Origin: Acidobacterium sp.
GTDB taxonomy: Bacteria; Acidobacteriota; Terriglobia; Terriglobales; Acidobacteriaceae
Direction of reading: 5' to 3'
Assembly: GCA_003166955.1 (NCBI GenBank)
Contig: PMUI01000044.1
Span: 1 to 64,000 of the forward strand
Length of the DNA: 64,000 nucleotides
The notes under the pieces are model-generated. The model saw only the letters and a list, made by a program, of their open reading frames with translations. It searched no databases and had not been told where the DNA came from. Positions 1-64,000 of this stretch are shown here, in pieces. Each line of letters begins with the position of its first letter. Position 1 is the first letter of the stretch. The translations under genes and the position numbers were made by a program.

Positions 1-1315
1 GGTCGCCGAGCTTGAAGATGTGACCGACTTCGACGGCTTTGGCGACCTTGAGCGGCGCGCCGCAGACCGGACAGCCCTCGCCTTCGGCGGCGTTGCGGAT
101 GTCGGCTACGACGGTCCACTGGAAGTCGCGGCCGGGGACAACGTTGCGATAGTGGTAGTCGAGCTTGTTGGCGCCGCAGACGAGGTTGTGGCGATTTTCG
201 AGACCGGGGTCGAGGACGACGTTGACTTTGCCGTCGTTGATCTTCGCGGCGGGATCGAGGCCGATGGGACCGAGATAGCCGGCGGGACCGTGCATCCACT
301 TATCTAGTTCCTCGGCGACCATCGGACGCAGATCCGTTGCGCCGACGACCTTCATCAGCTTCGTCTCGTTGACGAAGTGATCGCCGCGCAGGAAGGCCAC
401 TACGGGCTGCAGAGTTGTTTTGCCGGACTTTTCGGCGGACTTGTCGACGACGGTCGCCATGTAGGCGACACACTTGATGTCGGAGCTGGCTTTAATGTCA
501 AAGAAGTCGGTGACGTCGGCGATAGCGGCCTGGCCTGGCGTGGAGACCAGCTCGGGCATACCGTCGCCGGTTGGGGCCATTTCCTTCACCGGCAGCAGGC
601 GCGAGGTTGCCTTCTCGAGGTTGGCGGCGTACCCGCAGGCAGCGCAGCTCGCGATCAGGTCCTCGCCCGCGTCGGTGTAGACCATGAACTCCTGCGACTG
701 CGAGCCGCCCATCGCGCCGGAGTCGGCCTCGACCGTGACGAATTTGAGCCCGCAGCGCGTGAAGATCGCGCGGTAGGCCGCATCGTGCAGATCGTAGCTG
801 TGGTCCAGCCCGGCCTGATCGAGGTCGAAGCTGTAGCTGTCCTTCATGATGAACTGGCGGACGCGCAGCAGGCCGGCCCTGGGGCGCGGTTCATCGCGGA
901 ATTTGGTCTGAATCTGGTACCAGATCTGCGGGAGCTGCTTGTAGCTGCGGAGTTCCTTGCGGGCGATGTCGGTGACGACCTCTTCGTGGGTCATGCCCAG
1001 ACAGAGGTCCGCGCCTTTGCGATCTTTCAGGCGAAACATGGCGTCGCCCATGATGGTCCAGCGGCCGGACTCGCGCCAGAGGTCGGCGGGATGGATGGTG
1101 GGCAGCAGAAACTCCTGGCCGATGCGGTCCATCTCTTCACGCACGATGCCGATGATGCGGTCGATGGAGCGCTGGCCGAGGAAGAGGTAGGAGTAAATGC
1201 CGGCGCCGAGCTGCCGGATGTATCCGGCGCGGACCAGGAGTTTGTGGCTGGCGACTTCGGCGTCGGCCGGCGCCTCGCGCAGTGTGGGGATGAAGAGCTT
1301 CGACCAGCGATGCAT
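1..1315 (-). CDS. proS: Prolyl-tRNA synthetase, partial (3' end beyond the left edge)
   Basis: Charges tRNA-Pro with proline in the cytoplasm. The first 438 residues are visible. The protein opens [16 protein letters not shown], the usual start of the bacterial (E. coli-type) enzyme. Class II motif 2 appears as [17 protein letters not shown] followed by MKDSYSF. Two CxxC pairs ([11 protein letters not shown] and CPVCGAPL) flank the inserted domain region, as in E. coli-type ProS. The ATG at 1313-1315 has no obvious Shine-Dalgarno; instead a run of tandem heptamers ends 5 nt upstream. The family is certain; only the truncation limits the description. Confidence 0.95.
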
Positions 1316-1320
1316 GCGTG

Positions 1321-1376
1321 ATTACAGGGTACAGGGGTTTGGGACCAGAGTTTAGAGTTTGGAGTTTAGAGTTTAG
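1321..1376. repeat. Tandem degenerate heptamers in the proS leader
   Basis: Read on the proS strand, this stretch is eight consecutive 7-nt units in one register. Units such as CTAAACT, CCAAACT and CTGGTCC are followed by CTGTACC and CTGTAAT, and the last unit ends 5 nt before the proS ATG. Neighbouring units differ by 1-3 bases, so the array looks like slippage followed by drift. It overlaps the last codons of the small gene at 1373-1564. Related arrays occur at 45407, 52046, 52921, 54128 and 63774. Confidence 0.75.
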
Positions 1377-1564
1377 GAACCACAGACTGCAGGATCAGTG
1401 GCATCTGAGCGAGGCTGAGGAAGGCTTTTGTCACGATCAGACAGGAAATCATCGGGGACGCCGGCGCGGTCCAGAGCTTCAAAGATCTCATTCCAATTCA
1501 CGGTTTCTCGTTGCGATGCCGGCGGTTCGGCTTTCGATATGCGATTCATGCTCTTCCTCTTCAT
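1373..1564 (-). CDS. Small hypothetical protein downstream of the P-loop kinase
   Basis: A 63-residue frame whose ATG (1562-1564) directly follows the stop of the kinase, suggesting translational coupling. The core NWNEIFEALDRAGVPDDFL with following DRDKSLPQ looks like a real small protein: acidic, amphipathic, and loosely like the C-terminal part of type II antitoxins. That resemblance is an impression, not a family assignment. The last residues run into the heptamer array before proS and look like non-coding sequence being read through. It could be an antitoxin-like partner of the kinase or a spurious frame. Confidence 0.5.
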   Translation of the reverse strand: MKRKSMNRISKAEPPASQRETVNWNEIFEALDRAGVPDDFLSDRDKSLPQPRSDATDPAVCGS

Positions 1565-1565
1565 G

Positions 1566-2117
1566 TTATCGCGCCCACGCCGATTCGATTCGGCCGACCA
1601 GCGCTTCAACGTCGACGGGGTTTCGCGTGTCGACTTCGATGAGGGGGCTGAGGGCGAAGGGTTCTTCGTACTCCGTCATGCGCTCGGGCGGCATCTCGGC
1701 GAGCACGTGCGCGGGATGATGCCGCTCCTGCTGGGCGCGCTCCGCGAAACGCCGCGAGGCTTCTTCGCGCGGGATGCGGCAATAGACCTCGACGATTTGC
1801 GCGCCATCTTGTGCGATGAGGGCGGCGAGGTGGGCGCGCTCGTATTGGCTCTGCGTCCGGAAATTCGCCTCCAGCACCACGCGAGGAGAATGCAGCGCGA
1901 GCGCCCACAGCAGGTCCATCGCCGCCGCTCCGATCCTGCGCGAAAACTCGAGGTCGCCGGGCGCTCCATCGAGAGCGGTGAACAGCGTTTCCTTGATGTC
2001 GTCCTTGGTGAGCAGCGCGAAGCCCAGGCGCTCTGCCAGCGGCCGGGCGAGCGTGGTCTTGCCCGACCCGGGCGGACCCGACACAAGGACGATGCGCTTT
2101 TTGAGTGAGTAACTCAT
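1566..2117 (-). CDS. AAA/P-loop small-molecule or zeta-toxin-like kinase
   Basis: A 183-residue cytoplasmic P-loop kinase of the family that includes gluconate-kinase-like and zeta-toxin-like ATPases. Walker A is GPPGSGKT near residue 13, followed by LLTKDDIKETLF, where the acidic pair often contacts the phosphoacceptor. An EANFR segment and a CRIPREEASRRFAER lid-like arginine region follow, the usual order for this fold. The ATG at 2115-2117 is preferred over one 12 codons upstream because the family begins just before the Walker A strand. A 63-residue gene follows without a gap. The substrate cannot be told from sequence. Confidence 0.75.
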   Translation of the reverse strand: MSYSLKKRIVLVSGPPGSGKTTLARPLAERLGFALLTKDDIKETLFTALDGAPGDLEFSRRIGAAAMDLLWALALHSPRVVLEANFRTQSQYERAHLAALIAQDGAQIVEVYCRIPREEASRRFAERAQQERHHPAHVLAEMPPERMTEYEEPFALSPLIEVDTRNPVDVEALVGRIESAWAR

Positions 2118-2336
2118 GCCTCCATTGAACGGCCGCGACCCTGCGTGGGTCATCGCAACTCACACAGATTAGCCATGCGGGAAGGGGTACAGGTCATCTT
2201 TTTCTGGTGACTTTAGGGGTAGCCCTATGCCATTCTGAAACCACTTTCGCAGGCTGGGTTGCAGTTGCACTCGATTCGTCCGCATGCCATGCGGGCGACG
2301 GCGGTATTGTCCGTGGAGGTGTTGAAAGTAGCACCT

Positions 2337-3536
2337 ATGTATACGCCTTTTTTGATGTGCGGGTATGCGGCAGCCCTGCTGCTGATGCTGTTCGGATTCC
2401 GGGGCATTCGCCGCAGCACACCCGATCTGCATGGCAGCCGCCAGCTCTCGTGGTTCATCCTGTGCGGGTTGTTTGGAGTGCTGCTGATCGGGCTGCGCCC
2501 CTGGACGCCGGCTCTTGTCAGCATCGTGCTGGCCAATTTCCTGCTCTTTGCAGGCGCTCTCTGTATCTACCTCGCCGCAGCCGACATTTTTGAAGCGGAT
2601 TTGCACGTTTTCCCTTGGCCCGGGGGAACCCTGATCGTCGCTTTGCCTCTGTTTGTCTGGTTTACCTACGGGAACGAGCAGGTGCTGGCGCGGCTGGTGA
2701 TTCACGCCGTGGTACTGGGCTCCATTTTCATCACCACCGCGGTGTTCCTCTTCCGCAGGCATGGCGAGCCGGAGACCCGCCAGCCGGCGCGGGCCTGTGC
2801 CTGGCTGCTGATTTTCGCGACCTTTCTCCAGGTGGCATGGTGTCTTTTCGAGTTTCAGCTCCCGCCCCAGCAGACGAACTTCGTCCATCCCGATCTGATC
2901 AACGTCGGCTTCAGTTACCTCTCTATGGTGCTGGGGCTGGCCATCGTCATTGGACTGCTCTGGCTCGCTCTGACCGTGCATCGGCTGACCCTTCACAGGA
3001 TGGCGCAAACCGATTCACTCACCGGCCTGCTCAATCGGCGCGCCTTTGAAGAGATCCTGCGGCGTGAGTTGCTGCGCTGCGACCGGAACGGAACCCGGTT
3101 GGGCATCATGCTCATCGACCTCGACTACTTCAAGCAGGTGAACGATTCGCTCGGCCATTTCGCCGGCGACGACGTGCTGCGCCGTATTGGCCTGGTTCTG
3201 CGCGACGGAACGCGGCCTTCCGATGTGCTGGCCCGCTACGGCGGCGAGGAGTTCGTGGTGCTGCTGCGCAACGCGGGCCTCGACGAGTCGCTCGCCGCCG
3301 CGGAGCGCATTCGTCTGCTGATCGCCGGTCTCGCCGGACTGCCGGGAAGGGTGACCCTGACCGCCAGCATCGGCGTTGCGGTGAGCGAGCTTAGGGAAAC
3401 GGCGACGGAATTCCTGCTGCGCTCCGACGAGGCGATGTATCAGTCGAAACGCGAAGGACGTAACCAGGTCACCCTGTATCGCGAATTGCGCGAGAAGCTG
3501 GAACTGGCGGCCGCGGCTTACATCCCCGGATCCTGA
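2337..3536 (+). CDS. Membrane-bound diguanylate cyclase (GGDEF)
   Basis: Makes the second messenger c-di-GMP from two GTP. The first ~210 residues are about six hydrophobic segments with short loops (no recognised named sensor domain); the rest is a complete GGDEF domain. The active-site loop is YGGEEF. An RxxD inhibitory site (RPSD) lies five residues upstream, so product inhibition is expected. The DSLTGLLNRRAF start of the domain is canonical. I chose the ATG at 2337 (MYTPFLM) because it opens the first membrane segment and has GAAAG 8 nt upstream; a longer frame begins at 2259. It is monocistronic, with a terminator hairpin after the stop. It probably couples an unknown membrane signal to biofilm or motility control. 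Confidence 0.9.
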   Translation: MYTPFLMCGYAAALLLMLFGFRGIRRSTPDLHGSRQLSWFILCGLFGVLLIGLRPWTPALVSIVLANFLLFAGALCIYLAAADIFEADLHVFPWPGGTLIVALPLFVWFTYGNEQVLARLVIHAVVLGSIFITTAVFLFRRHGEPETRQPARACAWLLIFATFLQVAWCLFEFQLPPQQTNFVHPDLINVGFSYLSMVLGLAIVIGLLWLALTVHRLTLHRMAQTDSLTGLLNRRAFEEILRRELLRCDRNGTRLGIMLIDLDYFKQVNDSLGHFAGDDVLRRIGLVLRDGTRPSDVLARYGGEEFVVLLRNAGLDESLAAAERIRLLIAGLAGLPGRVTLTASIGVAVSELRETATEFLLRSDEAMYQSKREGRNQVTLYRELREKLELAAAAYIPGS

Positions 3537-3570
3537 GACGATCTCCGCAAACGGCCGGACAAACAAAAGA

Positions 3571-3597
3571 GGCTGCGCAGTGCGCGCAGCCTTTCGC
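3571..3597. terminator. Bidirectional intrinsic terminator between convergent genes
   Basis: An 8-bp GC stem (GGCTGCGC at 3571-3578 pairing with GCGCAGCC at 3584-3591) with a 5-nt loop, followed by TTTCGCTTT on the plus strand and preceded by an A-rich stretch that gives a T-rich tail on the minus strand. It sits between the diguanylate cyclase stop and the bacilliredoxin stop, as expected for a shared terminator. Confidence 0.8.
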
Positions 3598-3626
3598 TTT
3601 GGACTTACTTTGGACCGGGGAAAAGT

Positions 3627-4052
3627 CTAAACCGCCTGCTTCACGCAAAGCTCGTTGAACGCGCGAGAGAGCTCATCCGCGATCGCCTGGGGGGTGCTGT
3701 TCTCGATGATGAAGCGCTGCATCAGGTAAACCAGCTTGCCGTCGCGAAGAATCGCAACCGCGGGAGAGGTAGGAGGATGGCCTTCGAAGTAGGATCGGGC
3801 GCGCTCGGTAGCCTCGCGGTCCTGACCTGCGAAAACCGTGACGGAACGATCCGGCGTGACCTGATTTCGCAGAGCGAGCCGCACGCCGGGCCGCATTTTG
3901 CCCGCGGCGCAGCCGCATATCGAGTTCACCACCAACAGCGTGGTTCCGGGGCTCGCTACCGCGGCATCGACCGCCTCGGCCGTGCGCGCTTCCTCAATGC
4001 CCGCGCGCGTCAGTTCCTCACGCATGGGGATGAGCATGATTTCGGGATACAT
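3627..4052 (-). CDS. Bacilliredoxin (BrxA/BrxB, YphP/YqiW family)
   Basis: A 141-residue cytoplasmic thioredoxin-fold protein of the family that removes bacillithiol from mixed disulfides. The active site is a CGC motif in NSICGCAAGKMRPG, the hallmark of BrxA/BrxB. The length, the MYPEIMLIPMREELTRAG start and the C-terminal FIIENSTPQAIADEL match the family. The cell may therefore use bacillithiol; the biosynthetic genes are not in this window. It is a single gene convergent with the diguanylate cyclase. Confidence 0.9.
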   Translation of the reverse strand: MYPEIMLIPMREELTRAGIEEARTAEAVDAAVASPGTTLLVVNSICGCAAGKMRPGVRLALRNQVTPDRSVTVFAGQDREATERARSYFEGHPPTSPAVAILRDGKLVYLMQRFIIENSTPQAIADELSRAFNELCVKQAV

Positions 4053-4113
4053 TCGGCTATTCTCCTCCGGTTAAAAACGTAACCGCCACATTTACATTGT
4101 ACGGGTCATATCC

Positions 4114-4174
4114 GACTGGCGCCAACGTCCTTCGGCTGACTGGCGCCTGCGCGCCAGCCCTGGCTCAGGATGAC
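4114..4174. repeat. Probable dispersed intergenic repeat upstream of murB
   Basis: ACTGGCGCC occurs twice (4115-4123 and 4138-4146), and on the minus strand the segment reads GTCATCCTGAGCCA, then GCGCGCAGGCGCCA, then CGAAGGACGTTGGC. I recognise the first and last strings as typical of intergenic repeats common in Acidobacteriota, but only this copy is visible. An internal hairpin (TGGCGC/GCGCCA) is possible. It lies between divergent genes and shows no coding signal. Confidence 0.45.
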
Positions 4175-4228
4175 CCTGCCAATCGCCGCTGCGACACATC
4201 GGCGCCTGGGCTGATATACCTCATTGGG

Positions 4229-5260
4229 ATGCTCCTCCGCGAACAGGTTCCGCTCGCGCCCTACACCACCTTCGGCATCGGTGGTGCGGCGCGCTGGTTT
4301 GTCGAGGCAACGGACGAGGAATCCCTGGTCGAGGCGGTGCGCTTCGCCCGCGAACAGGACGCACCGCTGTTTGTCCTCGGCGGAGGCAGCAATTTACTTG
4401 TGTCGGACGCGGGGTATCCTGGACTCGTGGTACGGATCGCGCTGGGCGGGATCAAGCAGGAGGGCAATTTCTTTCGGGCGGCCGCCGGGGAGAACTGGGA
4501 CAGCTTCGTGTCGCTCGCCATCGAGCGCGGCTTTGGCGGCATCGAATGCCTCGCCGGCATTCCCGGAACCGTGGGCGGCACGCCCGTCCAAAACGTTGGG
4601 GCCTACGGTCAGCAAGTCTCCGAGACCATCGTTGCGGTTCGCGTCCTCGACGTGAATCACCTTAAGTTTTCCGAGCTGCCAACTTCGACCTGCGGTTTCG
4701 AGTACCGTCGCAGCATCTTCAACTCCATCCACAGCGACCGTTTCATCGTCACCCGCGTGGATTACAAGCTGCGCAACAAAGCCTTTCCGTTCCTGCAATA
4801 CCCGGACCTGAAGCGCTACTTTCAGGGTCGCGCCGGCACACCGACCCTGGCGGAAGCCGCAGCAGCCGTGCGCGAGATTCGCCATGAGAAGGGCATGCTT
4901 CTGGTCGAAGGAGAGCCGGACTGCCACAGCGCGGGCAGTTTCTTCAAGAATCCCGTCGTCACCCAGGCGCGCTATGACGAGCTTGCGGCCAAATCCTCCT
5001 CGCCGGTTCCCTGCTATGCGGCATCGCGAGGGCTCGTGAAGATCCCGGCCGCCTGGCTGGTCGAACAAGCCGGCTTTGCGGAGGGCTTTGCCCTCGGCGC
5101 GGCCGGAATCTCAAGCCGCCACACTCTGGCTCTCGTCAATCGGGGTGGCGCGACCGCCGCAGAGATCCTGGCGCTGCACGATCGCGTGGTCGAAACTGTG
5201 GAGAAAAAGTTCGCGATTCGCCTCGAAATGGAACCAGTCTTCCTCGGCCCGGGGAGTTAG
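4229..5260 (+). CDS. murB: UDP-N-acetylenolpyruvoylglucosamine reductase
   Basis: Reduces the enolpyruvyl group of UDP-GlcNAc-enolpyruvate with NADPH to UDP-MurNAc, the second committed step of peptidoglycan synthesis, in the cytoplasm. At 343 residues it is the length of the E. coli (type I) enzyme. FAD-binding features are TTFGIGG near the start and LGGGSNLLVSDAGYPG; GIPGTVGGTPVQNVGAYGQ is the classic MurB signature; CHSAGSFFKNP carries the catalytic Ser; the end LEMEPVFLG holds the catalytic Glu. The ATG at 4229 fits the family start; the open frame upstream is repeat sequence. It is monocistronic. Confidence 0.95.
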   Translation: MLLREQVPLAPYTTFGIGGAARWFVEATDEESLVEAVRFAREQDAPLFVLGGGSNLLVSDAGYPGLVVRIALGGIKQEGNFFRAAAGENWDSFVSLAIERGFGGIECLAGIPGTVGGTPVQNVGAYGQQVSETIVAVRVLDVNHLKFSELPTSTCGFEYRRSIFNSIHSDRFIVTRVDYKLRNKAFPFLQYPDLKRYFQGRAGTPTLAEAAAAVREIRHEKGMLLVEGEPDCHSAGSFFKNPVVTQARYDELAAKSSSPVPCYAASRGLVKIPAAWLVEQAGFAEGFALGAAGISSRHTLALVNRGGATAAEILALHDRVVETVEKKFAIRLEMEPVFLGPGS

Positions 5261-5262
5261 GC

Positions 5263-5380
5263 GAAGCTCTGATTAAGCCTTGGAGAACAAATCCCTCAGG
5301 GGCTAAAGCCCATTTTTCACTGATCTTTACGGCACGGCTGAAGCAGTGCCCCTTCAAAGCAACGGTTTGATCAGAGCTTC
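5263..5380. repeat. 118-bp intergenic inverted-repeat element
   Basis: The ends are near-perfect inverted copies: GAAGCTCTGATTAA (5263-5276) and TTGATCAGAGCTTC (5367-5380). Between them are smaller palindromic parts, CCCTCAGGGGCTAAAGCCC and GGCACGGCTGAAGCAGTGCC. This layout is that of a REP/MITE-like intergenic element; I believe related CAGGGGCTAAAGCCC-type elements are common in Acidobacteriota, but only one copy is in view. It begins 2 nt after the murB stop and could fold to end murB transcription. Confidence 0.65.
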
Positions 5381-5455
5381 CTTAGGCGATTCAGCTTCCC
5401 GCACCTGGGGACTGCGCCTTGCGGCGGAGAGCAGCGTTGTGGTCGAATGCTGGCG

Positions 5456-6997
5456 ATGAATCGCAGGGCTTTCCTCAGAACTTCTGCGCTCACCTCAGGC
5501 GCGGCGCTGTGTGGGCGGATGGGTTTTGCGCAGACGGCTATTGTTGCTCCTTCTGCTGCTGCTTCAGTTTCGCTTCGGCTGAAGCTCGATCCCCGCAAAC
5601 GCGGGAATGCGATTCCGGCGGACTTCACCGGGCTGAGCTATGAGACGTCACAGTTGAGCGATCCGGAATTCTTTTCTCCGGACAACATGGAGTTGGTTGG
5701 ATTTGTGCGCAGGCTGGGACGGTCCGGCGTGCTGCGCGTGGGAGGAAACAGCAGCGAGTACTCCTACTGGTCGCCAGAAGCGGCGGCGCAGTCGGATGCA
5801 GCCACTCGGGAGGATGCACAGGCGAATGTGCTGGCGAACGCGCTGGTTGTGGATTTGAAGCGCGGACCGGCATCGAAAACGAAGACAACACCGCAGGCGG
5901 TCAGGAATCTGCGTGGGTTCATCGATGCTACCGGGTGGACTCTGATTTACGGGCTCAATATGGGCACCGAAAGTGCGGAGGCCGCGGCGGCTGAAGCGGA
6001 TTTCGTGATGCGGACGATGGGCGACAAGCTCATCGCCTTCCAGCTTTGCAACGAGCCGGATTTGTTTTATCGCAACAGCCTGCGCAAGTCGGATTATGAC
6101 TTCGCGCAGTTCGCTCAGGAGTGGCAGCACTTCTATGAGGTGATCCGGCAGAAGGTGCCGCATGCGCCGTTCGCGGGTCCGGATACGGCGTTCAATAATG
6201 AGTGGCTGGTGCCGTTTGCGAAGCAGTTCAAGGATGAAGTCGCGTTTTTGTCGCACCATTATTATGCGTTGGGGCCGCCGACGGATCCTTCGATGACCAT
6301 CGAACGGTTGCTCCGCCCGAATCCGAAGCTGGTTCAGGAATTCGAAGGCATGGCGCAGACGAAGGCCGATTCGAGCCTCCCGTTTCGCCTGGCGGAAACC
6401 AACTCCTGCTATCAGGGCGGTAAGCAGGGTGTCAGCGATACCTTTGCCTCGGCGCTGTGGGGCGCGGACCTGATGTACCAGCTCGCCACCGCGGGCGGCG
6501 TCGGTATCAATTTTCATGGCGGCGGCTATGGCTGGTACACGCCCGTCGCTGGAACCGTCGCCAGCGGCTTCACGGCTCGGCCCATCTTCTACGGCATGCT
6601 GCTTTTCGCGGAGGCTGGACCTGGGCATCTTGTCGAGGCGCATATCGAGGATCAGGAAAGCGCGCCTTTGCTGAACGCCTATGGCCTGATCAGCAACGAT
6701 GCGCATAGTGCGGTCAAAGCCGTCGTCTTCAACAAGCATGGGGATCGCGGGGTTCACCTCACCATCGAGAGCGGCTCCGAGGCAACGCGCGCGCGCATGC
6801 TGCGTTTGGCAGCGCCGCGGCTCGACGACACGCAGGATGTGACACTGGGCGGCAATCCGGTGGGCGCGAGCGGAGCCTGGGACGCTGCACACGAAGAGAC
6901 GCGACAGGTGCACGAGGGAACCGTCGCGATCGAACTGCCGCCGGGGAGCGCGGCGCTGGTGAGTTTCCGCACTGGTGCGAGCAGCGGAGCTATGTAG
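5456..6997 (+). CDS. Tat-exported GH79-family glycosidase (beta-glucuronidase-like)
   Basis: A 513-residue retaining glycoside hydrolase resembling the GH79 beta-glucuronidase of Acidobacterium capsulatum; it probably removes glucuronic acid or a related sugar from glycans in the periplasm or outside. MNRRAFLRTSALTSGAA is a twin-arginine signal. The acid/base Glu is in CNEPDLF (Glu200) and the nucleophile in AETNS (Glu314); their spacing of 114 residues matches what I recall for the A. capsulatum enzyme. A C-terminal beta domain follows. The ATG at 5456 starts the Tat signal; another lies 3 codons upstream. The 3' end runs into a hemerythrin relic read in another frame. Confidence 0.85.
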   Translation: MNRRAFLRTSALTSGAALCGRMGFAQTAIVAPSAAASVSLRLKLDPRKRGNAIPADFTGLSYETSQLSDPEFFSPDNMELVGFVRRLGRSGVLRVGGNSSEYSYWSPEAAAQSDAATREDAQANVLANALVVDLKRGPASKTKTTPQAVRNLRGFIDATGWTLIYGLNMGTESAEAAAAEADFVMRTMGDKLIAFQLCNEPDLFYRNSLRKSDYDFAQFAQEWQHFYEVIRQKVPHAPFAGPDTAFNNEWLVPFAKQFKDEVAFLSHHYYALGPPTDPSMTIERLLRPNPKLVQEFEGMAQTKADSSLPFRLAETNSCYQGGKQGVSDTFASALWGADLMYQLATAGGVGINFHGGGYGWYTPVAGTVASGFTARPIFYGMLLFAEAGPGHLVEAHIEDQESAPLLNAYGLISNDAHSAVKAVVFNKHGDRGVHLTIESGSEATRARMLRLAAPRLDDTQDVTLGGNPVGASGAWDAAHEETRQVHEGTVAIELPPGSAALVSFRTGASSGAM

Positions 6998-7002
6998 ACA
7001 AC

Positions 7003-7176
7003 TTGATCCTGAAGGACGCGATTGGGCTGGCTTCTACGAAGACGAACCTGCTCAGGCAGCTCTACAGCGAGCACATACAGGTCGAGGAGACTATCGTGTT
7101 TCCGCATGCGGTACGCGTGCTGGACAGCGGCTCCATCGCGGCCATGGGAGCGGAGTTCAGCGCGAGAAGGAGGTGA
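7003..7176 (+). pseudogene. Relic of the C-terminal part of a hemerythrin-domain protein
   Basis: The frame starting LILKDAIGLAS continues to LYSEHIQVEETIVFPHA and ends SARRR followed by TGA at 7174-7176. The HxxxE...FPxA pattern and the closing AAMGAEFSARR are the last two iron-ligand helices of hemerythrin-like proteins. No N-terminal half is present: going upstream this frame enters the GH79 coding region. It looks like the 3' remnant of a gene whose 5' part was replaced. Not expected to be functional. Confidence 0.6.
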
Positions 7177-7223
7177 ACCTGGGTGTCTCTGACTAACTAA
7201 TAGACCATTAGCCATCAGAGCCT

Positions 7224-8909
7224 TCAATCAGAGAAACGCATCCGTCGCATCAGGTCATCGAACGCTCCGGTCCCATGGAGCGGCGCCATGCGGGGATCGA
7301 ATCGAACATTGGTCAGCTTCATGCTCCGCGTTTCCCACGCTCGTCGAAGGCAGGCCAGGCTCTCATCTCTTTCTCCCAGCGCCGCCAAGGCGGCGGCGAG
7401 GTCATAGTTGGGCAGAATGCCGCCCCTGCCTTCCCGCAGGACCTCCTGTACTGTTGTTCGCGCCTTCGCTTCCTCGCCGCACACCGCATAGCAGTGGGCG
7501 AGCATGGCCAGCAAACCGGCGTCCCCACCGGCGACCGCAATAGCCTCGCGAAAAGCGGTCATCGCGGCCTCATAATCCTGAGTCTGTTCGTACGCCAGCC
7601 CCAGAAGGGCAAAGCCAGGCACAAATGAAGAATCCAGTTCCGTGAGTCGGCGACTTTGGCGTACTGCATCATTGTAGCTACCTGAATAATAGAAAAGCTC
7701 GGCAAGGTTGAGGTTGAGCGAAAGGCTGTCGGGGTTTCGGTCGAGTGCGTCCAACAGGTGAGCACTGGCGTCATCGAATCTGCCAAGCGCCCATAGTAAG
7801 CCGGCGTACCAGGCGTGGGCGTGATCGTAATGAGGATTCAGGGCCAGTGCAGTCAGGTAGTGCGCTTCCGCACCCTGCCAGTCCCAGTCGAATCCGAACT
7901 GGACATCGCCCAGCGAGGCATGGGTTTCCGCGCGCTCAGGACGCACGGAAAGGCCCCGCAGCGCGGCCGAACGTGCCATCGCGCCGACGGTCTTCGGCTG
8001 CTCGATGGAATAAAAGCTCATCAGCGAGTAGCACTGCGTCAGACCGCTGTAGGCGCGCGTGCAAGTCGAATCGATGCGGAGCGTTCGCTCAAATTCCTGC
8101 ACAGCCCGCCGGACGCTTCCAGGAGTTCGCTGTTCAAGAAGCCGATCGCCATGGTCGCACGCTTCCTCAATGTCGTCGCTCGACGCTATGGAATGGGAGG
8201 GAACGGCAGCGAGGTTGCGGAGCAGGTCAGCAGGAAGGACTGCGGCAACCCATGCGGCGATGTTCTCTTCAATCGACGGGTCACTCAGCATTTCGAAGTC
8301 CTGCACGGCGCTCCATATGCTGCACAGATCCACAACTGAAACCAGCTGGACGTAAATACGAGCGCGTCCGGCGCAGTGGCGGAGGCTTCCCTCAAGGAGA
8401 AACAGCGATGGGTGCGATGCGACAGGGAAGCACTCTTCTCCGCGCAGCGTCGAGTAGATTTTGGTGTGCCGACGAGAGAATACGCCTACATGCTGTGGGT
8501 CCAGGCGACCGAGATGGCAGCCGATCTCCTCCGCCAGACGATCGGCATCCAGTTTCCGCGATTCCATTGCATTGCAGCTTGAAAAGGGGAGAACAACAAT
8601 CCCGGCACGACGGGTGGCAGCGCGGGGAGCGGGCGCGGCCGTAACGCGCCGCAACGGAGCGGGGACGGTTGCGGCGACAGAGTTCGCCCGCCCCTCCCAC
8701 CAGGATTTCAGTTCCGACCTGAAGGCGTAAACCGAACCGAGTTTTGCGTGGCGGTGGCGGCGCACGGGCATACCCTCGCGCTCTTCCCAGCGTTGCACGG
8801 TGCGCACTTCTCGATTAAAGAAGACCGCGATCTGTTTCCAGGACTCTAACTTGTCCTCTATCTTGTGATCGAAATGCGGCGAAGCAGATAGAACGGAACC
8901 GGGGACCAT
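7224..8909 (-). CDS. Winged-helix / TolB-like / TPR regulator
   Basis: A 561-residue predicted transcription regulator. Residues ~23-73 form a MerR/excisionase-like DNA-binding unit (WKQIAVFFNREVRTVQRWEE then REGMPVRRH). Residues ~100-220 resemble the TolB/FlgO-like domain of CadC-type regulators (IVVLPF, DRLAEEI, LLEGSLR, IWS). The remainder is about six TPR repeats with DWDWQGAEAHYLTALALNP the clearest. No membrane segment is obvious. The ATG at 8907-8909 has GGAG about 9 nt upstream, so the 43-codon extension in the open frame is unlikely. It is divergent from the TonB receptor at 9399 and may control it. Confidence 0.75.
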   Translation of the reverse strand: MVPGSVLSASPHFDHKIEDKLESWKQIAVFFNREVRTVQRWEEREGMPVRRHRHAKLGSVYAFRSELKSWWEGRANSVAATVPAPLRRVTAAPAPRAATRRAGIVVLPFSSCNAMESRKLDADRLAEEIGCHLGRLDPQHVGVFSRRHTKIYSTLRGEECFPVASHPSLFLLEGSLRHCAGRARIYVQLVSVVDLCSIWSAVQDFEMLSDPSIEENIAAWVAAVLPADLLRNLAAVPSHSIASSDDIEEACDHGDRLLEQRTPGSVRRAVQEFERTLRIDSTCTRAYSGLTQCYSLMSFYSIEQPKTVGAMARSAALRGLSVRPERAETHASLGDVQFGFDWDWQGAEAHYLTALALNPHYDHAHAWYAGLLWALGRFDDASAHLLDALDRNPDSLSLNLNLAELFYYSGSYNDAVRQSRRLTELDSSFVPGFALLGLAYEQTQDYEAAMTAFREAIAVAGGDAGLLAMLAHCYAVCGEEAKARTTVQEVLREGRGGILPNYDLAAALAALGERDESLACLRRAWETRSMKLTNVRFDPRMAPLHGTGAFDDLMRRMRFSD

Positions 8910-9398
8910 AAGTAAGACTCCAGCGTTGCTGCTTTTCAGGCACAGCAGGAGACACGTCTTCGAGGGCGGTTGACCACCCTTCTGATAGAGAAGTACCGAT
9001 ACCTCCCCGTGCGGCGGGAAGCCGGTTACAGCGAGCAAATCACGTGAAGACTGGCAACAGGGCCAGAACTGATGAGCGACCCAACGTCGCAGGTCGCTGA
9101 AGATCGGACCGTGGTTGGGGAGACGCGACGCGCCTCGGTGAAACAGAGGTTAACGGATCGATCCGGGCCTGTCAACGCGGACTTGTTCCGTCTCGGCAGT
9201 GTTTCCAGCGGGCCTATGCGTATCTTTTATCGGCCAAATCAATCTTTGGCGCGTGGGTGGCGATGACGCACTATGTCGCACTATTTCGCTTTTTGATTCA
9301 GGGCACTTTTGTCACGATGTGGGCATTCCCGCGAGGTTCCAGTACCTGGACCCTTCGGTGCTCGATCCGAGCGAACACCCGCACACGAGGTTGGCGTG
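8910..9398. promoter_or_regulatory. Divergent intergenic region between regulator and TonB receptor
   Basis: 489 bp without a convincing gene. It contains a perfect 12-bp palindrome CGGATCGATCCG (9154-9165) and a direct repeat of CGCACTAT at 9269 and 9279, either of which could be operator sequence for the divergent genes. I could not assign -35/-10 elements with confidence. GAGG at 9387-9390 is the ribosome site of the receptor. Confidence 0.4.
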
Positions 9399-12300
9399 AT
9401 GACTTTGTCCAGGAAGTTGTTGATCTTCCTCCCGATGGTTGTCTTCGCAGTCACCGACAGTCGTGCGCAGATTGCGTCGACATCCCTGCGCGGATCGGTC
9501 AGCGATCCCTCGGGCGCGCTGGTCTCGGGGGCAACCGTTCAGATTGAGAATGGTGGAACCGGTTTTCGTCTCTCACGGGTTTCCGACGCGAAGGGAGAGT
9601 ATGAAATCAATCAGATTCCGCCCGGTACCTACGTGCTGACGGTCTCTGCTCCCGGGTTTGCGGTACAGAAGCTCTCTACCGAGTTGCTGGTGAATCAGCC
9701 CGCCACCGTGAATGTGACGATGTCGGTGGAAGCGACCGCCACCACGGTCAACGTTTCCTCCGGCGCGGCCGAGTTGAACACAACTGATGCTTCCGTGGGG
9801 AACGCGGTAAACAACGCGACGATCGAGGCACTACCGATGGAGGGCCGCAACGTCCCGGATCTGTTGAGTCTGCAGCCTGGCGTTCTGTATCTGGGCCACA
9901 ACAATAACCAGTCCGCAGACAGCCGGAGTGGTGCGGTCGCCGGGTCGCGTTCTGACCAGGGCAACGTAACGCTGGATGGTTTGGACGACAACGATCAGAC
10001 ACAGGGATATGCCTTCACGGGCGTCCTGCGTTCCACCCTCGATTCGGTGGAGGAGTTTCGTGTCACTACGACCAATTCCAACGCCGACTCGGGCCGCTCT
10101 TCCGGCGCGCAGGTGAATATGGTGAGCCGCAGCGGCACCAACAGCCTGCACGGCAGTTTGTATGAGTACAACCGCAATACCCTAACCGCAGCCAATGACT
10201 GGTTCAACAAGCAGGCGGAGTTGTCGCAGGGGCTCCCGAATGTCGCGGGCAAGCTCATCCGCAACACCTACGGCGCTGCTCTGGGTGGTCCTGTAAAGAA
10301 GGACCATCTTTTCTATTTCCTGAACATCGAACAACAACGGACGGCGGAAAACGTTCAGAAAACGATGACGGTACCGACCGCCCTCGCCCGCGCCGGGAGC
10401 ATCAGCTATTACTACGGCGACGGGCAGCAGACTTACACACTCAACCCCGCCCAGATCGCAGGAATGGATCCCAAGTGCTCGTCGTACGGCACATGCCCCT
10501 GGGGCCCCGGAGACGATCCAAATTCGCTGGCCACCCTGAACCTCTATCCGCTGCCCAACGGTGGCGTAGCAGGTGATGGCCTGAACAGCGCATCCTTCAG
10601 CTGGTCGGCCCCGAATCCGACGGAGCTGACCACGTACATTGCGAAGATCGACACCGTGCTCTCGGACAAGCATCGGTTCTTCGTGCGCGGCAACCTGCAA
10701 AACGATACTCGCCTCGATCCGCCCGAGTTCCCCGGACAACCGGCCAGCAACACGCATTCAGACGATTCCAGGGGCATAGCAGTCAGTGATACATACATGT
10801 TCACTTCCAATGTGGTGAACAGCGCCCGGTACGGGTTCATTCGTCAGGGCTACGCCGACAGCGGCATCGGAGAGGGCGCGTACGTCAACTTCGAAGGTCT
10901 CAGCACCCTCAACGCGCAGACCCGAGGCACCATCCTGCACGTTCCGGTTCATAACCTGATCGACGATGTGACCTGGACTCGCGGCTCGCACACCTTTCAG
11001 GTGGGGGCAAACTACCGCCTGATCCACAACGACCACAACAGCAATGCACTGTCCTTCGACAACGGGCTGGTGGCCGGACTCGACGTGACGGATACCGGCG
11101 TCGCGAATACGGGTCAGAGCTTCGATCCGGCGGTCTTCGGATACCCGGCGGTGTCACCTCCGTTCGCGAATGCCTACAGCATCGCGATCGGCAATATCGC
11201 CGGCCTGCTGCCGATGGTCACGAACCAGTACAACTACCAGGTCAATTCCGGTGGCGCCACGGGAACGCTGCTCGGTCCCGGCGCCATGATTGACCACAAC
11301 TATAAGTCCAACGAATTTGAGTACTACATTCAGGATTCGTGGCGGGCCCGCAGCAATCTCACCTTCACGATTGGACTACGGCATACGCTGCTCCAGGCGC
11401 CTTATGAAATCCACGGGCAGCAGATTGCTCCCTCCATCGACATCGACCAGTGGTTCAGGACGCGGGTCGCACAGGCGAAGCTCGGCAATACGGTGCAGCC
11501 GCCGTACTCCTTCGTCCCTTCAGGAGCGGCAAACGGAAAGGCGCCGTACTGGCCGATGGGGACGAAGAACTTTGCGCCGCGGTTTGCGGTGGCCTGGTCT
11601 CCATCATTTGATGGAGGCCCGCTGCGTAAGCTGTTCGGCGCAGCCGGCAACAGCGCCATCCGCGCCGGATTCGGCATGTACTACGACCACTTCGGCGAAG
11701 GCATCGTGAATTCGTTTTCGCAGTACGGCGCGTACGGTCTGAGCGGCAGCGTCCAGACGCCGTTCGACATCCTCACACCCGATCAGACGCCGCGTTACAC
11801 GGGCATCCACAATATCCCCTCGATCAACCCGCCCATCCCAGCCTCGGTGCATTATCCATATACGCCGTCCATTGATCCCTATAACGGCGGGTTTGCCGTG
11901 ACATGGGGCCTGGATAACCGGCTCAAAACTCCCTATTCGTACGCCGCCGACTTTTCTTTCCAGCGCCTGCTGAAGGGTGGCTTCATGGTGGAAGCCGCGT
12001 ACGTCGGCCGCTTCGGGCGGCACCTGATGCAGCAGATCGATCTCTCGATGCCGCTGGACCTCGTCGACCCCAAGTCAGGTATGGACTACTTCACGGCAGC
12101 GCGCCTGCTGACGATCCAGGGCTATGAGGGCGCGACCACGGTGCAGCCGATTCCCTACTGGGAGAATCTCTTTCCGGACGCCGCAGGAATGGACGTTCAG
12201 GGCACAGGGGCGCCGGGCAACAGCGCCACGCAGAATATTTACAACCTCTACAAAGGCGACATCGACAACGCCTCACTCGATCTGTACAACCTGGACATCC

Positions 12301-13196
12301 TGTGCAACCCGGGCTGCGGCGGGACAGTCGGGCGTTACTATCCGCTGGAATTCTCCTCGCTCTATGCATGGACTTCGATTGGCACCAGTTCGTATAACGC
12401 GGGCCAGGTTACGCTGCGCCACGCCATGTCGCACGGGTTGCAGATGGATCTGAGCTACACGTTGTCGAAGTCTCTCGATCTGGGCTCGGACGGCGAGCGC
12501 GCCTGCACCCAGTGCAACTACAACGTGATTGCGAATTCGTTCAGCTGGATCGTGAACGCTTTCGAACCGAGGCTGAACCGCGGGCCTTCAGACTTCGACA
12601 CGCGGCACATGGTCACGGCCGACTGGGTCTACCTCCTGCCCATCGGCAAGGGGTCGCTGCTGGCAGGCGGAGCCAGGCCAATGCTGAATCGCTTCATCGG
12701 CGGATGGCAGTTATCGGGCCTGACGCGCTGGACCAGCGGTCTGCCGTTCAGCATTCTCAGCGGTGGCGGCTGGGAGACCGACTGGGCCGAAGAGAGCGCC
12801 ATGATTCAGACCGGACCGGTGAAGATCCACAAACACCTGAACTCGGCGGGTGAACCGGAGGTGTTTGCCGACCCGGATGCCCTTCTCAACGGAATTCAGA
12901 ACCGCTCTCCCCTGCGCAACCCCTATCCCGGCGACGCGGGCCAGCGCAACCAGTTCCGTGGCGACGGCTACTTCGGTGTGGATGGGAGCGTATCCAAGTT
13001 CTTCCCCATTCACGAGCAGGGTCAGGGTTTTCGGTTTACATGGGAAGTGTTCAACGTAACCAACTCCGTTCGCTTCGACGTGAATCCGGAGAACTCGCTG
13101 CAAAACCAGACCAACGCCGGAAGCTCGTTCGGCCTCTACGGCGCAACCCTGACCCAACCACGGATCCAGCAATTTTCGCTTCGCTACAGTTTTTAA
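9399..13196 (+). CDS. TonB-dependent receptor with carboxypeptidase-regulatory N-domain
   Basis: A 1265-residue outer-membrane receptor of the large acidobacterial type that imports oligosaccharides or other ligands with TonB energy. It has a signal peptide ending DSRAQ, then a carboxypeptidase-regulatory/Ig-like domain (LRGSVSDPSGALVSGATVQ), a plug region (MEGRNVPDLLSLQPG, NVTLDGLDDND) and a long beta-barrel ending FSLRYSF, with terminal Phe as expected for BAM insertion. The ATG at 9399 follows GAGG by 8 nt; the frame upstream is open but non-coding. The next genes are two amidases, which suggests a nitrogen-containing or acylated substrate, but that is inference. Confidence 0.92.
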   Translation: MTLSRKLLIFLPMVVFAVTDSRAQIASTSLRGSVSDPSGALVSGATVQIENGGTGFRLSRVSDAKGEYEINQIPPGTYVLTVSAPGFAVQKLSTELLVNQPATVNVTMSVEATATTVNVSSGAAELNTTDASVGNAVNNATIEALPMEGRNVPDLLSLQPGVLYLGHNNNQSADSRSGAVAGSRSDQGNVTLDGLDDNDQTQGYAFTGVLRSTLDSVEEFRVTTTNSNADSGRSSGAQVNMVSRSGTNSLHGSLYEYNRNTLTAANDWFNKQAELSQGLPNVAGKLIRNTYGAALGGPVKKDHLFYFLNIEQQRTAENVQKTMTVPTALARAGSISYYYGDGQQTYTLNPAQIAGMDPKCSSYGTCPWGPGDDPNSLATLNLYPLPNGGVAGDGLNSASFSWSAPNPTELTTYIAKIDTVLSDKHRFFVRGNLQNDTRLDPPEFPGQPASNTHSDDSRGIAVSDTYMFTSNVVNSARYGFIRQGYADSGIGEGAYVNFEGLSTLNAQTRGTILHVPVHNLIDDVTWTRGSHTFQVGANYRLIHNDHNSNALSFDNGLVAGLDVTDTGVANTGQSFDPAVFGYPAVSPPFANAYSIAIGNIAGLLPMVTNQYNYQVNSGGATGTLLGPGAMIDHNYKSNEFEYYIQDSWRARSNLTFTIGLRHTLLQAPYEIHGQQIAPSIDIDQWFRTRVAQAKLGNTVQPPYSFVPSGAANGKAPYWPMGTKNFAPRFAVAWSPSFDGGPLRKLFGAAGNSAIRAGFGMYYDHFGEGIVNSFSQYGAYGLSGSVQTPFDILTPDQTPRYTGIHNIPSINPPIPASVHYPYTPSIDPYNGGFAVTWGLDNRLKTPYSYAADFSFQRLLKGGFMVEAAYVGRFGRHLMQQIDLSMPLDLVDPKSGMDYFTAARLLTIQGYEGATTVQPIPYWENLFPDAAGMDVQGTGAPGNSATQNIYNLYKGDIDNASLDLYNLDILCNPGCGGTVGRYYPLEFSSLYAWTSIGTSSYNAGQVTLRHAMSHGLQMDLSYTLSKSLDLGSDGERACTQCNYNVIANSFSWIVNAFEPRLNRGPSDFDTRHMVTADWVYLLPIGKGSLLAGGARPMLNRFIGGWQLSGLTRWTSGLPFSILSGGGWETDWAEESAMIQTGPVKIHKHLNSAGEPEVFADPDALLNGIQNRSPLRNPYPGDAGQRNQFRGDGYFGVDGSVSKFFPIHEQGQGFRFTWEVFNVTNSVRFDVNPENSLQNQTNAGSSFGLYGATLTQPRIQQFSLRYSF

Positions 13197-13204
13197 TCCA
13201 ACTG

Positions 13205-13230
13205 CGCTTCGGCACTTTCCCGCCGAAGCG
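13205..13230 (+). promoter_or_regulatory. Intercistronic hairpin after the TonB receptor
   Basis: A perfect 9-bp stem CGCTTCGGC (13205-13213) with GCCGAAGCG (13222-13230) starts 9 nt after the receptor stop. No T-run follows, so it is more likely an mRNA-stabilising or partial-termination hairpin that sets the receptor:amidase ratio than a full terminator. Confidence 0.5.
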
Positions 13231-13265
13231 TTACCTGCGTAATTCATGACCAGCACGGAGAGACC

Positions 13266-14855
13266 TTGAAGACCTTTAACCTCACCAGACGTCAGTTTGC
13301 CAAGACATTGGGCGGCGCGGCGGGAGCGCTGGCGGCCCACAGTTTCACTCCCGGCGCTCCTGGTCTTGCAGCGGCAGCGAGCGGCGGCGACCTGGCTGGT
13401 CTCTCCCTTGCAGAGGCGTCAGCGAAGATTCAGTCCGGAGCCGTAACCTCGACCGAACTTACGCGCGCCTGTCTGGATCGTATCGAGGTCTACAATCCGA
13501 AGCTGTTCGCCTTCATCACGGTCATGCGGGAACAGGCGCTGGCACAGGCCGCGCAACTGGACGCCGAGGCGAAGGCGGGAAAATTCCGCAGCCCACTGCA
13601 TGGCATCCCGGTCGGAGTCAAAGACAACATGGACACGGCGGGAACGCGGACAACAGCCGGATCGGCGATTTATGACGATCGCGTGCCCACGCAGGACGCG
13701 ACAGTCGTCACGCGTCTGAAAAACTCCGGCGCCGTTATCCTCGGCAAGACGAATCTCGATGAGTTTGCCTGGGCCGTCAGCTATTTCGGATCGGTACGCA
13801 ATCCGTGGGGAGGACTCGATCGCGATCCGAGCGGCTCGTCTTCAGGATCTGCGGCGTCTGTGGCGACGAACCTTGCCTTCGGCGCACTCGGCAGCGATAC
13901 GGGCGGTTCGATCCGCTGTCCTGCTTCTTACTGCGGGCTGGTCGGCATGAAGGCTACCTACGGGTTAGTCCCGATCCGCGGCATCGTACCCCTCGCAGTT
14001 TCCCTCGACCACGCTGGCCCCATCACACGCACCGTCCAGGACGCGGCTCTCATGCTTGATCAGCTCGCGGGCTATGACCGGCTCGACATTACCAGCGTGA
14101 ATCATCCCAAAGAGAACTACACGTCGCAGCTGCGCCAGCCAGTGTCGTCACTGCGCATCGGTGTCGCGCGACGGCCCTTCTTCGACTACATCGACGCCGA
14201 TACGCTGCAGGCGGTCGACGAGGCAATCCACGTAATCGAGAAGCTTACCAGAGGCGTGCACGACGTGATGCTGCCGTCCACCAGCGCGTACACCTGGGGC
14301 AACCTCAATGGCATCGCTGCGGAGATCTACGCCTACCACGAATATCTGTTCGAGAAGAACGCCGGGCGATATATGCTCTCCACGCGCCTCGACATGCAGG
14401 GGCTGAAAGACTGGCTGAATACTCCGGGGGCGCCGTGCAGCGATCGCCTGACGCAATACATCCGGGGCCGTTGGGACATGGCTATGCTGCGACGGACCGT
14501 CGACGACGCATTCACCGATTTCGATCTGGTGCTGGTGCCGACGATGCAGGTCATTCCGAGACATCTGCGCGAAATGTTCCAGATCGAGGAGGGCGGGAAA
14601 CCGCACAACGCCAACGATATGGACTACCGCGAGCCGACAGCGTTCAATGTTCTCGGCCTGCCCGCAATGTCTGTTCCCTGCGGATTCAGCAAAGACGGCA
14701 TGCCCATCGGGCTGACGATCGCAGGCCCTCACTTCTCTGAAGGACGCATCTTCGCGCTGGGACTTGCCTACGAACAGGCGACGAAGTGGGATACTCGCCG
14801 CCCGCCGCTGACACCAAACACGCCGGTTCCTGAGATCCGGCCCAAAGAAAGCTAA
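13266..14855 (+). CDS. Tat-exported amidase-signature hydrolase
   Basis: A 529-residue hydrolase of the amidase signature family (Ser-cisSer-Lys triad), which cleaves carboxamides or related bonds. The N-terminus MKTFNLTRRQFAKTLGGAAG is a twin-arginine signal, so it acts in the periplasm. The predicted triad is Lys119 (GVKDN), Ser191 (in PSGSSSGS) and Ser215 (DTGGSIR), with the canonical 24-residue Ser-Ser spacing. It lies 69 bp after the TonB receptor and 22 bp before a paralogous amidase, so the three probably form a unit. The substrate is unknown; GatA is unlikely given the export signal and the lack of gatB/gatC. Confidence 0.88.
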   Translation: MKTFNLTRRQFAKTLGGAAGALAAHSFTPGAPGLAAAASGGDLAGLSLAEASAKIQSGAVTSTELTRACLDRIEVYNPKLFAFITVMREQALAQAAQLDAEAKAGKFRSPLHGIPVGVKDNMDTAGTRTTAGSAIYDDRVPTQDATVVTRLKNSGAVILGKTNLDEFAWAVSYFGSVRNPWGGLDRDPSGSSSGSAASVATNLAFGALGSDTGGSIRCPASYCGLVGMKATYGLVPIRGIVPLAVSLDHAGPITRTVQDAALMLDQLAGYDRLDITSVNHPKENYTSQLRQPVSSLRIGVARRPFFDYIDADTLQAVDEAIHVIEKLTRGVHDVMLPSTSAYTWGNLNGIAAEIYAYHEYLFEKNAGRYMLSTRLDMQGLKDWLNTPGAPCSDRLTQYIRGRWDMAMLRRTVDDAFTDFDLVLVPTMQVIPRHLREMFQIEEGGKPHNANDMDYREPTAFNVLGLPAMSVPCGFSKDGMPIGLTIAGPHFSEGRIFALGLAYEQATKWDTRRPPLTPNTPVPEIRPKES

Positions 14856-14886
14856 GCTTCAGGGGGACATAGGAGGAATGAGACCG

Positions 14887-16383
14887 ATGGGAATGGACGT
14901 GAAGGCGCTGGAATCGGCCGAACCTGCCGCCGCTGCCGCGGCCGGCGGCGGAGATATCGCCGTGATGACCCTGGCGGAAGCATCAGCGGCTGTCGGCGCG
15001 GGTCGCGTAACGCCAACGCAGCTGGTTGAAGCGATGCTGGCGCGAATCGATCACTACAACCCGGATCTGCACGCGTACATTTCGGTGCTGAAAGAATCGG
15101 CTCTGGCGCAGGCGAAGGCGCTCGAAGCCGAACTTGCAGCCGGGAAACGCCGGGGTCCGCTCCATGGAATTCCGATCGGCCTGAAGGACAATATCGATAC
15201 CGCGGGCACCCCTACCACCGCCGCGAGTGCCGTCTTCGACGACCGCGTGCCCAAGGAAGATGCCACCGTCGCGCAGCGCCTGAAAGATGCCGGCGCGATC
15301 GTTATCGGCAAGACGAACATGCACGAGTTCGCTTTCGGCGGCACATCTTCCATTACCTATTTCGGACCCGTGCGCAATCCCTGGTCGTACGCGCATAACA
15401 CCGGTGGATCGTCCGGCGGCTCCGGCGCCGCTGTATCCTCCTGCCTCTGTTACGGCGCACTCGGAACCGACACCGGAGGCTCCGTCCGCATCCCCGCTTC
15501 TTACTGCGGCATCGTTGGGCTGAAAGCGACCTATGGCCTGGTGCCGATCCGCGGCATTATCCCCGACGCATTCTCCATGGACCACTGCGGCCCGATGGCG
15601 CGCACCGTGGAGGATGCGGCCATCATGCTGAATGCGATGGCCGGATACGACAAGCTTGACATCGCAAGCGTCGAGCATCCGAAAGAGGACTATGTTCAGG
15701 CGATGCAGCAGCCCGTTTCATCGTTGCGCATTGGTGTTCCGCGCGCCCCGTTTTTCGATCATGCGGATCTCGAAGTCGCCGCCGCTGTGAATCAGGCCAT
15801 CTCCGTTCTTGGCTCGCTGAGCGCCGGCGTGAAGGACGTAAGTCTGCCCCGAGCAGATGACTTTTCCTGGGACGTGATGAATGCGGAAACCTACGCGTGG
15901 CATCGCGAGCTCTATCAGAACAGCCTGAACCGCTACATGCTGGCGACCCGGCAGGAACTCCAGGGAATGAAGGACTGGGTCGACGATCCATCACGCGCCT
16001 GCAGCCACACCGAGAGCGAGTACGTCCGCATGATCTGGGATATGGAACTCCGGCGGCGCACGATCGAAGACAGCTTCACCGACTTTGACCTGGTCGCGCT
16101 GCCCTCCATGCGCACGATGCCCAGACCCATCGTCAATGCCATTCAGTGGGAGGAAAACTGGAAACCGCGCAATCCGGACGACTGGACCGTCGAGAACATG
16201 ACGTTCTGCAACCTGTATGGAATTCCGGCGATCTCGATCCCGTGCGGTTTCTCGAGTGCGGGCCTGCCAATCGGTTTGATGATCGCGGGACCGCCATTCA
16301 CGGAGGGCAAAGTTCTGGCCCTGGCAGCTGCTTATGAGAAAGCGACGGAGTGGCACAAGCGACGGCCGCCGTTGCACGTGTGA
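14887..16383 (+). CDS. Second amidase-signature hydrolase (no export signal seen)
   Basis: A 498-residue paralogue of the preceding amidase, sharing long identical stretches such as the LKATYGLVPIRGI region. The predicted triad is Lys100 (GLKDN), Ser175 (NTGGSSGGS) and Ser199 (DTGGSVR). The N-terminus (MGMDVKALESAEPAAAAAA) has no Tat or Sec signal, so this copy appears cytoplasmic while its neighbour is exported. Three in-frame ATGs compete; AGGAGG at 14871-14876 lies 1, 10 and 16 nt before them, so the second (14887) is chosen. The tandem arrangement suggests duplication followed by division of labour across the membrane. Confidence 0.88.
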   Translation: MGMDVKALESAEPAAAAAAGGGDIAVMTLAEASAAVGAGRVTPTQLVEAMLARIDHYNPDLHAYISVLKESALAQAKALEAELAAGKRRGPLHGIPIGLKDNIDTAGTPTTAASAVFDDRVPKEDATVAQRLKDAGAIVIGKTNMHEFAFGGTSSITYFGPVRNPWSYAHNTGGSSGGSGAAVSSCLCYGALGTDTGGSVRIPASYCGIVGLKATYGLVPIRGIIPDAFSMDHCGPMARTVEDAAIMLNAMAGYDKLDIASVEHPKEDYVQAMQQPVSSLRIGVPRAPFFDHADLEVAAAVNQAISVLGSLSAGVKDVSLPRADDFSWDVMNAETYAWHRELYQNSLNRYMLATRQELQGMKDWVDDPSRACSHTESEYVRMIWDMELRRRTIEDSFTDFDLVALPSMRTMPRPIVNAIQWEENWKPRNPDDWTVENMTFCNLYGIPAISIPCGFSSAGLPIGLMIAGPPFTEGKVLALAAAYEKATEWHKRRPPLHV

Positions 16384-16551
16384 AGTGAAGCTGGCGATTT
16401 TTCGACTATCCACCTTATCGCGCGAAACGCGGGTGTTAGCGCAATGACAGTTAAGCCGCGACTGATTCACACATTCAGGAGAAAAGAGGCAGTTCGATTC
16501 GCGGCGAGAAGGAGGAGCTGTGAATCATCGGTTTCGGACCCGGGAGCATTG

Positions 16552-16584
16552 TCGGCGGTCGTCCCAAAAATCGGGACTCGCCGA
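16552..16584. terminator. Candidate bidirectional terminator hairpin
   Basis: TCGGCG (16552-16557) and GTCCC (16561-16565) pair with GGGAC (16573-16577) and CGCCGA (16579-16584) around an AAAAATC loop, with a small internal bulge. It lies in the 287-bp gap between the convergent amidase and permease genes. There is no clear T-run, so termination strength is doubtful. Nothing else recognisable is in the gap. Confidence 0.4.
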
Positions 16585-16670
16585 TGGTGCCCCTCACAGG
16601 CCGCGATCCTGGCACAAAATCAGGAACTTCGTAAGGCACAAGGAGTCCGCGCGCAGTGCGGTTGAGTCCG

Positions 16671-19127
16671 CTACTCGTAGCGAAGGGCAGTGGTTGGTTC
16701 GACGTGGGCTGCGCGCAGGGCGGGAACCAAAACGGCGGCGACCGCAGTGGCGAGCAGAACCAGAGAAACGATAACGAACGTGAGCAGATCGGTTCCGCTG
16801 GTGCCGTAGAGCACGCTGGCGGTAAACCGTCCCAGGGCGAGAGCGATGATGAGTCCGATGGCAAGCCCGATGGCGGTAAGGATGAGGCCCTGACGAAGGA
16901 TCATTCTGAGGACGGTGGGACGTTTTGCGCCGAGCGCCATGCGGATGCCGATTTCGCGCGTACGCCGGCGCACCGAATAGCTCATGACGCCGTAGAGCCC
17001 GATGGCAGCGAGGGTGAGGCCGATCGCGCCGAAGATTCCGAGCAGGAGCGCAGAGATGCGCGGCAGAAGCAGCGATTTATCGACGTGCTCCTGCATGGTC
17101 TCGGCATTGAAGACGGCCATATTCGGATCGAGCGCGGCGATCTGCTGGCGCACCGAGGAAGCCAGGGCGCGGGGATCCATCGAAGTCTTGACGAGGATAG
17201 TGGTACCGAAAAAGCTGGTGGCCTTTTCCGGCGCGGCATTGAGGAAGAGGTACGCGGCATCGGACGGCTTTTCGCCGATGGTGCGCGATTTCGAGTTGCG
17301 GGCAATGCCGATGATCGTGTACGTGGCCTTATCCTGGCGAATGGTGCGACCGATGGGGTTCTGTCCAGGAAACAGATGGGCGGCCATGGTCTCGTTGATG
17401 ATGGCGGCAGGCTGGCCGCCTGGGTGCGAGGTAAAGTCCCGCGAGGCGAAGTCCTGACCGCGCAGCAGCGGAATCCCCATGGTCTGGAAATACCCGGTGC
17501 CGATGGTGTTGACGATGGCGACCACGTTCTGGGCGGGCCGGCCCTTCGTGGCGTCCACGTTGAACTTATTCTCGGCGGAGCCGATGCTGAGCGGCACTAT
17601 GCCGACAAAGCTGACGGAGCGGACACCGGGGAGCGCCGACACCCGGTCACGCAGCTGCGCGAGGAACTGCACGGTTTTGTCGTGCGAGTAGTTCTGGATT
17701 TTTGGGTCCATGGACATGATCAGCAGGTTGGCTGGCTTGAACCCGATGTCGATGGAGGAGGCATTGCCGAGGCTGCGGAGAAAGAGTCCGGCCGTGGTGA
17801 GGAGCACGAGGGAGAGCGAGACCTGCACCACCACCAGGGTATTGCGCATCCGCGAACGGCTGGCGCGTCCGAAGCCAGCGGGGCCATCTTTGAGGGATCC
17901 GACGAGATCGGGGCGCGAAGCACGCAGAGCCGGAACGAGTCCAAACAGCAAGGTGGTGACTGCACATAAGCCGAGCGTGAACAGGGCAACGCGCCAATCG
18001 ACGTTAAAGTCGAAGGCGATTGGGAACGGCAGGGGAAGCTGGAAACTGGAGATGGCGTGAGCAGCGACGGCGGCCAGCGCAAATCCGGCACCGGCACCGG
18101 CCAGCGCAAGGACAAAACTCTCGATCAGCAGCTGGCGCACGAGCTGACGACGCCCGGCGCCGACCGCGAGGCGAATGGCGATTTCCTTTTGCCGCCCAGT
18201 GGCGCGGGCCAGCAGAAGGTTGGCAACGTTGGCGCAGGCGACCAGCAGCACCAGTCCGACGACGATCATGAGGACGGCCATGAGCGTGAACGCCGGAGTG
18301 GCGGAGCCGGCAATGAGGCCGCCCGCGGTTTGCAGGGTGATCTTCTCGTGGGTCTTGTCGTCCTTGTGCCAGGCGTCATCGAGGCGCTTCCTGACGACGT
18401 TGACGAGGATGGCAGCCCTGGCACGGGTGACTCCGGGTTTGAGCCTGGCGTCGAGCATGAGCCATTGATTATCCCGGCGGTTAATAGCGCTGCCGTCCGC
18501 AGTCAGGTCGGGCATGATTTCTTCCGAGACAGCGAGGGGCACCCAAAACTCGGATACGATGCCGCGGTCGACACCGTAAAAGCCTGGCGGCGCGACTCCC
18601 ACGACGGTGTAGTGCTGTCCGTTGAGCGCGACGTCGCGGTTGAGAATGCTGGGGTCGCCGGCGAAGCGACGCCGCCACAGACCGCTGCTGAGCACCACCA
18701 CGTGGTCGCGCGCGGCGGCGTCATCTTCGGGAAGAATGGGACGGCCGAGCGCCATGGGCACATCGAGCGTTGGGAAGAAGTTGCCGCTGACGGACTGGCC
18801 CCAGACGCGCTCGGGCTCTCCCTTGCCGCCGATGCTGGCGGGAATGAGAGGAAAGTGCGCGGCTATGCCACCTTCGAAGATGGCGCTGGTCTGGTCGCGA
18901 TAGTCGATGTAGTCGGGATAAGAAAAGGAGTTGCCTTCCGAGAACATGACCGTGCGGCCTGGATCCCTGACGGGCAAAACTCCCCACAGCAGCCCATTGG
19001 CCACGCTGAAGACCGTGGCATTGGCCGCAAACGCGAGAGCGATGGAGAGGATCACGACGAAGGAAAAGCCAGGAGCCCGGAGCAGAGTCCGAATGGTGTA
19101 GCGAATATCCTGAACCAGGTTCTCCAT
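16671..19127 (-). CDS. Orphan MacB/FtsX-type ABC permease (ADOP family)
   Basis: An 818-residue inner-membrane protein with two MacB periplasmic-core plus FtsX-permease units, matching the 'acidobacterial duplicated orphan permease' architecture. It begins MENLVQDIRYTIRTLLRAPG with the first membrane helix at ~20-45. The first FtsX block is at ~270-400 (VANLLLARATGRQKEIAIR), and the second at the C-terminus carries VRRRTREIGIRMALGA and ends in the typical LRAAHVEPTTALRYE. No ABC ATPase is next to it, hence 'orphan'. GAGG lies 9 nt before the ATG. The substrate is unknown; MacB-like proteins act by mechanotransmission rather than channel transport. Confidence 0.9.
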   Translation of the reverse strand: MENLVQDIRYTIRTLLRAPGFSFVVILSIALAFAANATVFSVANGLLWGVLPVRDPGRTVMFSEGNSFSYPDYIDYRDQTSAIFEGGIAAHFPLIPASIGGKGEPERVWGQSVSGNFFPTLDVPMALGRPILPEDDAAARDHVVVLSSGLWRRRFAGDPSILNRDVALNGQHYTVVGVAPPGFYGVDRGIVSEFWVPLAVSEEIMPDLTADGSAINRRDNQWLMLDARLKPGVTRARAAILVNVVRKRLDDAWHKDDKTHEKITLQTAGGLIAGSATPAFTLMAVLMIVVGLVLLVACANVANLLLARATGRQKEIAIRLAVGAGRRQLVRQLLIESFVLALAGAGAGFALAAVAAHAISSFQLPLPFPIAFDFNVDWRVALFTLGLCAVTTLLFGLVPALRASRPDLVGSLKDGPAGFGRASRSRMRNTLVVVQVSLSLVLLTTAGLFLRSLGNASSIDIGFKPANLLIMSMDPKIQNYSHDKTVQFLAQLRDRVSALPGVRSVSFVGIVPLSIGSAENKFNVDATKGRPAQNVVAIVNTIGTGYFQTMGIPLLRGQDFASRDFTSHPGGQPAAIINETMAAHLFPGQNPIGRTIRQDKATYTIIGIARNSKSRTIGEKPSDAAYLFLNAAPEKATSFFGTTILVKTSMDPRALASSVRQQIAALDPNMAVFNAETMQEHVDKSLLLPRISALLLGIFGAIGLTLAAIGLYGVMSYSVRRRTREIGIRMALGAKRPTVLRMILRQGLILTAIGLAIGLIIALALGRFTASVLYGTSGTDLLTFVIVSLVLLATAVAAVLVPALRAAHVEPTTALRYE

Positions 19128-19378
19128 GAGCGGCAGCCTCGATTAGAAGAGATGTTGTCGAGGAGACTACGCAGGGGATGGAGGGAAAGTTCGCGTGCGT
19201 CGAGGTGGTCGGCTTCTCGGAAGCAATCGGGCGGCGGGATCGTGGATTCGGCGCTGCTGTCGACGCCTGGTGGGATCACTGGACCTGGGCGGCAGGAGTG
19301 TTTGGATCCCGATTTGCCGGGCCAGACGGTGCTCTGAAACCGCAACGCCCGACCCATACCTCGGTCCTCCCTGAGACC

Positions 19379-19408
19379 AAACAACTGGCTGCCAAACAAC
19401 TGGCTGCC
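19379..19408. repeat. Perfect tandem duplication of a 15-bp unit
   Basis: AAACAACTGGCTGCC occurs twice head-to-tail with no mismatch, about 75 bp upstream of the CRP/FNR-type site. It could be a recent slippage product or a paired binding site. Confidence 0.8.
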
Positions 19409-19484
19409 AACATGACGCCGAATGGTGACCCGCAACCTCCCGGGCACTGACAGCCTTTTCGAGACTGAAGCCCGGCACTGATTT

Positions 19485-19500
19485 TGTGACGGATATCACA
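19485..19500. promoter_or_regulatory. CRP/FNR-family operator
   Basis: TGTGA-CGGATA-TCACA is a perfect match to the CRP consensus half-sites with the standard 6-bp spacer. It lies 232 bp upstream of the cupredoxin start codon and 358 bp upstream of the divergent permease. FNR/CRP/Dnr-type regulators bind such palindromes, often in front of respiratory genes, so control of the operon at 19732-28515 by oxygen, redox state or a nucleotide is a reasonable inference. Which regulator binds cannot be told. Confidence 0.65.
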
Positions 19501-19731
19501 GACAGTCCTCGCGGGGTCCCTGTCTGATGAGTGTGGACGAGCTCCTCAGCCAGAAACATCGCTCATCCGTCGAAGAGCAGGCCGGTAGCAGGGATTTGCC
19601 GCACCCGGTGTCAATTCAACACCCGTAGCTGAAGTTCTGTGTGCAAGATTCACCGTGCCAGGGCGCCCCCGTTGGCTCTGAGCCGGTTTCCAGGTATGCG
19701 AAAACAAAAACGTGTCACTCAGGGAGGACTC

Positions 19732-20310
19732 ATGAAATACAGCATTCCGGCCGCGCTTGTAACTCTCGCGCTCGCGGCAAGCGCTTATGCGGGAACCATT
19801 CAGGGCAAAGTCTCCGGCGCCAAAGGAGAGTCAGTCGTCTACGTCGAGGCCGTCGCGGGCAAGACCTTCCCCGCGCCGTCACAGCACCCGGTTATGGACC
19901 AGAAGGGGCTGATGTTTGTTCCCCACGTCATGGTCGTCGAGCAGGGCACCACGGTGGACTTCCTCAACAGCGACAGTGTCGCGCACAACGTCTTCTGGTC
20001 CTCGATCGGCGGAAACAAGAAGCTCGGCCACAACATGGGAACCTGGCCCCAGGGTGAGAGGCGCAGCTTTAAGTTCGACACTCCCGGCGCTATCCCCCTG
20101 CTCTGCAATGTCCACCCCGACATGGCGGGTTACATCATCGTGTCGCCGACGCCCTACTTCGCCACGACGGATAAGTCAGGACAATATCGCATCGAAAACG
20201 TCCCTGACGGCACTTACACCGTTACGTTCTGGAATGAAGGAACCAAACCTCACTCCAGCCAGGTCACCGTGTCCGGAGACACGAAAGCCGACGTGACTCT
20301 CACGAAGTAA
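19732..20310 (+). CDS. Periplasmic cupredoxin with C-terminal regulatory-like domain
   Basis: A 192-residue predicted blue-copper electron carrier. The signal peptide ends ASAYA (residue 20). The copper ligands are His85 (VAHNVFW), Cys125, His128 and Met131 in LLCNVHPDMAGY; the C-x2-H-x2-M spacing is that of amicyanin. After the cupredoxin fold comes a short carboxypeptidase-regulatory-like domain (SGQYRIENVPDGTYTV). GGAGGA precedes the ATG by a few bases; upstream open frame is non-coding. As first gene of the respiratory operon it probably passes electrons between the cytochrome bc-type complex and a terminal acceptor or donor. Confidence 0.88.
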   Translation: MKYSIPAALVTLALAASAYAGTIQGKVSGAKGESVVYVEAVAGKTFPAPSQHPVMDQKGLMFVPHVMVVEQGTTVDFLNSDSVAHNVFWSSIGGNKKLGHNMGTWPQGERRSFKFDTPGAIPLLCNVHPDMAGYIIVSPTPYFATTDKSGQYRIENVPDGTYTVTFWNEGTKPHSSQVTVSGDTKADVTLTK

Positions 20311-20361
20311 AGAAAGGAACGGGTGGGCTGGACACGTGCTGCACAGCCGGAACGGGTCATC

Positions 20362-22335
20362 ATGCTGAAGCGCTACGAAAACAAATCGGTCGACCCGCAG
20401 TGGCTCAACAGCAACTTCCCCTGCATGACCGCCTGTCCCGCCCACACCAACGCGGGCCGGTACGTTTCTCTGATCGCCGAAGGTCGATACGAAGACGCGT
20501 ACCGTATCGCCCGCGATCCCAACCCGCTCGCCAGCATTTGCGGCCGTGTCTGCGCCCATCCCTGCGAAACCGCCTGTCGCCGCGGCGACATCGACCATCC
20601 CATCGCGATCCGCGCGCTCAAGCGGTTCCTCACCGAGCGCCATGGCCCGGAGTCGAAGTACCCTGTCGATGTGAACGCGGGACGTGGACAACAGAAGCTC
20701 CCCTTCCGCGTCGCCGTTGTGGGCGGAGGTCCTGTTGGCCTATCCGCCGCACATGACCTCGCACTCATGGGCTATTCCGTCACTATCTTCGAAGCCGCTC
20801 CAGTAGCGGGCGGAATGCTTTACCTCGGCATTCCCGTATACAGGTTGCCCCGCGACGTCGTGGAAGCACAAGTGCGCGAAATCCTGGCAACCGGCGATAT
20901 CACGCTGAAGCTCAACCATGCAGCCGGGCGCGAGTTTGCGATTGCCGATCTGCGGCGTCAGGGCTTCGACGCCGTACTGCTGGCGGTCGGCGCACATGCC
21001 AGCCGCGATCTCTCCATCCCGGGCGTGGACCTGGACGGAGTCCACAAAGGCATCGACTTCCTGCTCAACGTCAATCTTGGATATCGGTTCACTATCGGGA
21101 AGAAGGTCATCGTCATCGGCGGCGGCAACGTTGCCATGGATGTGGCGCGCTCCGCTGCCCGGGAAGTCCTCCGCCAGCATGTGGGGGGCGTGGAGTCTCA
21201 CGAACCATCGACTGAAAATGTAACCGCAATAGCTACGAAAGAGATGGTTGACGTCTCTCTTTCCGCACTCCGCCTCGGCGCGCAGGAAGTCCACCTGGTG
21301 TGTCTCGAAAGCCGCAAAGAGATGCCCGCAGCTCTTGAAGAGATCGTCGAAGCCGAGGAGGAAGGAATCATTGTCCACCCTGGCCTCGGTCCCCACCGCA
21401 TCATTGGCGAGAACGGCAGGGTCACCGCGCTCGAGACGCTCAGGACCAAATGGGTCTTCGATCAGACTGGGCGCTTCAACCCCGCATTCGAGGAAAACAG
21501 CGAGACGCAGCTGAAGTGCGACACCGTCATCATGGCCATTGGCCAGGCGCCCCGGCTCGATTTCCTCAAGCCTGAAGACGGCGTGGAGATTTCTCGCCGC
21601 GGTCTGATTGCCGTCAATCCACAAACACTGATGACCTCCGCCGAAGGCATCTTTGCCGGCGGCGATTGCGTCTTCGGCCCACGCCTCATCATCGACAGCG
21701 TCGCAGACGGCAAGCGCGCGGCCGTGGGGATCGACGAATTCCTGCGCGGGGTGCGGCATCCGGAACCGACGGTCGAAGTTGAAATCCTGAAGCGCCACAG
21801 CATGCCGCTCGGGATTCTTGACCTTATACGGCAACCCATTCCTGCACTGCCGCTCGATCGCCGCACCGGAATGACCGAGGTCGAGTTGGGCTTCGACGAA
21901 GAGGCCGCACAGCTGGAGGCTCAGCGCTGCCTGCACTGCTGGGTCAACACCGTCTTCGAAGGCAATCTCGAAGATGGCAGCTTATGCGTCCTGTGCGGCG
22001 GGTGCATTGATGTCTGTCCTGAAAACTGCCTTGAACTGGTCAGCCTCGACCGCTTTCAGTTCGAGCCCGACGTGGTGCAGCAGCTCGTCGATCAGGAGAA
22101 TCTACTCCATGTCGAGTTGGACAATGTGCGCGCCGCCGAACTCGGCGTGATCTCCGGATCGGTGATGTTGAAGGATGAGACTCGCTGCATCCGCTGTGGC
22201 CTCTGCGCCGCGCGCTGTCCGGTGGGCACCATCACCATGGAGTCCTACAACCTCATTCCTGCCGAACCGACAGGGCTGATTTCCATTGAATCCATCGATG
22301 CGCCGTTCCGGACCGTAACTGCAGACAGGAAGTGA
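20362..22335 (+). CDS. GltD-like FAD oxidoreductase with C-terminal 2x[4Fe-4S]
   Basis: A 657-residue flavin/iron-sulfur protein related to the glutamate synthase small subunit and other NAD(P)H-dependent FeS flavoenzymes. The N-terminal FeS region holds NFPCMTACPAHT and ICGRVCAHPCETACRRGD. The FAD dinucleotide fold is VAVVGGGPVGLSAAHDLA, the NAD(P) fold is VIVIGGGNVAMDVARSAA, and the second FAD contact is GIFAGGDCVFGPR. A ferredoxin module (CVLCGGCIDVCPENC and CIRCGLCAARCPVG) closes the protein. No gltB is nearby. Its place between a cupredoxin and a Rieske protein suggests it exchanges electrons between NAD(P)H and the cytochrome b/quinone module on the cytoplasmic side. The stop lies 8 nt before the Rieske start. 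Confidence 0.85.
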   Translation: MLKRYENKSVDPQWLNSNFPCMTACPAHTNAGRYVSLIAEGRYEDAYRIARDPNPLASICGRVCAHPCETACRRGDIDHPIAIRALKRFLTERHGPESKYPVDVNAGRGQQKLPFRVAVVGGGPVGLSAAHDLALMGYSVTIFEAAPVAGGMLYLGIPVYRLPRDVVEAQVREILATGDITLKLNHAAGREFAIADLRRQGFDAVLLAVGAHASRDLSIPGVDLDGVHKGIDFLLNVNLGYRFTIGKKVIVIGGGNVAMDVARSAAREVLRQHVGGVESHEPSTENVTAIATKEMVDVSLSALRLGAQEVHLVCLESRKEMPAALEEIVEAEEEGIIVHPGLGPHRIIGENGRVTALETLRTKWVFDQTGRFNPAFEENSETQLKCDTVIMAIGQAPRLDFLKPEDGVEISRRGLIAVNPQTLMTSAEGIFAGGDCVFGPRLIIDSVADGKRAAVGIDEFLRGVRHPEPTVEVEILKRHSMPLGILDLIRQPIPALPLDRRTGMTEVELGFDEEAAQLEAQRCLHCWVNTVFEGNLEDGSLCVLCGGCIDVCPENCLELVSLDRFQFEPDVVQQLVDQENLLHVELDNVRAAELGVISGSVMLKDETRCIRCGLCAARCPVGTITMESYNLIPAEPTGLISIESIDAPFRTVTADRK

Positions 22336-22343
22336 GAGGAGTT

Positions 22344-22832
22344 ATGAGCGAGAACAAATCCACGCCGCCGATAACTGAGCAGGAGATCAGTCGCCGGGCC
22401 TTCTTTAACAAGCTCGGCATGGGATCCCTGGGTGTCGCGGCGGTTGGGACTCTCGGCTTTACCTACAGGTTCCTCTCACCCAATGTTCTCTACGAAGCCT
22501 CGCCCATCGTGAACGCGGGCAAGCCCGAAGGCTACCCCATCGATTCCGTCACCCTCGATGTGAATTCCGCTATCTACCTGGTTCATCTGGAGGAGGGTTT
22601 TCTGTCGCTGAATGCGATCTGTACTCACCTGGGCTGCATGACGGCCTGGAAACCGGAGTTAGGCATCATCGCCTGCCCCTGCCACGGCAGCAAATTCAGT
22701 CGTGAAGGACAAAAGCTCGCAGGTCCCGCGCCCAAACCCCTGCCCTGGCTCAAGACGTGGCTGAGCGACGACGGCGACATCATGGTGGACCGCTCCACAA
22801 CAATTCGACCCTTCGAGTTTCTGAGGATTTGA
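22344..22832 (+). CDS. Rieske [2Fe-2S] protein of a cytochrome bc-type complex
   Basis: A 162-residue Rieske subunit that takes electrons from quinol at the positive side of the membrane. A Tat-like motif [13 protein letters not shown] precedes one transmembrane helix (~27-45). Cluster ligands are Cys93 and His95 (CTHLGC) and Cys111 and His114 (CPCHGSKF); Cys98 and Cys113 can form the usual disulfide. The ATG at 22344 is preceded by GAGGAG. The cytochrome b gene starts 2 nt after its stop. Confidence 0.93.
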
Positions 22833-22834
22833 CG

Positions 22835-23644
22835 ATGCCGGATGGAAAGGGCGGCTACTTCGAGAGGCTGGAACGCACGCGGGTCTGGCGCTCCGTGTTT
22901 CGCAGCGGCACAGGATCCAGCACCCTCCATCGCGCTCTCGCCATCCAGCAGAACCTCTTCCTTCACCTCTTTTCGACCAAAGTGCGGCGCCGCATGCTCG
23001 GATTCCGAGCAACCTGGTATCTGGGCGCGCTCACGCTGGGAACCTTCTTTATCCTGGTGATCACCGGCATCCTGCTGATGCTTTACTACCATCCCTCCGT
23101 ACCACAGGCTTACGCCGATGTAAAAGATCTGAAGTTCGTCGTCTCCTCCGGAATGTTTCTGCGCAATCTGCATCGCTGGTCTGCGCATGCCATGGTGCTG
23201 CTGGTCTTCGCCCACATGTTTCGCGTGTTCTATCGCGGCGCCTATCGTCCCCCGCGCGAATTCAACTGGGTCATCGGCGTCATTCTCCTGCTTATCACTC
23301 TGCTGTTGAGTTACACCGGCTATCTGCTCCCCTGGGATCAGCTGGCGTTCTGGGCAATTACAGTTGGCTCCAATATTTCCTCCGCTGTTCCTGTCTTTGG
23401 CGACAAGGCTCGTTTCCTCATGTTAGGAGGCCACCAGGTCAATGCCAATGCTCTGCTGCGCTTCTATGTACTGCACTGCGTGATCCTGCCGCTGGCGGCG
23501 GTGCTCTTCGTCGCTGTGCATATGTGGAGGATTCGCAAAGATGGAGGGCTCTATGTGCGGCAGAGCGAACCCGCCAGAGAATCCGAGCCACAACCCGAAG
23601 TACCCGCGACGGATAACAAAGAAGTGCTGGTGGGAAAGCGATGA
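22835..23644 (+). CDS. Cytochrome b, N-terminal half (b6-like)
   Basis: A 269-residue four-helix cytochrome b subunit. The heme ligands are His113 and His127 in one helix ([10 protein letters not shown]...FAHMF) and His214 and His229 in another (LHCVILPL...VAVHMW). These 13- and 14-residue spacings are as in cytochrome b6 and bc1 cytochrome b. YLLPWDQ lies at the quinol pocket region. A ~40-residue polar N-terminal extension is unusual. It overlaps the next gene by 4 bp (ATGA), so the split halves are translated together. Confidence 0.93.
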
Positions 23645-24345
23645 CAGAGCCAAAGGATTTTGTCGCCGGCGTCGGTTCCGACATCCGCAAGTCGCAGAAA
23701 CGCGTCCTCTTCGTCACCCGCCGAACCTCAGCGCAGGTGAAAGTCAGCGATGAGGAACAGGTCCAGACTTTTCCGGAGGGATTGCTGCGCATCGCGCTGG
23801 CCATTGAGATCCTCGCCATCGCGCTGGTGCTGATCTCCCTGTTCTTTAATGCGCCGCTCGAAGGTATCGCTGATCCCACCAACACGCCCAATCCAGCCAA
23901 GGCGCCATGGTATTTCCTCGGCCTCCAGGAAATGCTCCACTACTTCCCGCCTGTGGTCGCGGGTGTTCTCATTCCCACGGTGCTGGTCGTGGCGCTGGTC
24001 GTCATCCCGTACTTCAACGTCAATATCGAAGCGGACGGACTATTCCTCAAGAATCGCCGCCGCCGTCTCAGCATTTTCTATGTCGCGGCGCTGGGCTTTT
24101 CGCTTTTCCTCTGGTTCTTCGACGTATATGTGGCGCTGGTTCCAACGCTCATCGTCGCCGCTTTCATGCTGATTGCGGCATTCAGTTCGCCTCATTCGTC
24201 CAGCCGCTCCCGTCGCTATCTCGCATCGAAACCCGTCTCCTGGTGGGTTATGACCTGGTTTCTTTTCGAACTGATCGTGCTGACCATCGTGGGTACCTTC
24301 TTCCGCGGGCCCGGATGGTCATGGGTTTTGCCATGGAGGGGATAA
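23641..24345 (+). CDS. Cytochrome b, C-terminal half (subunit IV-like)
   Basis: A 234-residue membrane subunit matching the C-terminal half of cytochrome b / subunit IV of b6f. [20 protein letters not shown] followed by FLGLQEML is the quinol-site loop; the usual PEWY is APWY here, so the catalytic Glu is replaced by Pro. Five or so hydrophobic segments follow, two more than in the minimal subunit IV. A polar N-terminus of ~45 residues precedes the first helix. It starts inside the previous gene and the octaheme gene starts right at its stop. Confidence 0.85.
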
Positions 24346-26406
24346 GTGAAATCGATGAAGGCTAGGCTTATCTCCTTCTCGCGGGCTCTGGTGCGCGATC
24401 CCATCCGTACCTTCGGCATGGTGAGCTTTCTTCTGCTGGTGGCTCTGGCGATCGCTCCGGCCAAGGATCATTTCAGCGAGTGGCGTCACTATCAACAGCA
24501 ATACCTCCGCCTGATCCACGACCGTGGCGATGCCGTGACGCTGCAACGCCATTTTCAGGGCGGCATCCGTCAGATATGGCTGCCGGATCTCGGGGTGGTG
24601 GATCGCTGCCAGAGTTGCCACACGGGTCTCGACGAGGCGAGCCTCGTCGATGTAAGCACGCAGCCTTTCCGCAGGCACCCGCCGATCCCGCATCGTCTGG
24701 ATGAATTTGGATGCGTCGTCTGTCATCGCGGCCAGGGTGCGGCCACTACAGTTGCCGAAGCCCACCACAGCACCCTCGCACGAGAGGAACCTCTCCTTCC
24801 CGCACGCTACATCGAGGCCTCCTGCGGCCAGTGCCACCACGTTGCGCTGCCCGGAACGCCGAAACTAAATGAAGGCCGCGAACTGCTGGCTCGCTATGGC
24901 TGCGTGCGCTGCCACTCGATCAAGCTGCCGGACAGCAGCACCATGACGGCGACGGACCAGCCACCGCCCCTTACGCACATCGGCGACAAAACCAGCCGTG
25001 AGTGGATCTACGCGTGGCTCAAGGATCCGGCGAGTTATGCCGCATCGGCAACCATGCCGAATTTCCAGCTCAGCGATGCCGACGCGAGAGATATCTCCGC
25101 CTTTCTCATCGCGAACAGCGAACCGCTACCGGCAGACATCGTCCCCGTCGCCGCTACAAAGTCAAGCTCCGCGCCAGATCCAGCGGCCGGCTCAAGTCTC
25201 TACGGCGAGTCGTTCTGCGCCTCCTGCCACGCCGTTCAAAACGCCGCCGGCAATCTGGTGGGCGGAGACTTAGGTCCCGAGCTGACGCGCGTCGGCAGCA
25301 AAGTCAAGCCGGAATGGCTGCAGGCCTGGCTCCGCGATCCGCGTACCTACGACTCCCACACCCTAATGCCGCGCTACCGCTGGACCGAGCCGCAGCTCAC
25401 GCTCATGAACGCATATGTACAGAGCAAGACCGATCCCGATCTGATGGCGAACGTGCATCTCGATCCGGCGACCTCGGAGCAGATTGCGCACGGAAAAGCC
25501 CTGGTCACGGAATACGGATGCGCGGTCTGCCACGAAATTCGTGGGATTCAGAAGCCCGAGAACTTCGCTCCCGAGTTGAGCCGCATTGGCAGCAAACCTC
25601 TTGCTCAGCTGGTCTTCATCTCCGGCATGCAGCAAACGCTTCCCGATTACATCGCTGCAAAGATCCACCGCCCCCGAGCCTTTGGAACTGCCCTGCGCAT
25701 GCCGCAGTATACCTTCAGCGCCGAGCAGGTTGACGCCCTGACGACGGCTCTTCTTTCTTACACCGATCGCAGTTTTACGCTGCCCACGCGCCTGCAGATA
25801 CCGTCTCCGTCGATAGCGACCTACCAGCCCGCAGGGCACGCCGGAAAGCTCATGACAGAATTGAACTGCTTTGCTTGTCACCGCATCAACGGCCGCGGAG
25901 GAGATATGGCTCCGGACCTCACGTGGGAGGGAACTGCGGTACAGCGACAGTGGCTCGATGACTTTCTGAAGAACCCCAACACACTGCGCCCGGCCCTGAT
26001 CCGCCGGATGCCGAAATTCAACCTCTCGGACAGCGATCGAGCCGTACTAACCGATTACTTCATGACCGTGTACCAAACGGCGGATATCGACCGCGATTCC
26101 ATGCCGCTGAGTGGTTATTCTACGGCGCTCGTTGAGCAGGGCCGCCAGCTCTTCTATTCGAAGTACTCCTGCCAGTCATGTCACATGGTCAACGCGGCTC
26201 AGGACAAAGGCTACATCGGACCTCCACTAACACAGGTCGGCTCACGGCTCACTGCACCCTGGATTTTTCACTGGCTGAAGAACCCTCAGGCATTGCGCCC
26301 AGGAACCATCGAGCCCAACCAGAACATGAGCGACGAAGACGCCGGCGCATTGACGGCATTCCTCATGGCACAAAAGACCTCTCCAACCCGGGAGGCAAAG
26401 CGATGA
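24346..26406 (+). CDS. Membrane-anchored octaheme cytochrome c
   Basis: A 686-residue c-type cytochrome with eight CxxCH heme sites: CQSCH, CVVCH, CGQCH, CVRCH, CASCH, CAVCH, CFACH and CQSCH. One hydrophobic segment (~24-42) is probably an uncleaved anchor, with the heme modules in the periplasm. Modules resemble repeated mono- and diheme cytochrome c domains, each ending in ..TMPNFQLS or ..MPKFNLS-type segments. The GTG at 24346 abuts the previous stop and has GGAGG 6 nt upstream; an ATG three codons later is the alternative. It is likely the electron acceptor of the bc module and a wire toward the outer membrane. Confidence 0.9.
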   Translation: MKSMKARLISFSRALVRDPIRTFGMVSFLLLVALAIAPAKDHFSEWRHYQQQYLRLIHDRGDAVTLQRHFQGGIRQIWLPDLGVVDRCQSCHTGLDEASLVDVSTQPFRRHPPIPHRLDEFGCVVCHRGQGAATTVAEAHHSTLAREEPLLPARYIEASCGQCHHVALPGTPKLNEGRELLARYGCVRCHSIKLPDSSTMTATDQPPPLTHIGDKTSREWIYAWLKDPASYAASATMPNFQLSDADARDISAFLIANSEPLPADIVPVAATKSSSAPDPAAGSSLYGESFCASCHAVQNAAGNLVGGDLGPELTRVGSKVKPEWLQAWLRDPRTYDSHTLMPRYRWTEPQLTLMNAYVQSKTDPDLMANVHLDPATSEQIAHGKALVTEYGCAVCHEIRGIQKPENFAPELSRIGSKPLAQLVFISGMQQTLPDYIAAKIHRPRAFGTALRMPQYTFSAEQVDALTTALLSYTDRSFTLPTRLQIPSPSIATYQPAGHAGKLMTELNCFACHRINGRGGDMAPDLTWEGTAVQRQWLDDFLKNPNTLRPALIRRMPKFNLSDSDRAVLTDYFMTVYQTADIDRDSMPLSGYSTALVEQGRQLFYSKYSCQSCHMVNAAQDKGYIGPPLTQVGSRLTAPWIFHWLKNPQALRPGTIEPNQNMSDEDAGALTAFLMAQKTSPTREAKR

Positions 26407-27134
26407 GCAGAATTCTGTGGCTCTCTGGAGCACTGGCGCTGACACTGGCCGCAGGATGCACGCGCCATACCGCCTCTGCCCCTGCGCTCCATGCGACAGC
26501 CACAGGCTCCGCCATCGTGGAGTCGAGCGGGGGCAAACAACTGGGCACACCTGGCGCGATGCTGCCGCAGCCGCTGGTAGTGCAGGTCAACGATGCCCAG
26601 GGAAATGCGGTCACGGGCGCTCTGGTCGAATTCCGCGGTGCCGAAGGCGTGACCTTCGATCCGGCCGCGAGCCTCTCAGATTCCAGCGGGCAAGTCAGCA
26701 CCAACGTGACCCTCGGGGCACCTCCAGGCCGATATGAAGTGACCGCTGCCTCGAACGACAAAGCCGGAAAAGGTTTCGTCCTCAAGGTCACCGAACTTGC
26801 CGCGGGTTATCAGCAGCAACTCGGCTTCGAACTGCAGGATCAGTATTGTGCCCGCTGCCACGATCCGGAATCTTCACCCCAGAGAGTATCCAATTATGAC
26901 AATCTCGCCGTGAAACCACACGCCTTTACCGAAGGCGAGACCCTCAACAACTTCAGCGACGCAGATCTGATCGCCATCATCAGCCATGGCGGCCCAGCTC
27001 TGAACCGGTCCGCTCTTATGCCGCCCTACGGCGTGACTCTTAGTAGGTCCGAAGTCCAGGCGCTGATCTCTTATATCCGTCTCGTTTCCGATCCGCCCTG
27101 GCGCATCACCGGAGTGGTCTATGCAAAGCAATAA
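26403..27134 (+). CDS. Monoheme cytochrome c lipoprotein with Ig-like domain
   Basis: A 243-residue predicted lipoprotein (signal ending LTLAAGC, Cys17 lipidated). Residues ~50-130 form a bacterial Ig-like domain of the invasin type (VQVNDAQGNAVTGALVEFRG). The C-terminal part is a single-heme cytochrome c: CARCH near residue 150, with a candidate axial Met in SALMPPYG. The ATG overlaps the octaheme stop by 4 bp. Probably an outer- or inner-membrane-anchored electron carrier between the octaheme protein and the porin-like cytochrome. Confidence 0.85.
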   Translation: MSRILWLSGALALTLAAGCTRHTASAPALHATATGSAIVESSGGKQLGTPGAMLPQPLVVQVNDAQGNAVTGALVEFRGAEGVTFDPAASLSDSSGQVSTNVTLGAPPGRYEVTAASNDKAGKGFVLKVTELAAGYQQQLGFELQDQYCARCHDPESSPQRVSNYDNLAVKPHAFTEGETLNNFSDADLIAIISHGGPALNRSALMPPYGVTLSRSEVQALISYIRLVSDPPWRITGVVYAKQ

Positions 27135-27183
27135 ATGCCGTCGCCTCATCTGCCGGTACCTCCGGCCCCGAAAGATGGTCACC

Positions 27184-28515
27184 ATGCGCAATTCACTCCT
27201 GGCAGTATTGGCCGTGCTCTTCGCTTCCCTGGCCTGGATGCCCAACGCCGCCGCGCTTCCCAGCTACGCTCGCCAAACCGGCTTACCGTGCAGCGGTTGC
27301 CATTACACGCCGCCTGAGCTGAACGCCGCGGGAAGGCTCTTCAAGCTGATGGGCTACATCGACAAGGTGAAAAACACTGACATTGTGGCTGAATCGGGCG
27401 GCCGCCGATCCGGACTGGATATGCTCGCTTCGCTGCCTCTGGGAGCGTGGTTTGAGACTTCGTTCACCAGTACCAAGGCCGCTCAGACGGGAACCCAGAA
27501 TGGTAATTTCGAATTCCCCCAGGATGTTTCGCTCTTCCTCGCCGGGGCGTGGGCCCCGCACGTCGGCAGCTTTCTGCAGGTAACCTATGACGCGCAGGAC
27601 GACCACTTCAGCATCGACAACACCGACATCCGCTATGCGAACAAGAAGCAAGTGGGCGGCAAAGAGTTGGTCTATGGACTTACATTGAACAATAACCCCA
27701 CGGTCGAAGATCTGTGGAACAGCACTCCGGCCTGGGGGTTTCCCTTCATCGTCAGCGATTCTGCGCCCACGCCCACGGCCGCGCCCCTGATCGGCGGAGG
27801 CCTGGCGGAGGATGTGGCGGGCATCGGCGCCTACACCATGTGGAATCAGCATCTCTATTTCGCCGGAACCATCTACCGCTCAGATCATATCGGTAGCCCT
27901 CAGCCCACAAATGGCCAGGGCGCGTCCAACATACGCGGTGTTGCGCCTTACTGGCGTCTCGCGTGGCAGCAAAACGGACGGAAAGATAACTTCGAAATCG
28001 GCACTTACGGTATTCATGTGAAAGCAACACCAGGAGCAATTCAGGGAGCCGAAGACAGTTACACGGACTGGGGTCCGGACTTTCAATACGACCACACTTT
28101 CGGCAAAGACGTGCTCTCCGCGCGGGGCAGCTATCTACGCGAGAACTCGGCGCTCGTTGGCAGTCTGGCCAGCGGTGCTGCCAGTCAGAGCGCGCATCAT
28201 CTGGATAGTGGAAATCTGAACGCCGAATATCACTTTGGCAACCGCTACTCAGCCAACGCAGGATGGTTCATGACGTCGGGTACGCCGGATCCGCTGCTCT
28301 ATGCTCAAACCGCGATCACAGGCAGCGCCAACGGCGGTCCGAGAAGCGCCGGATATATCGCGAACTTCTCCTTCTGGCCGATCCAGAATATCGATCTGGC
28401 TGCACAATATACCGCCTACACTCGCTTTAATGGAGCAGCGACGAACTATGACGGTGCGGGACGCAATGCGAGTGACAACAACACGGTTTATCTCCTTGCT
28501 CGCTTTGTTTTCTGA
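27184..28515 (+). CDS. Outer-membrane monoheme cytochrome-porin (Cyc2-like)
   Basis: A 443-residue protein with a Sec signal (MRNSLLAVLAVLFASLAW), one heme site CSGCH (Cys36, Cys39, His40) right after it in SYARQTGLPCSGCHYTPPEL, then ~390 residues of alternating polar/aromatic strands typical of a beta-barrel ending LLARFVF. This N-terminal heme plus porin architecture, and the RQTG-x2-CSxCH...AAGRLFKLMGY signature, resemble Cyc2-type Fe(II) oxidases and related cytochrome-porins. Start ambiguous: the ATG at 27184 has GAAAG 9 nt upstream; an ATG at 27175 and a frame from 27121 exist. It is the last gene of the operon; function as an outer-membrane electron conduit is inferred. Confidence 0.75.
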   Translation: MRNSLLAVLAVLFASLAWMPNAAALPSYARQTGLPCSGCHYTPPELNAAGRLFKLMGYIDKVKNTDIVAESGGRRSGLDMLASLPLGAWFETSFTSTKAAQTGTQNGNFEFPQDVSLFLAGAWAPHVGSFLQVTYDAQDDHFSIDNTDIRYANKKQVGGKELVYGLTLNNNPTVEDLWNSTPAWGFPFIVSDSAPTPTAAPLIGGGLAEDVAGIGAYTMWNQHLYFAGTIYRSDHIGSPQPTNGQGASNIRGVAPYWRLAWQQNGRKDNFEIGTYGIHVKATPGAIQGAEDSYTDWGPDFQYDHTFGKDVLSARGSYLRENSALVGSLASGAASQSAHHLDSGNLNAEYHFGNRYSANAGWFMTSGTPDPLLYAQTAITGSANGGPRSAGYIANFSFWPIQNIDLAAQYTAYTRFNGAATNYDGAGRNASDNNTVYLLARFVF

Positions 28516-28579
28516 TTCGCAGCGATTCTCGTTGCGCGGGTGTGTCAGTTAGCGGACATCCCTGCTACAGGTTCCGCAG

Positions 28580-28627
28580 CGCAATTCCGCGTGCACGGAT
28601 GGGGACCCCACGGTCGGCGGCATTGCG
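28580..28627. terminator. Weak hairpin between convergent genes
   Basis: CGCAATTCCG (28580-28589) pairs with CGGCATTGCG (28618-28627) with one mismatch, and the loop holds a second small palindrome TGGGGACCCCA. It sits in the 152-bp gap between the cytochrome-porin and GH130 stops. There is no T-run, so termination is only a suggestion. Confidence 0.3.
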
Positions 28628-28667
28628 AACTCGCCCCGCGATTTCCAGTTCGCCAAACAATCAGCTT

Positions 28668-29795
28668 TTAGCGACGCTGGGCTGCCGCCGATTCCGAGGC
28701 CGTAACCACAGCGACCAGGGAATCGGCGCAGCCGTAATACAGAAACCATCGATCGTGAAAATACACGAGGCCCTCGGCAAACGTGGTGCCGGCGCTGTAT
28801 TGGCCTGTCTTTTCGTAAGGCAGCGTCGGCTGCAGTACCGGATCTTCCGTTCTTGCCAGAAGCTTCGCCGGATTCTTCGCATCGAACAGCGCCTCGCCCG
28901 CCGCATAGGTATTCGCGGCCAGATTCGGATCGCCTCCCGAAGTGGCGTTCTTGCCGTTGTAGATGACCACGATCCCGCGTCGCGTGAGCACTGGCGGCGG
29001 TCCCGTCTCCGGGAACGAACTGTCGAACCGTCCCGCGCGTGGTCTGAGCACCTCGATTGGTTCGCCTCTCGCGTCTTCCACGGGCGTCCAGCGAATCAGG
29101 TCCGAAGAAGTGGCAAGGTGAATCGCGCCCTCGCCCCAATACATCCAGTACTTACCCTCAATGCGGTCTGCGATCAGCCTCCCATCGCGCAGCGCAGTGA
29201 CAATGCCAGCTGACTTATATTTCAGGTTCGCGTACTTCCCGCCTTCTGCTTCAAGAAATGCAGGGCCATATTTCGTCCAGTGTTCCAGGTCCCGCGAAGT
29301 CGCGATCCCTACGGAGTAAGTCACCCGGTTCCACTGCGTGTAAGTGAGCACATACGTTCCATCTTCACGTTCCACAACGCGCGGATCCTCGACGCCCCCC
29401 GGCCATTCGCGCGAGTCCTGGCCGTCATCGGCCGGATAGAACATCGGCGTGGGGAGGCGCGTAAAGTGAATGCCATCGGCGCTCTCCGCCAGACCGAGAC
29501 GCGAGGTGTGCATGCCGATCTGCATGGCGCCGGTATCGTCTTCAGCGCGGTAGAGTACGTCGACAACGCCGTTCCGTACCACCGCCGCCGGGTTGAACGT
29601 GTGCAGCGCCTCCCAGTGCACCGGAGATTTGCGAATCGGATCGGCAAAAACGGACGCAGGATTGGGCGCGATCACCGGGTTGCCGGCATCCGGCCGGGCA
29701 AACGGGCCAATCGGCCAGGACGTGTCCGCTAACTGCGCGCCTGCCACGAAGGCACAGACAAGGACCAGTGACGCTCGACGCAGAGTTCTCCTCAC
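28668..29795 (-). CDS. Exported GH130-family glycosidase or phosphorylase
   Basis: A 375-residue five-bladed propeller enzyme of the GH130 type, which hydrolyses or phosphorolyses beta-mannosides. GVEDPRVV carries the conserved Asp proton donor region, and YWMYWGEGAIHLATSSDLIRW is the typical GH130 strand pair. An N-terminal hydrophobic stretch (RASLVLVCAFVAGAQLA) is a signal peptide. The GTG at 29795 has GAGGAG 7 nt upstream; the longer frame upstream overlaps the cytochrome gene and is not used. As last gene of the TonB-receptor operon it ties that operon to glycan use. Confidence 0.8.
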   Translation of the reverse strand: MRRTLRRASLVLVCAFVAGAQLADTSWPIGPFARPDAGNPVIAPNPASVFADPIRKSPVHWEALHTFNPAAVVRNGVVDVLYRAEDDTGAMQIGMHTSRLGLAESADGIHFTRLPTPMFYPADDGQDSREWPGGVEDPRVVEREDGTYVLTYTQWNRVTYSVGIATSRDLEHWTKYGPAFLEAEGGKYANLKYKSAGIVTALRDGRLIADRIEGKYWMYWGEGAIHLATSSDLIRWTPVEDARGEPIEVLRPRAGRFDSSFPETGPPPVLTRRGIVVIYNGKNATSGGDPNLAANTYAAGEALFDAKNPAKLLARTEDPVLQPTLPYEKTGQYSAGTTFAEGLVYFHDRWFLYYGCADSLVAVVTASESAAAQRR

Positions 29796-29818
29796 ACCAG
29801 GACTCCTCGCTGCCGCGG

Positions 29819-31477
29819 TCAGGGTTTCGCGCACTTCTGCGAGTCCGCGGTCAATGCCAGCAGGAATTTGCGCGCCGCATCGTTGTCCGGAGCGAAGAGC
29901 AGCACTCTTCGCAGTGTTTGCGCGGCAGCTTCTGCGCTTTCGCCACGGCACTGCGCCACGGCAAGGTCGATTCCCGCCGCGCCGGCCCCGGGATCGTGAC
30001 GAAAGACGGCCTGCCACAACGGCAGAGCCGCAGCGGCATTGCCGCTTTGCGCGTCCAGGACGGCGAGATCGCCTGCCGCGGTTTCATTGAACGGATCCGC
30101 GCGCAGTGCCTCCTGGTACTCGGCTTTTGCCCGCTCCCGATCGCCGTTCATCTGCTCCAGAAATCCGAGCTGCATGTGCAGCTCCGCGTCGGATGCCTGT
30201 TCTGGATCGGATGTCTCGGCCTCGAGCAGCAACCGCATGGCGCGCTCACCCGCCGCACGATCGCCGCGCAGCGCCAGTTGCGCCCAGGCAAGCCCTTCGT
30301 CACGAGCACCGGGGCGAACGCCTCCAATGGGCACGAGCGCCGCGGCGGAGACCGGGCTCACAAAGGGTTTGGAGACGATCTGTATCCGATGGTCCGTCAC
30401 TTGCTCGTGCGCGATGTCCTCGGTCTCCTCGCGCGGCATATGGCACGAAGTGCAGTCCGGATTCCCGGAATGATTCCCGGTGGCGAGAGCCGCATGACAC
30501 GCGAGGCATTTGCTTCGATAAAAAGCGACGCGATCTTCGGCAGTGGGCGAAGAATGAGGATCGTGACAAGTCGTGCAGGTGAGCCGGTCGCCGCTTGCGC
30601 GCCGGCACGCGCTCTCCAGCAGCGACTCCCACTGGCTGGTGGCGCGGCCGCCGGGACCCGCTTTTCGCCCATCTTCGAAATAGACAGCCTCGTCGAACAA
30701 GTCGGCGCCGGGGCGAAACGCGCTGAGACGCTGCCCCGGGCGGATGACAGCAACCTCTCCTTCGAGATGGCACTCGAGGCAAACGGAGTCGCGCAGGACA
30801 GGATCGAGCTTCGCCGGATTGACGATGGGTCCCTTGCCATGCTCGGCCAGATGGTGCGACGGATCGCCGTGGCAGGAGGAGCAGAGAATCCCTCCCCGCA
30901 CAAACGGTGATCCGGAGAAATGATTGCGTGCGTCCGGCAGCGACTCCTGCACATTGCTGGCGTGGCAGTGCAGGCAACCGGGATCGACTGGCAGCGTCAG
31001 CGGCATGTCGCGCGCGTTGAGAAAATTGGGCGTCATGTCCCACAGGTGTTTCTTCGCGTACCAGTTAATGGGAATTTCGTACCAGTAACCTTCACGCTCG
31101 AAGATCCAGGTACGGCCGCGTCTTCCCGATCCGAGATAGTACCGCAGCGCTACTTTCCCACTAAGGGCGCGATCGGGCGGCGCATTCGGCCGTTCATAGG
31201 TGAGCCACAGCTGTCCGCCGTCCAAAATCATGCGATAGTGCACTCTCGACGGCGCGTACGTGAAATCGGCCGCGATAAATCCCTGAGCGGCGGGCCCGCT
31301 GGCATTCGCCATCGGCGTGCGCTTCCACGATTCGTAGATTTGACGATGACACGTTGCGCAGACAGCGTCTGGATCCTCGGTCTGCAGCGGCGATCCTGCC
31401 TGGGCGGCCTGTGCATTCGCGCCGCCGCTGCCGGCGATCACAGATGCCGTTAACAGCAGGGCGCAAAGGCGGCGCAC
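29819..31477 (-). CDS. Exported heptaheme cytochrome c with TPR tail
   Basis: A 552-residue periplasmic multiheme protein. Its seven heme sites are CATCH, CLHCH, CSSCH, CLECH, CTTCH, CLACH and CTSCH, spread over the first ~350 residues in the order typical of the cytochrome c554 / doubled-CxxCH group. The C-terminal ~170 residues form TPR repeats. A signal peptide (ALLLTASVIAGSGGANA) opens the protein. The start is GTG at 31477 with AGGAGG at 31484-31489, one base after the CRTAC1 stop, so the two are translationally coupled. The redox partner is unknown; it may supply or drain electrons for an exported oxidative step. Confidence 0.88.
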   Translation of the reverse strand: MRRLCALLLTASVIAGSGGANAQAAQAGSPLQTEDPDAVCATCHRQIYESWKRTPMANASGPAAQGFIAADFTYAPSRVHYRMILDGGQLWLTYERPNAPPDRALSGKVALRYYLGSGRRGRTWIFEREGYWYEIPINWYAKKHLWDMTPNFLNARDMPLTLPVDPGCLHCHASNVQESLPDARNHFSGSPFVRGGILCSSCHGDPSHHLAEHGKGPIVNPAKLDPVLRDSVCLECHLEGEVAVIRPGQRLSAFRPGADLFDEAVYFEDGRKAGPGGRATSQWESLLESACRRASGDRLTCTTCHDPHSSPTAEDRVAFYRSKCLACHAALATGNHSGNPDCTSCHMPREETEDIAHEQVTDHRIQIVSKPFVSPVSAAALVPIGGVRPGARDEGLAWAQLALRGDRAAGERAMRLLLEAETSDPEQASDAELHMQLGFLEQMNGDRERAKAEYQEALRADPFNETAAGDLAVLDAQSGNAAAALPLWQAVFRHDPGAGAAGIDLAVAQCRGESAEAAAQTLRRVLLFAPDNDAARKFLLALTADSQKCAKP

Positions 31478-31478
31478 G

Positions 31479-33353
31479 TCAGATCCTCCTCATCGCAGGC
31501 AGCATGTACGCCCTCGGTTCCTTCGCCCCCTCTTCCACCACGTACAGCCGATCCGCCGGCAGGTCCCTGAATGTGTCGACCTGACCTGAAGGCCAGCGGA
31601 TTTCGAGCACATCGACGGTCTTCGCCTGATCGAGTCCGAAGTGCAGGCGCAGATCGCTCTGCGAAAAATAGCTTCCGCCGCTGCGCACCTCATCGATCAT
31701 CACCAGAGGCTCCGGCCTGCCCAGCTGTGTTCGAGCCACTACCCGCACACGCGCGCCGATGCCGGTGCGGTTGGATTTCGTGCCGACGACCTTCACTTTC
31801 GCCCAGTGGCGCTGCGTATTCGCATCGCAGCGCAGCAGCTGCGGCAGGCTGTTCACGCAATTGACGACGACGTCGACATCACCATCGTTGTCGTAGTCTC
31901 CGAAGGCGCAGCCACGCGCCGGAACGGCTGCCGTAATGCCGGGCCCACCTTCTGCGCTGACGTCCTCAAAGCGCCCGTTCTGCAAATTGCGATACAGATA
32001 CTTGTGTTCGGCATACGGCGCCTCCGTCTTCACGGTACTGACTTCCGGATAGACATGGCCATTGGCAACGAATAAGTCGAGCCAGCCATCGTTATTCATA
32101 TCCATAAAACCGATTCCCCAGCCTAGATAGCGTGTGTTTACGCCCAAACCAGCCTGATAAGTCCGGTCTTCGAAGTTACCGCCTCCCAGCCCGGCGAACA
32201 GCGAGTCGGTGTCGCCGGCGAAGTTGGTCTTTGCAATGTCGAGCCAGCCGTCGCGATTGTAGTCGCCCACCGTCACGCCCATGCCCGCCTGCGGCCGTCC
32301 ATCGGGAGAAAACGCAACGCCGTCCTCGATGGCGACGTCGCGAAAGGTTCCATCTTTTTGGTTCTGGTAAAGGGTCGCAGCTGTCGAGTCGTTCGCGACA
32401 TAGATGTCCGGCCAGCCGTCGTTGTCGAAATCCGCGACCGCAGCACTGAGCGCATAATTCCCGAGCGTGGTCCACATGCCGGACTTCTCCGAGACGTCGC
32501 TGAAGCTGCCGTCGCCGTTATTGTGGTAGAGAATGTTCTTCCCCGGCGCCAGTCCCGGCGGTCCGCACGCAACCAGAATGCCTTTGTACAGGCACGGCCC
32601 CGACTCCGGCAGCGGCGCGGTCTTCAGATCGAAATCAATATAGTTGCCGACGAACAGGTCGAGATGCCCGTCGCGGTCGTAGTCGAGAAAGGCGCAACCA
32701 GAATTCCATCGTGTCGCCGGCTGCAGCAGTCCCGTTTTCGCCGTCACGTCGATGAAGGTGCCATCGCCGTTGTTATGGAAGAGCACGTTCTGTCCGTAGT
32801 AGGTGACGAACAAATCGTCACAGCCATCGTTGTCGTAATCGCCGACGCAGCAGGCCTGACCCCAGCCGCTGCGGCCCACACCTGCCTTCGCGGTGACATC
32901 CGTGAATGTGCCGTCACGATTGTTCCGGAATAAGTGGCACGATGGCTGCGCGCCCTGCGGAAAACCTTCCAGCCGCCAGCCGTTCACCAGAAAAATGTCG
33001 AGCCATCCGTCCTGATCGTAGTCGTAGAAGGCGACGCCGCAGCCGGTCGTCTCCAACAGGTACTTGTTCTTTCCTTCGCCTCCGAAGATCGTCTTCGCGT
33101 TCAACCCGCTCTGCGTCGCCACGTCGACAAACTCGACGCCCAGCGGAGTCCCCGCAATCGGCGAAGCCGGTCCGGGCGGGGGCGGCATGGGCTTCGCATC
33201 GTAGGATTGCTGCGCGCCGGGCCGGCTCGCCGGCGCCTGCTGACCAGCCACAACATCGCGCTTCCATGGCGGCGTGCCCAACCGCAGCACATCCGCGAAA
33301 GGAAGCACCAGCGCGCTGCGACTCAGAGAGGACAGAAACTGCCGTCGATTCAT
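31479..33353 (-). CDS. Tat-exported CRTAC1-family protein (VCBS/FG-GAP repeats, ASPIC/UnbV)
   Basis: A 624-residue exported beta-propeller. MNRRQFLSSLSRSALVLPF is a Tat signal. Seven calcium-binding-type repeats are visible, for example DYDQDGWLDIFLVNGW, DYDNDGCDDLFV, DYDRDGHLDLFV, DFDNDGWPDIYV and DMNNDGWLDLFV. The C-terminal ~75 residues match the ASPIC/UnbV domain (GSYFSQSDLRLHFGLD, IRWPSGQVDTF). Such proteins bind or scaffold extracellular partners and often occur beside TPR and multiheme genes in Acidobacteriota. It lies 24 nt after the TPR gene and 1 nt before the heptaheme cytochrome. Confidence 0.92.
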   Translation of the reverse strand: MNRRQFLSSLSRSALVLPFADVLRLGTPPWKRDVVAGQQAPASRPGAQQSYDAKPMPPPPGPASPIAGTPLGVEFVDVATQSGLNAKTIFGGEGKNKYLLETTGCGVAFYDYDQDGWLDIFLVNGWRLEGFPQGAQPSCHLFRNNRDGTFTDVTAKAGVGRSGWGQACCVGDYDNDGCDDLFVTYYGQNVLFHNNGDGTFIDVTAKTGLLQPATRWNSGCAFLDYDRDGHLDLFVGNYIDFDLKTAPLPESGPCLYKGILVACGPPGLAPGKNILYHNNGDGSFSDVSEKSGMWTTLGNYALSAAVADFDNDGWPDIYVANDSTAATLYQNQKDGTFRDVAIEDGVAFSPDGRPQAGMGVTVGDYNRDGWLDIAKTNFAGDTDSLFAGLGGGNFEDRTYQAGLGVNTRYLGWGIGFMDMNNDGWLDLFVANGHVYPEVSTVKTEAPYAEHKYLYRNLQNGRFEDVSAEGGPGITAAVPARGCAFGDYDNDGDVDVVVNCVNSLPQLLRCDANTQRHWAKVKVVGTKSNRTGIGARVRVVARTQLGRPEPLVMIDEVRSGGSYFSQSDLRLHFGLDQAKTVDVLEIRWPSGQVDTFRDLPADRLYVVEEGAKEPRAYMLPAMRRI

Positions 33354-33377
33354 CGGGAGAAATCGAACACGAGGCTC

Positions 33378-35123
33378 CTATGGATTCCTGGCGGTGAGCG
33401 CGTCGGCTTTTTGCCTCTCGGCCGCCGCTTCAGTGATGCGTCCCTGCTCAGTCAATGCTGCTGCCAACTGGCGGTGCGCTTCTGCGTAACTGGGATCGCT
33501 GCCGATCGCCTCCTGGTAACGCGCAATCGCGTCCGTGATCTGTCCCTTGCTGAGCAGCGCGTTTCCGGCATTCGTCGCGAACGTGGCGCGCTGACGATTC
33601 ACAGCCACGCGCGTCAAATCCGCCGCAGTCTTCCTCTCTGCTGCCGCCTCGTCCTGCTTTCCTTCCTCCTGCAGAACACTGGCCAGCGTGATATGCGCAC
33701 CCGGCTGCTGCGGGAGCAGTGCGATGGCTTTGCGCAGGGCCGCAGCCGCGTCGTCATATTTCCCCTGCTGACGGAAGACGCTGCCGAGAATCGCCCAGCC
33801 GTCGCCGTTCTCCGGACGCAGTTCGAGCGCGGCCCGCAGATTGCGCACCGCATCGTCGAAGCGGCCCTCCTGCATATAGAGGATGCCGAGCGTGTACGGC
33901 GCATCCGGCGACGCTGGATCGAGACGCAGCGCGGCCTCCAGCTCGGCGATGGCGTGCGGCAGATCGTCTTTCAGCTTGTACGCGAGGCCGAGATCGTAAT
34001 GAAGGTGCGGGTCCTGAGGCGCGAACTTCAGGCCCGTCTGAAATTGCCGGATCGCATCGTCGACATTATTCTCCTGCAGATAGGCCGCGCCCAGATCCTC
34101 GTAGATCGTCGCGTTCTTCGGCGTCAGCGCCGCCGCCCGCAGATAGAGCGGAACCGCCTCCTTCGCGCGCCCGGTTTGCACCATCGCCAGGCCTAGATTG
34201 GTGAGCGGCTCGGCCTCTTTTGGACGCGCATCCACGACCGTCTGCAAAAGCGGGATCGCCTCCTCTCCCTTTCCCGCGCGCTGCAGAGCCAGCGCCAGCT
34301 GATAATCCGCGTCCAGCATTTTCGGGTCAATCTCTATCGCCCGCTGGAAATGCTCGATCGCCTCGTCGTCGTCGTTGGCGGCAACCAGCGCGTTCCCCCA
34401 TTCGAACTGCACCGCGGCATTGTGCGGATCGAGTTCGGCAGCGCGGCTGAACTCCGCTGCTGCGCCATTCATTTGCCGGTCGTGACTCAGCACCACGGCC
34501 AGGTGCATGTGCGCCGATGCCAGCTGAGCATCCAGCTCGATTGCCTTGTTGAAGGCTGCTTCCGCATCCGGCCAGCGGTCGGCCTGAGCATCGAGCGATC
34601 CCAGTTGATCCACCAGGGCCGCGTTCTGCGGATCGGCCTCGACCGCCCGCTCCATGATTACAATCGCGTCCGTCGCCCTGGGGATGGCCGCCAGATCCCG
34701 TGCCCACACCACGAGCAAATCGGAGCGGAGCGGAGCCCGGCGGTCCATCTTCTCGAACAGGGTAATGGCCACTGCGTCCGATCCCGTTTGGCTGTAGGCC
34801 TGTGCCAGATTCTCCTCCGCGGTGCGATCCTCGGGTTTCAGCTTCAGCGCAGTGTTCAGTTCCGCGATGGCGTCCGGGTAGTCGCCCAGGGAGCAGAGCA
34901 CGACCCCCAGCGCGCTGTGTCCCTCTTCGATCCCCGGCGCCAGCCGCACCGCCAGGCTGAATTCCGTCCGCGCCGTGCTCAGGTCGCCGCGCTCATACGC
35001 CTCAGATCCCGCGCGGAAAGCCTGACCCGCCTGCTGCATTGCGGCTGTCTGCGCGCCACACAGCGGCAATCCCCCCAGCAGCAAAGAGGCAAGCGCGAAA
35101 CGTCGCATCGGCTTCAATCGCAT
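33378..35123 (-). CDS. Exported TPR protein (long)
   Basis: A ~581-residue protein made of about 14 TPR repeats behind a signal peptide (MRRFALASLLLGGLPLCGAQ). Repeats such as DPHNAAVQFEWGNALVAAND and DPASPDAPYTLGILYMQEG show the W/L/G/Y/A/P pattern. There is no catalytic domain. Start choices are GTG 35132, ATG 35123 and ATG 35108; the signal peptide fits the last two. It is probably a periplasmic scaffold for the CRTAC1 and cytochrome proteins encoded after it. Confidence 0.85.
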   Translation of the reverse strand: MRLKPMRRFALASLLLGGLPLCGAQTAAMQQAGQAFRAGSEAYERGDLSTARTEFSLAVRLAPGIEEGHSALGVVLCSLGDYPDAIAELNTALKLKPEDRTAEENLAQAYSQTGSDAVAITLFEKMDRRAPLRSDLLVVWARDLAAIPRATDAIVIMERAVEADPQNAALVDQLGSLDAQADRWPDAEAAFNKAIELDAQLASAHMHLAVVLSHDRQMNGAAAEFSRAAELDPHNAAVQFEWGNALVAANDDDEAIEHFQRAIEIDPKMLDADYQLALALQRAGKGEEAIPLLQTVVDARPKEAEPLTNLGLAMVQTGRAKEAVPLYLRAAALTPKNATIYEDLGAAYLQENNVDDAIRQFQTGLKFAPQDPHLHYDLGLAYKLKDDLPHAIAELEAALRLDPASPDAPYTLGILYMQEGRFDDAVRNLRAALELRPENGDGWAILGSVFRQQGKYDDAAAALRKAIALLPQQPGAHITLASVLQEEGKQDEAAAERKTAADLTRVAVNRQRATFATNAGNALLSKGQITDAIARYQEAIGSDPSYAEAHRQLAAALTEQGRITEAAAERQKADALTARNP

Positions 35124-35137
35124 CTCCGGCACTCGCG

Positions 35138-36157
35138 CTATGGGTTCGACGAAGCAGGCGCGCCCTGGAGCTTTTGCAGCGCCTCAAATTCGCGGTTGGC
35201 GTCGTCCCTGCGCCCCGCGGCAGCGAACGCGCGGCCCAGCAGCATGTGAATCATCGCATTCGAAGGGTCCATCTTCGCCGCGCGCTCCAGATACATCGCC
35301 GCCGTCACCGGATCGTGCTCCTCAAGCAGCGCCTTGCCCAACAGAATATAAGGCCCGCTGGCGTTAGGTTCCAGCAGCACCGCGCGATCCAACACCTGTT
35401 GCGCGCGGGCATACTGTTCGTTACGGATGTACGCGTCGCCGATCCGGTCATACGTCTCGCCATCCAGGGGATTGACCTTCACTTCCTGCTCCAGTTCCGC
35501 GAGCGCGCCGGAGACGTCGCCGCCCGCCAGATCGATCTCGCCGAGCAATCGATGCGCGAGCGGTATTCGGGGATCGAGTTGCACCGCCTGATGCGCCGCA
35601 GCAGCGGCCGGAGCCGTCAGTTCCTGGCGAAAGAGCATGCGCGCCGTCACCAGCCACGCCGCAGCCGAATCCGGCGCGAAGTCGTACTGCGCCGCGAACG
35701 CGCGACGGGCATCGTCGTAGCGCTTCGCGCCGATATAGCAGAGCGCGAGAACGTAGTTGGGATCGGCGTTGGCAATCGGGCCCGCAGAATGCGCCTTCTC
35801 CAGAAGCGGGATCGCATCGTCCGGCTTGCCCATCCGGTAGAGGGTCACGCCGCGCATCTGCATGGACTCAAGGTCGGACGGATCCTGTTCCAGCGCCCGC
35901 GTAAACGACGCTTCGGCCTCCGCCATGCGGTTATTCTCATACTCCACGATGCCGCGCAGCCGCTCCACACCGGCCGGTTCCGGCTGCATGCCGGCAAGCG
36001 CATCCAGTTCCTGCCGCGCATCGTCCAGCTTGCCCTTCGCCATGAGAGAACGCGCGTCCGAGACCGACGGCGGCCTCGCTGCGGCATCGTTCTGGGCCAG
36101 CACGCCTGCAGACACAGCTAACAAGGTAAGCGCACAGAGCCGGGGAGTCCGAGACAT
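35138..36157 (-). CDS. Exported TPR protein (short)
   Basis: A 339-residue exported TPR protein with signal peptide MSRTPRLCALTLLAVSAGVLA and about eight repeats (for example DPSDLESMQMRGVTLYRMG and EPNASGPYILLGKALLEEH). The ATG at 36157 is chosen for the signal peptide; a GTG nine codons upstream is possible. It is second in the operon behind the TonB receptor, separated by an 87-nt gap with a strong hairpin, and 14 nt ahead of the longer TPR gene. Role: protein-protein scaffold, partner unknown. Confidence 0.85.
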   Translation of the reverse strand: MSRTPRLCALTLLAVSAGVLAQNDAAARPPSVSDARSLMAKGKLDDARQELDALAGMQPEPAGVERLRGIVEYENNRMAEAEASFTRALEQDPSDLESMQMRGVTLYRMGKPDDAIPLLEKAHSAGPIANADPNYVLALCYIGAKRYDDARRAFAAQYDFAPDSAAAWLVTARMLFRQELTAPAAAAAHQAVQLDPRIPLAHRLLGEIDLAGGDVSGALAELEQEVKVNPLDGETYDRIGDAYIRNEQYARAQQVLDRAVLLEPNASGPYILLGKALLEEHDPVTAAMYLERAAKMDPSNAMIHMLLGRAFAAAGRRDDANREFEALQKLQGAPASSNP

Positions 36158-36188
36158 AATGCGGGAAGTGTACTCCTCCGGCACAGTC

Positions 36189-36211
36189 GGAGGGGAGTTT
36201 TGCTCCCCTCC
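36189..36211 (-). promoter_or_regulatory. Strong intercistronic hairpin after TonB receptor 2
   Basis: GGAGGGGAG (36189-36197) pairs perfectly with CTCCCCTCC (36203-36211) across a 5-nt loop. On the minus strand it falls between the receptor stop and the first TPR gene. No T-run follows on that strand. It most likely stabilises receptor mRNA or attenuates, giving more receptor than downstream product, as in the hairpin at 13205. Confidence 0.55.
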
Positions 36212-36244
36212 TTGCTCGCCTCTGGGACTGGGGACAACAGCGGG

Positions 36245-39200
36245 TTAGAATTGCACGCGCAACGAGAACTGCATCTGGCGTGGATTGGTGTAAATGCCCA
36301 GCGCCGGCTCACCCGTGATCGTTCCATCCGATCCCGTCTGGGAGGTCGACGGGTTAGCCGGGTTGATGTGGTTGAAGCCATTGAACGCATCGACCCGGAA
36401 CTGCGCCAGAATAGCCTCATGGATCGGGAAATTCTTCTGTAGCGAAAGATCGCCGTTAAAGTACCCCGGTCCAAGGTAGCTGTTTGTCCCTTTGTTGCCG
36501 ATCTGGTCCAGTCCCGCCTCCGTGAAGCCGCTGGTCGATGCGGCCTTAAAGAAGGTGCGCGAATGCGTGACTGGATTAAAGCTGGTCAGACTGGTATGCA
36601 GGCTGCCCTTGTCGCCCACCGGATAGCAGGGCGCGCTGCCTGGAATCGAAGCGCCGCATCCCCCTCCCAGGCCCAGTGAGAATGGCAGACCATTCGACCA
36701 GTTCAGCACGGGACTGAACTGCCATCCGCCGATGACCTCATCTTCCCAGCGCGGCACGCCGCTGCCCCACATCTGGTTTCTGCCAAACGGCAGCTGGTAC
36801 AGACCGTAGACGACGAACTGTTGTGTTCGCAGGGAGCCGTCCGAGGCCCGGGTCACCGCTTTGTCCCAGGTGGCATAGCCGGAGTTGAAGTCAAATGCTC
36901 GTTGCCACGCATACTGCGCGTTGAACGACAGTCCGTGCGTGTATTGCTTGGCCACGGTCGCATCCAGGGCGTCGAACTCGGTATCCTGGTCGTCCCCGTA
37001 GTACGAGATTCCCTGCGTCCAGCCGCACATACCGGGAGTGATGAAGGGCTCTTTCTGGGCCATCAGCTGCGCTTCGTAACTTGCATTCGAACAGGCCGCC
37101 GCCCCGCCCCCATAGAAGCGGGAAAGGAAGTTCGATGTGGAAGTTCCACCGTTGGCCGCGATCACGCCGCCAGCCACGCTGCCGTCATAATGCAGCGTCG
37201 AGCCGTTGACACTGAACTCCGAAGGCAGAAAGATGCCCGCCTCGTTGGGGTTCGTATTGTTGCCGTCGCCGGCGCTCAGGTCATGCGTGCCCTTATTGCC
37301 CACATAAGCGAGGGTTACGGAAAGCGTAGGGGTGATCGCGCGCTGGACGCTCAAATTCCACGCGTCGAGGGTGGGCAGGCGCAGGGTGTTGGGGCGAGCC
37401 TTGGGGCTGATATTAAAGGCCGGCGCCGGCAGCAATCCGTCCGAAGGAACCGTGGGAAACACATTGGCCGCTGGTCCGGTTGCCAGAGTGAACGCCGAAG
37501 TCACGGTGGTTGGCGCGCTCAGCGACTGGTTCGCCAGAACCGGCAGGTTCTGCGTGACCACGTGTCCAAAGATCGACCCGAACACACCCAGATCGAAGCT
37601 GCGCCCGTAACCGGCGCGCACCACTGTCTTTGAATCGGGAGCCCACGCGATCCCGAGGCGGGGATTCCAGGCGTTGGTAGGGGGGCCCCACCCCATGTCG
37701 GTGGGAACGTTCCCATAGCCCGCAACCCGCAGGTAGCCGTCGGTCGAGTATCCTCCGGCGCCTCCGTTGAGTTCCATCAGAGCGCCATTTCCCTTGCCGT
37801 TCACCGCCTCAGGGAAATAGAGCTCATAGCGGAGGCCATAATTGATCGTGAGCGATGGTCTGGGCCGCCAGGTATCCTGCGCGTAGAAGAAGTCGCGCTT
37901 CTGGAATTCCTTGGCATTGGTAGAGACGCTGACATAGCGTTGGAAGCTGCTCACATCTCCCAGCAAAAAGCTGGCCATGCCCAGCCCGGCGACGCTCCCG
38001 CCGTTCGAAGTCGGTCCGGGATCGAAGCTAAGAATGCCCGCGCGGTCGCTGTCGGAGGGAACGCGCAGATTACGCGCATAGCGCAGATCGACGCCGAACT
38101 TATAAGCGTGATTCCCGGAGAGTTTGGTCCAGTTATTCACAATCTGGAACTGATCCTCACGCTCGATCAGCGGGCAGTTGCAGCGGGTGATATTCAAAGC
38201 CGATCCATACTGCGCGCCGCCCCCTGTCGGGTTGTTCGGTCCCTGGTTCCCCGACCGGTCCGCGTCCGCGATATTGAACCCCGGCGCCCCACTTGTGAGC
38301 GAGTCGCTTGCAATATTAATACCTGGAATACCGAGTTGGTTTGCAAACTCGGTCGACTGATCGTACTTGTGGTCACCGATGTTGTAGCGGTAGTAACCAA
38401 TGCGCCAGTCGGTCAGCAGCTTCGGGCTCACCGAAATATCCATGCCCGCTGCAAGACTGTCGTCGGCGCCCTGGGAAACGCCGCCGTAGCCGCCGATGCC
38501 GAAACCCGGTCCGCCCGCCGTGCCAAACATCGTCGTGCCGGAGAGCACATCCGTGAACCGGCTGAAGCGCGCGAACGCGTGCATGGTTTGCGAAATCGTG
38601 TCATCCACGCGCAAATCCCACTGGTTATTATTAAAGAGACCGGTGCCGCTGGCCGAATAGTTGTCTTTCAAACCATTCAGGCTCCCCGCCGCAACCTTAC
38701 CGCCGGTATTCGGAGCATAGGGTTGCAGCAGTTTCAGCAGAGCCAGAGCCTGCGGGGAGAGCTGCGAGGCCGGAATTACGTTGCCCGGATACGGCACCGA
38801 TCCACCCGACGTCTGCTGGTAAATCAAAGGGGCAGCGGTGCTGCCCTTGATGCCCAGCGCATATTCGCTGAAGTCGCAGCCGGTAGGGCCAAGACAAGTC
38901 GATACGAGGTGCGCCGTTGGAACGGTCGCATTGTCCGCCGTTCCCACCTTCTGCCGCACGCCCTGATAATCGAAGAAGCCGAACAGCCGGTCTTTGATGA
39001 ACGGTCCGCCGATCGAACCGCCAAATTGGTTCTTCAGCCCGGGCGGGAAGGTCGTCCCTGGGAACTGCGTGTACGGATCCGTCCCGAGGTTCGCGCTGCT
39101 CTCGCGATAATCGAATGCGCTGCCGTGGAAGCTGTTGGACCCGGATTTCGTCTGCGCGGAAATAAACGACGCCACCGCCTTGCCGAACTCCGCGTCGAAA

Positions 39201-39886
39201 TTCTGCGTGGTGATCTTGGTATCCGAGATTGCGTCCAGCGGCGGGTTGATGACGATAATGCCGAGGATCGGATCCTGATTGTCGGTTCCGTCCAGCTGAT
39301 AGGCCACGCCGCCGAATGCCTGGCCGTCCACCTGAATCTGTTTGCTGGCCTGCGGATTCTCATCGGCCGCGTGGTTCCAACTCAGCGATTGCGCTCCGGG
39401 AAGCAGCAACTGCAGATTCGCAAAATTGCGATCCGGAATCGGAAGGTTTTCGACCTCGGCGGTGGTGAATTCAGTCGCGACGTCGGCGCGGTCGGTCTTC
39501 AGTTCCGGTATGGTATCCGCGTTCACGTTTATCGTCTGCGTGGAGGCTCCGACTTTGAGGGAGGCGTCGATTTTCGGAGAGGTGTCCGCCTGCACCAGAA
39601 CACCGGTGGCCACGAAGGTCTCGAATCCCTTGGCCTCCACTTTTACGTTGTAGGTATCCGGGATCAGATGCTCGGCAAGATACTCACCAGACGGATTCGA
39701 TTTGACTGAAATCGAAGTGCCTTTCGACACATCGGTGATAGTGATCGTAGCGTCAGGAACGACTGCGCCGGTGTTATCGGTAACGGTTCCGTTAATCGAA
39801 CCGTAGACGGCCTGTCCCTGGGATGAAGTGGAGAAACACAGCGCCACAACTGCGGCGCAGGCTGCGATGAGCCTGGGAAGTTTCAT
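36245..39886 (-). CDS. TonB-dependent receptor 2 with carboxypeptidase-regulatory N-domain
   Basis: A 1213-residue outer-membrane receptor. The signal peptide MKLPRLIAACAAVVALCFST is followed by a carboxypeptidase-regulatory domain (INGTVTDNTGAVVPDATITI), a plug (LPIPDRNFANLQLLLPG and QVDGQAFGGVAYQLDG) and a barrel ending FSLRVQF. The ATG at 39884-39886 has GGAGG 6-7 nt upstream; the upstream open frame is leader sequence. It heads a six-gene minus-strand run ending in GH130, suggesting uptake of a mannoside or related glycan. It differs enough from the receptor at 9399 to be an older paralogue. Confidence 0.92.
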   Translation of the reverse strand: MKLPRLIAACAAVVALCFSTSSQGQAVYGSINGTVTDNTGAVVPDATITITDVSKGTSISVKSNPSGEYLAEHLIPDTYNVKVEAKGFETFVATGVLVQADTSPKIDASLKVGASTQTINVNADTIPELKTDRADVATEFTTAEVENLPIPDRNFANLQLLLPGAQSLSWNHAADENPQASKQIQVDGQAFGGVAYQLDGTDNQDPILGIIVINPPLDAISDTKITTQNFDAEFGKAVASFISAQTKSGSNSFHGSAFDYRESSANLGTDPYTQFPGTTFPPGLKNQFGGSIGGPFIKDRLFGFFDYQGVRQKVGTADNATVPTAHLVSTCLGPTGCDFSEYALGIKGSTAAPLIYQQTSGGSVPYPGNVIPASQLSPQALALLKLLQPYAPNTGGKVAAGSLNGLKDNYSASGTGLFNNNQWDLRVDDTISQTMHAFARFSRFTDVLSGTTMFGTAGGPGFGIGGYGGVSQGADDSLAAGMDISVSPKLLTDWRIGYYRYNIGDHKYDQSTEFANQLGIPGINIASDSLTSGAPGFNIADADRSGNQGPNNPTGGGAQYGSALNITRCNCPLIEREDQFQIVNNWTKLSGNHAYKFGVDLRYARNLRVPSDSDRAGILSFDPGPTSNGGSVAGLGMASFLLGDVSSFQRYVSVSTNAKEFQKRDFFYAQDTWRPRPSLTINYGLRYELYFPEAVNGKGNGALMELNGGAGGYSTDGYLRVAGYGNVPTDMGWGPPTNAWNPRLGIAWAPDSKTVVRAGYGRSFDLGVFGSIFGHVVTQNLPVLANQSLSAPTTVTSAFTLATGPAANVFPTVPSDGLLPAPAFNISPKARPNTLRLPTLDAWNLSVQRAITPTLSVTLAYVGNKGTHDLSAGDGNNTNPNEAGIFLPSEFSVNGSTLHYDGSVAGGVIAANGGTSTSNFLSRFYGGGAAACSNASYEAQLMAQKEPFITPGMCGWTQGISYYGDDQDTEFDALDATVAKQYTHGLSFNAQYAWQRAFDFNSGYATWDKAVTRASDGSLRTQQFVVYGLYQLPFGRNQMWGSGVPRWEDEVIGGWQFSPVLNWSNGLPFSLGLGGGCGASIPGSAPCYPVGDKGSLHTSLTSFNPVTHSRTFFKAASTSGFTEAGLDQIGNKGTNSYLGPGYFNGDLSLQKNFPIHEAILAQFRVDAFNGFNHINPANPSTSQTGSDGTITGEPALGIYTNPRQMQFSLRVQF

Positions 39887-39907
39887 AATTGCCTCCAAAA
39901 GACTTGC

Positions 39908-39926
39908 CAGGAGCTGTGCGCTCCTG
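39908..39926 (-). promoter_or_regulatory. Leader hairpin next to the ribosome site of receptor 2
   Basis: CAGGAGC (39908-39914) pairs with GCTCCTG (39920-39926) around a 5-nt loop, ending 21 nt upstream of the receptor ATG and just before its GGAGG. It could affect translation initiation. Confidence 0.5.
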
Positions 39927-39956
39927 CCCGATCTTGCTCTGAAGAAATCACACCAA

Positions 39957-39989
39957 GGCTTTTGCGCAACTGCTTTCAGCGCAAAAGCC
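39957..39989 (-). promoter_or_regulatory. Perfect 11-bp inverted repeat in the receptor 2 leader
   Basis: GGCTTTTGCGC (39957-39967) and GCGCAAAAGCC (39979-39989) are exact inverse copies with an 11-nt spacer, about 70 bp upstream of the receptor ATG. It could be a dimeric repressor operator or a stable 5' UTR hairpin. Confidence 0.6.
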
Positions 39990-40081
39990 AAATGCGGCCT
40001 CTCGACCTTTGGATCGGCCGCGTCTCAATTGCTGACTTGCTACAGCTGTTGTGGAAGTGCGTTGGCATTCTGATCGCGGCT

Positions 40082-40103
40082 TGCGGTTGGAATAACAACC
40101 GCA
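40082..40103. promoter_or_regulatory. 22-bp operator-like palindrome
   Basis: TGCGGTTG (40082-40089) and CAACCGCA (40096-40103) are exact inverse copies with a 6-bp spacer. It is 196 bp upstream of receptor 2 and 215 bp upstream of the redoxin start, so it could serve either promoter. Size and symmetry fit a LacI- or GntR-type operator, but no such regulator is nearby. Confidence 0.5.
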
Positions 40104-40317
40104 CACAACTGGGGAATTAGCCGCCGTGCTCGGCAACACTTCTCTATTGCGGGAGTGACTCTAGGCGTTTATTCCTTCCGTTGTCAAGAGGAGGAAACCA
40201 CTTCGCGTGGAGCGGAAGGCAGATGCAATTTAGGTCTCAAAGGATGCGTTCGAAGATGAATCGATTTAGCAGCCCGCGTTGTCCTGTCGCGCAGGTAGCG
40301 TGCTACCGTTACAAGCT

Positions 40318-40893
40318 ATGGCGTTGCCCGCATGGCTCTTGCTGCTTTCTTGTCTGCCGGCAGCCGCCTTGGCGGCGCAGCCTTTCGGCGTAGACCTCAA
40401 CGGCCGCCCCATCGATCGACTGGCGCCGCCTGGTTCGCCCGCGATCGTGCTCTTCTTCGCCGCGTCGGATTGTCCCATCTCCAACCGTTACGTTCCCGAG
40501 ATCGAGCGGCTCGAACGCGAATTCACGCCCGCGGGTGTGCACTTCTGGTGGGTCTATCCCAATCCCGAAGACACGTCCGAAGTAGTTCGACGCCACCAGG
40601 AGCAGTTCGGTATTCGTGGTGACGTTGTGCGGGACACCGAACAGCGGCTCACGGCCATGGCGCGGGTAACCGTCACTCCCGAGGTTGCGGTCTTTGTTCC
40701 CGCGGGAACAACCTTGCGCGAGGTGTATCGCGGACGCATCGACGATCGTTACATATCGCTCGGGCAGGAACGTCCTTCCGCGCAGAGACATGACCTGGAG
40801 AATGCACTTCACGCGCTGCTTGCGAACCATCCCATTCCACTGCCTGGCGGACCGCCCGTCGGGTGCTCCATCGTGCCCCGAAGCGAGCCATGA
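40318..40893 (+). CDS. Exported redoxin-family protein with a single active-site Cys
   Basis: A 191-residue thioredoxin-fold protein with a signal peptide (MALPAWLLLLSCLPAAALA). The active-site region is FFAASDCPISNRYVPEI: Cys52 sits where thioredoxins have CxxC, but the second Cys is absent, so it resembles peroxiredoxin-like redoxins. The cis-Pro loop is VTVTPEVAVF. The stop overlaps the ATG of the next gene by 4 bp, so it is co-translated with the heme-copper protein and may be its redox partner or copper handler. The start is weakly supported: no good ribosome site is visible. Confidence 0.78.
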   Translation: MALPAWLLLLSCLPAAALAAQPFGVDLNGRPIDRLAPPGSPAIVLFFAASDCPISNRYVPEIERLEREFTPAGVHFWWVYPNPEDTSEVVRRHQEQFGIRGDVVRDTEQRLTAMARVTVTPEVAVFVPAGTTLREVYRGRIDDRYISLGQERPSAQRHDLENALHALLANHPIPLPGGPPVGCSIVPRSEP

Positions 40894-43100
40894 GATTCCG
40901 GTTCCCCGCTTCACTGGCACTGGCAGCCTGCACGTTGATGAGCTTTTCTGCGCCCAAGCCACCGATTCGCGCCGCAGAAGCACCCGTGACCTGGAGCCGG
41001 CAGATTGTGCCGATTGTCTACCATAACTGCGCCGCCTGCCATCATCCCGGCGGTGCGGGGCCCTTCAGCCTGCTTTCGTATGCTGACGCGCGCCGTCGCG
41101 GGCAGCAAATCCTCGATGTCACGCAGTCGCGTTACATGCCCCCCTGGCTGCCCGCGCATGGCTACGGCGATTTTGCCGGCGAACGGCGGCTCAGTGACGA
41201 GGACCTGGCGCTCATCCGCAAGTGGGTCGAGTCCGGAATGGCCGAAGGCAATCCCGCCGAAGCTCCAGCCGAGCCGCATTACGATGCGACATGGCAGATG
41301 GGCAAACCCGATTTGATTCTCTCCATCGAACGCCCGTATACGCTGTCCGCGTCCGGCGCCGATGTCTTTCGCAACTTCGTCCTTCCCTACCCTCTTGCGC
41401 AAACGAATTTCATTCGCGCCATGGAAATCCGGCCTGGAACACCGCAGGCGGTCCATCATTCCAACGTGCTCATCGATCGAACCGCGTCGTACCGGGGCGA
41501 TCACCCGGCTGACTGGAAGGATGGAATTCCAGGAATGGAGCTGGAGTTAGATGGAGGAAATACTTTCGACCCTGACAGTCATTTTCTCTTCTGGAAACCG
41601 GATACGCCGGTGCTGGCGGAACCCAGCGGGATGCCGTGGCGGCTCGATCCCGGCAACGATCTCATCCTCAATATGCACCTCAAGCCCAGCGGCAAACCGG
41701 AAACCATCGACGCGCAGATTGGTTTGTACTTCGATGACAAGCCGGCCACGAGCCATCCCATGCTGCTGCAGCTTGACGACGACCGGGACCTCGACATCCC
41801 GGCGGGCGATCGCAATTTTGTCGTGCACGACGAGCTAACGCTTCCCGTCGACGTAGATGTCCTGGGCATCTACCCCCACGCTCACTACCTGGGCCACGTG
41901 CTCGAAGGCTGGGCGATCCTACCGAACGGACAAAAGAAGTGGCTCATTCGCATTCCCGGCTGGGACATCGATCGCCAGTCCGTGTACCGCTATCGCACTC
42001 CTGTTTTTCTCCCGCGTGGATCGGTCCTGCACATGCACTACGTCTATGACAACTCGGCGCAGAACATCCACAACCCCAACTCGCCGCCCATTCGTGTGCG
42101 CGCTGGCAACCGCTCCGTCGACGAAATGGCGCATCTCTGGGTTCAGGTTCTGCCCGTCAATGTCCCTAAGGGAAGTCCTGATCCGCGTCTCCTGCTCGAA
42201 CAGGCTTGGATGGAGCATCGAGTGCGTGTCCAGCCTGGCGATTCGATAGCCCTTTACAACCTCGCGTCTGCGGAAGCGGGGCTCGGCGAGGATGCGCAGG
42301 CTGCCGATACCTATCGCGCCATTCTGCGCGATCATCCCAACGACGCCCGCACTCTTAACAGCCTCGGCGCAGTGCTGGACAAATCCGGAGAAGCACCCGG
42401 CGCCGAACAATCGTTCCGCCATGCCCTTGCCGTTGAGCCCGAAGCCTGCGATCCACGCTTCAACCTGGCGAGCCTGGAACTCATTCGTTCGCAGTTCCGT
42501 GACGCCGACCGCGACTTCCGCGCGCTGCTCGAGCATTGCCCGAATGATCCGGCGGCCCACAATGGGCTCGGCCTCGCGCTCGCCGGCGAAGGAGACAACG
42601 CATCCGCCGAATCGGAATTCAAAGCCGCGCTTGCGCTCGATCCGCGGAATTTCACCGCGCAGTACCACCTCGGTGAGATCGCGATCGCCTTAGGCCGGCC
42701 CCAGGACGCAATCGATCCCCTCTCCGCCGCTGCCAGTGAGAATCCCGGCGACGTCGACACTCGCGAGCGACTCGCCCTGGCCTTCGCACAGGCCGCACGC
42801 CCCGACGACGCACTGAATCAGCTGCGCGAAGCCGAACATCTCGCGCCCAACAACGCCGAGCCGCATGCCCTGCTATCCCAGGTGCTGGCCGCGGCTGGCC
42901 GCCTGCAGGAGGCAATCGACGAACAAACTCAGGCGCTGCGCCTCGAGCCGCAGGATGCCGACGGCTGGAATAATCTCGGCGTCCTGGAAGCGCGCAACGG
43001 AAAACCGGATGCAGCGCGCGTCGATTTTGAGCATGCATTGCAGCTTGCGCCCGATGATGCGCAGGCTCGTGCTAACTTAGCCCAGCTTCCGCCGCATTGA
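40890..43100 (+). CDS. Cytochrome c / type-2 copper monooxygenase-like / TPR fusion
   Basis: A 736-residue exported three-part protein. Residues ~32-125 are a small cytochrome c domain with one heme site (Cys47-Cys50-His51). Residues ~135-425 resemble the two-lobed fold of peptidylglycine alpha-hydroxylating and dopamine beta-monooxygenases. Candidate copper ligands are all in order: His189-His190 (AVHHSNV) and His263 (LNMHLKP) for one copper; His330 and His332 (YPHAHYLGH) plus Met413 (VDEMAHLW) for the other. The rest is TPR repeats. The function would be hydroxylation with O2 and an electron donor, the heme domain perhaps replacing ascorbate; this is inferred from motifs. Confidence 0.82.
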   Translation: MRFRFPASLALAACTLMSFSAPKPPIRAAEAPVTWSRQIVPIVYHNCAACHHPGGAGPFSLLSYADARRRGQQILDVTQSRYMPPWLPAHGYGDFAGERRLSDEDLALIRKWVESGMAEGNPAEAPAEPHYDATWQMGKPDLILSIERPYTLSASGADVFRNFVLPYPLAQTNFIRAMEIRPGTPQAVHHSNVLIDRTASYRGDHPADWKDGIPGMELELDGGNTFDPDSHFLFWKPDTPVLAEPSGMPWRLDPGNDLILNMHLKPSGKPETIDAQIGLYFDDKPATSHPMLLQLDDDRDLDIPAGDRNFVVHDELTLPVDVDVLGIYPHAHYLGHVLEGWAILPNGQKKWLIRIPGWDIDRQSVYRYRTPVFLPRGSVLHMHYVYDNSAQNIHNPNSPPIRVRAGNRSVDEMAHLWVQVLPVNVPKGSPDPRLLLEQAWMEHRVRVQPGDSIALYNLASAEAGLGEDAQAADTYRAILRDHPNDARTLNSLGAVLDKSGEAPGAEQSFRHALAVEPEACDPRFNLASLELIRSQFRDADRDFRALLEHCPNDPAAHNGLGLALAGEGDNASAESEFKAALALDPRNFTAQYHLGEIAIALGRPQDAIDPLSAAASENPGDVDTRERLALAFAQAARPDDALNQLREAEHLAPNNAEPHALLSQVLAAAGRLQEAIDEQTQALRLEPQDADGWNNLGVLEARNGKPDAARVDFEHALQLAPDDAQARANLAQLPPH

Positions 43101-43201
43101 TTCTGTGCGACGTGTTAGCATTCCTGACTGGATCGCAGCCGCCATCCAACCAGCAGCAGGATGGCGAGCACTTTGTCTGCCGAACCAGGAGAATCATTGC
43201 A

Positions 43202-44950
43202 ATGAATGCAGCGGCCCGCCGCCTCTCCTCCCTCCTCCTCGCGTTCATCTTCAGCACTTCCCTTTTTGCTCAGAGCGCAACCTCCCCCCGGGAAAATCCA
43301 GACTGGTGGAAGAACGCGGTCATCTACGAAATTTATCCACGCAGTTTTCAGGACTCCAACGGCGACGGCATCGGCGACCTCAACGGCATCACCTCGCGCC
43401 TCGACTATCTGCAGGCGCTCGGCATCGACGCCATCTGGCTCACGCCCATCTATCCCTCGCCTCAGGTCGATTTCGGCTACGACATTTCCGACTACACCGC
43501 CATCGATCCGCAGTACGGAACCATGGCCGACTTCGATCGCCTCGTCACCGAAGCGCGCAAGCGCAACATCGGCATCATCATGGATCTCGTCCTGAACCAC
43601 ACCTCCGACCAGCACCCGTGGTTCCTCGAGTCACACAGCTCCCGCAACAATCCCAAGCGCGACTGGTATATGTGGCACGACCCGAAGATGGTCGACGGCA
43701 AGCCGGAGCCGCCGAACAACTGGCTCTCCGTCTTCGGCCACTCCGCCTGGCAGTGGGACGCGAAGACCGGCCAGTACTACTACCACCGCTTCTACATCCA
43801 GCAGCCCGACCTCAACTGGAGCAACCCTGCAGTTCGCAAAGCGATGTACGACGTCGAGCGCTTCTGGATCCAGCATGGCGTCGCCGGCTTCCGCCTCGAT
43901 GCCATCACTTCACTCTTTGAGGACCCGACCTTTACCGACGAGAACTACGTTCTCGGCCCCGATGGCAAGCCGCTCATCAACGTCTATGGCGATAAGCAGG
44001 TGGACACACTCAAGACCGACAATCTGCCGGAGGTTCACGATGTTTTGCGCGAACTCCGCCAGGTCGCCGATCAGACCCATGGCCGCAAAGTCATCCTCAT
44101 CGGCGAAACGTATCTTCGGTCTATCGACGACCTGCGCAAAATGTACGGCCCCCACAACGACGAACTCGACTTACCCATGGACATGCAAGTCGGCTTCATC
44201 AATCGCTTCGACGTAAATACGTTTCGCGAACGTATCAACCAGGCTGAGACGGAAATCAATGGCGATGAGCCGCTGTTCGTTTTCGATAACCACGACAACT
44301 TCCGCTGGGATCGCTACGACCACGATGCGCACCACGAGGATGCAGGCCGCGTCATCGCTGCGGTACTGTCCGCCTCGCGCGACACCGCGATGATGTACTA
44401 CGGCGACGAAATTGGCATGGTCACCACGCCGCCGACGCGCAAAGACGACGTGAAGGATCCCATCGGCATCACCGGCTGGCCGAAGGAGAAGGGCCGCGAC
44501 GGCGAGCGCACACCCATGCAGTGGAGCGACGGCCCTGACGCGGGCTTCTCACCATCGGGCGTGAAGACCTGGCTGCCCATCCCGCCGAGTTACGAGCAGA
44601 ACAACGTCGCCGCCGAAGAGCACGAGCCTGACTCGATGCTGCGCTGGTACGAGCAACTCATCGCGCTCAGGAAGCAGGACCCCGCTCTGCACGCCGGAGC
44701 GGAGACGATGCTCAACACAATCGACGAGAATGTCCTCTCCTGGCTCCGCGAAGCGGACAACGGAGAAGTTGTCGTCGTCGCCTGCAACTTTACCGATCAG
44801 CCGCAGACCGTCAGCTTCGACCTTTCCGCGCAGGGCGTTCGCGGCACCGGTGTGAAGACGTTGCTGAAAACCCCCGGCGGCACTGACCCAGCATCTCTAC
44901 GGTCAGTCCAGCTCGGGCCTTTCGGCGTCTACATCGGCCGGGTCGAATAA
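43202..44950 (+). CDS. Exported GH13 alpha-glucosidase/alpha-amylase-family enzyme
   Basis: A 582-residue GH13 enzyme with a signal peptide (SSLLLAFIFSTSLFAQ). The nucleophile is Asp233 (GFRLDAI), the acid/base Glu302 (IGETY), and the third acid Asp365 (FDNHDN). WWKNAVIYEIYPRSFQDSNG with DGIGDLNGI is typical of oligo-1,6-glucosidase/alpha-glucosidase/trehalose synthase subfamilies, and PMQW followed by GFSP near residue 440 supports alpha-glucosidase. It starts 101 nt after the copper-fusion gene with AGGAG upstream, so it may have its own promoter. It probably cleaves maltodextrins or isomalto-oligosaccharides in the periplasm. Confidence 0.9.
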   Translation: MNAAARRLSSLLLAFIFSTSLFAQSATSPRENPDWWKNAVIYEIYPRSFQDSNGDGIGDLNGITSRLDYLQALGIDAIWLTPIYPSPQVDFGYDISDYTAIDPQYGTMADFDRLVTEARKRNIGIIMDLVLNHTSDQHPWFLESHSSRNNPKRDWYMWHDPKMVDGKPEPPNNWLSVFGHSAWQWDAKTGQYYYHRFYIQQPDLNWSNPAVRKAMYDVERFWIQHGVAGFRLDAITSLFEDPTFTDENYVLGPDGKPLINVYGDKQVDTLKTDNLPEVHDVLRELRQVADQTHGRKVILIGETYLRSIDDLRKMYGPHNDELDLPMDMQVGFINRFDVNTFRERINQAETEINGDEPLFVFDNHDNFRWDRYDHDAHHEDAGRVIAAVLSASRDTAMMYYGDEIGMVTTPPTRKDDVKDPIGITGWPKEKGRDGERTPMQWSDGPDAGFSPSGVKTWLPIPPSYEQNNVAAEEHEPDSMLRWYEQLIALRKQDPALHAGAETMLNTIDENVLSWLREADNGEVVVVACNFTDQPQTVSFDLSAQGVRGTGVKTLLKTPGGTDPASLRSVQLGPFGVYIGRVE

Positions 44951-45078
44951 GCACCGCTTCTTTGCGAAAGTCACCAGCTCAAGGTCACGGTCCTTTCCGT
45001 GTAGCCTGGGCCATCGGGGAACTGAACCTGTTACAAAGCACTCCTCACAAGTCCTTTGTAGAGAATGACTTGGGTATC

Positions 45079-45117
45079 TCGATTTGCTGACCAGCTGACC
45101 TGCGGTCAGCATATCGA
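45079..45117. promoter_or_regulatory. 14-bp inverted repeat between GH13 and tRNA-Gln
   Basis: TCGATTTGCTGACC (45079-45092) and GGTCAGCATATCGA (45104-45117) pair with a single mismatch across 11 nt. It lies ~95 nt past the tRNA 3' end on the tRNA strand and ~130 nt after the GH13 stop. It may help end transcription of either, or be an operator or a small mobile-element remnant; there is no T-run. Confidence 0.4.
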
Positions 45118-45212
45118 ATATCTTGTTTATATTCAATCGCTTACGGAAAGACCCGCAAGACTGGTCCAGAACGCCGGTCGCGAAGCGATTGGGTAAGTCG
45201 AATGTTTTCAGT

Positions 45213-45286
45213 TGGCTGCCCCCCAGGGATTCGAACCCCGATATGCTGATCCAGAGTCAGCTGTCCTGCCGTTGAACGAGGGGGCA
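45213..45286 (-). tRNA. tRNA-Gln (anticodon CTG)
   Basis: On the minus strand, acceptor TGCCCCC pairs with GGGGGCA, then discriminator G and an encoded CCA (45213-45215). The anticodon stem GCTGA/TCAGC closes the loop CTCTGGA, whose central triplet is CTG. The T arm is CGGGG-TTCGAAT-CCCTG. The D-arm fits TTCAACGGCAGGA. All arms fold as a standard cloverleaf of 71 nt plus CCA. CTG reads the CAG glutamine codon. Confidence 0.93.
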
Positions 45287-45406
45287 GTCTTGCAGCCAGG
45301 TCGCGGCGCAAAGCCGCCTTTTCATACTATCGGCCCTGCGAAGACGGGTCAATAACTGGTCCAGGTCAACGATCACGCTCTCCGGCCCCGGACCTCAGAT
45401 GCGTGT

Positions 45407-45455
45407 GTCTCAGGTCTCCTGCTCTCTGTCTCCGGTCTTCTCACTCTTCTCTTAG
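45407..45455. repeat. Tandem degenerate heptamers at the 3' end of the ybbP-like gene
   Basis: Seven 7-nt units in register, such as GTCTCAG, GTCTCCT, GCTCTCT, GTCTCCG and GTCTTCT. They cover the stop codon region (stop at 45441-45443) of the permease gene. Unlike most other arrays in the window this one is at a 3' end. Confidence 0.65.
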
Positions 45456-48047
45456 GATTTCCAGCGGCTTCTGTCCCAGGATGTGGAAGCTCGCGATCCA
45501 TCCCGTCACCACCGCCAGCGCCGCCGTCCCCAACACCGCCGTCAGCGATCCGCGCACATCGCGCTGGAACACCACATCCATGCGGTGCAGCAAAATCCTC
45601 GACAGCACATTCGCGAACAGCGTGCCCACCGCGCCCGCCAGCAGCCCCAACACTACAAACTCCACGCTGAACACCGTCGCGATGCGGTTCCGCGTCGCGC
45701 CCAGCGTCTTCAGCACCACGACCTCGCGGATCCTGCGAAACCGCGTGCTCGCAATGCTCGACGCCAGGATGATCAGCCCCGACAGAATCGAAAACCCGGC
45801 GAGAAAACGGATCACAATCGTGATCTGATCCACCACGCCGGCGATCGTCTGCAAGATATCCGCAATGTTGATCACCGTCACCGTCGGGTAGGTCGCAAAC
45901 AGCGCCCGCTCGATCTCGGGAATCGCCGCCGGCCGCGCGTGAATGTCGCCGTACCAAACCGTCGGCGCATCCGCGAGCAGCGCCTTCGGCAGGATGAACT
46001 CGCTCCGCGCAAACGCGTGTTCGCCCACGATCTTGTAGATCGCCGACACCTTCACCGGGATCGGTGTGTCCCCCACGACAAATGTCACCTGCGACCCAAT
46101 CTTCAGATTCAGCCGCTTCGCCACATGATCCACAACCGCGAATTCGCTGGTCCCGACCCCCGTCCACCATTTTCCTTCCGCGACCTTCGTCCCCTCCGGC
46201 GCCACATCTGCCCACGATAACGTCGCGTTTCGCAGCAGCCGATTCGGATAGTTCTTCAGTTTCAGCTGATCCACCGGCGTCCCGTCAATCGACTCCACCC
46301 GCGCCGAGATAATCGGAACCGCCTCCAGATCTCCAATCACCCCTGGCTGCTTCTTCAGCTCCGCGCGAATCCCCGGCAGTTCCTCGGTGCTCATGTCGAT
46401 CAGAAACAGATTCGGCGTGTCCGTCTTCACGTCCTCATGCAGCGCATTCACAATCGACCGCTGCATCAGAAAAACGCTCAGGATCAGCATCACGCCGGTG
46501 CCCAGCGCCGCCAGCACCGCCGCCGACTGGTTCCCTGGACGATACAGATTCGCCAGCCCATGCCGCAGCGCCGAATGCAAATGTAACCGTGTCCGTGACA
46601 AAAAGGCCCGCAGCGTCCGCAGCGTCACCGCCGAAAGCCCCAGGATGAACACCAGCAGCCCTGCCAGGCAGATCGCAAACCACTTCCCCACCAGCATCGA
46701 ATCGGCCAGCGCCGCCGCAATCTCGCCCAGCCCGGCCAAAATCACCACCACCGACGCCAGCTGCAGCTTGTGCTCCTTCAGCCATCCGATCCAACCGCTC
46801 CCGTCGCCCGACTCCACCATCCGCCGCAGCACCAAACTCGGCCGCACATTCCTGACATCGAGCAGCGGCGGCAAACAAAACAGCAGCGTCGTCAGTATCC
46901 CTGTTCCAAGTGCCGCCAGCACCGGACTGAGCGGCAGCCGAATCTCTGGCCGCAGCGGCAGCAGTCTGCCAAGCACAGTCGGAAAAGCGTACTCCACACC
47001 CAGCCCCAGCACCACGCCAATCAACGCTCCGAACACACCAAGGAACAGTGTCTGTATCAAATAGATCCGCAAAATGTCCGACGACTTCGCCCCGATCGAC
47101 TTCATGATCGCCAGAATCTCGATCCGCTGCTGCAGGTGCGCCCGCATCGCCATCGCCACGCCAATCGCGCCCAGCACCATCGCCACCAGGCAAATCAGGC
47201 TCAACAATCCTGTTGCGCGGTCCACGCCCTGCGTCAGCGCGGGGCTGGTCTCGCGAAAATCCGTCACCTGCGCGTCCGGCAGAATCTTCTCAATCTGCGC
47301 GCGCACATCCGCCACCTTCAGCTTGTCTCCCAGCGCAAACAGATACCGCTCCGTCGCTCGGCTCCCAGGCTGCAGGAGTTCCGTCTCCTCCATCGCCTGG
47401 CGCGTCATCATCACGCGCGGCCCCAGCCCCACGCCCGCCGTCATCCAGTCCGGCTCCTTCACAATCACCGCCGCAATCCGGAACCACCGGCCACCAATCT
47501 TCAGCTCGTCGCCCACCTTCGCGCGCAACCGCACCAGCAGATTGTCATCCACCACTACCGTCGAATCGGTCAGCAGTGTGCGAAGATCCTGCCCCGTCGA
47601 CAACACCACCGTCCCGTAAAACGGATACTCGCTGGGATCCACTGCCTTCAGCGTCACCAGCAGCGGCACCGGATCGCCTTGCACCATGGCCATCGAGACC
47701 GTCTCCGTCACAACTGTCCGCCGCACGCCCAGGCCTGCCTGCGGGCCCGTCAGCGCATCCAGTTGCTTCTCCTCCGAAGGCGTCGCCTGCCGGAACATCC
47801 GCGCCGATAAATCTCCCGCCATAATGCTGCGCGCCTGCTCCAGCAGCGTCCGCGCAAACGACTCGCTGAATCCTCGCACCCCCGTCAGCGCCGCCACTCC
47901 AATTGCCACCGACAGCAGCACAAATAGAAACTTCGCTTTGCCCGCGCGCAGCTCTCGCCACGCAATCCTCGCCGCCACTCCCCACGGCAGCGGCTGCTTT
48001 CTCCTCACCAACTCCGCCGCTCCCGGCATTTCCTGATCGGCGCTCAT
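45441..48047 (-). CDS. ybbP: FtsX/MacB-type ABC permease (YbbP-like)
   Basis: An 868-residue inner-membrane permease with a large periplasmic region and FtsX domains (~270-400 and C-terminal). The first helix is FLFVLLSVAIGVAALTGVRGF. LQQRIEILAIMKSIGAKSSD and FRRIREVVVLKTLGATRNR are the two conserved cytoplasmic loops that contact the ATPase. ATGA overlaps the ATPase gene upstream by 4 bp. With the ATPase and the divergent tesA-like gene this reproduces the E. coli ybbA-ybbP / tesA arrangement. The transported or extracted lipid-like substrate is unknown. Confidence 0.88.
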   Translation of the reverse strand: MSADQEMPGAAELVRRKQPLPWGVAARIAWRELRAGKAKFLFVLLSVAIGVAALTGVRGFSESFARTLLEQARSIMAGDLSARMFRQATPSEEKQLDALTGPQAGLGVRRTVVTETVSMAMVQGDPVPLLVTLKAVDPSEYPFYGTVVLSTGQDLRTLLTDSTVVVDDNLLVRLRAKVGDELKIGGRWFRIAAVIVKEPDWMTAGVGLGPRVMMTRQAMEETELLQPGSRATERYLFALGDKLKVADVRAQIEKILPDAQVTDFRETSPALTQGVDRATGLLSLICLVAMVLGAIGVAMAMRAHLQQRIEILAIMKSIGAKSSDILRIYLIQTLFLGVFGALIGVVLGLGVEYAFPTVLGRLLPLRPEIRLPLSPVLAALGTGILTTLLFCLPPLLDVRNVRPSLVLRRMVESGDGSGWIGWLKEHKLQLASVVVILAGLGEIAAALADSMLVGKWFAICLAGLLVFILGLSAVTLRTLRAFLSRTRLHLHSALRHGLANLYRPGNQSAAVLAALGTGVMLILSVFLMQRSIVNALHEDVKTDTPNLFLIDMSTEELPGIRAELKKQPGVIGDLEAVPIISARVESIDGTPVDQLKLKNYPNRLLRNATLSWADVAPEGTKVAEGKWWTGVGTSEFAVVDHVAKRLNLKIGSQVTFVVGDTPIPVKVSAIYKIVGEHAFARSEFILPKALLADAPTVWYGDIHARPAAIPEIERALFATYPTVTVINIADILQTIAGVVDQITIVIRFLAGFSILSGLIILASSIASTRFRRIREVVVLKTLGATRNRIATVFSVEFVVLGLLAGAVGTLFANVLSRILLHRMDVVFQRDVRGSLTAVLGTAALAVVTGWIASFHILGQKPLEILREE

Positions 48048-48769
48048 CGCGTCTCCACCACATCTGCACCCACAGAACCTGGACGGCCCGTCCCCTGGTT
48101 CTGCAGATCGTCCGCCACCACCAACCCATCCCGCAACTGAATCCGCCGATCCGCGCGATCCGCAATCTGCGGATCATGCGTCACCAACACCAGCGTCGTC
48201 AACGACTCCCGCTGCCGCTCGCCCAGCAGTTCCAGCACATGCTGCCCGTTCGCCGAATCCAGATTCCCCGTCGGCTCATCGGCCAGCACAATCGGCGGTT
48301 CCAGTACAAACGCCCGCGCCAGCGCCACGCGCTGCTGCTCCCCGCCCGACAACTGAACCGGATAATGATGCAGCCGATCCTGCAACCCCACCGCTACCAG
48401 CAGCGATTCCGCCTTCTTCCGCGCATCGCCGCGCGCATTCAGCTCGTACGGCAGCATCACATTCTCCAGAGCCGTCAGCGTCGGAATCAGCTGGTACGAC
48501 TGAAACACAAATCCAATCCGCTGTCCGCGCACCTCTGCCAGCTTGTCCTCTTCGAGCCGGCTGATCGCGATCCCGTCCAGGATCACTTCGCCTTCCGTCG
48601 GAGAATCGAGCCCTGCCAGCAATCCCAGCAGCGTACTTTTCCCGCTCCCGCTCGCGCCCATGATCGCGGCAAACTGCCCTTTCGGAATCACGAGATCGAT
48701 TCCGCGCAGAATATCCACCGTCCGCGTCCCATTTCTAATGGACTTCTTCAGCCCCTTTACCTCGATCAT
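48044..48769 (-). CDS. ybbA: ABC transporter ATPase (YbbA/LolD-type)
   Basis: A 241-residue nucleotide-binding subunit for the FtsX-type permease encoded next. Walker A is GASGSGKST, the Q-loop FQSYQLIPTLTALENVMLP, the signature LSGGEQQR, Walker B VLADEPTGNLD and the H-loop THDPQ. This is the LolD/MacB/YbbA subfamily. The C-terminus has a ~20-residue tail beyond the typical end. The gene is divergent from the SGNH esterase with a ~107-bp gap that must hold both promoters. Confidence 0.92.
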   Translation of the reverse strand: MIEVKGLKKSIRNGTRTVDILRGIDLVIPKGQFAAIMGASGSGKSTLLGLLAGLDSPTEGEVILDGIAISRLEEDKLAEVRGQRIGFVFQSYQLIPTLTALENVMLPYELNARGDARKKAESLLVAVGLQDRLHHYPVQLSGGEQQRVALARAFVLEPPIVLADEPTGNLDSANGQHVLELLGERQRESLTTLVLVTHDPQIADRADRRIQLRDGLVVADDLQNQGTGRPGSVGADVVETR

Positions 48770-48876
48770 CCGCTCTCCTCTGCCCTACCCAATAGACTAT
48801 CGTTGTCGTCTAATCTGAATTGTCACCCGAGCGGTTCGCGGCAGCGAACGACGATGGACCTCGTATTTCCCCTTCC

Positions 48877-49497
48877 ATGATCTCCCGCCTCGCCCTCATC
48901 GCCGCTCTTCTTCTTCCTCTCACTGCATACGCTGCCCCGCCTCGCCCCGTTCCCGTCATCGTTTGCTTCGGCGACAGCATCACTGCCGGGTACGGCGTGG
49001 CCCCCGGCAGGGCTTACCCCGACGATCTCCAGAACGACCTCGATAGCCGCGGATACCACTACAAAGTCATCAACTCCGGCATCAGCGGCAACACCAGTAA
49101 AGACGGAGTCGACCGCCTGAAAGACGTTCTTCGCCTGCACCCAGCCATCGCCATCGTCGAATTCGGCGGCAACGACGGCCTCCGCGGCATACCCATCGCC
49201 GACACGCGCCGCAACCTCGAGAGCATAGTTTCTACCTTTCTTCAGTCCGGCAGCAAAGTCATCCTCGCCGGCATCACCCTGCCGCCGAACTACGGCGCGG
49301 ACTACATCAAACCGTTCGACGAGACCTACCGCCTCATCGCGGCAAAGTACCACGTGCCGCTCCTGCCCATGCTCTACGCCAATGTCTATGCGGTTCCCGG
49401 CGCCATCCAGGACGACGGCATCCACCCCACTGCCAAAGGGGCGCAGTTAGTAGCAGACAACTTCCTTCCGCTATTGCTGCCTCTCCTTCATAAGTAA
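48877..49497 (+). CDS. tesA: Exported SGNH esterase/lysophospholipase (TesA-like)
   Basis: A 206-residue SGNH hydrolase similar to E. coli TesA (thioesterase I / protease I / lysophospholipase L1). The signal peptide is LALIAALLLPLTAYA. Block I is FGDSITAGYG (nucleophile Ser), block II has the Gly in NSGISGNTSKDG, block III is GGNDGLRG (Asn) and block V is DGIHPTAKG with the catalytic Asp and His. The ATG at 48877 begins the signal peptide. Placed divergently from ybbA as in enterobacteria, which suggests the transporter and esterase act on a shared lipid-like substrate. Confidence 0.92.
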   Translation: MISRLALIAALLLPLTAYAAPPRPVPVIVCFGDSITAGYGVAPGRAYPDDLQNDLDSRGYHYKVINSGISGNTSKDGVDRLKDVLRLHPAIAIVEFGGNDGLRGIPIADTRRNLESIVSTFLQSGSKVILAGITLPPNYGADYIKPFDETYRLIAAKYHVPLLPMLYANVYAVPGAIQDDGIHPTAKGAQLVADNFLPLLLPLLHK

Positions 49498-49646
49498 TCA
49501 GCAAAATGCACATCGTTCGACAATGAATTCGAGAATTAGTTGTGGCCATTTTCCGGCAACTAAATCATGGCCAGGTGTTTTCATTTTCGTAGGCGAATGA
49601 CAAAGGCACTACCGCAACAAGCCATTCGCGCCAAGGAGCCCGCGCC

Positions 49647-49955
49647 ATGAAACTGACATTCGTTGCCACTGCCCTTCTCGCCCTTGCCAGCACCGCTGGA
49701 ATGGCACAGAACATCAACGAGCGTAAGGATTATCAGCAGGACCGCATCGCGCAGGGTGTGCGCAGCGGCGAACTCACCGCCCGCGAAACCCGCAATCTCG
49801 AAGGTCGCGAAGCCTCTATCAACCGCGAGGAGTACCAGATGCGCCGCAACGACGATGGCCGCCTCACTGGACGCGATCGCGCCATCCTCACGTGCCGTCA
49901 GGACCACGTCTCCAGCGCCATCTACCGCGACAAGCACAACGGCTTCGTCCGGTAA
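49647..49955 (+). CDS. Small secreted hypothetical protein
   Basis: A 102-residue protein with a signal peptide (KLTFVATALLALASTAGMA) and a mature part that is highly charged and largely helical, with a repeated pattern INERKDYQQDRIAQG, LTARETRNLEGREASIN and LTGRDRAILTCRQD. One Cys is present. GGAG precedes the ATG by ~8 nt. I do not recognise the family; proteins of this look are frequent in Acidobacteriota. A strong bidirectional terminator follows it. Function unknown. Confidence 0.8.
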   Translation: MKLTFVATALLALASTAGMAQNINERKDYQQDRIAQGVRSGELTARETRNLEGREASINREEYQMRRNDDGRLTGRDRAILTCRQDHVSSAIYRDKHNGFVR

Positions 49956-49965
49956 TGACCCGGCG

Positions 49966-50008
49966 CCCCATTCTGGTTGCGCGCGCCCCTGGCGCAACCA
50001 GAGTGGGG
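49966..50008. terminator. Strong bidirectional terminator-like hairpin
   Basis: CCCCATTCTGGTTGCG (49966-49981) and CGCAACCAGAGTGGGG (49993-50008) form a 16-bp stem with one mismatch and an 11-nt loop, between the convergent stops of the small secreted protein and truB. There is no long T-run, but the stem is the most stable in the window. Confidence 0.7.
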
Positions 50009-50013
50009 TGGTT

Positions 50014-50889
50014 TCACACTAAGACCACAAACGGCTGAAACAGTGTTCCAGCCACTCGCTTCCCCACCGCCACCAGATCCCGCTGTCCCTCAAAAATCTT
50101 CACCAGCGCCGCCTCCGAATACTCCGGCAGATTCACCTGCATCCCGTTCCGAATCCGCCCCACCGTCTGCTCGTCCGCCGTCACCGCGGGCATCTCCGGC
50201 AATATCGTGCGCGGATGCGGCATCCGCTCCTCCAGCTTCCCTTCCGCTGCCAACGTCTCCATCGCATCCACCGTCAGCGCCTCATCCAGCGTGAACGGCC
50301 CCGCCGCCGTTCTCCGCAGACTCGCCAGATGCGCGCCGCATCCCATCGCCTGCCCCATCGCATGCGCAATCGCCCGCACATACCCGCCCGCCGAAATCCG
50401 CATCGCGAACCGCGCCGTCTCGCCCTCGACGCTTTCGATCGCAAACGCGTCCACTGTAATCTTCACCGGTCTCAGCTCCGGCGTCTTACCCGCGCGCGCC
50501 AACTTGTACGCCGGCTTCCCTTCAATCTTCTTCGCGGAATACGGCGGCGGCGTCTGCTCAATCTCACCCCGGAACTTCGCCGCCTCCGCGCGCACCGACT
50601 CCAGCTTCAGCGCCACTTCGCGAGCCTCTCCGACGCGCTGCCCCTCGGCGTCATACGTATCCGTGGCGAATCCAAACCGGATCGTCCCCGCATACGCCTT
50701 CTCGCTTGTCGAGAAAAACTGCGCCAGCCGCGTGTACTTCCCCAACAGCAGCGGCAGCACCCCGGTCGCCATCGGATCCAGCGTGCCCAAATGTCCCACC
50801 GACTGCTCGCCTGTCGCGCGCCGCACCCTCGCCACCACGTCATGCGACGTCATCCCACCCGGCTTGTCGAGAATCAGCAGCCCGTTCAC
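50014..50889 (-). CDS. truB: tRNA pseudouridine(55) synthase
   Basis: Makes pseudouridine-55 in the T loop of tRNAs. The sequence NGLLILDKPGGMTSHDVV is the family start, and GHLGTLDPMATGVLPLLLG contains the catalytic Asp. The RISAGGYVRAIAHAMG segment and a short PUA-like C-terminus complete a ~291-residue protein. The open frame extends to 50964 (TTG) but that part overlaps the TonB-domain gene; GTG at 50889 fits the family start best, although its ribosome site is poor. It is the last gene of a run from the TonB-domain protein. Confidence 0.92.
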   Translation of the reverse strand: MNGLLILDKPGGMTSHDVVARVRRATGEQSVGHLGTLDPMATGVLPLLLGKYTRLAQFFSTSEKAYAGTIRFGFATDTYDAEGQRVGEAREVALKLESVRAEAAKFRGEIEQTPPPYSAKKIEGKPAYKLARAGKTPELRPVKITVDAFAIESVEGETARFAMRISAGGYVRAIAHAMGQAMGCGAHLASLRRTAAGPFTLDEALTVDAMETLAAEGKLEERMPHPRTILPEMPAVTADEQTVGRIRNGMQVNLPEYSEAALVKIFEGQRDLVAVGKRVAGTLFQPFVVLV

Positions 50890-50944
50890 TCTGTAACGAT
50901 AATCGCTTCCCGTCTCTTCGGAAACGAACAAGAAACTCACCCGC

Positions 50945-51373
50945 CTACTGCGGGGTGAAGTCAATATTCATCTGCGTCTTTACTTCCCGCGGCTGGCCAT
51001 TGAGCACAAATGGCTTATACGTCCACTTCCTCACTGCGTCGAATGCGGCATGTTGCAGAAGCGTTGGCCCCTGAATGACGCAAAGATCCTCCACGCTTCC
51101 TGTTTCCGAGATGGTCGCCTTCAGCACGACGCGCCCTTCGACATGAGCCTTCTTTGCGTCCCCGGGATACTTCGGATCTTTTCCGCCTATCCGGTTCCGA
51201 GACATAACCCCTGATGACACGACTACCCATTTGTGCGGCCCCTGGGACGGCGGACCCACGTCAGCAGGGCAGGCAAGTGAATCTTTGGGGGGAGCCGATT
51301 CGGAGTTCTGTCCTGAAAGAACCACCGATGCCGAAGTTAATAACACAGCAGCAAGAAACAAGTGTCGAATCAT
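50945..51373 (-). CDS. Exported protein with a TonB C-terminal-type domain
   Basis: A 142-residue protein with a signal peptide (MIRHLFLAAVLLTSASVVLS) and a TonB-like C-terminal domain: KYPGDAKKAHVEGRVVLKA, then ISETGSVEDLCVIQGP and AAFDAVRKWTYKPFVLNGQP. It lacks the transmembrane anchor and proline-rich linker of a true TonB, so it is more likely a periplasmic TonB-C fold protein than the energiser of the receptors here. Two Cys residues could form a disulfide. It ends 56 nt before the truB start. Confidence 0.8.
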   Translation of the reverse strand: MIRHLFLAAVLLTSASVVLSGQNSESAPPKDSLACPADVGPPSQGPHKWVVVSSGVMSRNRIGGKDPKYPGDAKKAHVEGRVVLKATISETGSVEDLCVIQGPTLLQHAAFDAVRKWTYKPFVLNGQPREVKTQMNIDFTPQ

Positions 51374-51406
51374 GTCCAACGAGTCTAGCCTAAAACCGGC
51401 AAATCC

Positions 51407-52045
51407 TCACAGCTGCGACGATGTCCGCTCCCGAATCAGCGACAGAAATTCCGCCCGCGTGTTGTGCTTCTGAAAAACGCCCAGCATCGCCGACGTCACC
51501 GTCGACGAGTTCTGCTTCTCCACCCCGCGCATCATCATGCACAGGTGCCGCGCCTCGATCACCACGCCCACGCCCTGCGGATGAATCGCCTCCTGAATTG
51601 CCTCCGCAATCTGCCGCGTCAGCCGCTCCTGCACCTGCAGCCGCCGTGCAAACACCTCCACCAGCCGCGGCGCTTTGCTCAGCCCGATCACCTTGCCGTC
51701 CGGAATGTATGCGACGTGCACCTTTCCGAAAAAGGGCAGCATGTGATGCTCGCACAGCGAGTACATTTCGATGTCCTTCACGATCACCATCTCGTCGTAC
51801 GCCACATCGAACAGCGCCCCGTGCAGAACATCCTTCGGATCCTCCCGGTACCCCTTCGTCAGAAACTCCAGCGCCTTCTCAACGCGCTCCGGCGTCTTCT
51901 CCAGACCGTCTCTGGTGGGATCGGCATCGTACCGCCGAATAATTTCGCGATAGATATCCTGCGTTGTTACATTTTCAAGCCCTGTCGCGCCGATAATCTC
52001 CACGTCCAACTTCTCCCGATCCTCATGCAACGTCGCTCTTGCCAT
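51407..52045 (-). CDS. folE: GTP cyclohydrolase I
   Basis: Converts GTP to dihydroneopterin triphosphate, first step of folate, biopterin and related pathways. At 212 residues it is the usual length. The zinc/catalytic region is [20 protein letters not shown], with HLCMMMRG giving the second Cys; [10 protein letters not shown] and [11 protein letters not shown] are family signatures. The ATG at 52045 is chosen because the family start lies just downstream; upstream is a heptamer array. It is the third gene of a three-gene pterin run with two 6-pyruvoyl-tetrahydropterin synthase-like genes directly upstream. Confidence 0.94.
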
Positions 52046-52087
52046 CCTGACCGCCCTCTGTTCCCTAATCCCTATTCCCTGTTTTAA
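52046..52087. repeat. Tandem degenerate heptamers in the folE leader
   Basis: Six 7-nt units in register on the plus strand: CCTGACC, GCCCTCT, GTTCCCT, AATCCCT, ATTCCCT and GTTTTAA. The array ends directly at the folE start codon and reaches into the stop region of the upstream pterin synthase. On the folE strand it is purine-rich, giving AGGG-type ribosome-site-like words. Confidence 0.7.
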
Positions 52088-52506
52088 GGAATCGGTTCTT
52101 CGTAATACTCGAAAAAGTTGTTCGATGTCTCTTCCACCCGCACCCCCAGCGTCATCTTCCGCGGCAGCGTGCTCTCCAGCCGCTTTCTGATCTCGATCAC
52201 CAGGTTCTCCGTCGTGGGCACAACCTCGCGAAAACACTCCAGCGTATTCAGGTTCGCGTGATCGAACGGCTCCAGCACTTCCCTGCTCACGCAACCATCC
52301 AGTTGCGCAAGATCCATCACCATCCCCGTGGCATTGTCAATTTCTCCGCCCACAATCACTTCCACAGTGTAGTTATGCCCGTGTCCATGCGGATTCGCGC
52401 ACTTCCCATAAACATTCTGATTCTCCGCATCGCTCAGTGACTCAGAAAAAAGCCGATGCGAAGCGCTCAACCGATACCTCCGCCCCAAATGCGCGCGCAT
52501 TTTCAA
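52084..52506 (-). CDS. 6-pyruvoyl/6-carboxy-tetrahydropterin synthase, copy 1
   Basis: A 140-residue member of the PTPS/QueD family, which converts dihydroneopterin triphosphate. Zinc ligands are the His in LSASH and the two in HGHGHNY; the catalytic Cys is in [11 protein letters not shown], with C-x5-HGH spacing as in eukaryotic [18 protein letters not shown] and a C-terminal VRVEETS (acidic substrate anchor) are present. Its ATG overlaps the stop of copy 2 by 4 bp. Together with copy 2 and folE it suggests a biopterin-type or queuosine-type route; the actual product is undetermined. Confidence 0.88.
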
Positions 52507-52916
52507 AAGTCCCCGTAGAAATCCGCGAATAAGTCGGGCATCTCGTACACCCGCACCCGATGCAGCCGCGCCTTCCCAGGAATCTTACCGTCCAGCCTCC
52601 GCCAGATCGCTACCGCAATGTTCTCCGTAGTCGGGATCGCCGTCTTAAACTCCGGCACTTCCAGATTCAGATGCCGATGGTCGTACGCCGACACCACTTC
52701 CTGCTCCATCACGTCTTTCAGCTGCTTTAGATCGACGACAAACCCGGTCACCCGATCGACGTCGCCCGCAATCGTCACCTCCAGCGTGTAATTGTGACCG
52801 TGGCCGTTACGATTGGCGCATTTCCCAAAGACACGCGCGTTCTCCTCCGCGCTCCAGGCCTCGTTCCAGTAGTAATGCGACGCCGAAAACTCCGCCTTTC
52901 TGGTCAACAAGATCAT
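52503..52916 (-). CDS. 6-pyruvoyl/6-carboxy-tetrahydropterin synthase, copy 2
   Basis: A 137-residue PTPS/QueD-family enzyme, paralogue of the next gene (roughly one third to one half identical by eye). Zinc ligands: FSASH and HGHNY; catalytic Cys in GKCANRNGHGH. The substrate-anchoring acid of copy 1 (EETS) is here YEMPDLFADF, so the two may differ in substrate or product. It is the first gene of the pterin run, and its ATG is preceded by a 70-bp heptamer array that supplies CCAGGAG as a ribosome site. Confidence 0.86.
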   Translation of the reverse strand: MILLTRKAEFSASHYYWNEAWSAEENARVFGKCANRNGHGHNYTLEVTIAGDVDRVTGFVVDLKQLKDVMEQEVVSAYDHRHLNLEVPEFKTAIPTTENIAVAIWRRLDGKIPGKARLHRVRVYEMPDLFADFYGDF

Positions 52917-52920
52917 CCGC

Positions 52921-52990
52921 GTTTCCTGGCTCCTGGCTCCCGTCTTCTGTTCCCTATTGCCCGTTCTCTATTCCCTGTTCCCTGCCCTTC
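52921..52990. repeat. Ten tandem degenerate heptamers before pterin synthase copy 2
   Basis: Ten 7-nt units in perfect register on the plus strand, for example GTTTCCT, GGCTCCT, GGCTCCC, GTCTTCT, GTTCCCT, ATTGCCC, GTTCTCT and ATTCCCT. The array starts 4 nt from the ATG of copy 2 (at 52916) and runs into the last codons of the glycosyltransferase (stop at 52954), whose C-terminal GREQGIENGQ is thus encoded by repeat units. It is the longest and clearest of six such arrays in this window. Confidence 0.85.
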
Positions 52991-54075
52991 CAGACTACCT
53001 GCTTCAGCACCGTCACGCGAAACCAGCTCCGCCACAGCAGCCACGCGTACAGCGGAATGCCCACCGGCGCCAGCACGCAATCCCTGAACGGGAATCCCGA
53101 CTTCGCCACGCGCCCATACAGCCCCCACAGCGCCCGCACCCACACCAGCACCAGCGCCGCAGTCGCCATCGGCGTGCCCAGCACACCGGTTCCTGCGCCG
53201 CGACCCACCTCCCGCAGCCACCACAAAAACCAGATCAGCGCCGGGACGCCCACCAGCACCCCCAGCTGCAGCAGCCGGATCCCGGCCAGCATCGGCGCAT
53301 TCACGAACAGCAGTGCCAGGTTTTTCGTCCAGCCCTCCACCATCGCGCCAAAGCTGCGATACATCCGCGCCGCAACGGCCTCCGGCGCATTCCGGAATCT
53401 CAACCCCAGCCTAAGCCGTTTCACCAGGCTTGCCAGCTCCACGTCCTCCAGCACCGAACCCTTTACCGCCGCATGCCCGCCGATCATGTCGTACGCATCG
53501 CGCCGCACCAGCAGAAACTGTCCATTCGCCGCAGCCACCCGCGTCGCCGGATCGTTCACCTTGGCCGGCGCATATGTCGCCGCCAAATCGCTGAACACCA
53601 GCGGCATCAGCGCCCGCTGCGCCAGCCCCCGCACAATCTGCCGCGGCGAGTACGACAGCATCCCCACCTCATGCCGCTCCGCCTCAATGATCGCCAGCCG
53701 CAATGTATTTGGTGTACCGGTCACACCCATTGCCGGACTCGCCGGTTCATGCACGGTGTCCGCATCCGTGAACAGCAGCCACTTTCCACGAGCCCTTTGC
53801 ACGCCCGCCCAGCACGCATTCGCCTTCCCCGTCCACCCCTTTTCGAGCTTCGGAGCATCGATCACCGCCACGCCCGAGCGTTCAGACGAGAACCCAGCCG
53901 CAATCTCCCGCGTTCGATCCGTCGACGCGTCGTTGACCACCAAAATCTCCCAATCCTCAGAGAGCCGCCACCCATCCCCCTCCTGCGCCACCAGCGAGCG
54001 CACACAATCCCCCAAACAATCCTCCTCATTGCGCGCGGGAATAATGACGGAAAGAATCAGCGGCGGGGCATCCAC
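52954..54075 (-). CDS. Glycosyltransferase family 2, membrane-bound
   Basis: A 373-residue GT2 enzyme resembling hopanoid- or carotenoid-type glycosyltransferases. It opens with a GT-A nucleotide-binding part (LSVIIPARNEEDCLGDC, VVNDASTDRT), then FTDADT as the metal-binding DxD, and ANGQFLLVRRDAY with VLEDVELA as the acceptor region. Three membrane helices are at the C-terminus. Between FTDADTVHEP and EAERH there is a ~13-residue insert (SPAMGVTGTPNTL) of lower GC that I do not expect in this family. It is divergent from the TlpA-like gene by 25 bp. Substrate unknown. Confidence 0.85.
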   Translation of the reverse strand: MDAPPLILSVIIPARNEEDCLGDCVRSLVAQEGDGWRLSEDWEILVVNDASTDRTREIAAGFSSERSGVAVIDAPKLEKGWTGKANACWAGVQRARGKWLLFTDADTVHEPASPAMGVTGTPNTLRLAIIEAERHEVGMLSYSPRQIVRGLAQRALMPLVFSDLAATYAPAKVNDPATRVAAANGQFLLVRRDAYDMIGGHAAVKGSVLEDVELASLVKRLRLGLRFRNAPEAVAARMYRSFGAMVEGWTKNLALLFVNAPMLAGIRLLQLGVLVGVPALIWFLWWLREVGRGAGTGVLGTPMATAALVLVWVRALWGLYGRVAKSGFPFRDCVLAPVGIPLYAWLLWRSWFRVTVLKQVVWKGREQGIENGQ

Positions 54076-54100
54076 GGTGGCTGAACCTTATTATAGAAAC

Positions 54101-54610
54101 GTGCTCCGCCGCCTCACGTATTCGCTTGCTGTGCTCTGTGCTCTGAGCTCTGTGCTCTGTCTCACAGGCTGCGACCGCACCACCCACCCCGCCCAGGTCG
54201 GCGAGCACGCCCCCGCCATCGTCATCCACGACGGCCCGCAGATCGTCAGCCTCCGCGCCTATCAGCGCCAGGGCAAAGTCGTCGTCCTCAATTTCTGGGC
54301 CAGCTGGTGCCCGCCCTGCCTCGAAGAGTTCCCTTCCCTCATCGACCTGCAGCGCCGCATGCCCGGAGTCGTTGTCCTCGCGGTCAGCTTCGACACCGAC
54401 GCTAACGCCTATCAGCAGTACGTCGCCGACAACCACATCGCCGGCATCACCACCATCCTCGACCTCTCCCAGCAATCGAACCACGCCTTCGACACTACGC
54501 GCCCGCCGGAGACCTACATCATCGACACCCACGGCGTCATCCGCCGCAAATTCATCGGCGCCCAGGACTGGACCACCCCCGAAATCATCAACTACCTCCG
54601 TAACCTTTGA
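54101..54610 (+). CDS. TlpA/ResA-like thioredoxin lipoprotein
   Basis: A 169-residue periplasmic thioredoxin-fold lipoprotein, probably a thiol-disulfide reductase for cytochrome c maturation or similar. The active site is WASWCPPCLEEF. The lipobox is LTGC and the signal h-region AVLCALSSVLC is encoded by the heptamer array at 54128-54162. VSFDTDANAYQQYVADN and PPETYIIDTHGVI complete the AhpC/TSA-type fold. The start is taken as GTG at 54101; no ATG or good ribosome site is near. DUF1345-like gene follows 3 nt after its stop. Confidence 0.85.
   Translation: MLRRLTYSLAVLCALSSVLCLTGCDRTTHPAQVGEHAPAIVIHDGPQIVSLRAYQRQGKVVVLNFWASWCPPCLEEFPSLIDLQRRMPGVVVLAVSFDTDANAYQQYVADNHIAGITTILDLSQQSNHAFDTTRPPETYIIDTHGVIRRKFIGAQDWTTPEIINYLRNL
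54128..54162. repeat. Tandem heptamers inside a signal-peptide coding region
   Basis: Five 7-nt units: GCTGTGC, TCTGTGC, TCTGAGC, TCTGTGC and TCTGTCT. They encode most of the hydrophobic part of the TlpA-like lipoprotein signal. As 7 is not a multiple of 3, gain or loss of one unit would shift the frame; three units restore it. Confidence 0.8.
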
Positions 54611-54613
54611 TCC

Positions 54614-55276
54614 ATGTCCACCACCTCGCCGAAGCCCCCCATCCGCACCGAGCCCCGCTGGCCCGCCATGGTCGCCCTTCTCGCCATCGGCGGCCTGCGC
54701 TTTGCACTCCCCGAAGCCCTCTCCTGGGGACCGGACTGGCTTCTCCTCGGCATCCTCGCCATCCTCGCCGTTCCTACCGTCCTCACCCACCGCCGCGGCA
54801 TGAACACCCTCAACCGTCTGCTCGGTATCGTCACCAGCGCCATCGTCACCCTCGACATGATCTGGTCTCTCGGCCTTCTCATCGCCGCGCTGCCGAAACA
54901 CAGGGAGACGCCCGTCGCCCTGCTCCAGTCCGCGGCCGCTCTCTGGATCGCCAACATCCTCGTGTTCGCTTCCTGGTACTGGCGTCTCGATGGCGGCGGT
55001 CCCTCAGCCCGCGAGCGCCGCGGCGTCCACACCGACGGCGCCTTCCTCTTCCCGCAAATGACCCTCACCCCCGAAACCAAACGCACCATGGGCGAAGAGA
55101 CCTGGAACCCCGGCTTCGTCGACTACCTCTTCCTCGCCTTCAACACCTCGACGGCGTTCTCTCCCACGGATGTGCCAGTGTTATCGCGCTGGGCCAAAGT
55201 CCTCATGATGGTGCAGTCCCTCATCTCGCTCGCCACCATCGCGCTGCTCGCCGCCCGCGCCGTCAACATTCTGTAG
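54614..55276 (+). CDS. DUF1345-like integral membrane protein
   Basis: A 220-residue protein with four to five hydrophobic segments (about 17-34, 40-55, 72-92, 103-122, 195-218). The C-terminal FNTSTAFSPTDVPVLSR followed by a final helix resembles the pore-loop-like end of DUF1345 proteins and some small channel-like families. I recognise the family only at this level. It starts 3 nt after the TlpA-like gene. Between helices 4 and 5 is a ~45-residue charged loop. Function unknown. Confidence 0.75.
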   Translation: MSTTSPKPPIRTEPRWPAMVALLAIGGLRFALPEALSWGPDWLLLGILAILAVPTVLTHRRGMNTLNRLLGIVTSAIVTLDMIWSLGLLIAALPKHRETPVALLQSAAALWIANILVFASWYWRLDGGGPSARERRGVHTDGAFLFPQMTLTPETKRTMGEETWNPGFVDYLFLAFNTSTAFSPTDVPVLSRWAKVLMMVQSLISLATIALLAARAVNIL

Positions 55277-55280
55277 CGAT

Positions 55281-55705
55281 TTATTTCTTTTCCGCATCCT
55301 TGGAAGCCCCGCGCCCCTGAAAGTAAAGGAGCAAGGGAGTCTCGGTGCGGAATGGGCTCAAGCTCTGGTCGAGAACGAAGTAGAGCCGGCCCCATGGAAA
55401 GACAAATCGATGCAGACGCAAGGAGCCAACAAAGTGAGGTAAATCAACTCGAACATCGACAATTTCACCCTTCGACAGTGGCCTCCATCGAAACAGCCGT
55501 CTGTAGCGAAGATTGCCGCTGCGGACCTCAATTTCGGCCAGGTCACTAAAAACAAAGCGAAGAGGAGCCCCGGCAACATGAATAGAGAGCTCCAACTCGG
55601 GAAGTGATAGCTGAACAAGAACACCGAAAGACCCGCACAAAGGAGTGGCGCGATGACCTTGGCCAGCAAAACGTTGATGCGCACACTCCGGAAGTTCACC
55701 CGCAC
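55281..55705 (-). pseudogene. Frameshifted two-part membrane protein
   Basis: Two overlapping minus-strand frames look like one broken gene. The first, from GTG 55705 (immediately after the pdxA stop), encodes two membrane segments (VLLAKVIAPLLCAGLSVFLF and the following helix) and then loses sense near FALFLVT. The second frame continues FSDLAEIEVRSGNLRYRRLF and ends at 55281 with GRLYFVLDQSLSPF, a plausible PH-like cytoplasmic domain. Total length 425 nt is not a multiple of 3. A five-A run (55548-55552) lies at the switch point, the likeliest site of an indel, sequencing error or programmed slip. Confidence 0.65.
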
Positions 55706-56713
55706 TTAGCCCCCGCCCTCCCGCGGAGCCAACTCCACCGCCTCGCGAATCGCCTCGATCATGCTCCTCTCATCCGCCACGCCCTTGCCGGCAATATCGA
55801 ACGCCGTCCCGTGATCCACAGACGTGCGAATCACCGGCAGCCCCACCGTGATATTCACCCCTGACTCCAGCCCCAGCACCTTCACCGGCCCGTGGCCCTG
55901 GTCGTGATACATCGCGATCACCAGATCGAAATCCCCGCGCTGTGCGCGAAAGAAAACCGTATCCGCCGGCAGCGGCCCATCCACATTCCATCCCCTCCGC
56001 CGGCACGCCTCGATCGCCGGAACAATCTTGGCCTCCTCTTCTCCGCGCCCAAACAGCCCATTCTCCCCGGCATGCGGATTGATTCCGCACACCGCAATCC
56101 GCGGCCGCGCAATCCCGATCCTCGCCAGCGCCTCCTGCCCGCGCACAATCGTCCGCTCCACCAGCCCCGGCTCGATCTTCTCGATCGCGTCCACCAGCCC
56201 GATGTGCGTCGTCACATGCAGCACCCGCAGCTTCGGCGTGGTCAGCATCATCGACACTTCCGGCGTCCCTGTTAGGTGGGCCAGCAATTCCGTGTGCCCA
56301 GGAAACTTGTGCCCCGCCGCCTGCAGCGCTTCCTTATTCAGCGGAGCCGTGCAGATCGCTGCCACCCTTCGCTTCATCGCCAGCCGCGCCGCGACCTTTA
56401 CATATTGATATGCCGCCTCTCCCGCCACCGCCGACAACTTCCCCCACGGCAAATCCGCGGGAATCAATCCAAGGTCGACGCAGTTCACAGTGCCCGGATC
56501 GAAAATCGCGTTCTCGATCTCTTCGGCATCAACGCCACGCACCTGAAGCGAGCTTCCCACAATCGCGCCCGCAGCCTCCAGCCGAGCCGCATCGCCGATC
56601 ACCAGCGGCCGGCACATCGCTTGCACTTCGGCGTGCCCGAGGCTCTTCATGATGATCTCCGGACCCACACCCGCGGCGTCGCCCATCGTGATTGCAATCA
56701 GCGGCTTCGTCAT
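55706..56713 (-). CDS. PdxA-family 4-phosphate dehydrogenase (probably PdxA2, tetronate catabolism)
   Basis: A 335-residue NAD-dependent oxidative decarboxylase of the PdxA family. Motifs are [54 protein letters not shown] and [14 protein letters not shown], with metal-binding His residues. PdxA acts on 4-phosphohydroxy-threonine in vitamin B6 synthesis, while PdxA2 acts on D-threonate or D-erythronate 4-phosphate, giving dihydroxyacetone phosphate. The 4-bp overlap with a DUF1537 kinase fusion strongly favours the catabolic role. I cannot exclude that it also serves B6 synthesis. Confidence 0.85.
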
Positions 56714-58941
56714 GCGGATGCCCCCATCACCGGCGCCCCGCGCTCCAGCTCCTGCAGGAATCTCCGGCAATCGAGCAGGACATCCGGGCCCCCAAATCCG
56801 CCCGCCTTCGTCACCACCGGCAGCGCCCGCCGCCAGTTGTCCGCAATCGAGAATGCCACGCCCGTTTCCACCTCGCCTCGCAACCGCAGCCGCGCAATGC
56901 CCCACCCATCCAGCACTGCGCGCGCCGTCTCGCCGCCCGTCGCCACCAGCGCTCCCGCTCGCTCCGCGCCCAGCGAGACAAACCGCCCCAGCGCTCCGGC
57001 AATCGACATCCCCTCTTCGCAGTTCAGAATCACGTCGTCCTCCGGCATCACCAGTACATCGAATCCATTTGCCAGCGCCCTCTCGACCGCCTGCTCCTGC
57101 TTCACCCAGCTTTGCACTCCCGCCAGCAACGTCGCCGTGGGGACGCGCACCGTCCGCACCTCCGGCAATGCTGCCAGCCTCTCCGCCTGCTCCCGTGATA
57201 CACGCGACACGCTGCCCACCACAAATAATGTTGGACCCAGCGCCAGATCCGGCGCCGCGGCTGCAACCTCCGCCCTCCATCCCGCCGCACCCGGCAAATG
57301 CTGCGCCAGCCCTGCGGACCCAACCCACACCGTGCCCCGCCCCGGCATCATCGATGCTGCCGCAATCCGCGCCAAATCCTCATCCGTCTCCGCATCGCAA
57401 ATCACCACATCGGCGCTCCGTGCCGCCGACGCCATCGCGCGTTCCAGCTCCCCCGTCTTCACCGACTCCGTCCGCACCGTCTCCAGCCCCACCAGCGCAG
57501 AACGCAACCCCGCACGCGCCAGCATGGCCTCTATGCTCGCCGTTGCAACGCCCTTCTCACGCGCCCAAACATCGGTCTGCGCCAGCGTAACCCCATGCAC
57601 CAGCAGTTCTCCACCCACCACCGTCCGACCATGCGCAGGAAACGCCGGAGCAAACACGGCCACCGGCCGCTCACGCATCGTCTGGCGCCGCGCGTCCAGC
57701 ATCGCCGCCAGCTCCGCCGCCACGTGTCCGCGTAACGTCGAGTCCACCTTCTTAAAAATCAGTCTCTCCGGACCACCATGCCTGAGCGTCAGCCGCTTCA
57801 TCTCCGCCGCCGCTTCCTCTGCGCTGCGGCATCGCGTGTCCGCGTCCATCACCACTACCTGCGCGCGCGGCAGTTCAGCATCATGGAGCATCACCACCGC
57901 TTCCAATCCTCTCCCTGCGCACGCTGCCGCGCAATCCGCAGCACCCGCCAAATCGTCGGCGATCACCAGCAGACTCTGCGCCCTCGCCCGGCCTTTGCGA
58001 ATCCGCAGATCCCACCAAGCCGTCAGCACCGGAGCCAGCATCGTCGTCACCAGCACGCTCGCAGCCACCAGCACCGTTGCCGGAGCCGCCGCCGCTGCAT
58101 ATTTATGATCGGCCGCCGCAATCAACGCCGGCACCGCTGCCGCATTGCCTGCAGTCGTCGCCGCCGCAATGCCCGCCGTGCCCGTCCCCCCGATCAGCAC
58201 GTCCATCGTGCCCAACGCCAACGCGGAAACCAGCAGCACTCCAACCCCCAGCCCGATGCCCACCAGTTCCGCCGCCCACACCTCTTTCAGGTTCAGCGTC
58301 GCGCCCAGCGCGAACGCGAAAAACGGAATCATCACCGGCGTCGCCGACCCCAGGAACCCCCGCAGCTCCGGATCGAGATTCCCAGCGATCATCCCCAGCG
58401 CCAGCGGCAACACCGCCCCCACCAACGTCTGCCAGGGGAAACTCGCCAGTCCCGCCACGCCCAGCGTCACCATCGTCAGGAACGGTCCCGACTCCAGCGT
58501 CATCACCGAATACGAGGCCGCCCCCTCAGCGCCGCCATATTGACTCATCAGCGCCATGTACAGCCCGCCGTTCGTATCGTTGATCGCCGCCACCACCGCC
58601 AGCGTCGACACACCCGCGAACCACCCTGCGCGCACCGGGTCCGCCCCCAGAAAATGTCCGAGGATCACTCCGACCACGATGCCGAGCGCGATCTTCGTGC
58701 CCAGCAGCGCGCCTCCGCGTTTCAGCACTTGCGGCAGCGACCGCACTTCGATCGAGCTGCCCACCAGGACAAAGAACACTGCGAGAATCGGCAACGCGCC
58801 CTGGAACAACGCTCCGGTAAAAGATCCAAAAAACTGCGCAGCGTGCGGAACAAACGTGTGGATCAGCGCGCCCGCGATCAGCGGCACCAGCATGAATCCA
58901 CCCGGAATCCGTTCGACGGTTCTCTTGATCGGGATCCGCAT
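56710..58941 (-). CDS. KdgT-type permease fused to a DUF1537 four-carbon acid sugar kinase
   Basis: A 743-residue fusion. Residues 1-~312 form a 2-keto-3-deoxygluconate permease (KdgT) domain of ~10 helices ([19 protein letters not shown] start, [44 protein letters not shown]). After a short basic linker (RIRKGRAR), residues ~322-743 are a complete DUF1537 kinase: [26 protein letters not shown] and C-terminal [13 protein letters not shown]. The ATG at 58941 has GAGG 8 nt upstream. It is translationally coupled to pdxA. Import and phosphorylation of a tetronate by one polypeptide is inferred from known DUF1537/PdxA2 pathways. Confidence 0.88.
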
Positions 58942-59030
58942 CGTCTTCGCCTCAACCAGCACAGCCGCGAATTTGCGGCAAGGAGAAGACTACAGGGGAA
59001 GCCAGCTCATCCGCTCCCTAAGACCCCGAC

Positions 59031-59996
59031 TCACTTCTGCTGCTGCATGAATCCTCGCACCAGATCCGCCATCTCGTCGGCCCTGGTGTCCAGTGCGAAG
59101 TGTCCCGCCTCCAGCACGTGCACCTCGGCCTGCGGCACGTCCTTGCGATAGCGGTCCGGCTCTCCCGGATCAAACGACAAATCATGCTTGCCCCACAGCA
59201 CCAATAACCGCGGCTGCGTCTTCTGCATCCACGCCTGCCACTTGGGATAAGCCTCGACATTCGTGCGGTAGTCGTAAAACAAATCGCTCTGGATCTGCGC
59301 CTGCCCCGGCGCATTCAGAAATGCGTACTCGTCGGTCCAAAGATCCGGATCATAAAGCTCAACGTGCGGATCGTCGCCAACATGTCGCGTCTTGGTTGCC
59401 GCCATCGATAGCAGATTCTTGCGCAACGCCTCGTCATACTTCGCGCGATCCGCCCAGAACGCCCGTCGCGTCACCCAGTTCGCGCCCAAGCCCTCGTTGT
59501 GCGACACCGCGTCCTGCACAATCAGCGCCTGCACTCGGTCAGGGTGTATGAGCGCCATGCGAAATCCAACCGGGCCGCCGTAGTCCTGCATATACAGCGT
59601 GTAGTGCGACAACCCCGTCGCCTCGGTGAAGTCGTCCATCACCGCAGCGATGTGGTCAAAGGTGTAATCGAACTGTTTCGGATCGGGCCAGTCGCTGTGT
59701 CCGAACCCAGGATAATCCGGCGCGACCAGATGGTAGTTATCTGATAGCCGCGTCAGCAGCGGCTGAAACATCCGCGACGACGACGGCAGTCCATGCAGCA
59801 AAAGAATCGTCGGAGCCTCCTTCGACCCCGCCTCTCTATAGAAAATCGTGAGCCCATCCACTTTCACTGTGCGATAGAACACATGCTGCATCATGGAGGA
59901 CTCCTTCCCGCCGGTTTGGGCCATCGCGGACACAGCCACGACCATGCAGAAAACCGGCAGGCACCTGGTCCAACGGGGCAATCGGAGAAGACGCAT
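59031..59996 (-). CDS. Exported alpha/beta hydrolase with Asp nucleophile
   Basis: A 321-residue alpha/beta-hydrolase with a signal peptide (CLPVFCMVVAVSAMAQ). The nucleophile elbow is YMQDYGGPVG, with Asp138 where esterases have Ser, as in haloalkane dehalogenases, fluoroacetate dehalogenases and epoxide hydrolases. The oxyanion-region HGLPSSS, the acid WGKHDLSFD and the His in EAGHFALDT complete the set. Substrate unknown; the export signal is unusual for dehalogenases. A single gene between the fusion permease and an alcohol dehydrogenase. Confidence 0.85.
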   Translation of the reverse strand: MRLLRLPRWTRCLPVFCMVVAVSAMAQTGGKESSMMQHVFYRTVKVDGLTIFYREAGSKEAPTILLLHGLPSSSRMFQPLLTRLSDNYHLVAPDYPGFGHSDWPDPKQFDYTFDHIAAVMDDFTEATGLSHYTLYMQDYGGPVGFRMALIHPDRVQALIVQDAVSHNEGLGANWVTRRAFWADRAKYDEALRKNLLSMAATKTRHVGDDPHVELYDPDLWTDEYAFLNAPGQAQIQSDLFYDYRTNVEAYPKWQAWMQKTQPRLLVLWGKHDLSFDPGEPDRYRKDVPQAEVHVLEAGHFALDTRADEMADLVRGFMQQQK

Positions 59997-60051
59997 CGTT
60001 TAGCTCCCCTGTATGCGAGCCTGCGGACCCGTGCCCGCTATGTTTCCGGTG

Positions 60052-61086
60052 TCACATCGTAAGGACAACGCGGAACTCTGCTTTGCCGCTCAGCATCCGC
60101 GCGTACGCCTCGGCCGCTCTTTCGAGCGGATAGGTTTCAATCATGGGACGCACGCCGCTCAGTTCGGCAAAGCGCAGTGTGTCCTCGGAATCGGCTGGAG
60201 TTCCCGCGGCCCAGCCCTGAATTGACTTACTTCCCCCGATGAGCTGGATCGGTGTGACCTCAATGGGATCGAAGGTCGCACCTACAACAATGAGCTTGCC
60301 GTTCGGCCCCAGCCCGTCGATCAGCTCCGACATCGCTTTTGAGTTAGGGGCCGTGGCCATAATGACCTTTGCGCCGCCCAGCTTCTGCAATTCTTCGGCT
60401 GCCTTCGTCGCTTTGCTGTCGATGTACACGCTCGCTCCCAGCTTCTTTGCCAACGCCGCATTTTCCGGGCCGCGCCCGATCGCCGCGACCTTATAACCAA
60501 ACTTATTCGCGAATTGCACTCCCAGGTGACCCAGACCACCGATTCCCTGCACTGCCACGAGGTCGCCAGGGAAGGCCCCGCTGTGCCGCAGGGCGTTATA
60601 GGTGGTAATTCCAGCGCAGAGCAGCGGCGCTGCATCCACGTCGCCCAGACTATCCGGGATCGAGACCAGCGCCTCGACCGGAGCCACCATGTATTGCTGG
60701 TATCCACCGTCATAGCTAATGCCTGCAATTTTCAGATTCCGGCAATTACGGAAGTCTCCCCGCCGGCATTCGGGGCAAGTGTTATCCTGGCCGCCGTGCC
60801 AGCCAACGCCCACGCGCTGCCCCTTCTTCCACACAGCAACACCGGCCCCCACTTCGTCGATAACTCCCGCCACTTCATGTCCTGGAATGCGAGGATACTG
60901 AATTCCCGGCCACGCGCCTTCTACCGTGAGCACGTCGCTGTGACAAACACCGCAGGCCTGCACTTTGATCCGTACGTGTCCCGCACCCGGCCTGGGGATT
61001 TCGCGCTCAACTACCTCGAAACCCGCTCCCGGCTTTGCAATCTGCGCGACTTTCATCGTTGCTGCTGCGATAGCTGCTGCTGCCAT
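60052..61086 (-). CDS. Zinc-dependent alcohol dehydrogenase (MDR family)
   Basis: A 344-residue NAD(P)-dependent alcohol/aldehyde dehydrogenase of the medium-chain family. Catalytic zinc: Cys in CGVCHSD, His/Glu in PGHEVAGVI and a Cys in LLCAGITTY. A structural zinc loop TCPECRRGDFRNC is present. The nucleotide fold is GIGGLGHLGVQF. GGAGG precedes the ATG at 61086 by a few nt; an internal start MKVAQIA is possible. The first ~10 residues (MAAAAIAAAT) are alanine-rich and untypical. Lone gene; substrate unknown. Confidence 0.9.
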   Translation of the reverse strand: MAAAAIAAATMKVAQIAKPGAGFEVVEREIPRPGAGHVRIKVQACGVCHSDVLTVEGAWPGIQYPRIPGHEVAGVIDEVGAGVAVWKKGQRVGVGWHGGQDNTCPECRRGDFRNCRNLKIAGISYDGGYQQYMVAPVEALVSIPDSLGDVDAAPLLCAGITTYNALRHSGAFPGDLVAVQGIGGLGHLGVQFANKFGYKVAAIGRGPENAALAKKLGASVYIDSKATKAAEELQKLGGAKVIMATAPNSKAMSELIDGLGPNGKLIVVGATFDPIEVTPIQLIGGSKSIQGWAAGTPADSEDTLRFAELSGVRPMIETYPLERAAEAYARMLSGKAEFRVVLTM

Positions 61087-61138
61087 AAATCCTCCTGTGT
61101 TTTTGGTGAGTGTTGAGGTCAACTTACTCCTGCTCGAC

Positions 61139-61627
61139 TTACTCTGTAACTTCGAAGATCACTTCGAGTTCCACCGGCATCCCCAGCGGAAGACTGGCCA
61201 CGCCGATCACCAGCCGCACGCCCGTCGCCTCCACGCCAAACACATCGCGAAACAGATCCGAAACAGCATCCGCCACCCGGGGCTGATCGAAGAAATCTCC
61301 CGACGTCGCCATGAACACGCCCAGTCGAACCACGCGCCGCACGCGATCGAGCGAGCCCAGATGCTTCTTCGCCGCCGCCAGCACGCTCAACGCCGCGGTC
61401 CGCACCGCATCTCGTCCCGCCTCCGCATCCAGTTCCTTGCCCAGCCGCCCAATGTACTTCGGCTTGTGATCCACAACCGGAAGCATCCCGCTAAAGAAAA
61501 GTAAGTTGCCCGTTTGCAACGTTTCGAGGTAAGTGCCAAACGGCGTCGGCGCAGCAGGTAACTCAATACCAAGTTCCTGCAGCCGGCGCTCCGCCCCGCC
61601 CCGCTCCGCCCCTTGACCGCCTACCAT
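61139..61627 (-). CDS. RidA (YjgF/YER057c/UK114)-family protein
   Basis: A 162-residue member of the RidA/YjgF superfamily; RidA proteins hydrolyse reactive enamines/imines. Its LQTGNLLFFSGMLP and VFMATSGDFFDQ regions, with VRLVIGVASLPLGMPVELE near the end, match the longer YjgF-like subfamily. The Arg of archetypal RidA (binding the substrate carboxylate) is seen as GVRLVIG in the corresponding place. The start overlaps the SDR stop by 7 bp. The first 19 residues (QGAERGGAERR) are encoded by a 10-bp tandem repeat and may not be native to the family. Confidence 0.85.
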   Translation of the reverse strand: MVGGQGAERGGAERRLQELGIELPAAPTPFGTYLETLQTGNLLFFSGMLPVVDHKPKYIGRLGKELDAEAGRDAVRTAALSVLAAAKKHLGSLDRVRRVVRLGVFMATSGDFFDQPRVADAVSDLFRDVFGVEATGVRLVIGVASLPLGMPVELEVIFEVTE

Positions 61628-62328
61628 TTGCCTGCGTGCGCACCATCGTCCACGTGCAGCACCTCCCCGGTCACATGACCGGCTTCGGTCAGATAAACAA
61701 CAGCGTCGGCGATGTCCTTCGGATCGGAAACCGTCCCCATCGGCGACCGCGCCGTCAGATTGCCCCCATGCAACGGCGTGGCCACCACCCCAGGCGCGAC
61801 CGCGTTGAAGCGAATCTTCTCTTTCGCGTATTCGTTCGCGAGGCTCAGCGTGATCGCGTCAATTCCGCCCTTCGTCATCATCGGAATCGACGCCGGAACC
61901 CCGCGGATCGGGTTATCGGCGAGCGATGCGGAAATGCTCGTCACACTGCCCCCGGTCCCCTGCCTCAACATCTGTTTCACAGCCATCTGCGTAATGAAAA
62001 CGAACCCATCAAGGTTGGTGGAGACGAAGGCGCGAAGTTCTTCGGCGGTATATTCCGTGAATGGCTTAGAAGAATAGATTCCCGCGTTGTTCACAACATG
62101 GTCGATCGACCCGAACGTTTCGATCGCCGCCCGCGCCACCTGCTCCGCCGTCGTTTGCTGCCCGATGTCACCATCCACCAGTGCAAGCTGCGGCGACGGC
62201 GCAAACCCCGCCTTCGTTACATTGCGCGACGTGGCCACTACGTTATAGCCGCGGTCCAGAAAGGCCTGGACAATGGCCGCTCCGATGCCTTGTGAGGCGC
62301 CGGTTACGATGACCGTTTTGCCTGGCAT
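61621..62328 (-). CDS. Short-chain dehydrogenase lacking the catalytic Tyr
   Basis: A 235-residue Rossmann-fold protein. The cofactor loop is TGASQGIG and the stabilising NNAG is at 80-83. In the active-site helix, where the family has YxxxK, there is PMMTK: Lys153 is kept but Tyr is Pro149. The catalytic Ser is replaced in position by the SISASL segment with two extra residues. It may therefore bind NAD(P) without the usual reduction chemistry, or use an altered mechanism. It is translationally coupled to the RidA gene, which suggests a shared imine/keto substrate. A 25-bp palindrome lies 88 bp upstream. Confidence 0.82.
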   Translation of the reverse strand: MPGKTVIVTGASQGIGAAIVQAFLDRGYNVVATSRNVTKAGFAPSPQLALVDGDIGQQTTAEQVARAAIETFGSIDHVVNNAGIYSSKPFTEYTAEELRAFVSTNLDGFVFITQMAVKQMLRQGTGGSVTSISASLADNPIRGVPASIPMMTKGGIDAITLSLANEYAKEKIRFNAVAPGVVATPLHGGNLTARSPMGTVSDPKDIADAVVYLTEAGHVTGEVLHVDDGAHAGKW

Positions 62329-62415
62329 ATGTGGCTCCCCGCAGAGCCGTCTGGAGATCCGGCTTCGCGCGCCCGGGCCCTGGAGTCATCCACTGTGTGC
62401 GTGAACAATTACAAA

Positions 62416-62440
62416 CAGGCAGATTCCTGGAACCTGCCTG
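62416..62440. promoter_or_regulatory. 25-bp palindrome upstream of the SDR-RidA pair
   Basis: CAGGCAGATTCC (62416-62427) and GGAACCTGCCTG (62429-62440) are inverse copies with one mismatch around a single centre base. It lies 88 bp before the SDR start and 108 bp past the aminotransferase stop, in a 219-bp gap with no gene. Compact symmetry fits a dimeric regulator operator (TetR- or MarR-like), or a terminator for the aminotransferase. Confidence 0.45.
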
Positions 62441-62547
62441 GCGATTCTTAAAAGGTTACGCCCGCAACGTGAAAATCCGCCATTCCGGGCGTTTTCCGGG
62501 TGTCTGCTCAAAAAGCTGGCCGACAGCCCCGTGGCGGCACGGATCCA

Positions 62548-63750
62548 TCATCGCGCCCCAAACTCCGCGCAAACCTCCTCCATGCCCCGCCGAAATTCCT
62601 CCTCCGAGGTCAGCAAACTCACCACCAGCCATCCCGCGCCGCCAAATCCGAAAAAGGATCCAGGGTGCACGTACACCCCGCGCTCCTCCAGCAGCCGTAC
62701 CGCCAGATCCTCATCGCGTTCGAGAGCCGGGACCCGCAGCACCGCGTACCATCCCGCTTCCACCTCTAGTCGTGTAACCGGCAGATTTCGTAACAGTATC
62801 TGATCTAAATTCTGGAGATTTCCGCGCGTCCTCGCCCGAATCAGCTTCTGGACCGTTCCGCACCCCGCGAGCCAAACGGGCAACGCACACTGCACCGGGG
62901 CGTTCATTGACAAAAACGTGTCCGCCACCACCTCCAGCCGATCCAACGCCGCCCGCCGTTCCCCCTCCGGACCCATCGCCAGAATCCACGCCACCTTCAT
63001 CTGCGGCAGCGCCGCAATCTTGCTGATGCCGCTCAGCACAAACGTCAGGCAAGGTTGCTCCCCGACAGCGAAACTCTTTCCCTCTGCGCTGTCGTTATGG
63101 CCGCACAGCGGCGACTCGCCCTCCGCGAAGGAGTCCAGAAAAACCTCATCCACCACCAGCGCCAGCCCGTGCTCCGCGCAAATCCGCTCCAGCTCCCGCC
63201 GCTCCGCCGCCTTGGTGTAATGCCCCGTGGGATTGTTCGGATGTACCACCGCAATCGCCTTTGTCCGCGCCGTGATCCGCTCGCGCAAGCCGGCAAAATC
63301 GATCTGCCACCCGTGGTCGTACACCAGCGGATACGCCACCAGCCGCACATCCTCGATCTGCGCCAGAAAGTCGAACAGCGGATAACTCGGCTGCGCGATC
63401 AGCACCTCATCGCCCGCATCGCACAATAGCCGAAACAGCCAGCTGTAAGCCTCGCTCGTTCCTGTAGTCAGAAAAATCTGCTGCGGATCGACGGCCGCAC
63501 CCCGAGCCGCGTAGTAGGCGCACACCGCCTCCCGCGCCCGCAGCATCCCGCGCGGCTCCGGATCATAGACCAGCGCCGCGCGATCACCCAGCGCCGCCAG
63601 AATCCCCGCCCCATCGTACGTAAACCCGCACTGCGTAGGATTCGACGCCGTCAGATCCAGCATCGGCAATCCCGCAGCACGCCGCACTCGCAGCGCCCGC
63701 GCCAGCCGCGTCTCCGCTAAATCCCACGCCGTCCTCACCGAAAATCGCAC
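62548..63750 (-). CDS. Aminotransferase class I/II (PLP-dependent)
   Basis: A 400-residue fold-type I PLP aminotransferase. The PLP lysine is in LSGISKIAALPQMKVAW, the phosphate-binding region TTGTSEAYSWLF, and HPNNPTGHYT and VVDEVFLDSF hold the conserved Asn and Asp/Tyr pair. An N-terminal DLTASNPTQCGF segment is characteristic of the subfamily with 'S-N-P-T' in place of G-x-P. An insertion of ~15 residues (ESPLCGHNDSAEGKSF) precedes the Lys region. Divergent from a HAD gene. Substrate unknown. Confidence 0.88.
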   Translation of the reverse strand: MRFSVRTAWDLAETRLARALRVRRAAGLPMLDLTASNPTQCGFTYDGAGILAALGDRAALVYDPEPRGMLRAREAVCAYYAARGAAVDPQQIFLTTGTSEAYSWLFRLLCDAGDEVLIAQPSYPLFDFLAQIEDVRLVAYPLVYDHGWQIDFAGLRERITARTKAIAVVHPNNPTGHYTKAAERRELERICAEHGLALVVDEVFLDSFAEGESPLCGHNDSAEGKSFAVGEQPCLTFVLSGISKIAALPQMKVAWILAMGPEGERRAALDRLEVVADTFLSMNAPVQCALPVWLAGCGTVQKLIRARTRGNLQNLDQILLRNLPVTRLEVEAGWYAVLRVPALERDEDLAVRLLEERGVYVHPGSFFGFGGAGWLVVSLLTSEEEFRRGMEEVCAEFGAR

Positions 63751-63773
63751 CTGCTCATCTTTTCACAGCGCCC

Positions 63774-63808
63774 GCCCCGCACCCTGGACCCTGCACCCTG
63801 TACGCTGG
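63774..63808. repeat. Tandem heptamers in the HAD gene leader
   Basis: Five 7-nt units in register: GCCCCGC, ACCCTGG, ACCCTGC, ACCCTGT and ACGCTGG, followed by TCCAG and the ATG at 63814. The ACCCTGT unit matches the CCCTGTA words in the proS leader array, and both end 5 nt before the start codon. Confidence 0.75.
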
Positions 63809-63813
63809 TCCAG

Positions 63814-64000
63814 ATGCCCATCCGCGCCGTCATCTTCGACTACGGCGAAGTCCTCTGCTCCCCGGACCCCGCCGCGCACCGCCGCCTCCTCGCCCTCACC
63901 GGCCTCAACAACGATGCCTTCGAACGCCTCTACTGGCGTGACCGCCGTGACTACGACCTTGGCGTCCTCGACGGCCCCGGCTACTGGGCCAAATTCGCCG
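63814..64000 (+). CDS. HAD-superfamily hydrolase, partial (right edge)
   Basis: The first 62 residues of a haloacid dehalogenase-like hydrolase. IRAVIFDYGEVLCSPDPAAH is the DxD/DxG motif I region, with the nucleophile Asp10. The cap begins at RLLALTGLNNDAFERLYW. HAD proteins with DYGEVL are usually phosphatases. The start codon follows the heptamer leader; no ordinary ribosome site is seen. The rest lies beyond the window. Confidence 0.85.
   Translation, partial: MPIRAVIFDYGEVLCSPDPAAHRRLLALTGLNNDAFERLYWRDRRDYDLGVLDGPGYWAKFA

Follow-up and report, generated by a model that had tools for sequence, protein, structure and literature searches.

A heptamer array before an Acidobacterium PTPS-family gene belongs to a genome-wide class of period-7 arrays that lie mostly behind stop codons

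The start codon of a PTPS-family gene of Acidobacterium sp. is preceded by ten tandem 7-nt units that also run through the end of the gene upstream. The question raised by this locus is to which of the two genes, if to either, the array belongs: is it a leader that acts on translation of the gene that follows, or a repeat of the preceding gene end that happens to reach the next ribosome site?

The array at 52921-52990 and its companions in the window

The array is real. Within the window, by which we mean the whole 64,000-nt stretch of DNA analyzed (from genome G000), the 70 bp before the minus strand PTPS-family gene (52503-52916; PF01242; the second pterin synthase copy of an earlier sequence-only reading) consist of ten degenerate 7-nt units in one register, at positions 52921-52990. 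The minus strand is both the coding and the purine-rich strand, and on it GGGAAYA units are followed by GGAGCCA units that end 4 nt before the ATG. When shifted by 7 nt the array matches itself at 39 of 63 positions, compared with 15-24 matches at lags 3-6 and 8-13 and 32 at lag 14. In 30 dinucleotide shuffles the lag-7 maxima over the 64-kb window were 30-35. Only one further window position (1323) reached 39 at lag 7, and none did so at the other lags tested (5, 6, and 8-13). The ten units, the single register and the 4-nt distance to the ATG given by the sequence-only reading were thereby borne out. Note that the array is degenerate: TRF returned only fragments of it, and it passes our permissive lag-7 scan but fails the stricter scan behind the genome-wide counts given below.

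By eye, the final units of the array supply the AGGA located seven nt from the PTPS ATG. The array also covers the stop codon (52954) of the upstream family 2 glycosyltransferase (52954-54075, minus strand; PF00535) and encodes the C-terminal residues of that protein together with its TAG stop. On the same strand lie a first copy of the PTPS-family gene (52084-52506; PF01242) and the gene encoding GTP cyclohydrolase I (51407-52045; PF01227), and between the stop of the former and the start of the latter sits a second GGGAAYA-type array having three clear units (52046-52083, minus strand), of which 52062-52083 passes the permissive scan.

Five companion arrays had been named in the window, four of which were recovered by the permissive scan (1347-1376, 52062-52083, 54129-54160, and 63775-63807). 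The fifth, at 45407, has only 19 of 43 lag-7 matches and was not recovered. The stricter scan keeps two window arrays only, those at 1347 and 54129. The former (AGAGTTT, 4.3 units, plus strand) lies 31 nt from the called start of a minus strand gene, to which its purine strand is antisense. The latter (AGAGCAC, minus strand) is coding, as it falls within a redoxin-family ORF on the plus strand and, by eye, within the lipoprotein-like signal peptide of that ORF. Our ORF caller missed the redoxin-family ORF and thus this array was counted as intergenic in the position test described below. AGAGCAC-like arrays were also seen in the genus members G004, G007, and G008, and this coding array seems to have been kept while the intergenic arrays turn over. 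The array at 63775-63807 (CAGGGT(A/G/C) type, minus strand, permissive scan only) lies between divergent genes, and G006 carries an AGCCGGG array at the equivalent junction.

Abundance, units and placement of period-7 arrays in the genus

A three-unit GGGAAYA pattern, GGGAANAGGGAANAGGGAA, has 44 matches in the 5.41-Mb genome (overlaps counted, about 30 places), whereas its reversed control has none. The claim that the arrays differ in sequence between loci therefore failed, because the array at 52046 and most of that at 52921 are both made of this unit. Counts for all units were obtained with the stricter lag-identity scan in an 858-kb sample (40 stretches plus the window), for which contigs were picked because they held matches, so that densities are inflated to a degree that is not known. 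The scan gave 67 period-7 arrays, of which 55 were intergenic, yet 86% of the sample was called coding. Each of five shuffles of the sequence gave 0-1 period-7 arrays. Periods 4, 5, 8-11, and 13 gave 0-4 arrays each, period 6 gave 12 (all coding), period 12 gave 8, period 15 gave 15 (8 intergenic), period 16 gave 1, and period 14, the harmonic of 7, gave 42. Period 7 is strongly preferred, and the recurring architecture of that period reported from the window is upheld on the genome scale. The 52921 array is a member of this genome-wide class, to which it was assigned by its GGGAAYA units and its lag-7 count because it is too degenerate for the stricter scan. Scaled from the non-random sample, a rough estimate for the whole genome is about 400 arrays. 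A second dispersed tandem family, of period 15, was noted near AGCGGTCAGCTAAGA at five loci of the same genome and can be divided into a 7-mer and an 8-mer.

Seven array-bearing members of the genus together yielded 125 arrays with 49 distinct consensus units, compared with the 116.6 expected from random intergenic heptamers. The units vary but come from a restricted repertoire, the commonest being GGGTACA, GGGAACA, GGGAGCT, GGGAATA, GGGAGCC, and GCGTTCA. Four GGG tracts are present in only 42 of the 125 arrays. The most frequent unit number is four (48 of 125), although the score threshold trims shorter arrays. Long GGGAGCY arrays occur in G008, one of about 11 units at a junction and one of about 26 units with which a sampled stretch begins. 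The hexamer AAAAGC beside arrays was rejected as an associated signal, being only mildly in excess (8 of 125 on the 3' side and 6 of 125 on the 5' side vs 7 of 664 background stretches); in several cases it is, by eye, the A-tract of a likely terminator.

The placement of these 125 arrays relative to genes was compared with uniform placement within the same gaps (2000 simulations). Coding arrays (25) and six intergenic arrays having no called gene on one side were removed, leaving 94 tested arrays, a set that does not include the 52921 array. Starts and stops were taken from our own simple codon-score ORF caller, which failed to call one or more ORFs of the window. The purine-rich strand lies in the sense orientation no more than 10 nt after a stop codon in 35 of the 94 arrays, whereas 9.3 were expected and none of the 2000 simulations reached 35. 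A sense stop is the 5' neighbor of 55 arrays, and these 35 are the ones within 10 nt of it. In contrast, a sense start lies within 10 nt downstream of only 3 of the 94 arrays, with 6.8 expected (probability of a count this low, 0.04). On the antisense side, a start lies within 10 nt of 9 arrays (3.4 expected) and a stop within 10 nt of 6 (5.7 expected). Irrespective of strand, 12 arrays lie within 10 nt of a start (10.2 expected) and 41 within 10 nt of a stop (15.0 expected). Relative to the purine strand, 76 arrays have their nearer ORF at the 5' side and 16 at the 3' side, with two ties. When each cluster of neighbors (82 clusters) was represented by a single array, 34 of 48 were close to a sense stop (8.9 expected) and the 5' to 3' split was 65 to 15. 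Hence the suggestion that arrays lie against start codons did not survive as a genome-wide rule. The comparison of distances to start codons that the same reading had proposed gave no enrichment for sense starts or for starts overall and left only the excess on the antisense side.

Purine-skewed 30-mers taken from the gaps of the same genomes, but outside arrays, served as controls. Their 5' to 3' split is 253 to 224 and 27 lie near sense stops (19.6 expected). They are enriched before sense starts (41 vs 22.4 expected), as ribosome sites would produce. The polarity of the arrays is absent from purine-skewed DNA that is not in arrays. The coding arrays are in the sense orientation in 20 of 25 cases, and 12 of the 25, all sense, lie within the last tenth of the ORF. 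As raw counts, 15 of 94 arrays lie between divergent genes, as do 181 of the 815 gaps that span 20 nt or more. Stops next to arrays show a mild excess of TAG (17 of 36 vs 333 of 1068, P = 0.046). No stop codon of 28 was fully in register with the units in a test that was set aside because it is biased by how the segments are cut.

The arrays are therefore intergenic, with the 5' end of the purine-rich strand against an ORF edge, mostly just after sense stops. This holds with or without the ability to form G-quadruplexes. Among intergenic arrays having a four-GGG motif, the nearer ORF is 5' in 27 of 30; a sense stop flanks that side in 16 arrays, at a distance of 10 nt or less in 12. Without the motif, the nearer ORF is 5' in 49 of 64, and 23 of 39 lie within 10 nt of the sense stop. 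The polarity is independent of G-quadruplex capacity, and the position of the arrays seems to follow one rule whatever the letters of the unit.

Turnover among sister species and arrays beyond the genus

Within the genus the sampled load spans none to about 200 arrays per Mb. The densities per Mb were 198 in G002 and 214 in G006 (contigs wholly or partly chosen by matches), 173 in G005, 78 in G000, 72 in G008, 37 in G010, 22 in G011, and 11 in G004. No arrays were found in the samples of G003 (275 kb), G001 (63 kb), G009 (44 kb), or G007 (35 kb), the zeros of the last two or three being weak owing to small samples, and the whole G003 genome has one match to a GGGAANA pattern. Species also favor different units: the GGGTACA pattern has 42 matches in G006 and 12 in G000, whereas GGGAANA has 4 in G006 and 44 in G000. 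A joined tree of two proteins from nine species (G005 and G023 are omitted as their glycosyltransferase was not recovered) places G000, G011, G002, and G006 together and G009, G007, and G004 separately, with G003 and G008 in neither group.

Eleven relatives in the genus were searched for the glycosyltransferase-PTPS junction, and G001 and G010 lack a close PTPS match. Seven of the nine relatives having the junction carry a period-7 array at threshold there. The units are AGCCGGT in G011, GGGAACA/GGCAGTA in G002, AGCCGGT plus GGAGCYG in G005, GGGATTA plus CAGAGCA in G006, AGCGTGT/AGGGTTT in G009, GGGTATA/GGGTTTA in G008, and GGGGTTA/GGGTATA in G004. By eye, G007 has a shorter run, and the junction of G003 is present with no array. 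As far as CCAGGAAACGCGGATG the G000 and G005 arrays have their 3' half in common, within which a single GGAGCYG unit sets them apart. This is the sole clean unit-sized difference at the locus, and it leaves the CCAGGAAACGCGGATG ribosome-site context unaltered. G005 also has an extra AGCCGGT-type stretch upstream.

At a second junction, located 3' of one gene, the heptamers of different species are unrelated: GCCAGTA-type in G000, AGCCGGT-type in G005, GTGATCA-type in G006, and GGGAGCT-type in G008. No array was found there in G003, G004, or G007; the region after the stop is of different sequence in G010 and G011 and has no array, and the G002 and G009 loci end at this point. In 81 comparisons of orthologous junctions, which derive from few distinct junctions, arrays were present in both genomes in 11, only in G000 in 10, only in the relative in one, and in neither in 59. 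From one sister species to another the units at a given junction turn over, and relatives keep arrays, variable in length and sequence, at the same junctions.

Beyond the genus, 16 of the 396 genomes sampled from the phylum, belonging to 9 of 211 genera, have GGGAAYA arrays of three and a half units. Tandem heptamers are also known from filamentous cyanobacteria, the intergenic short tandemly repeated repetitive (STRR) heptanucleotides of which are of several unit types. The three-and-a-half-unit GGGAAYA pattern has 845 matches in Trichormus sp. NMC-1 and 804 in Moorena bouillonii (overlaps counted), which supports the kinship with STRR that had been proposed. A named scan with GGGAAYA gave at least 116 stretches; among the matches listed 80 were titled, 68 of these being cyanobacterial by title and the remaining 12 scattered over other phyla. 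The 116 listed stretches hold 354 period-7 arrays compared with 1-39 for other periods (293 for the harmonic, 14), and 205 of these 354 have no GGGAAYA-GGGAA stretch.

The position test was repeated on 66 of the 68 titled cyanobacterial loci among the matches listed (two were too short), comprising 469 kb and 158 intergenic arrays. Within 10 nt lay a sense stop in 38 cases (8.2 expected), an antisense start in 16 (4.4 expected), a sense start in 4 (5.3 expected), and an antisense stop in 5 (7.4 expected). The nearer ORF was on the 5' side in 121 and on the 3' side in 37, and arrays without GGGAAYA gave 19 near sense stops (5.5 expected). In these loci the cyanobacterial heptamer arrays share the polarity, also with units other than GGGAAYA. 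The Acidobacterium arrays thus resemble STRR in period, in having several unit types, in intergenic location, in the abundance of GGGAAYA in cyanobacterial genomes, and in polarity, and differ in that the host belongs to the Acidobacteriota rather than to the cyanobacteria.

Known heptamer repeats and the origin of the arrays

Heptamer arrays are a long-standing observation that has no accepted cause; reports from Calothrix, Xanthomonas, and Nostoc are cited in earlier papers (PMC4692102, PMC4679880). Rehm 2015 described G-rich heptamers (GGGNATC and GGGGA(C/T)T) in two Xanthomonas strains and one Nostoc, which have the same positional preference and for which no regulatory role could be identified (PMC4692102). 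Those repeats are like the present arrays in period, in being dispersed and mostly intergenic, in lying near sense stops or, on the antisense strand, a short way upstream of ORFs, and in occupying the same junctions in related species with variation in length and sequence. They are further described as having four G-tracts that can form a G-quadruplex, as being depleted between divergent genes, and as favoring four units. Unlike them, the Acidobacterium arrays are of many unit types per genome, lack the four-GGG motif in two thirds of cases, belong to a different phylum, and range from none to dense within one genus. The TAACTGA arrays of Maribeggiatoa (MacGregor 2015, PMC4679880) are likewise intergenic tandem heptamers of few units, some overlapping the upstream stop. 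However, they have one unit and lie mostly just upstream of starts, whereas the Acidobacterium arrays have many units and lie mostly after stops; TAACTGA is not among the 25 commonest of our 49 distinct units. A 2014 survey gives a heptamer repeat pattern (7n3) as "normally represented" at the median of four acidobacterial genera (PMC4060949), in keeping with the patchy distribution observed in this analysis. Among open-licence PMC papers our searches turned up none about heptamer arrays of the Acidobacteriota, which does not prove that none exists. The kind of repeat is already known from STRR and Rehm 2015; what is new is the host group, the diversity of units, and a polarity that is independent of G-quadruplex capacity.

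The 52921 array probably belongs to a set of heptamer satellites, dispersed over the genome, that grow by slippage, turn over fast, and are tolerated at the 3' ends of genes. Such arrays would arise and lengthen through replication slippage biased to 7 nt, perhaps along the lines of the idea, repeated by Rehm 2015 and credited to Mrazek 2007, that 7 nt reflects polymerase contact (PMC4692102). They would persist where DNA is least constrained, directly behind stops, where they could rewrite the last codons and the stop itself. Before sense starts they might be held back, as purine-rich units would add decoy ribosome sites, although this step is weak: the depletion is small and is absent from the cyanobacterial loci. 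The 52921 array would then be a gene-end or spacer satellite that by chance occupies a short operon junction and thus extends to the ribosome site that follows, and would therefore not be a translation-tuning leader.

Several observations sit poorly with slippage and tolerance. The restricted repertoire and the species-favored units count against slippage from random seeds alone and call for a further contribution, either from copies made between loci or from selection acting on sequence. Weak constraint does not account for the antisense-start excess, and some arrays have flanks in common with larger dispersed repeats. Slippage and tolerance do not explain the restricted units, this excess, or why load differs between species. 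General loss of mismatch repair was rejected as the cause, because all 12 genus members have MutS1, 11 of them with a match over the cut-off and G011 with one split into pieces on two contigs, and array-rich genomes have no consistent excess of mono-, di-, or trinucleotide tracts. An insert in MutS was also rejected as a correlate of load, as G008 and G010 have arrays and no visible insert and G009 has the insert and no array in 44 kb. At L048:12309-12420 of the own genome, MutS has no internal stops and carries an in-frame insert from a stretch containing TGTCATTCCGAGCGGAGCGG. This insert, the only one whose sequence was examined, we take to resemble part of a dispersed repeat. In G002, G005, G006, and G009 a gap of 75-129 nt in the MutS1 match lies near the same model position as the G000 insert. 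In a mutation study of Acidobacterium capsulatum, indels reportedly made up more than 26% of the mutations, a high share (PMC8717266).

The proposal that the array is a leader, in which slippage by a unit alters the spacing of ribosome site and start codon and thereby sets expression, accommodates its end 4 nt before the ATG and the AGGA it holds. We nevertheless consider it very unlikely, given that arrays as a class are scarce before sense starts and gather at stops, that the G000/G005 unit difference spares the ribosome-site context, and that G003 has the same junction with no array. Arrays acting as four-stranded DNA or RNA roadblocks behind genes, as elements of the Rehm 2015 class, would explain why many units carry GGG and why the preferred positions are those reported for Xanthomonas and Nostoc (PMC4692102). 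This too is unlikely: only about a third of the arrays have four GGG tracts, those without the motif keep the polarity, and the cyanobacterial arrays without GGGAAYA in the 66 loci examined do likewise.

A somewhat better case, though still an improbable one, can be made for dispersed mobile units, in which blocks of heptamers would be copied from locus to locus, by themselves or within larger repeats, and would then drift. The restricted repertoire is in its favor, as is a non-heptamer flank that 22 of the 67 G000 arrays share with another array (neighbors at one locus included), but the other 45 have no shared flank within the sampled stretches. A REP-like palindrome ending ATGGGGCACCC, which often follows the array, was noted at six loci of the own genome and has 29 matches in the 858 kb. 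As a raw count, eight of the 29 are no more than 200 nt away from an array (about 10% expected), mostly 3' of it on the same strand, and the motif is on the 3' side and purine strand of the array in 10 of the 11 array-motif pairs listed. It has no match in the samples of the array-poor G003 (275 kb) and G004 (178 kb), and it is absent from some array-bearing samples (G010, G011, and G025), which counts against the proposal. Y1 transposases occur in 12 of 12 genus members regardless of array load, and a REP-associated transposase was rejected as the cause. At two loci of the own genome GGGAACA arrays lie beside or inside a longer dispersed repeat containing GGTCAACCTTTTGACTCGTTGATTGAT.

Beyond the preferred reading of slippage-grown satellites stands a wider and rather doubtful one, that a period-locked, largely sequence-indifferent process writes 7-nt arrays onto ORF edges with fixed polarity, perhaps needing a species-patchy trans-acting factor, independently in Acidobacteriota, Cyanobacteria, and Xanthomonas. 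If true, this process would be a general rule of heptamer satellite growth at gene ends, and neither a G-quadruplex system nor a leader motif. That the polarity is found without G-quadruplex capacity and also in cyanobacterial loci argues against a quadruplex account of array placement. A single genus that goes from no array seen in 275 kb to dense arrays, with common gene order at the compared junctions and replacement of units at fixed places, makes the cause of period 7 and of the polarity testable by comparison.
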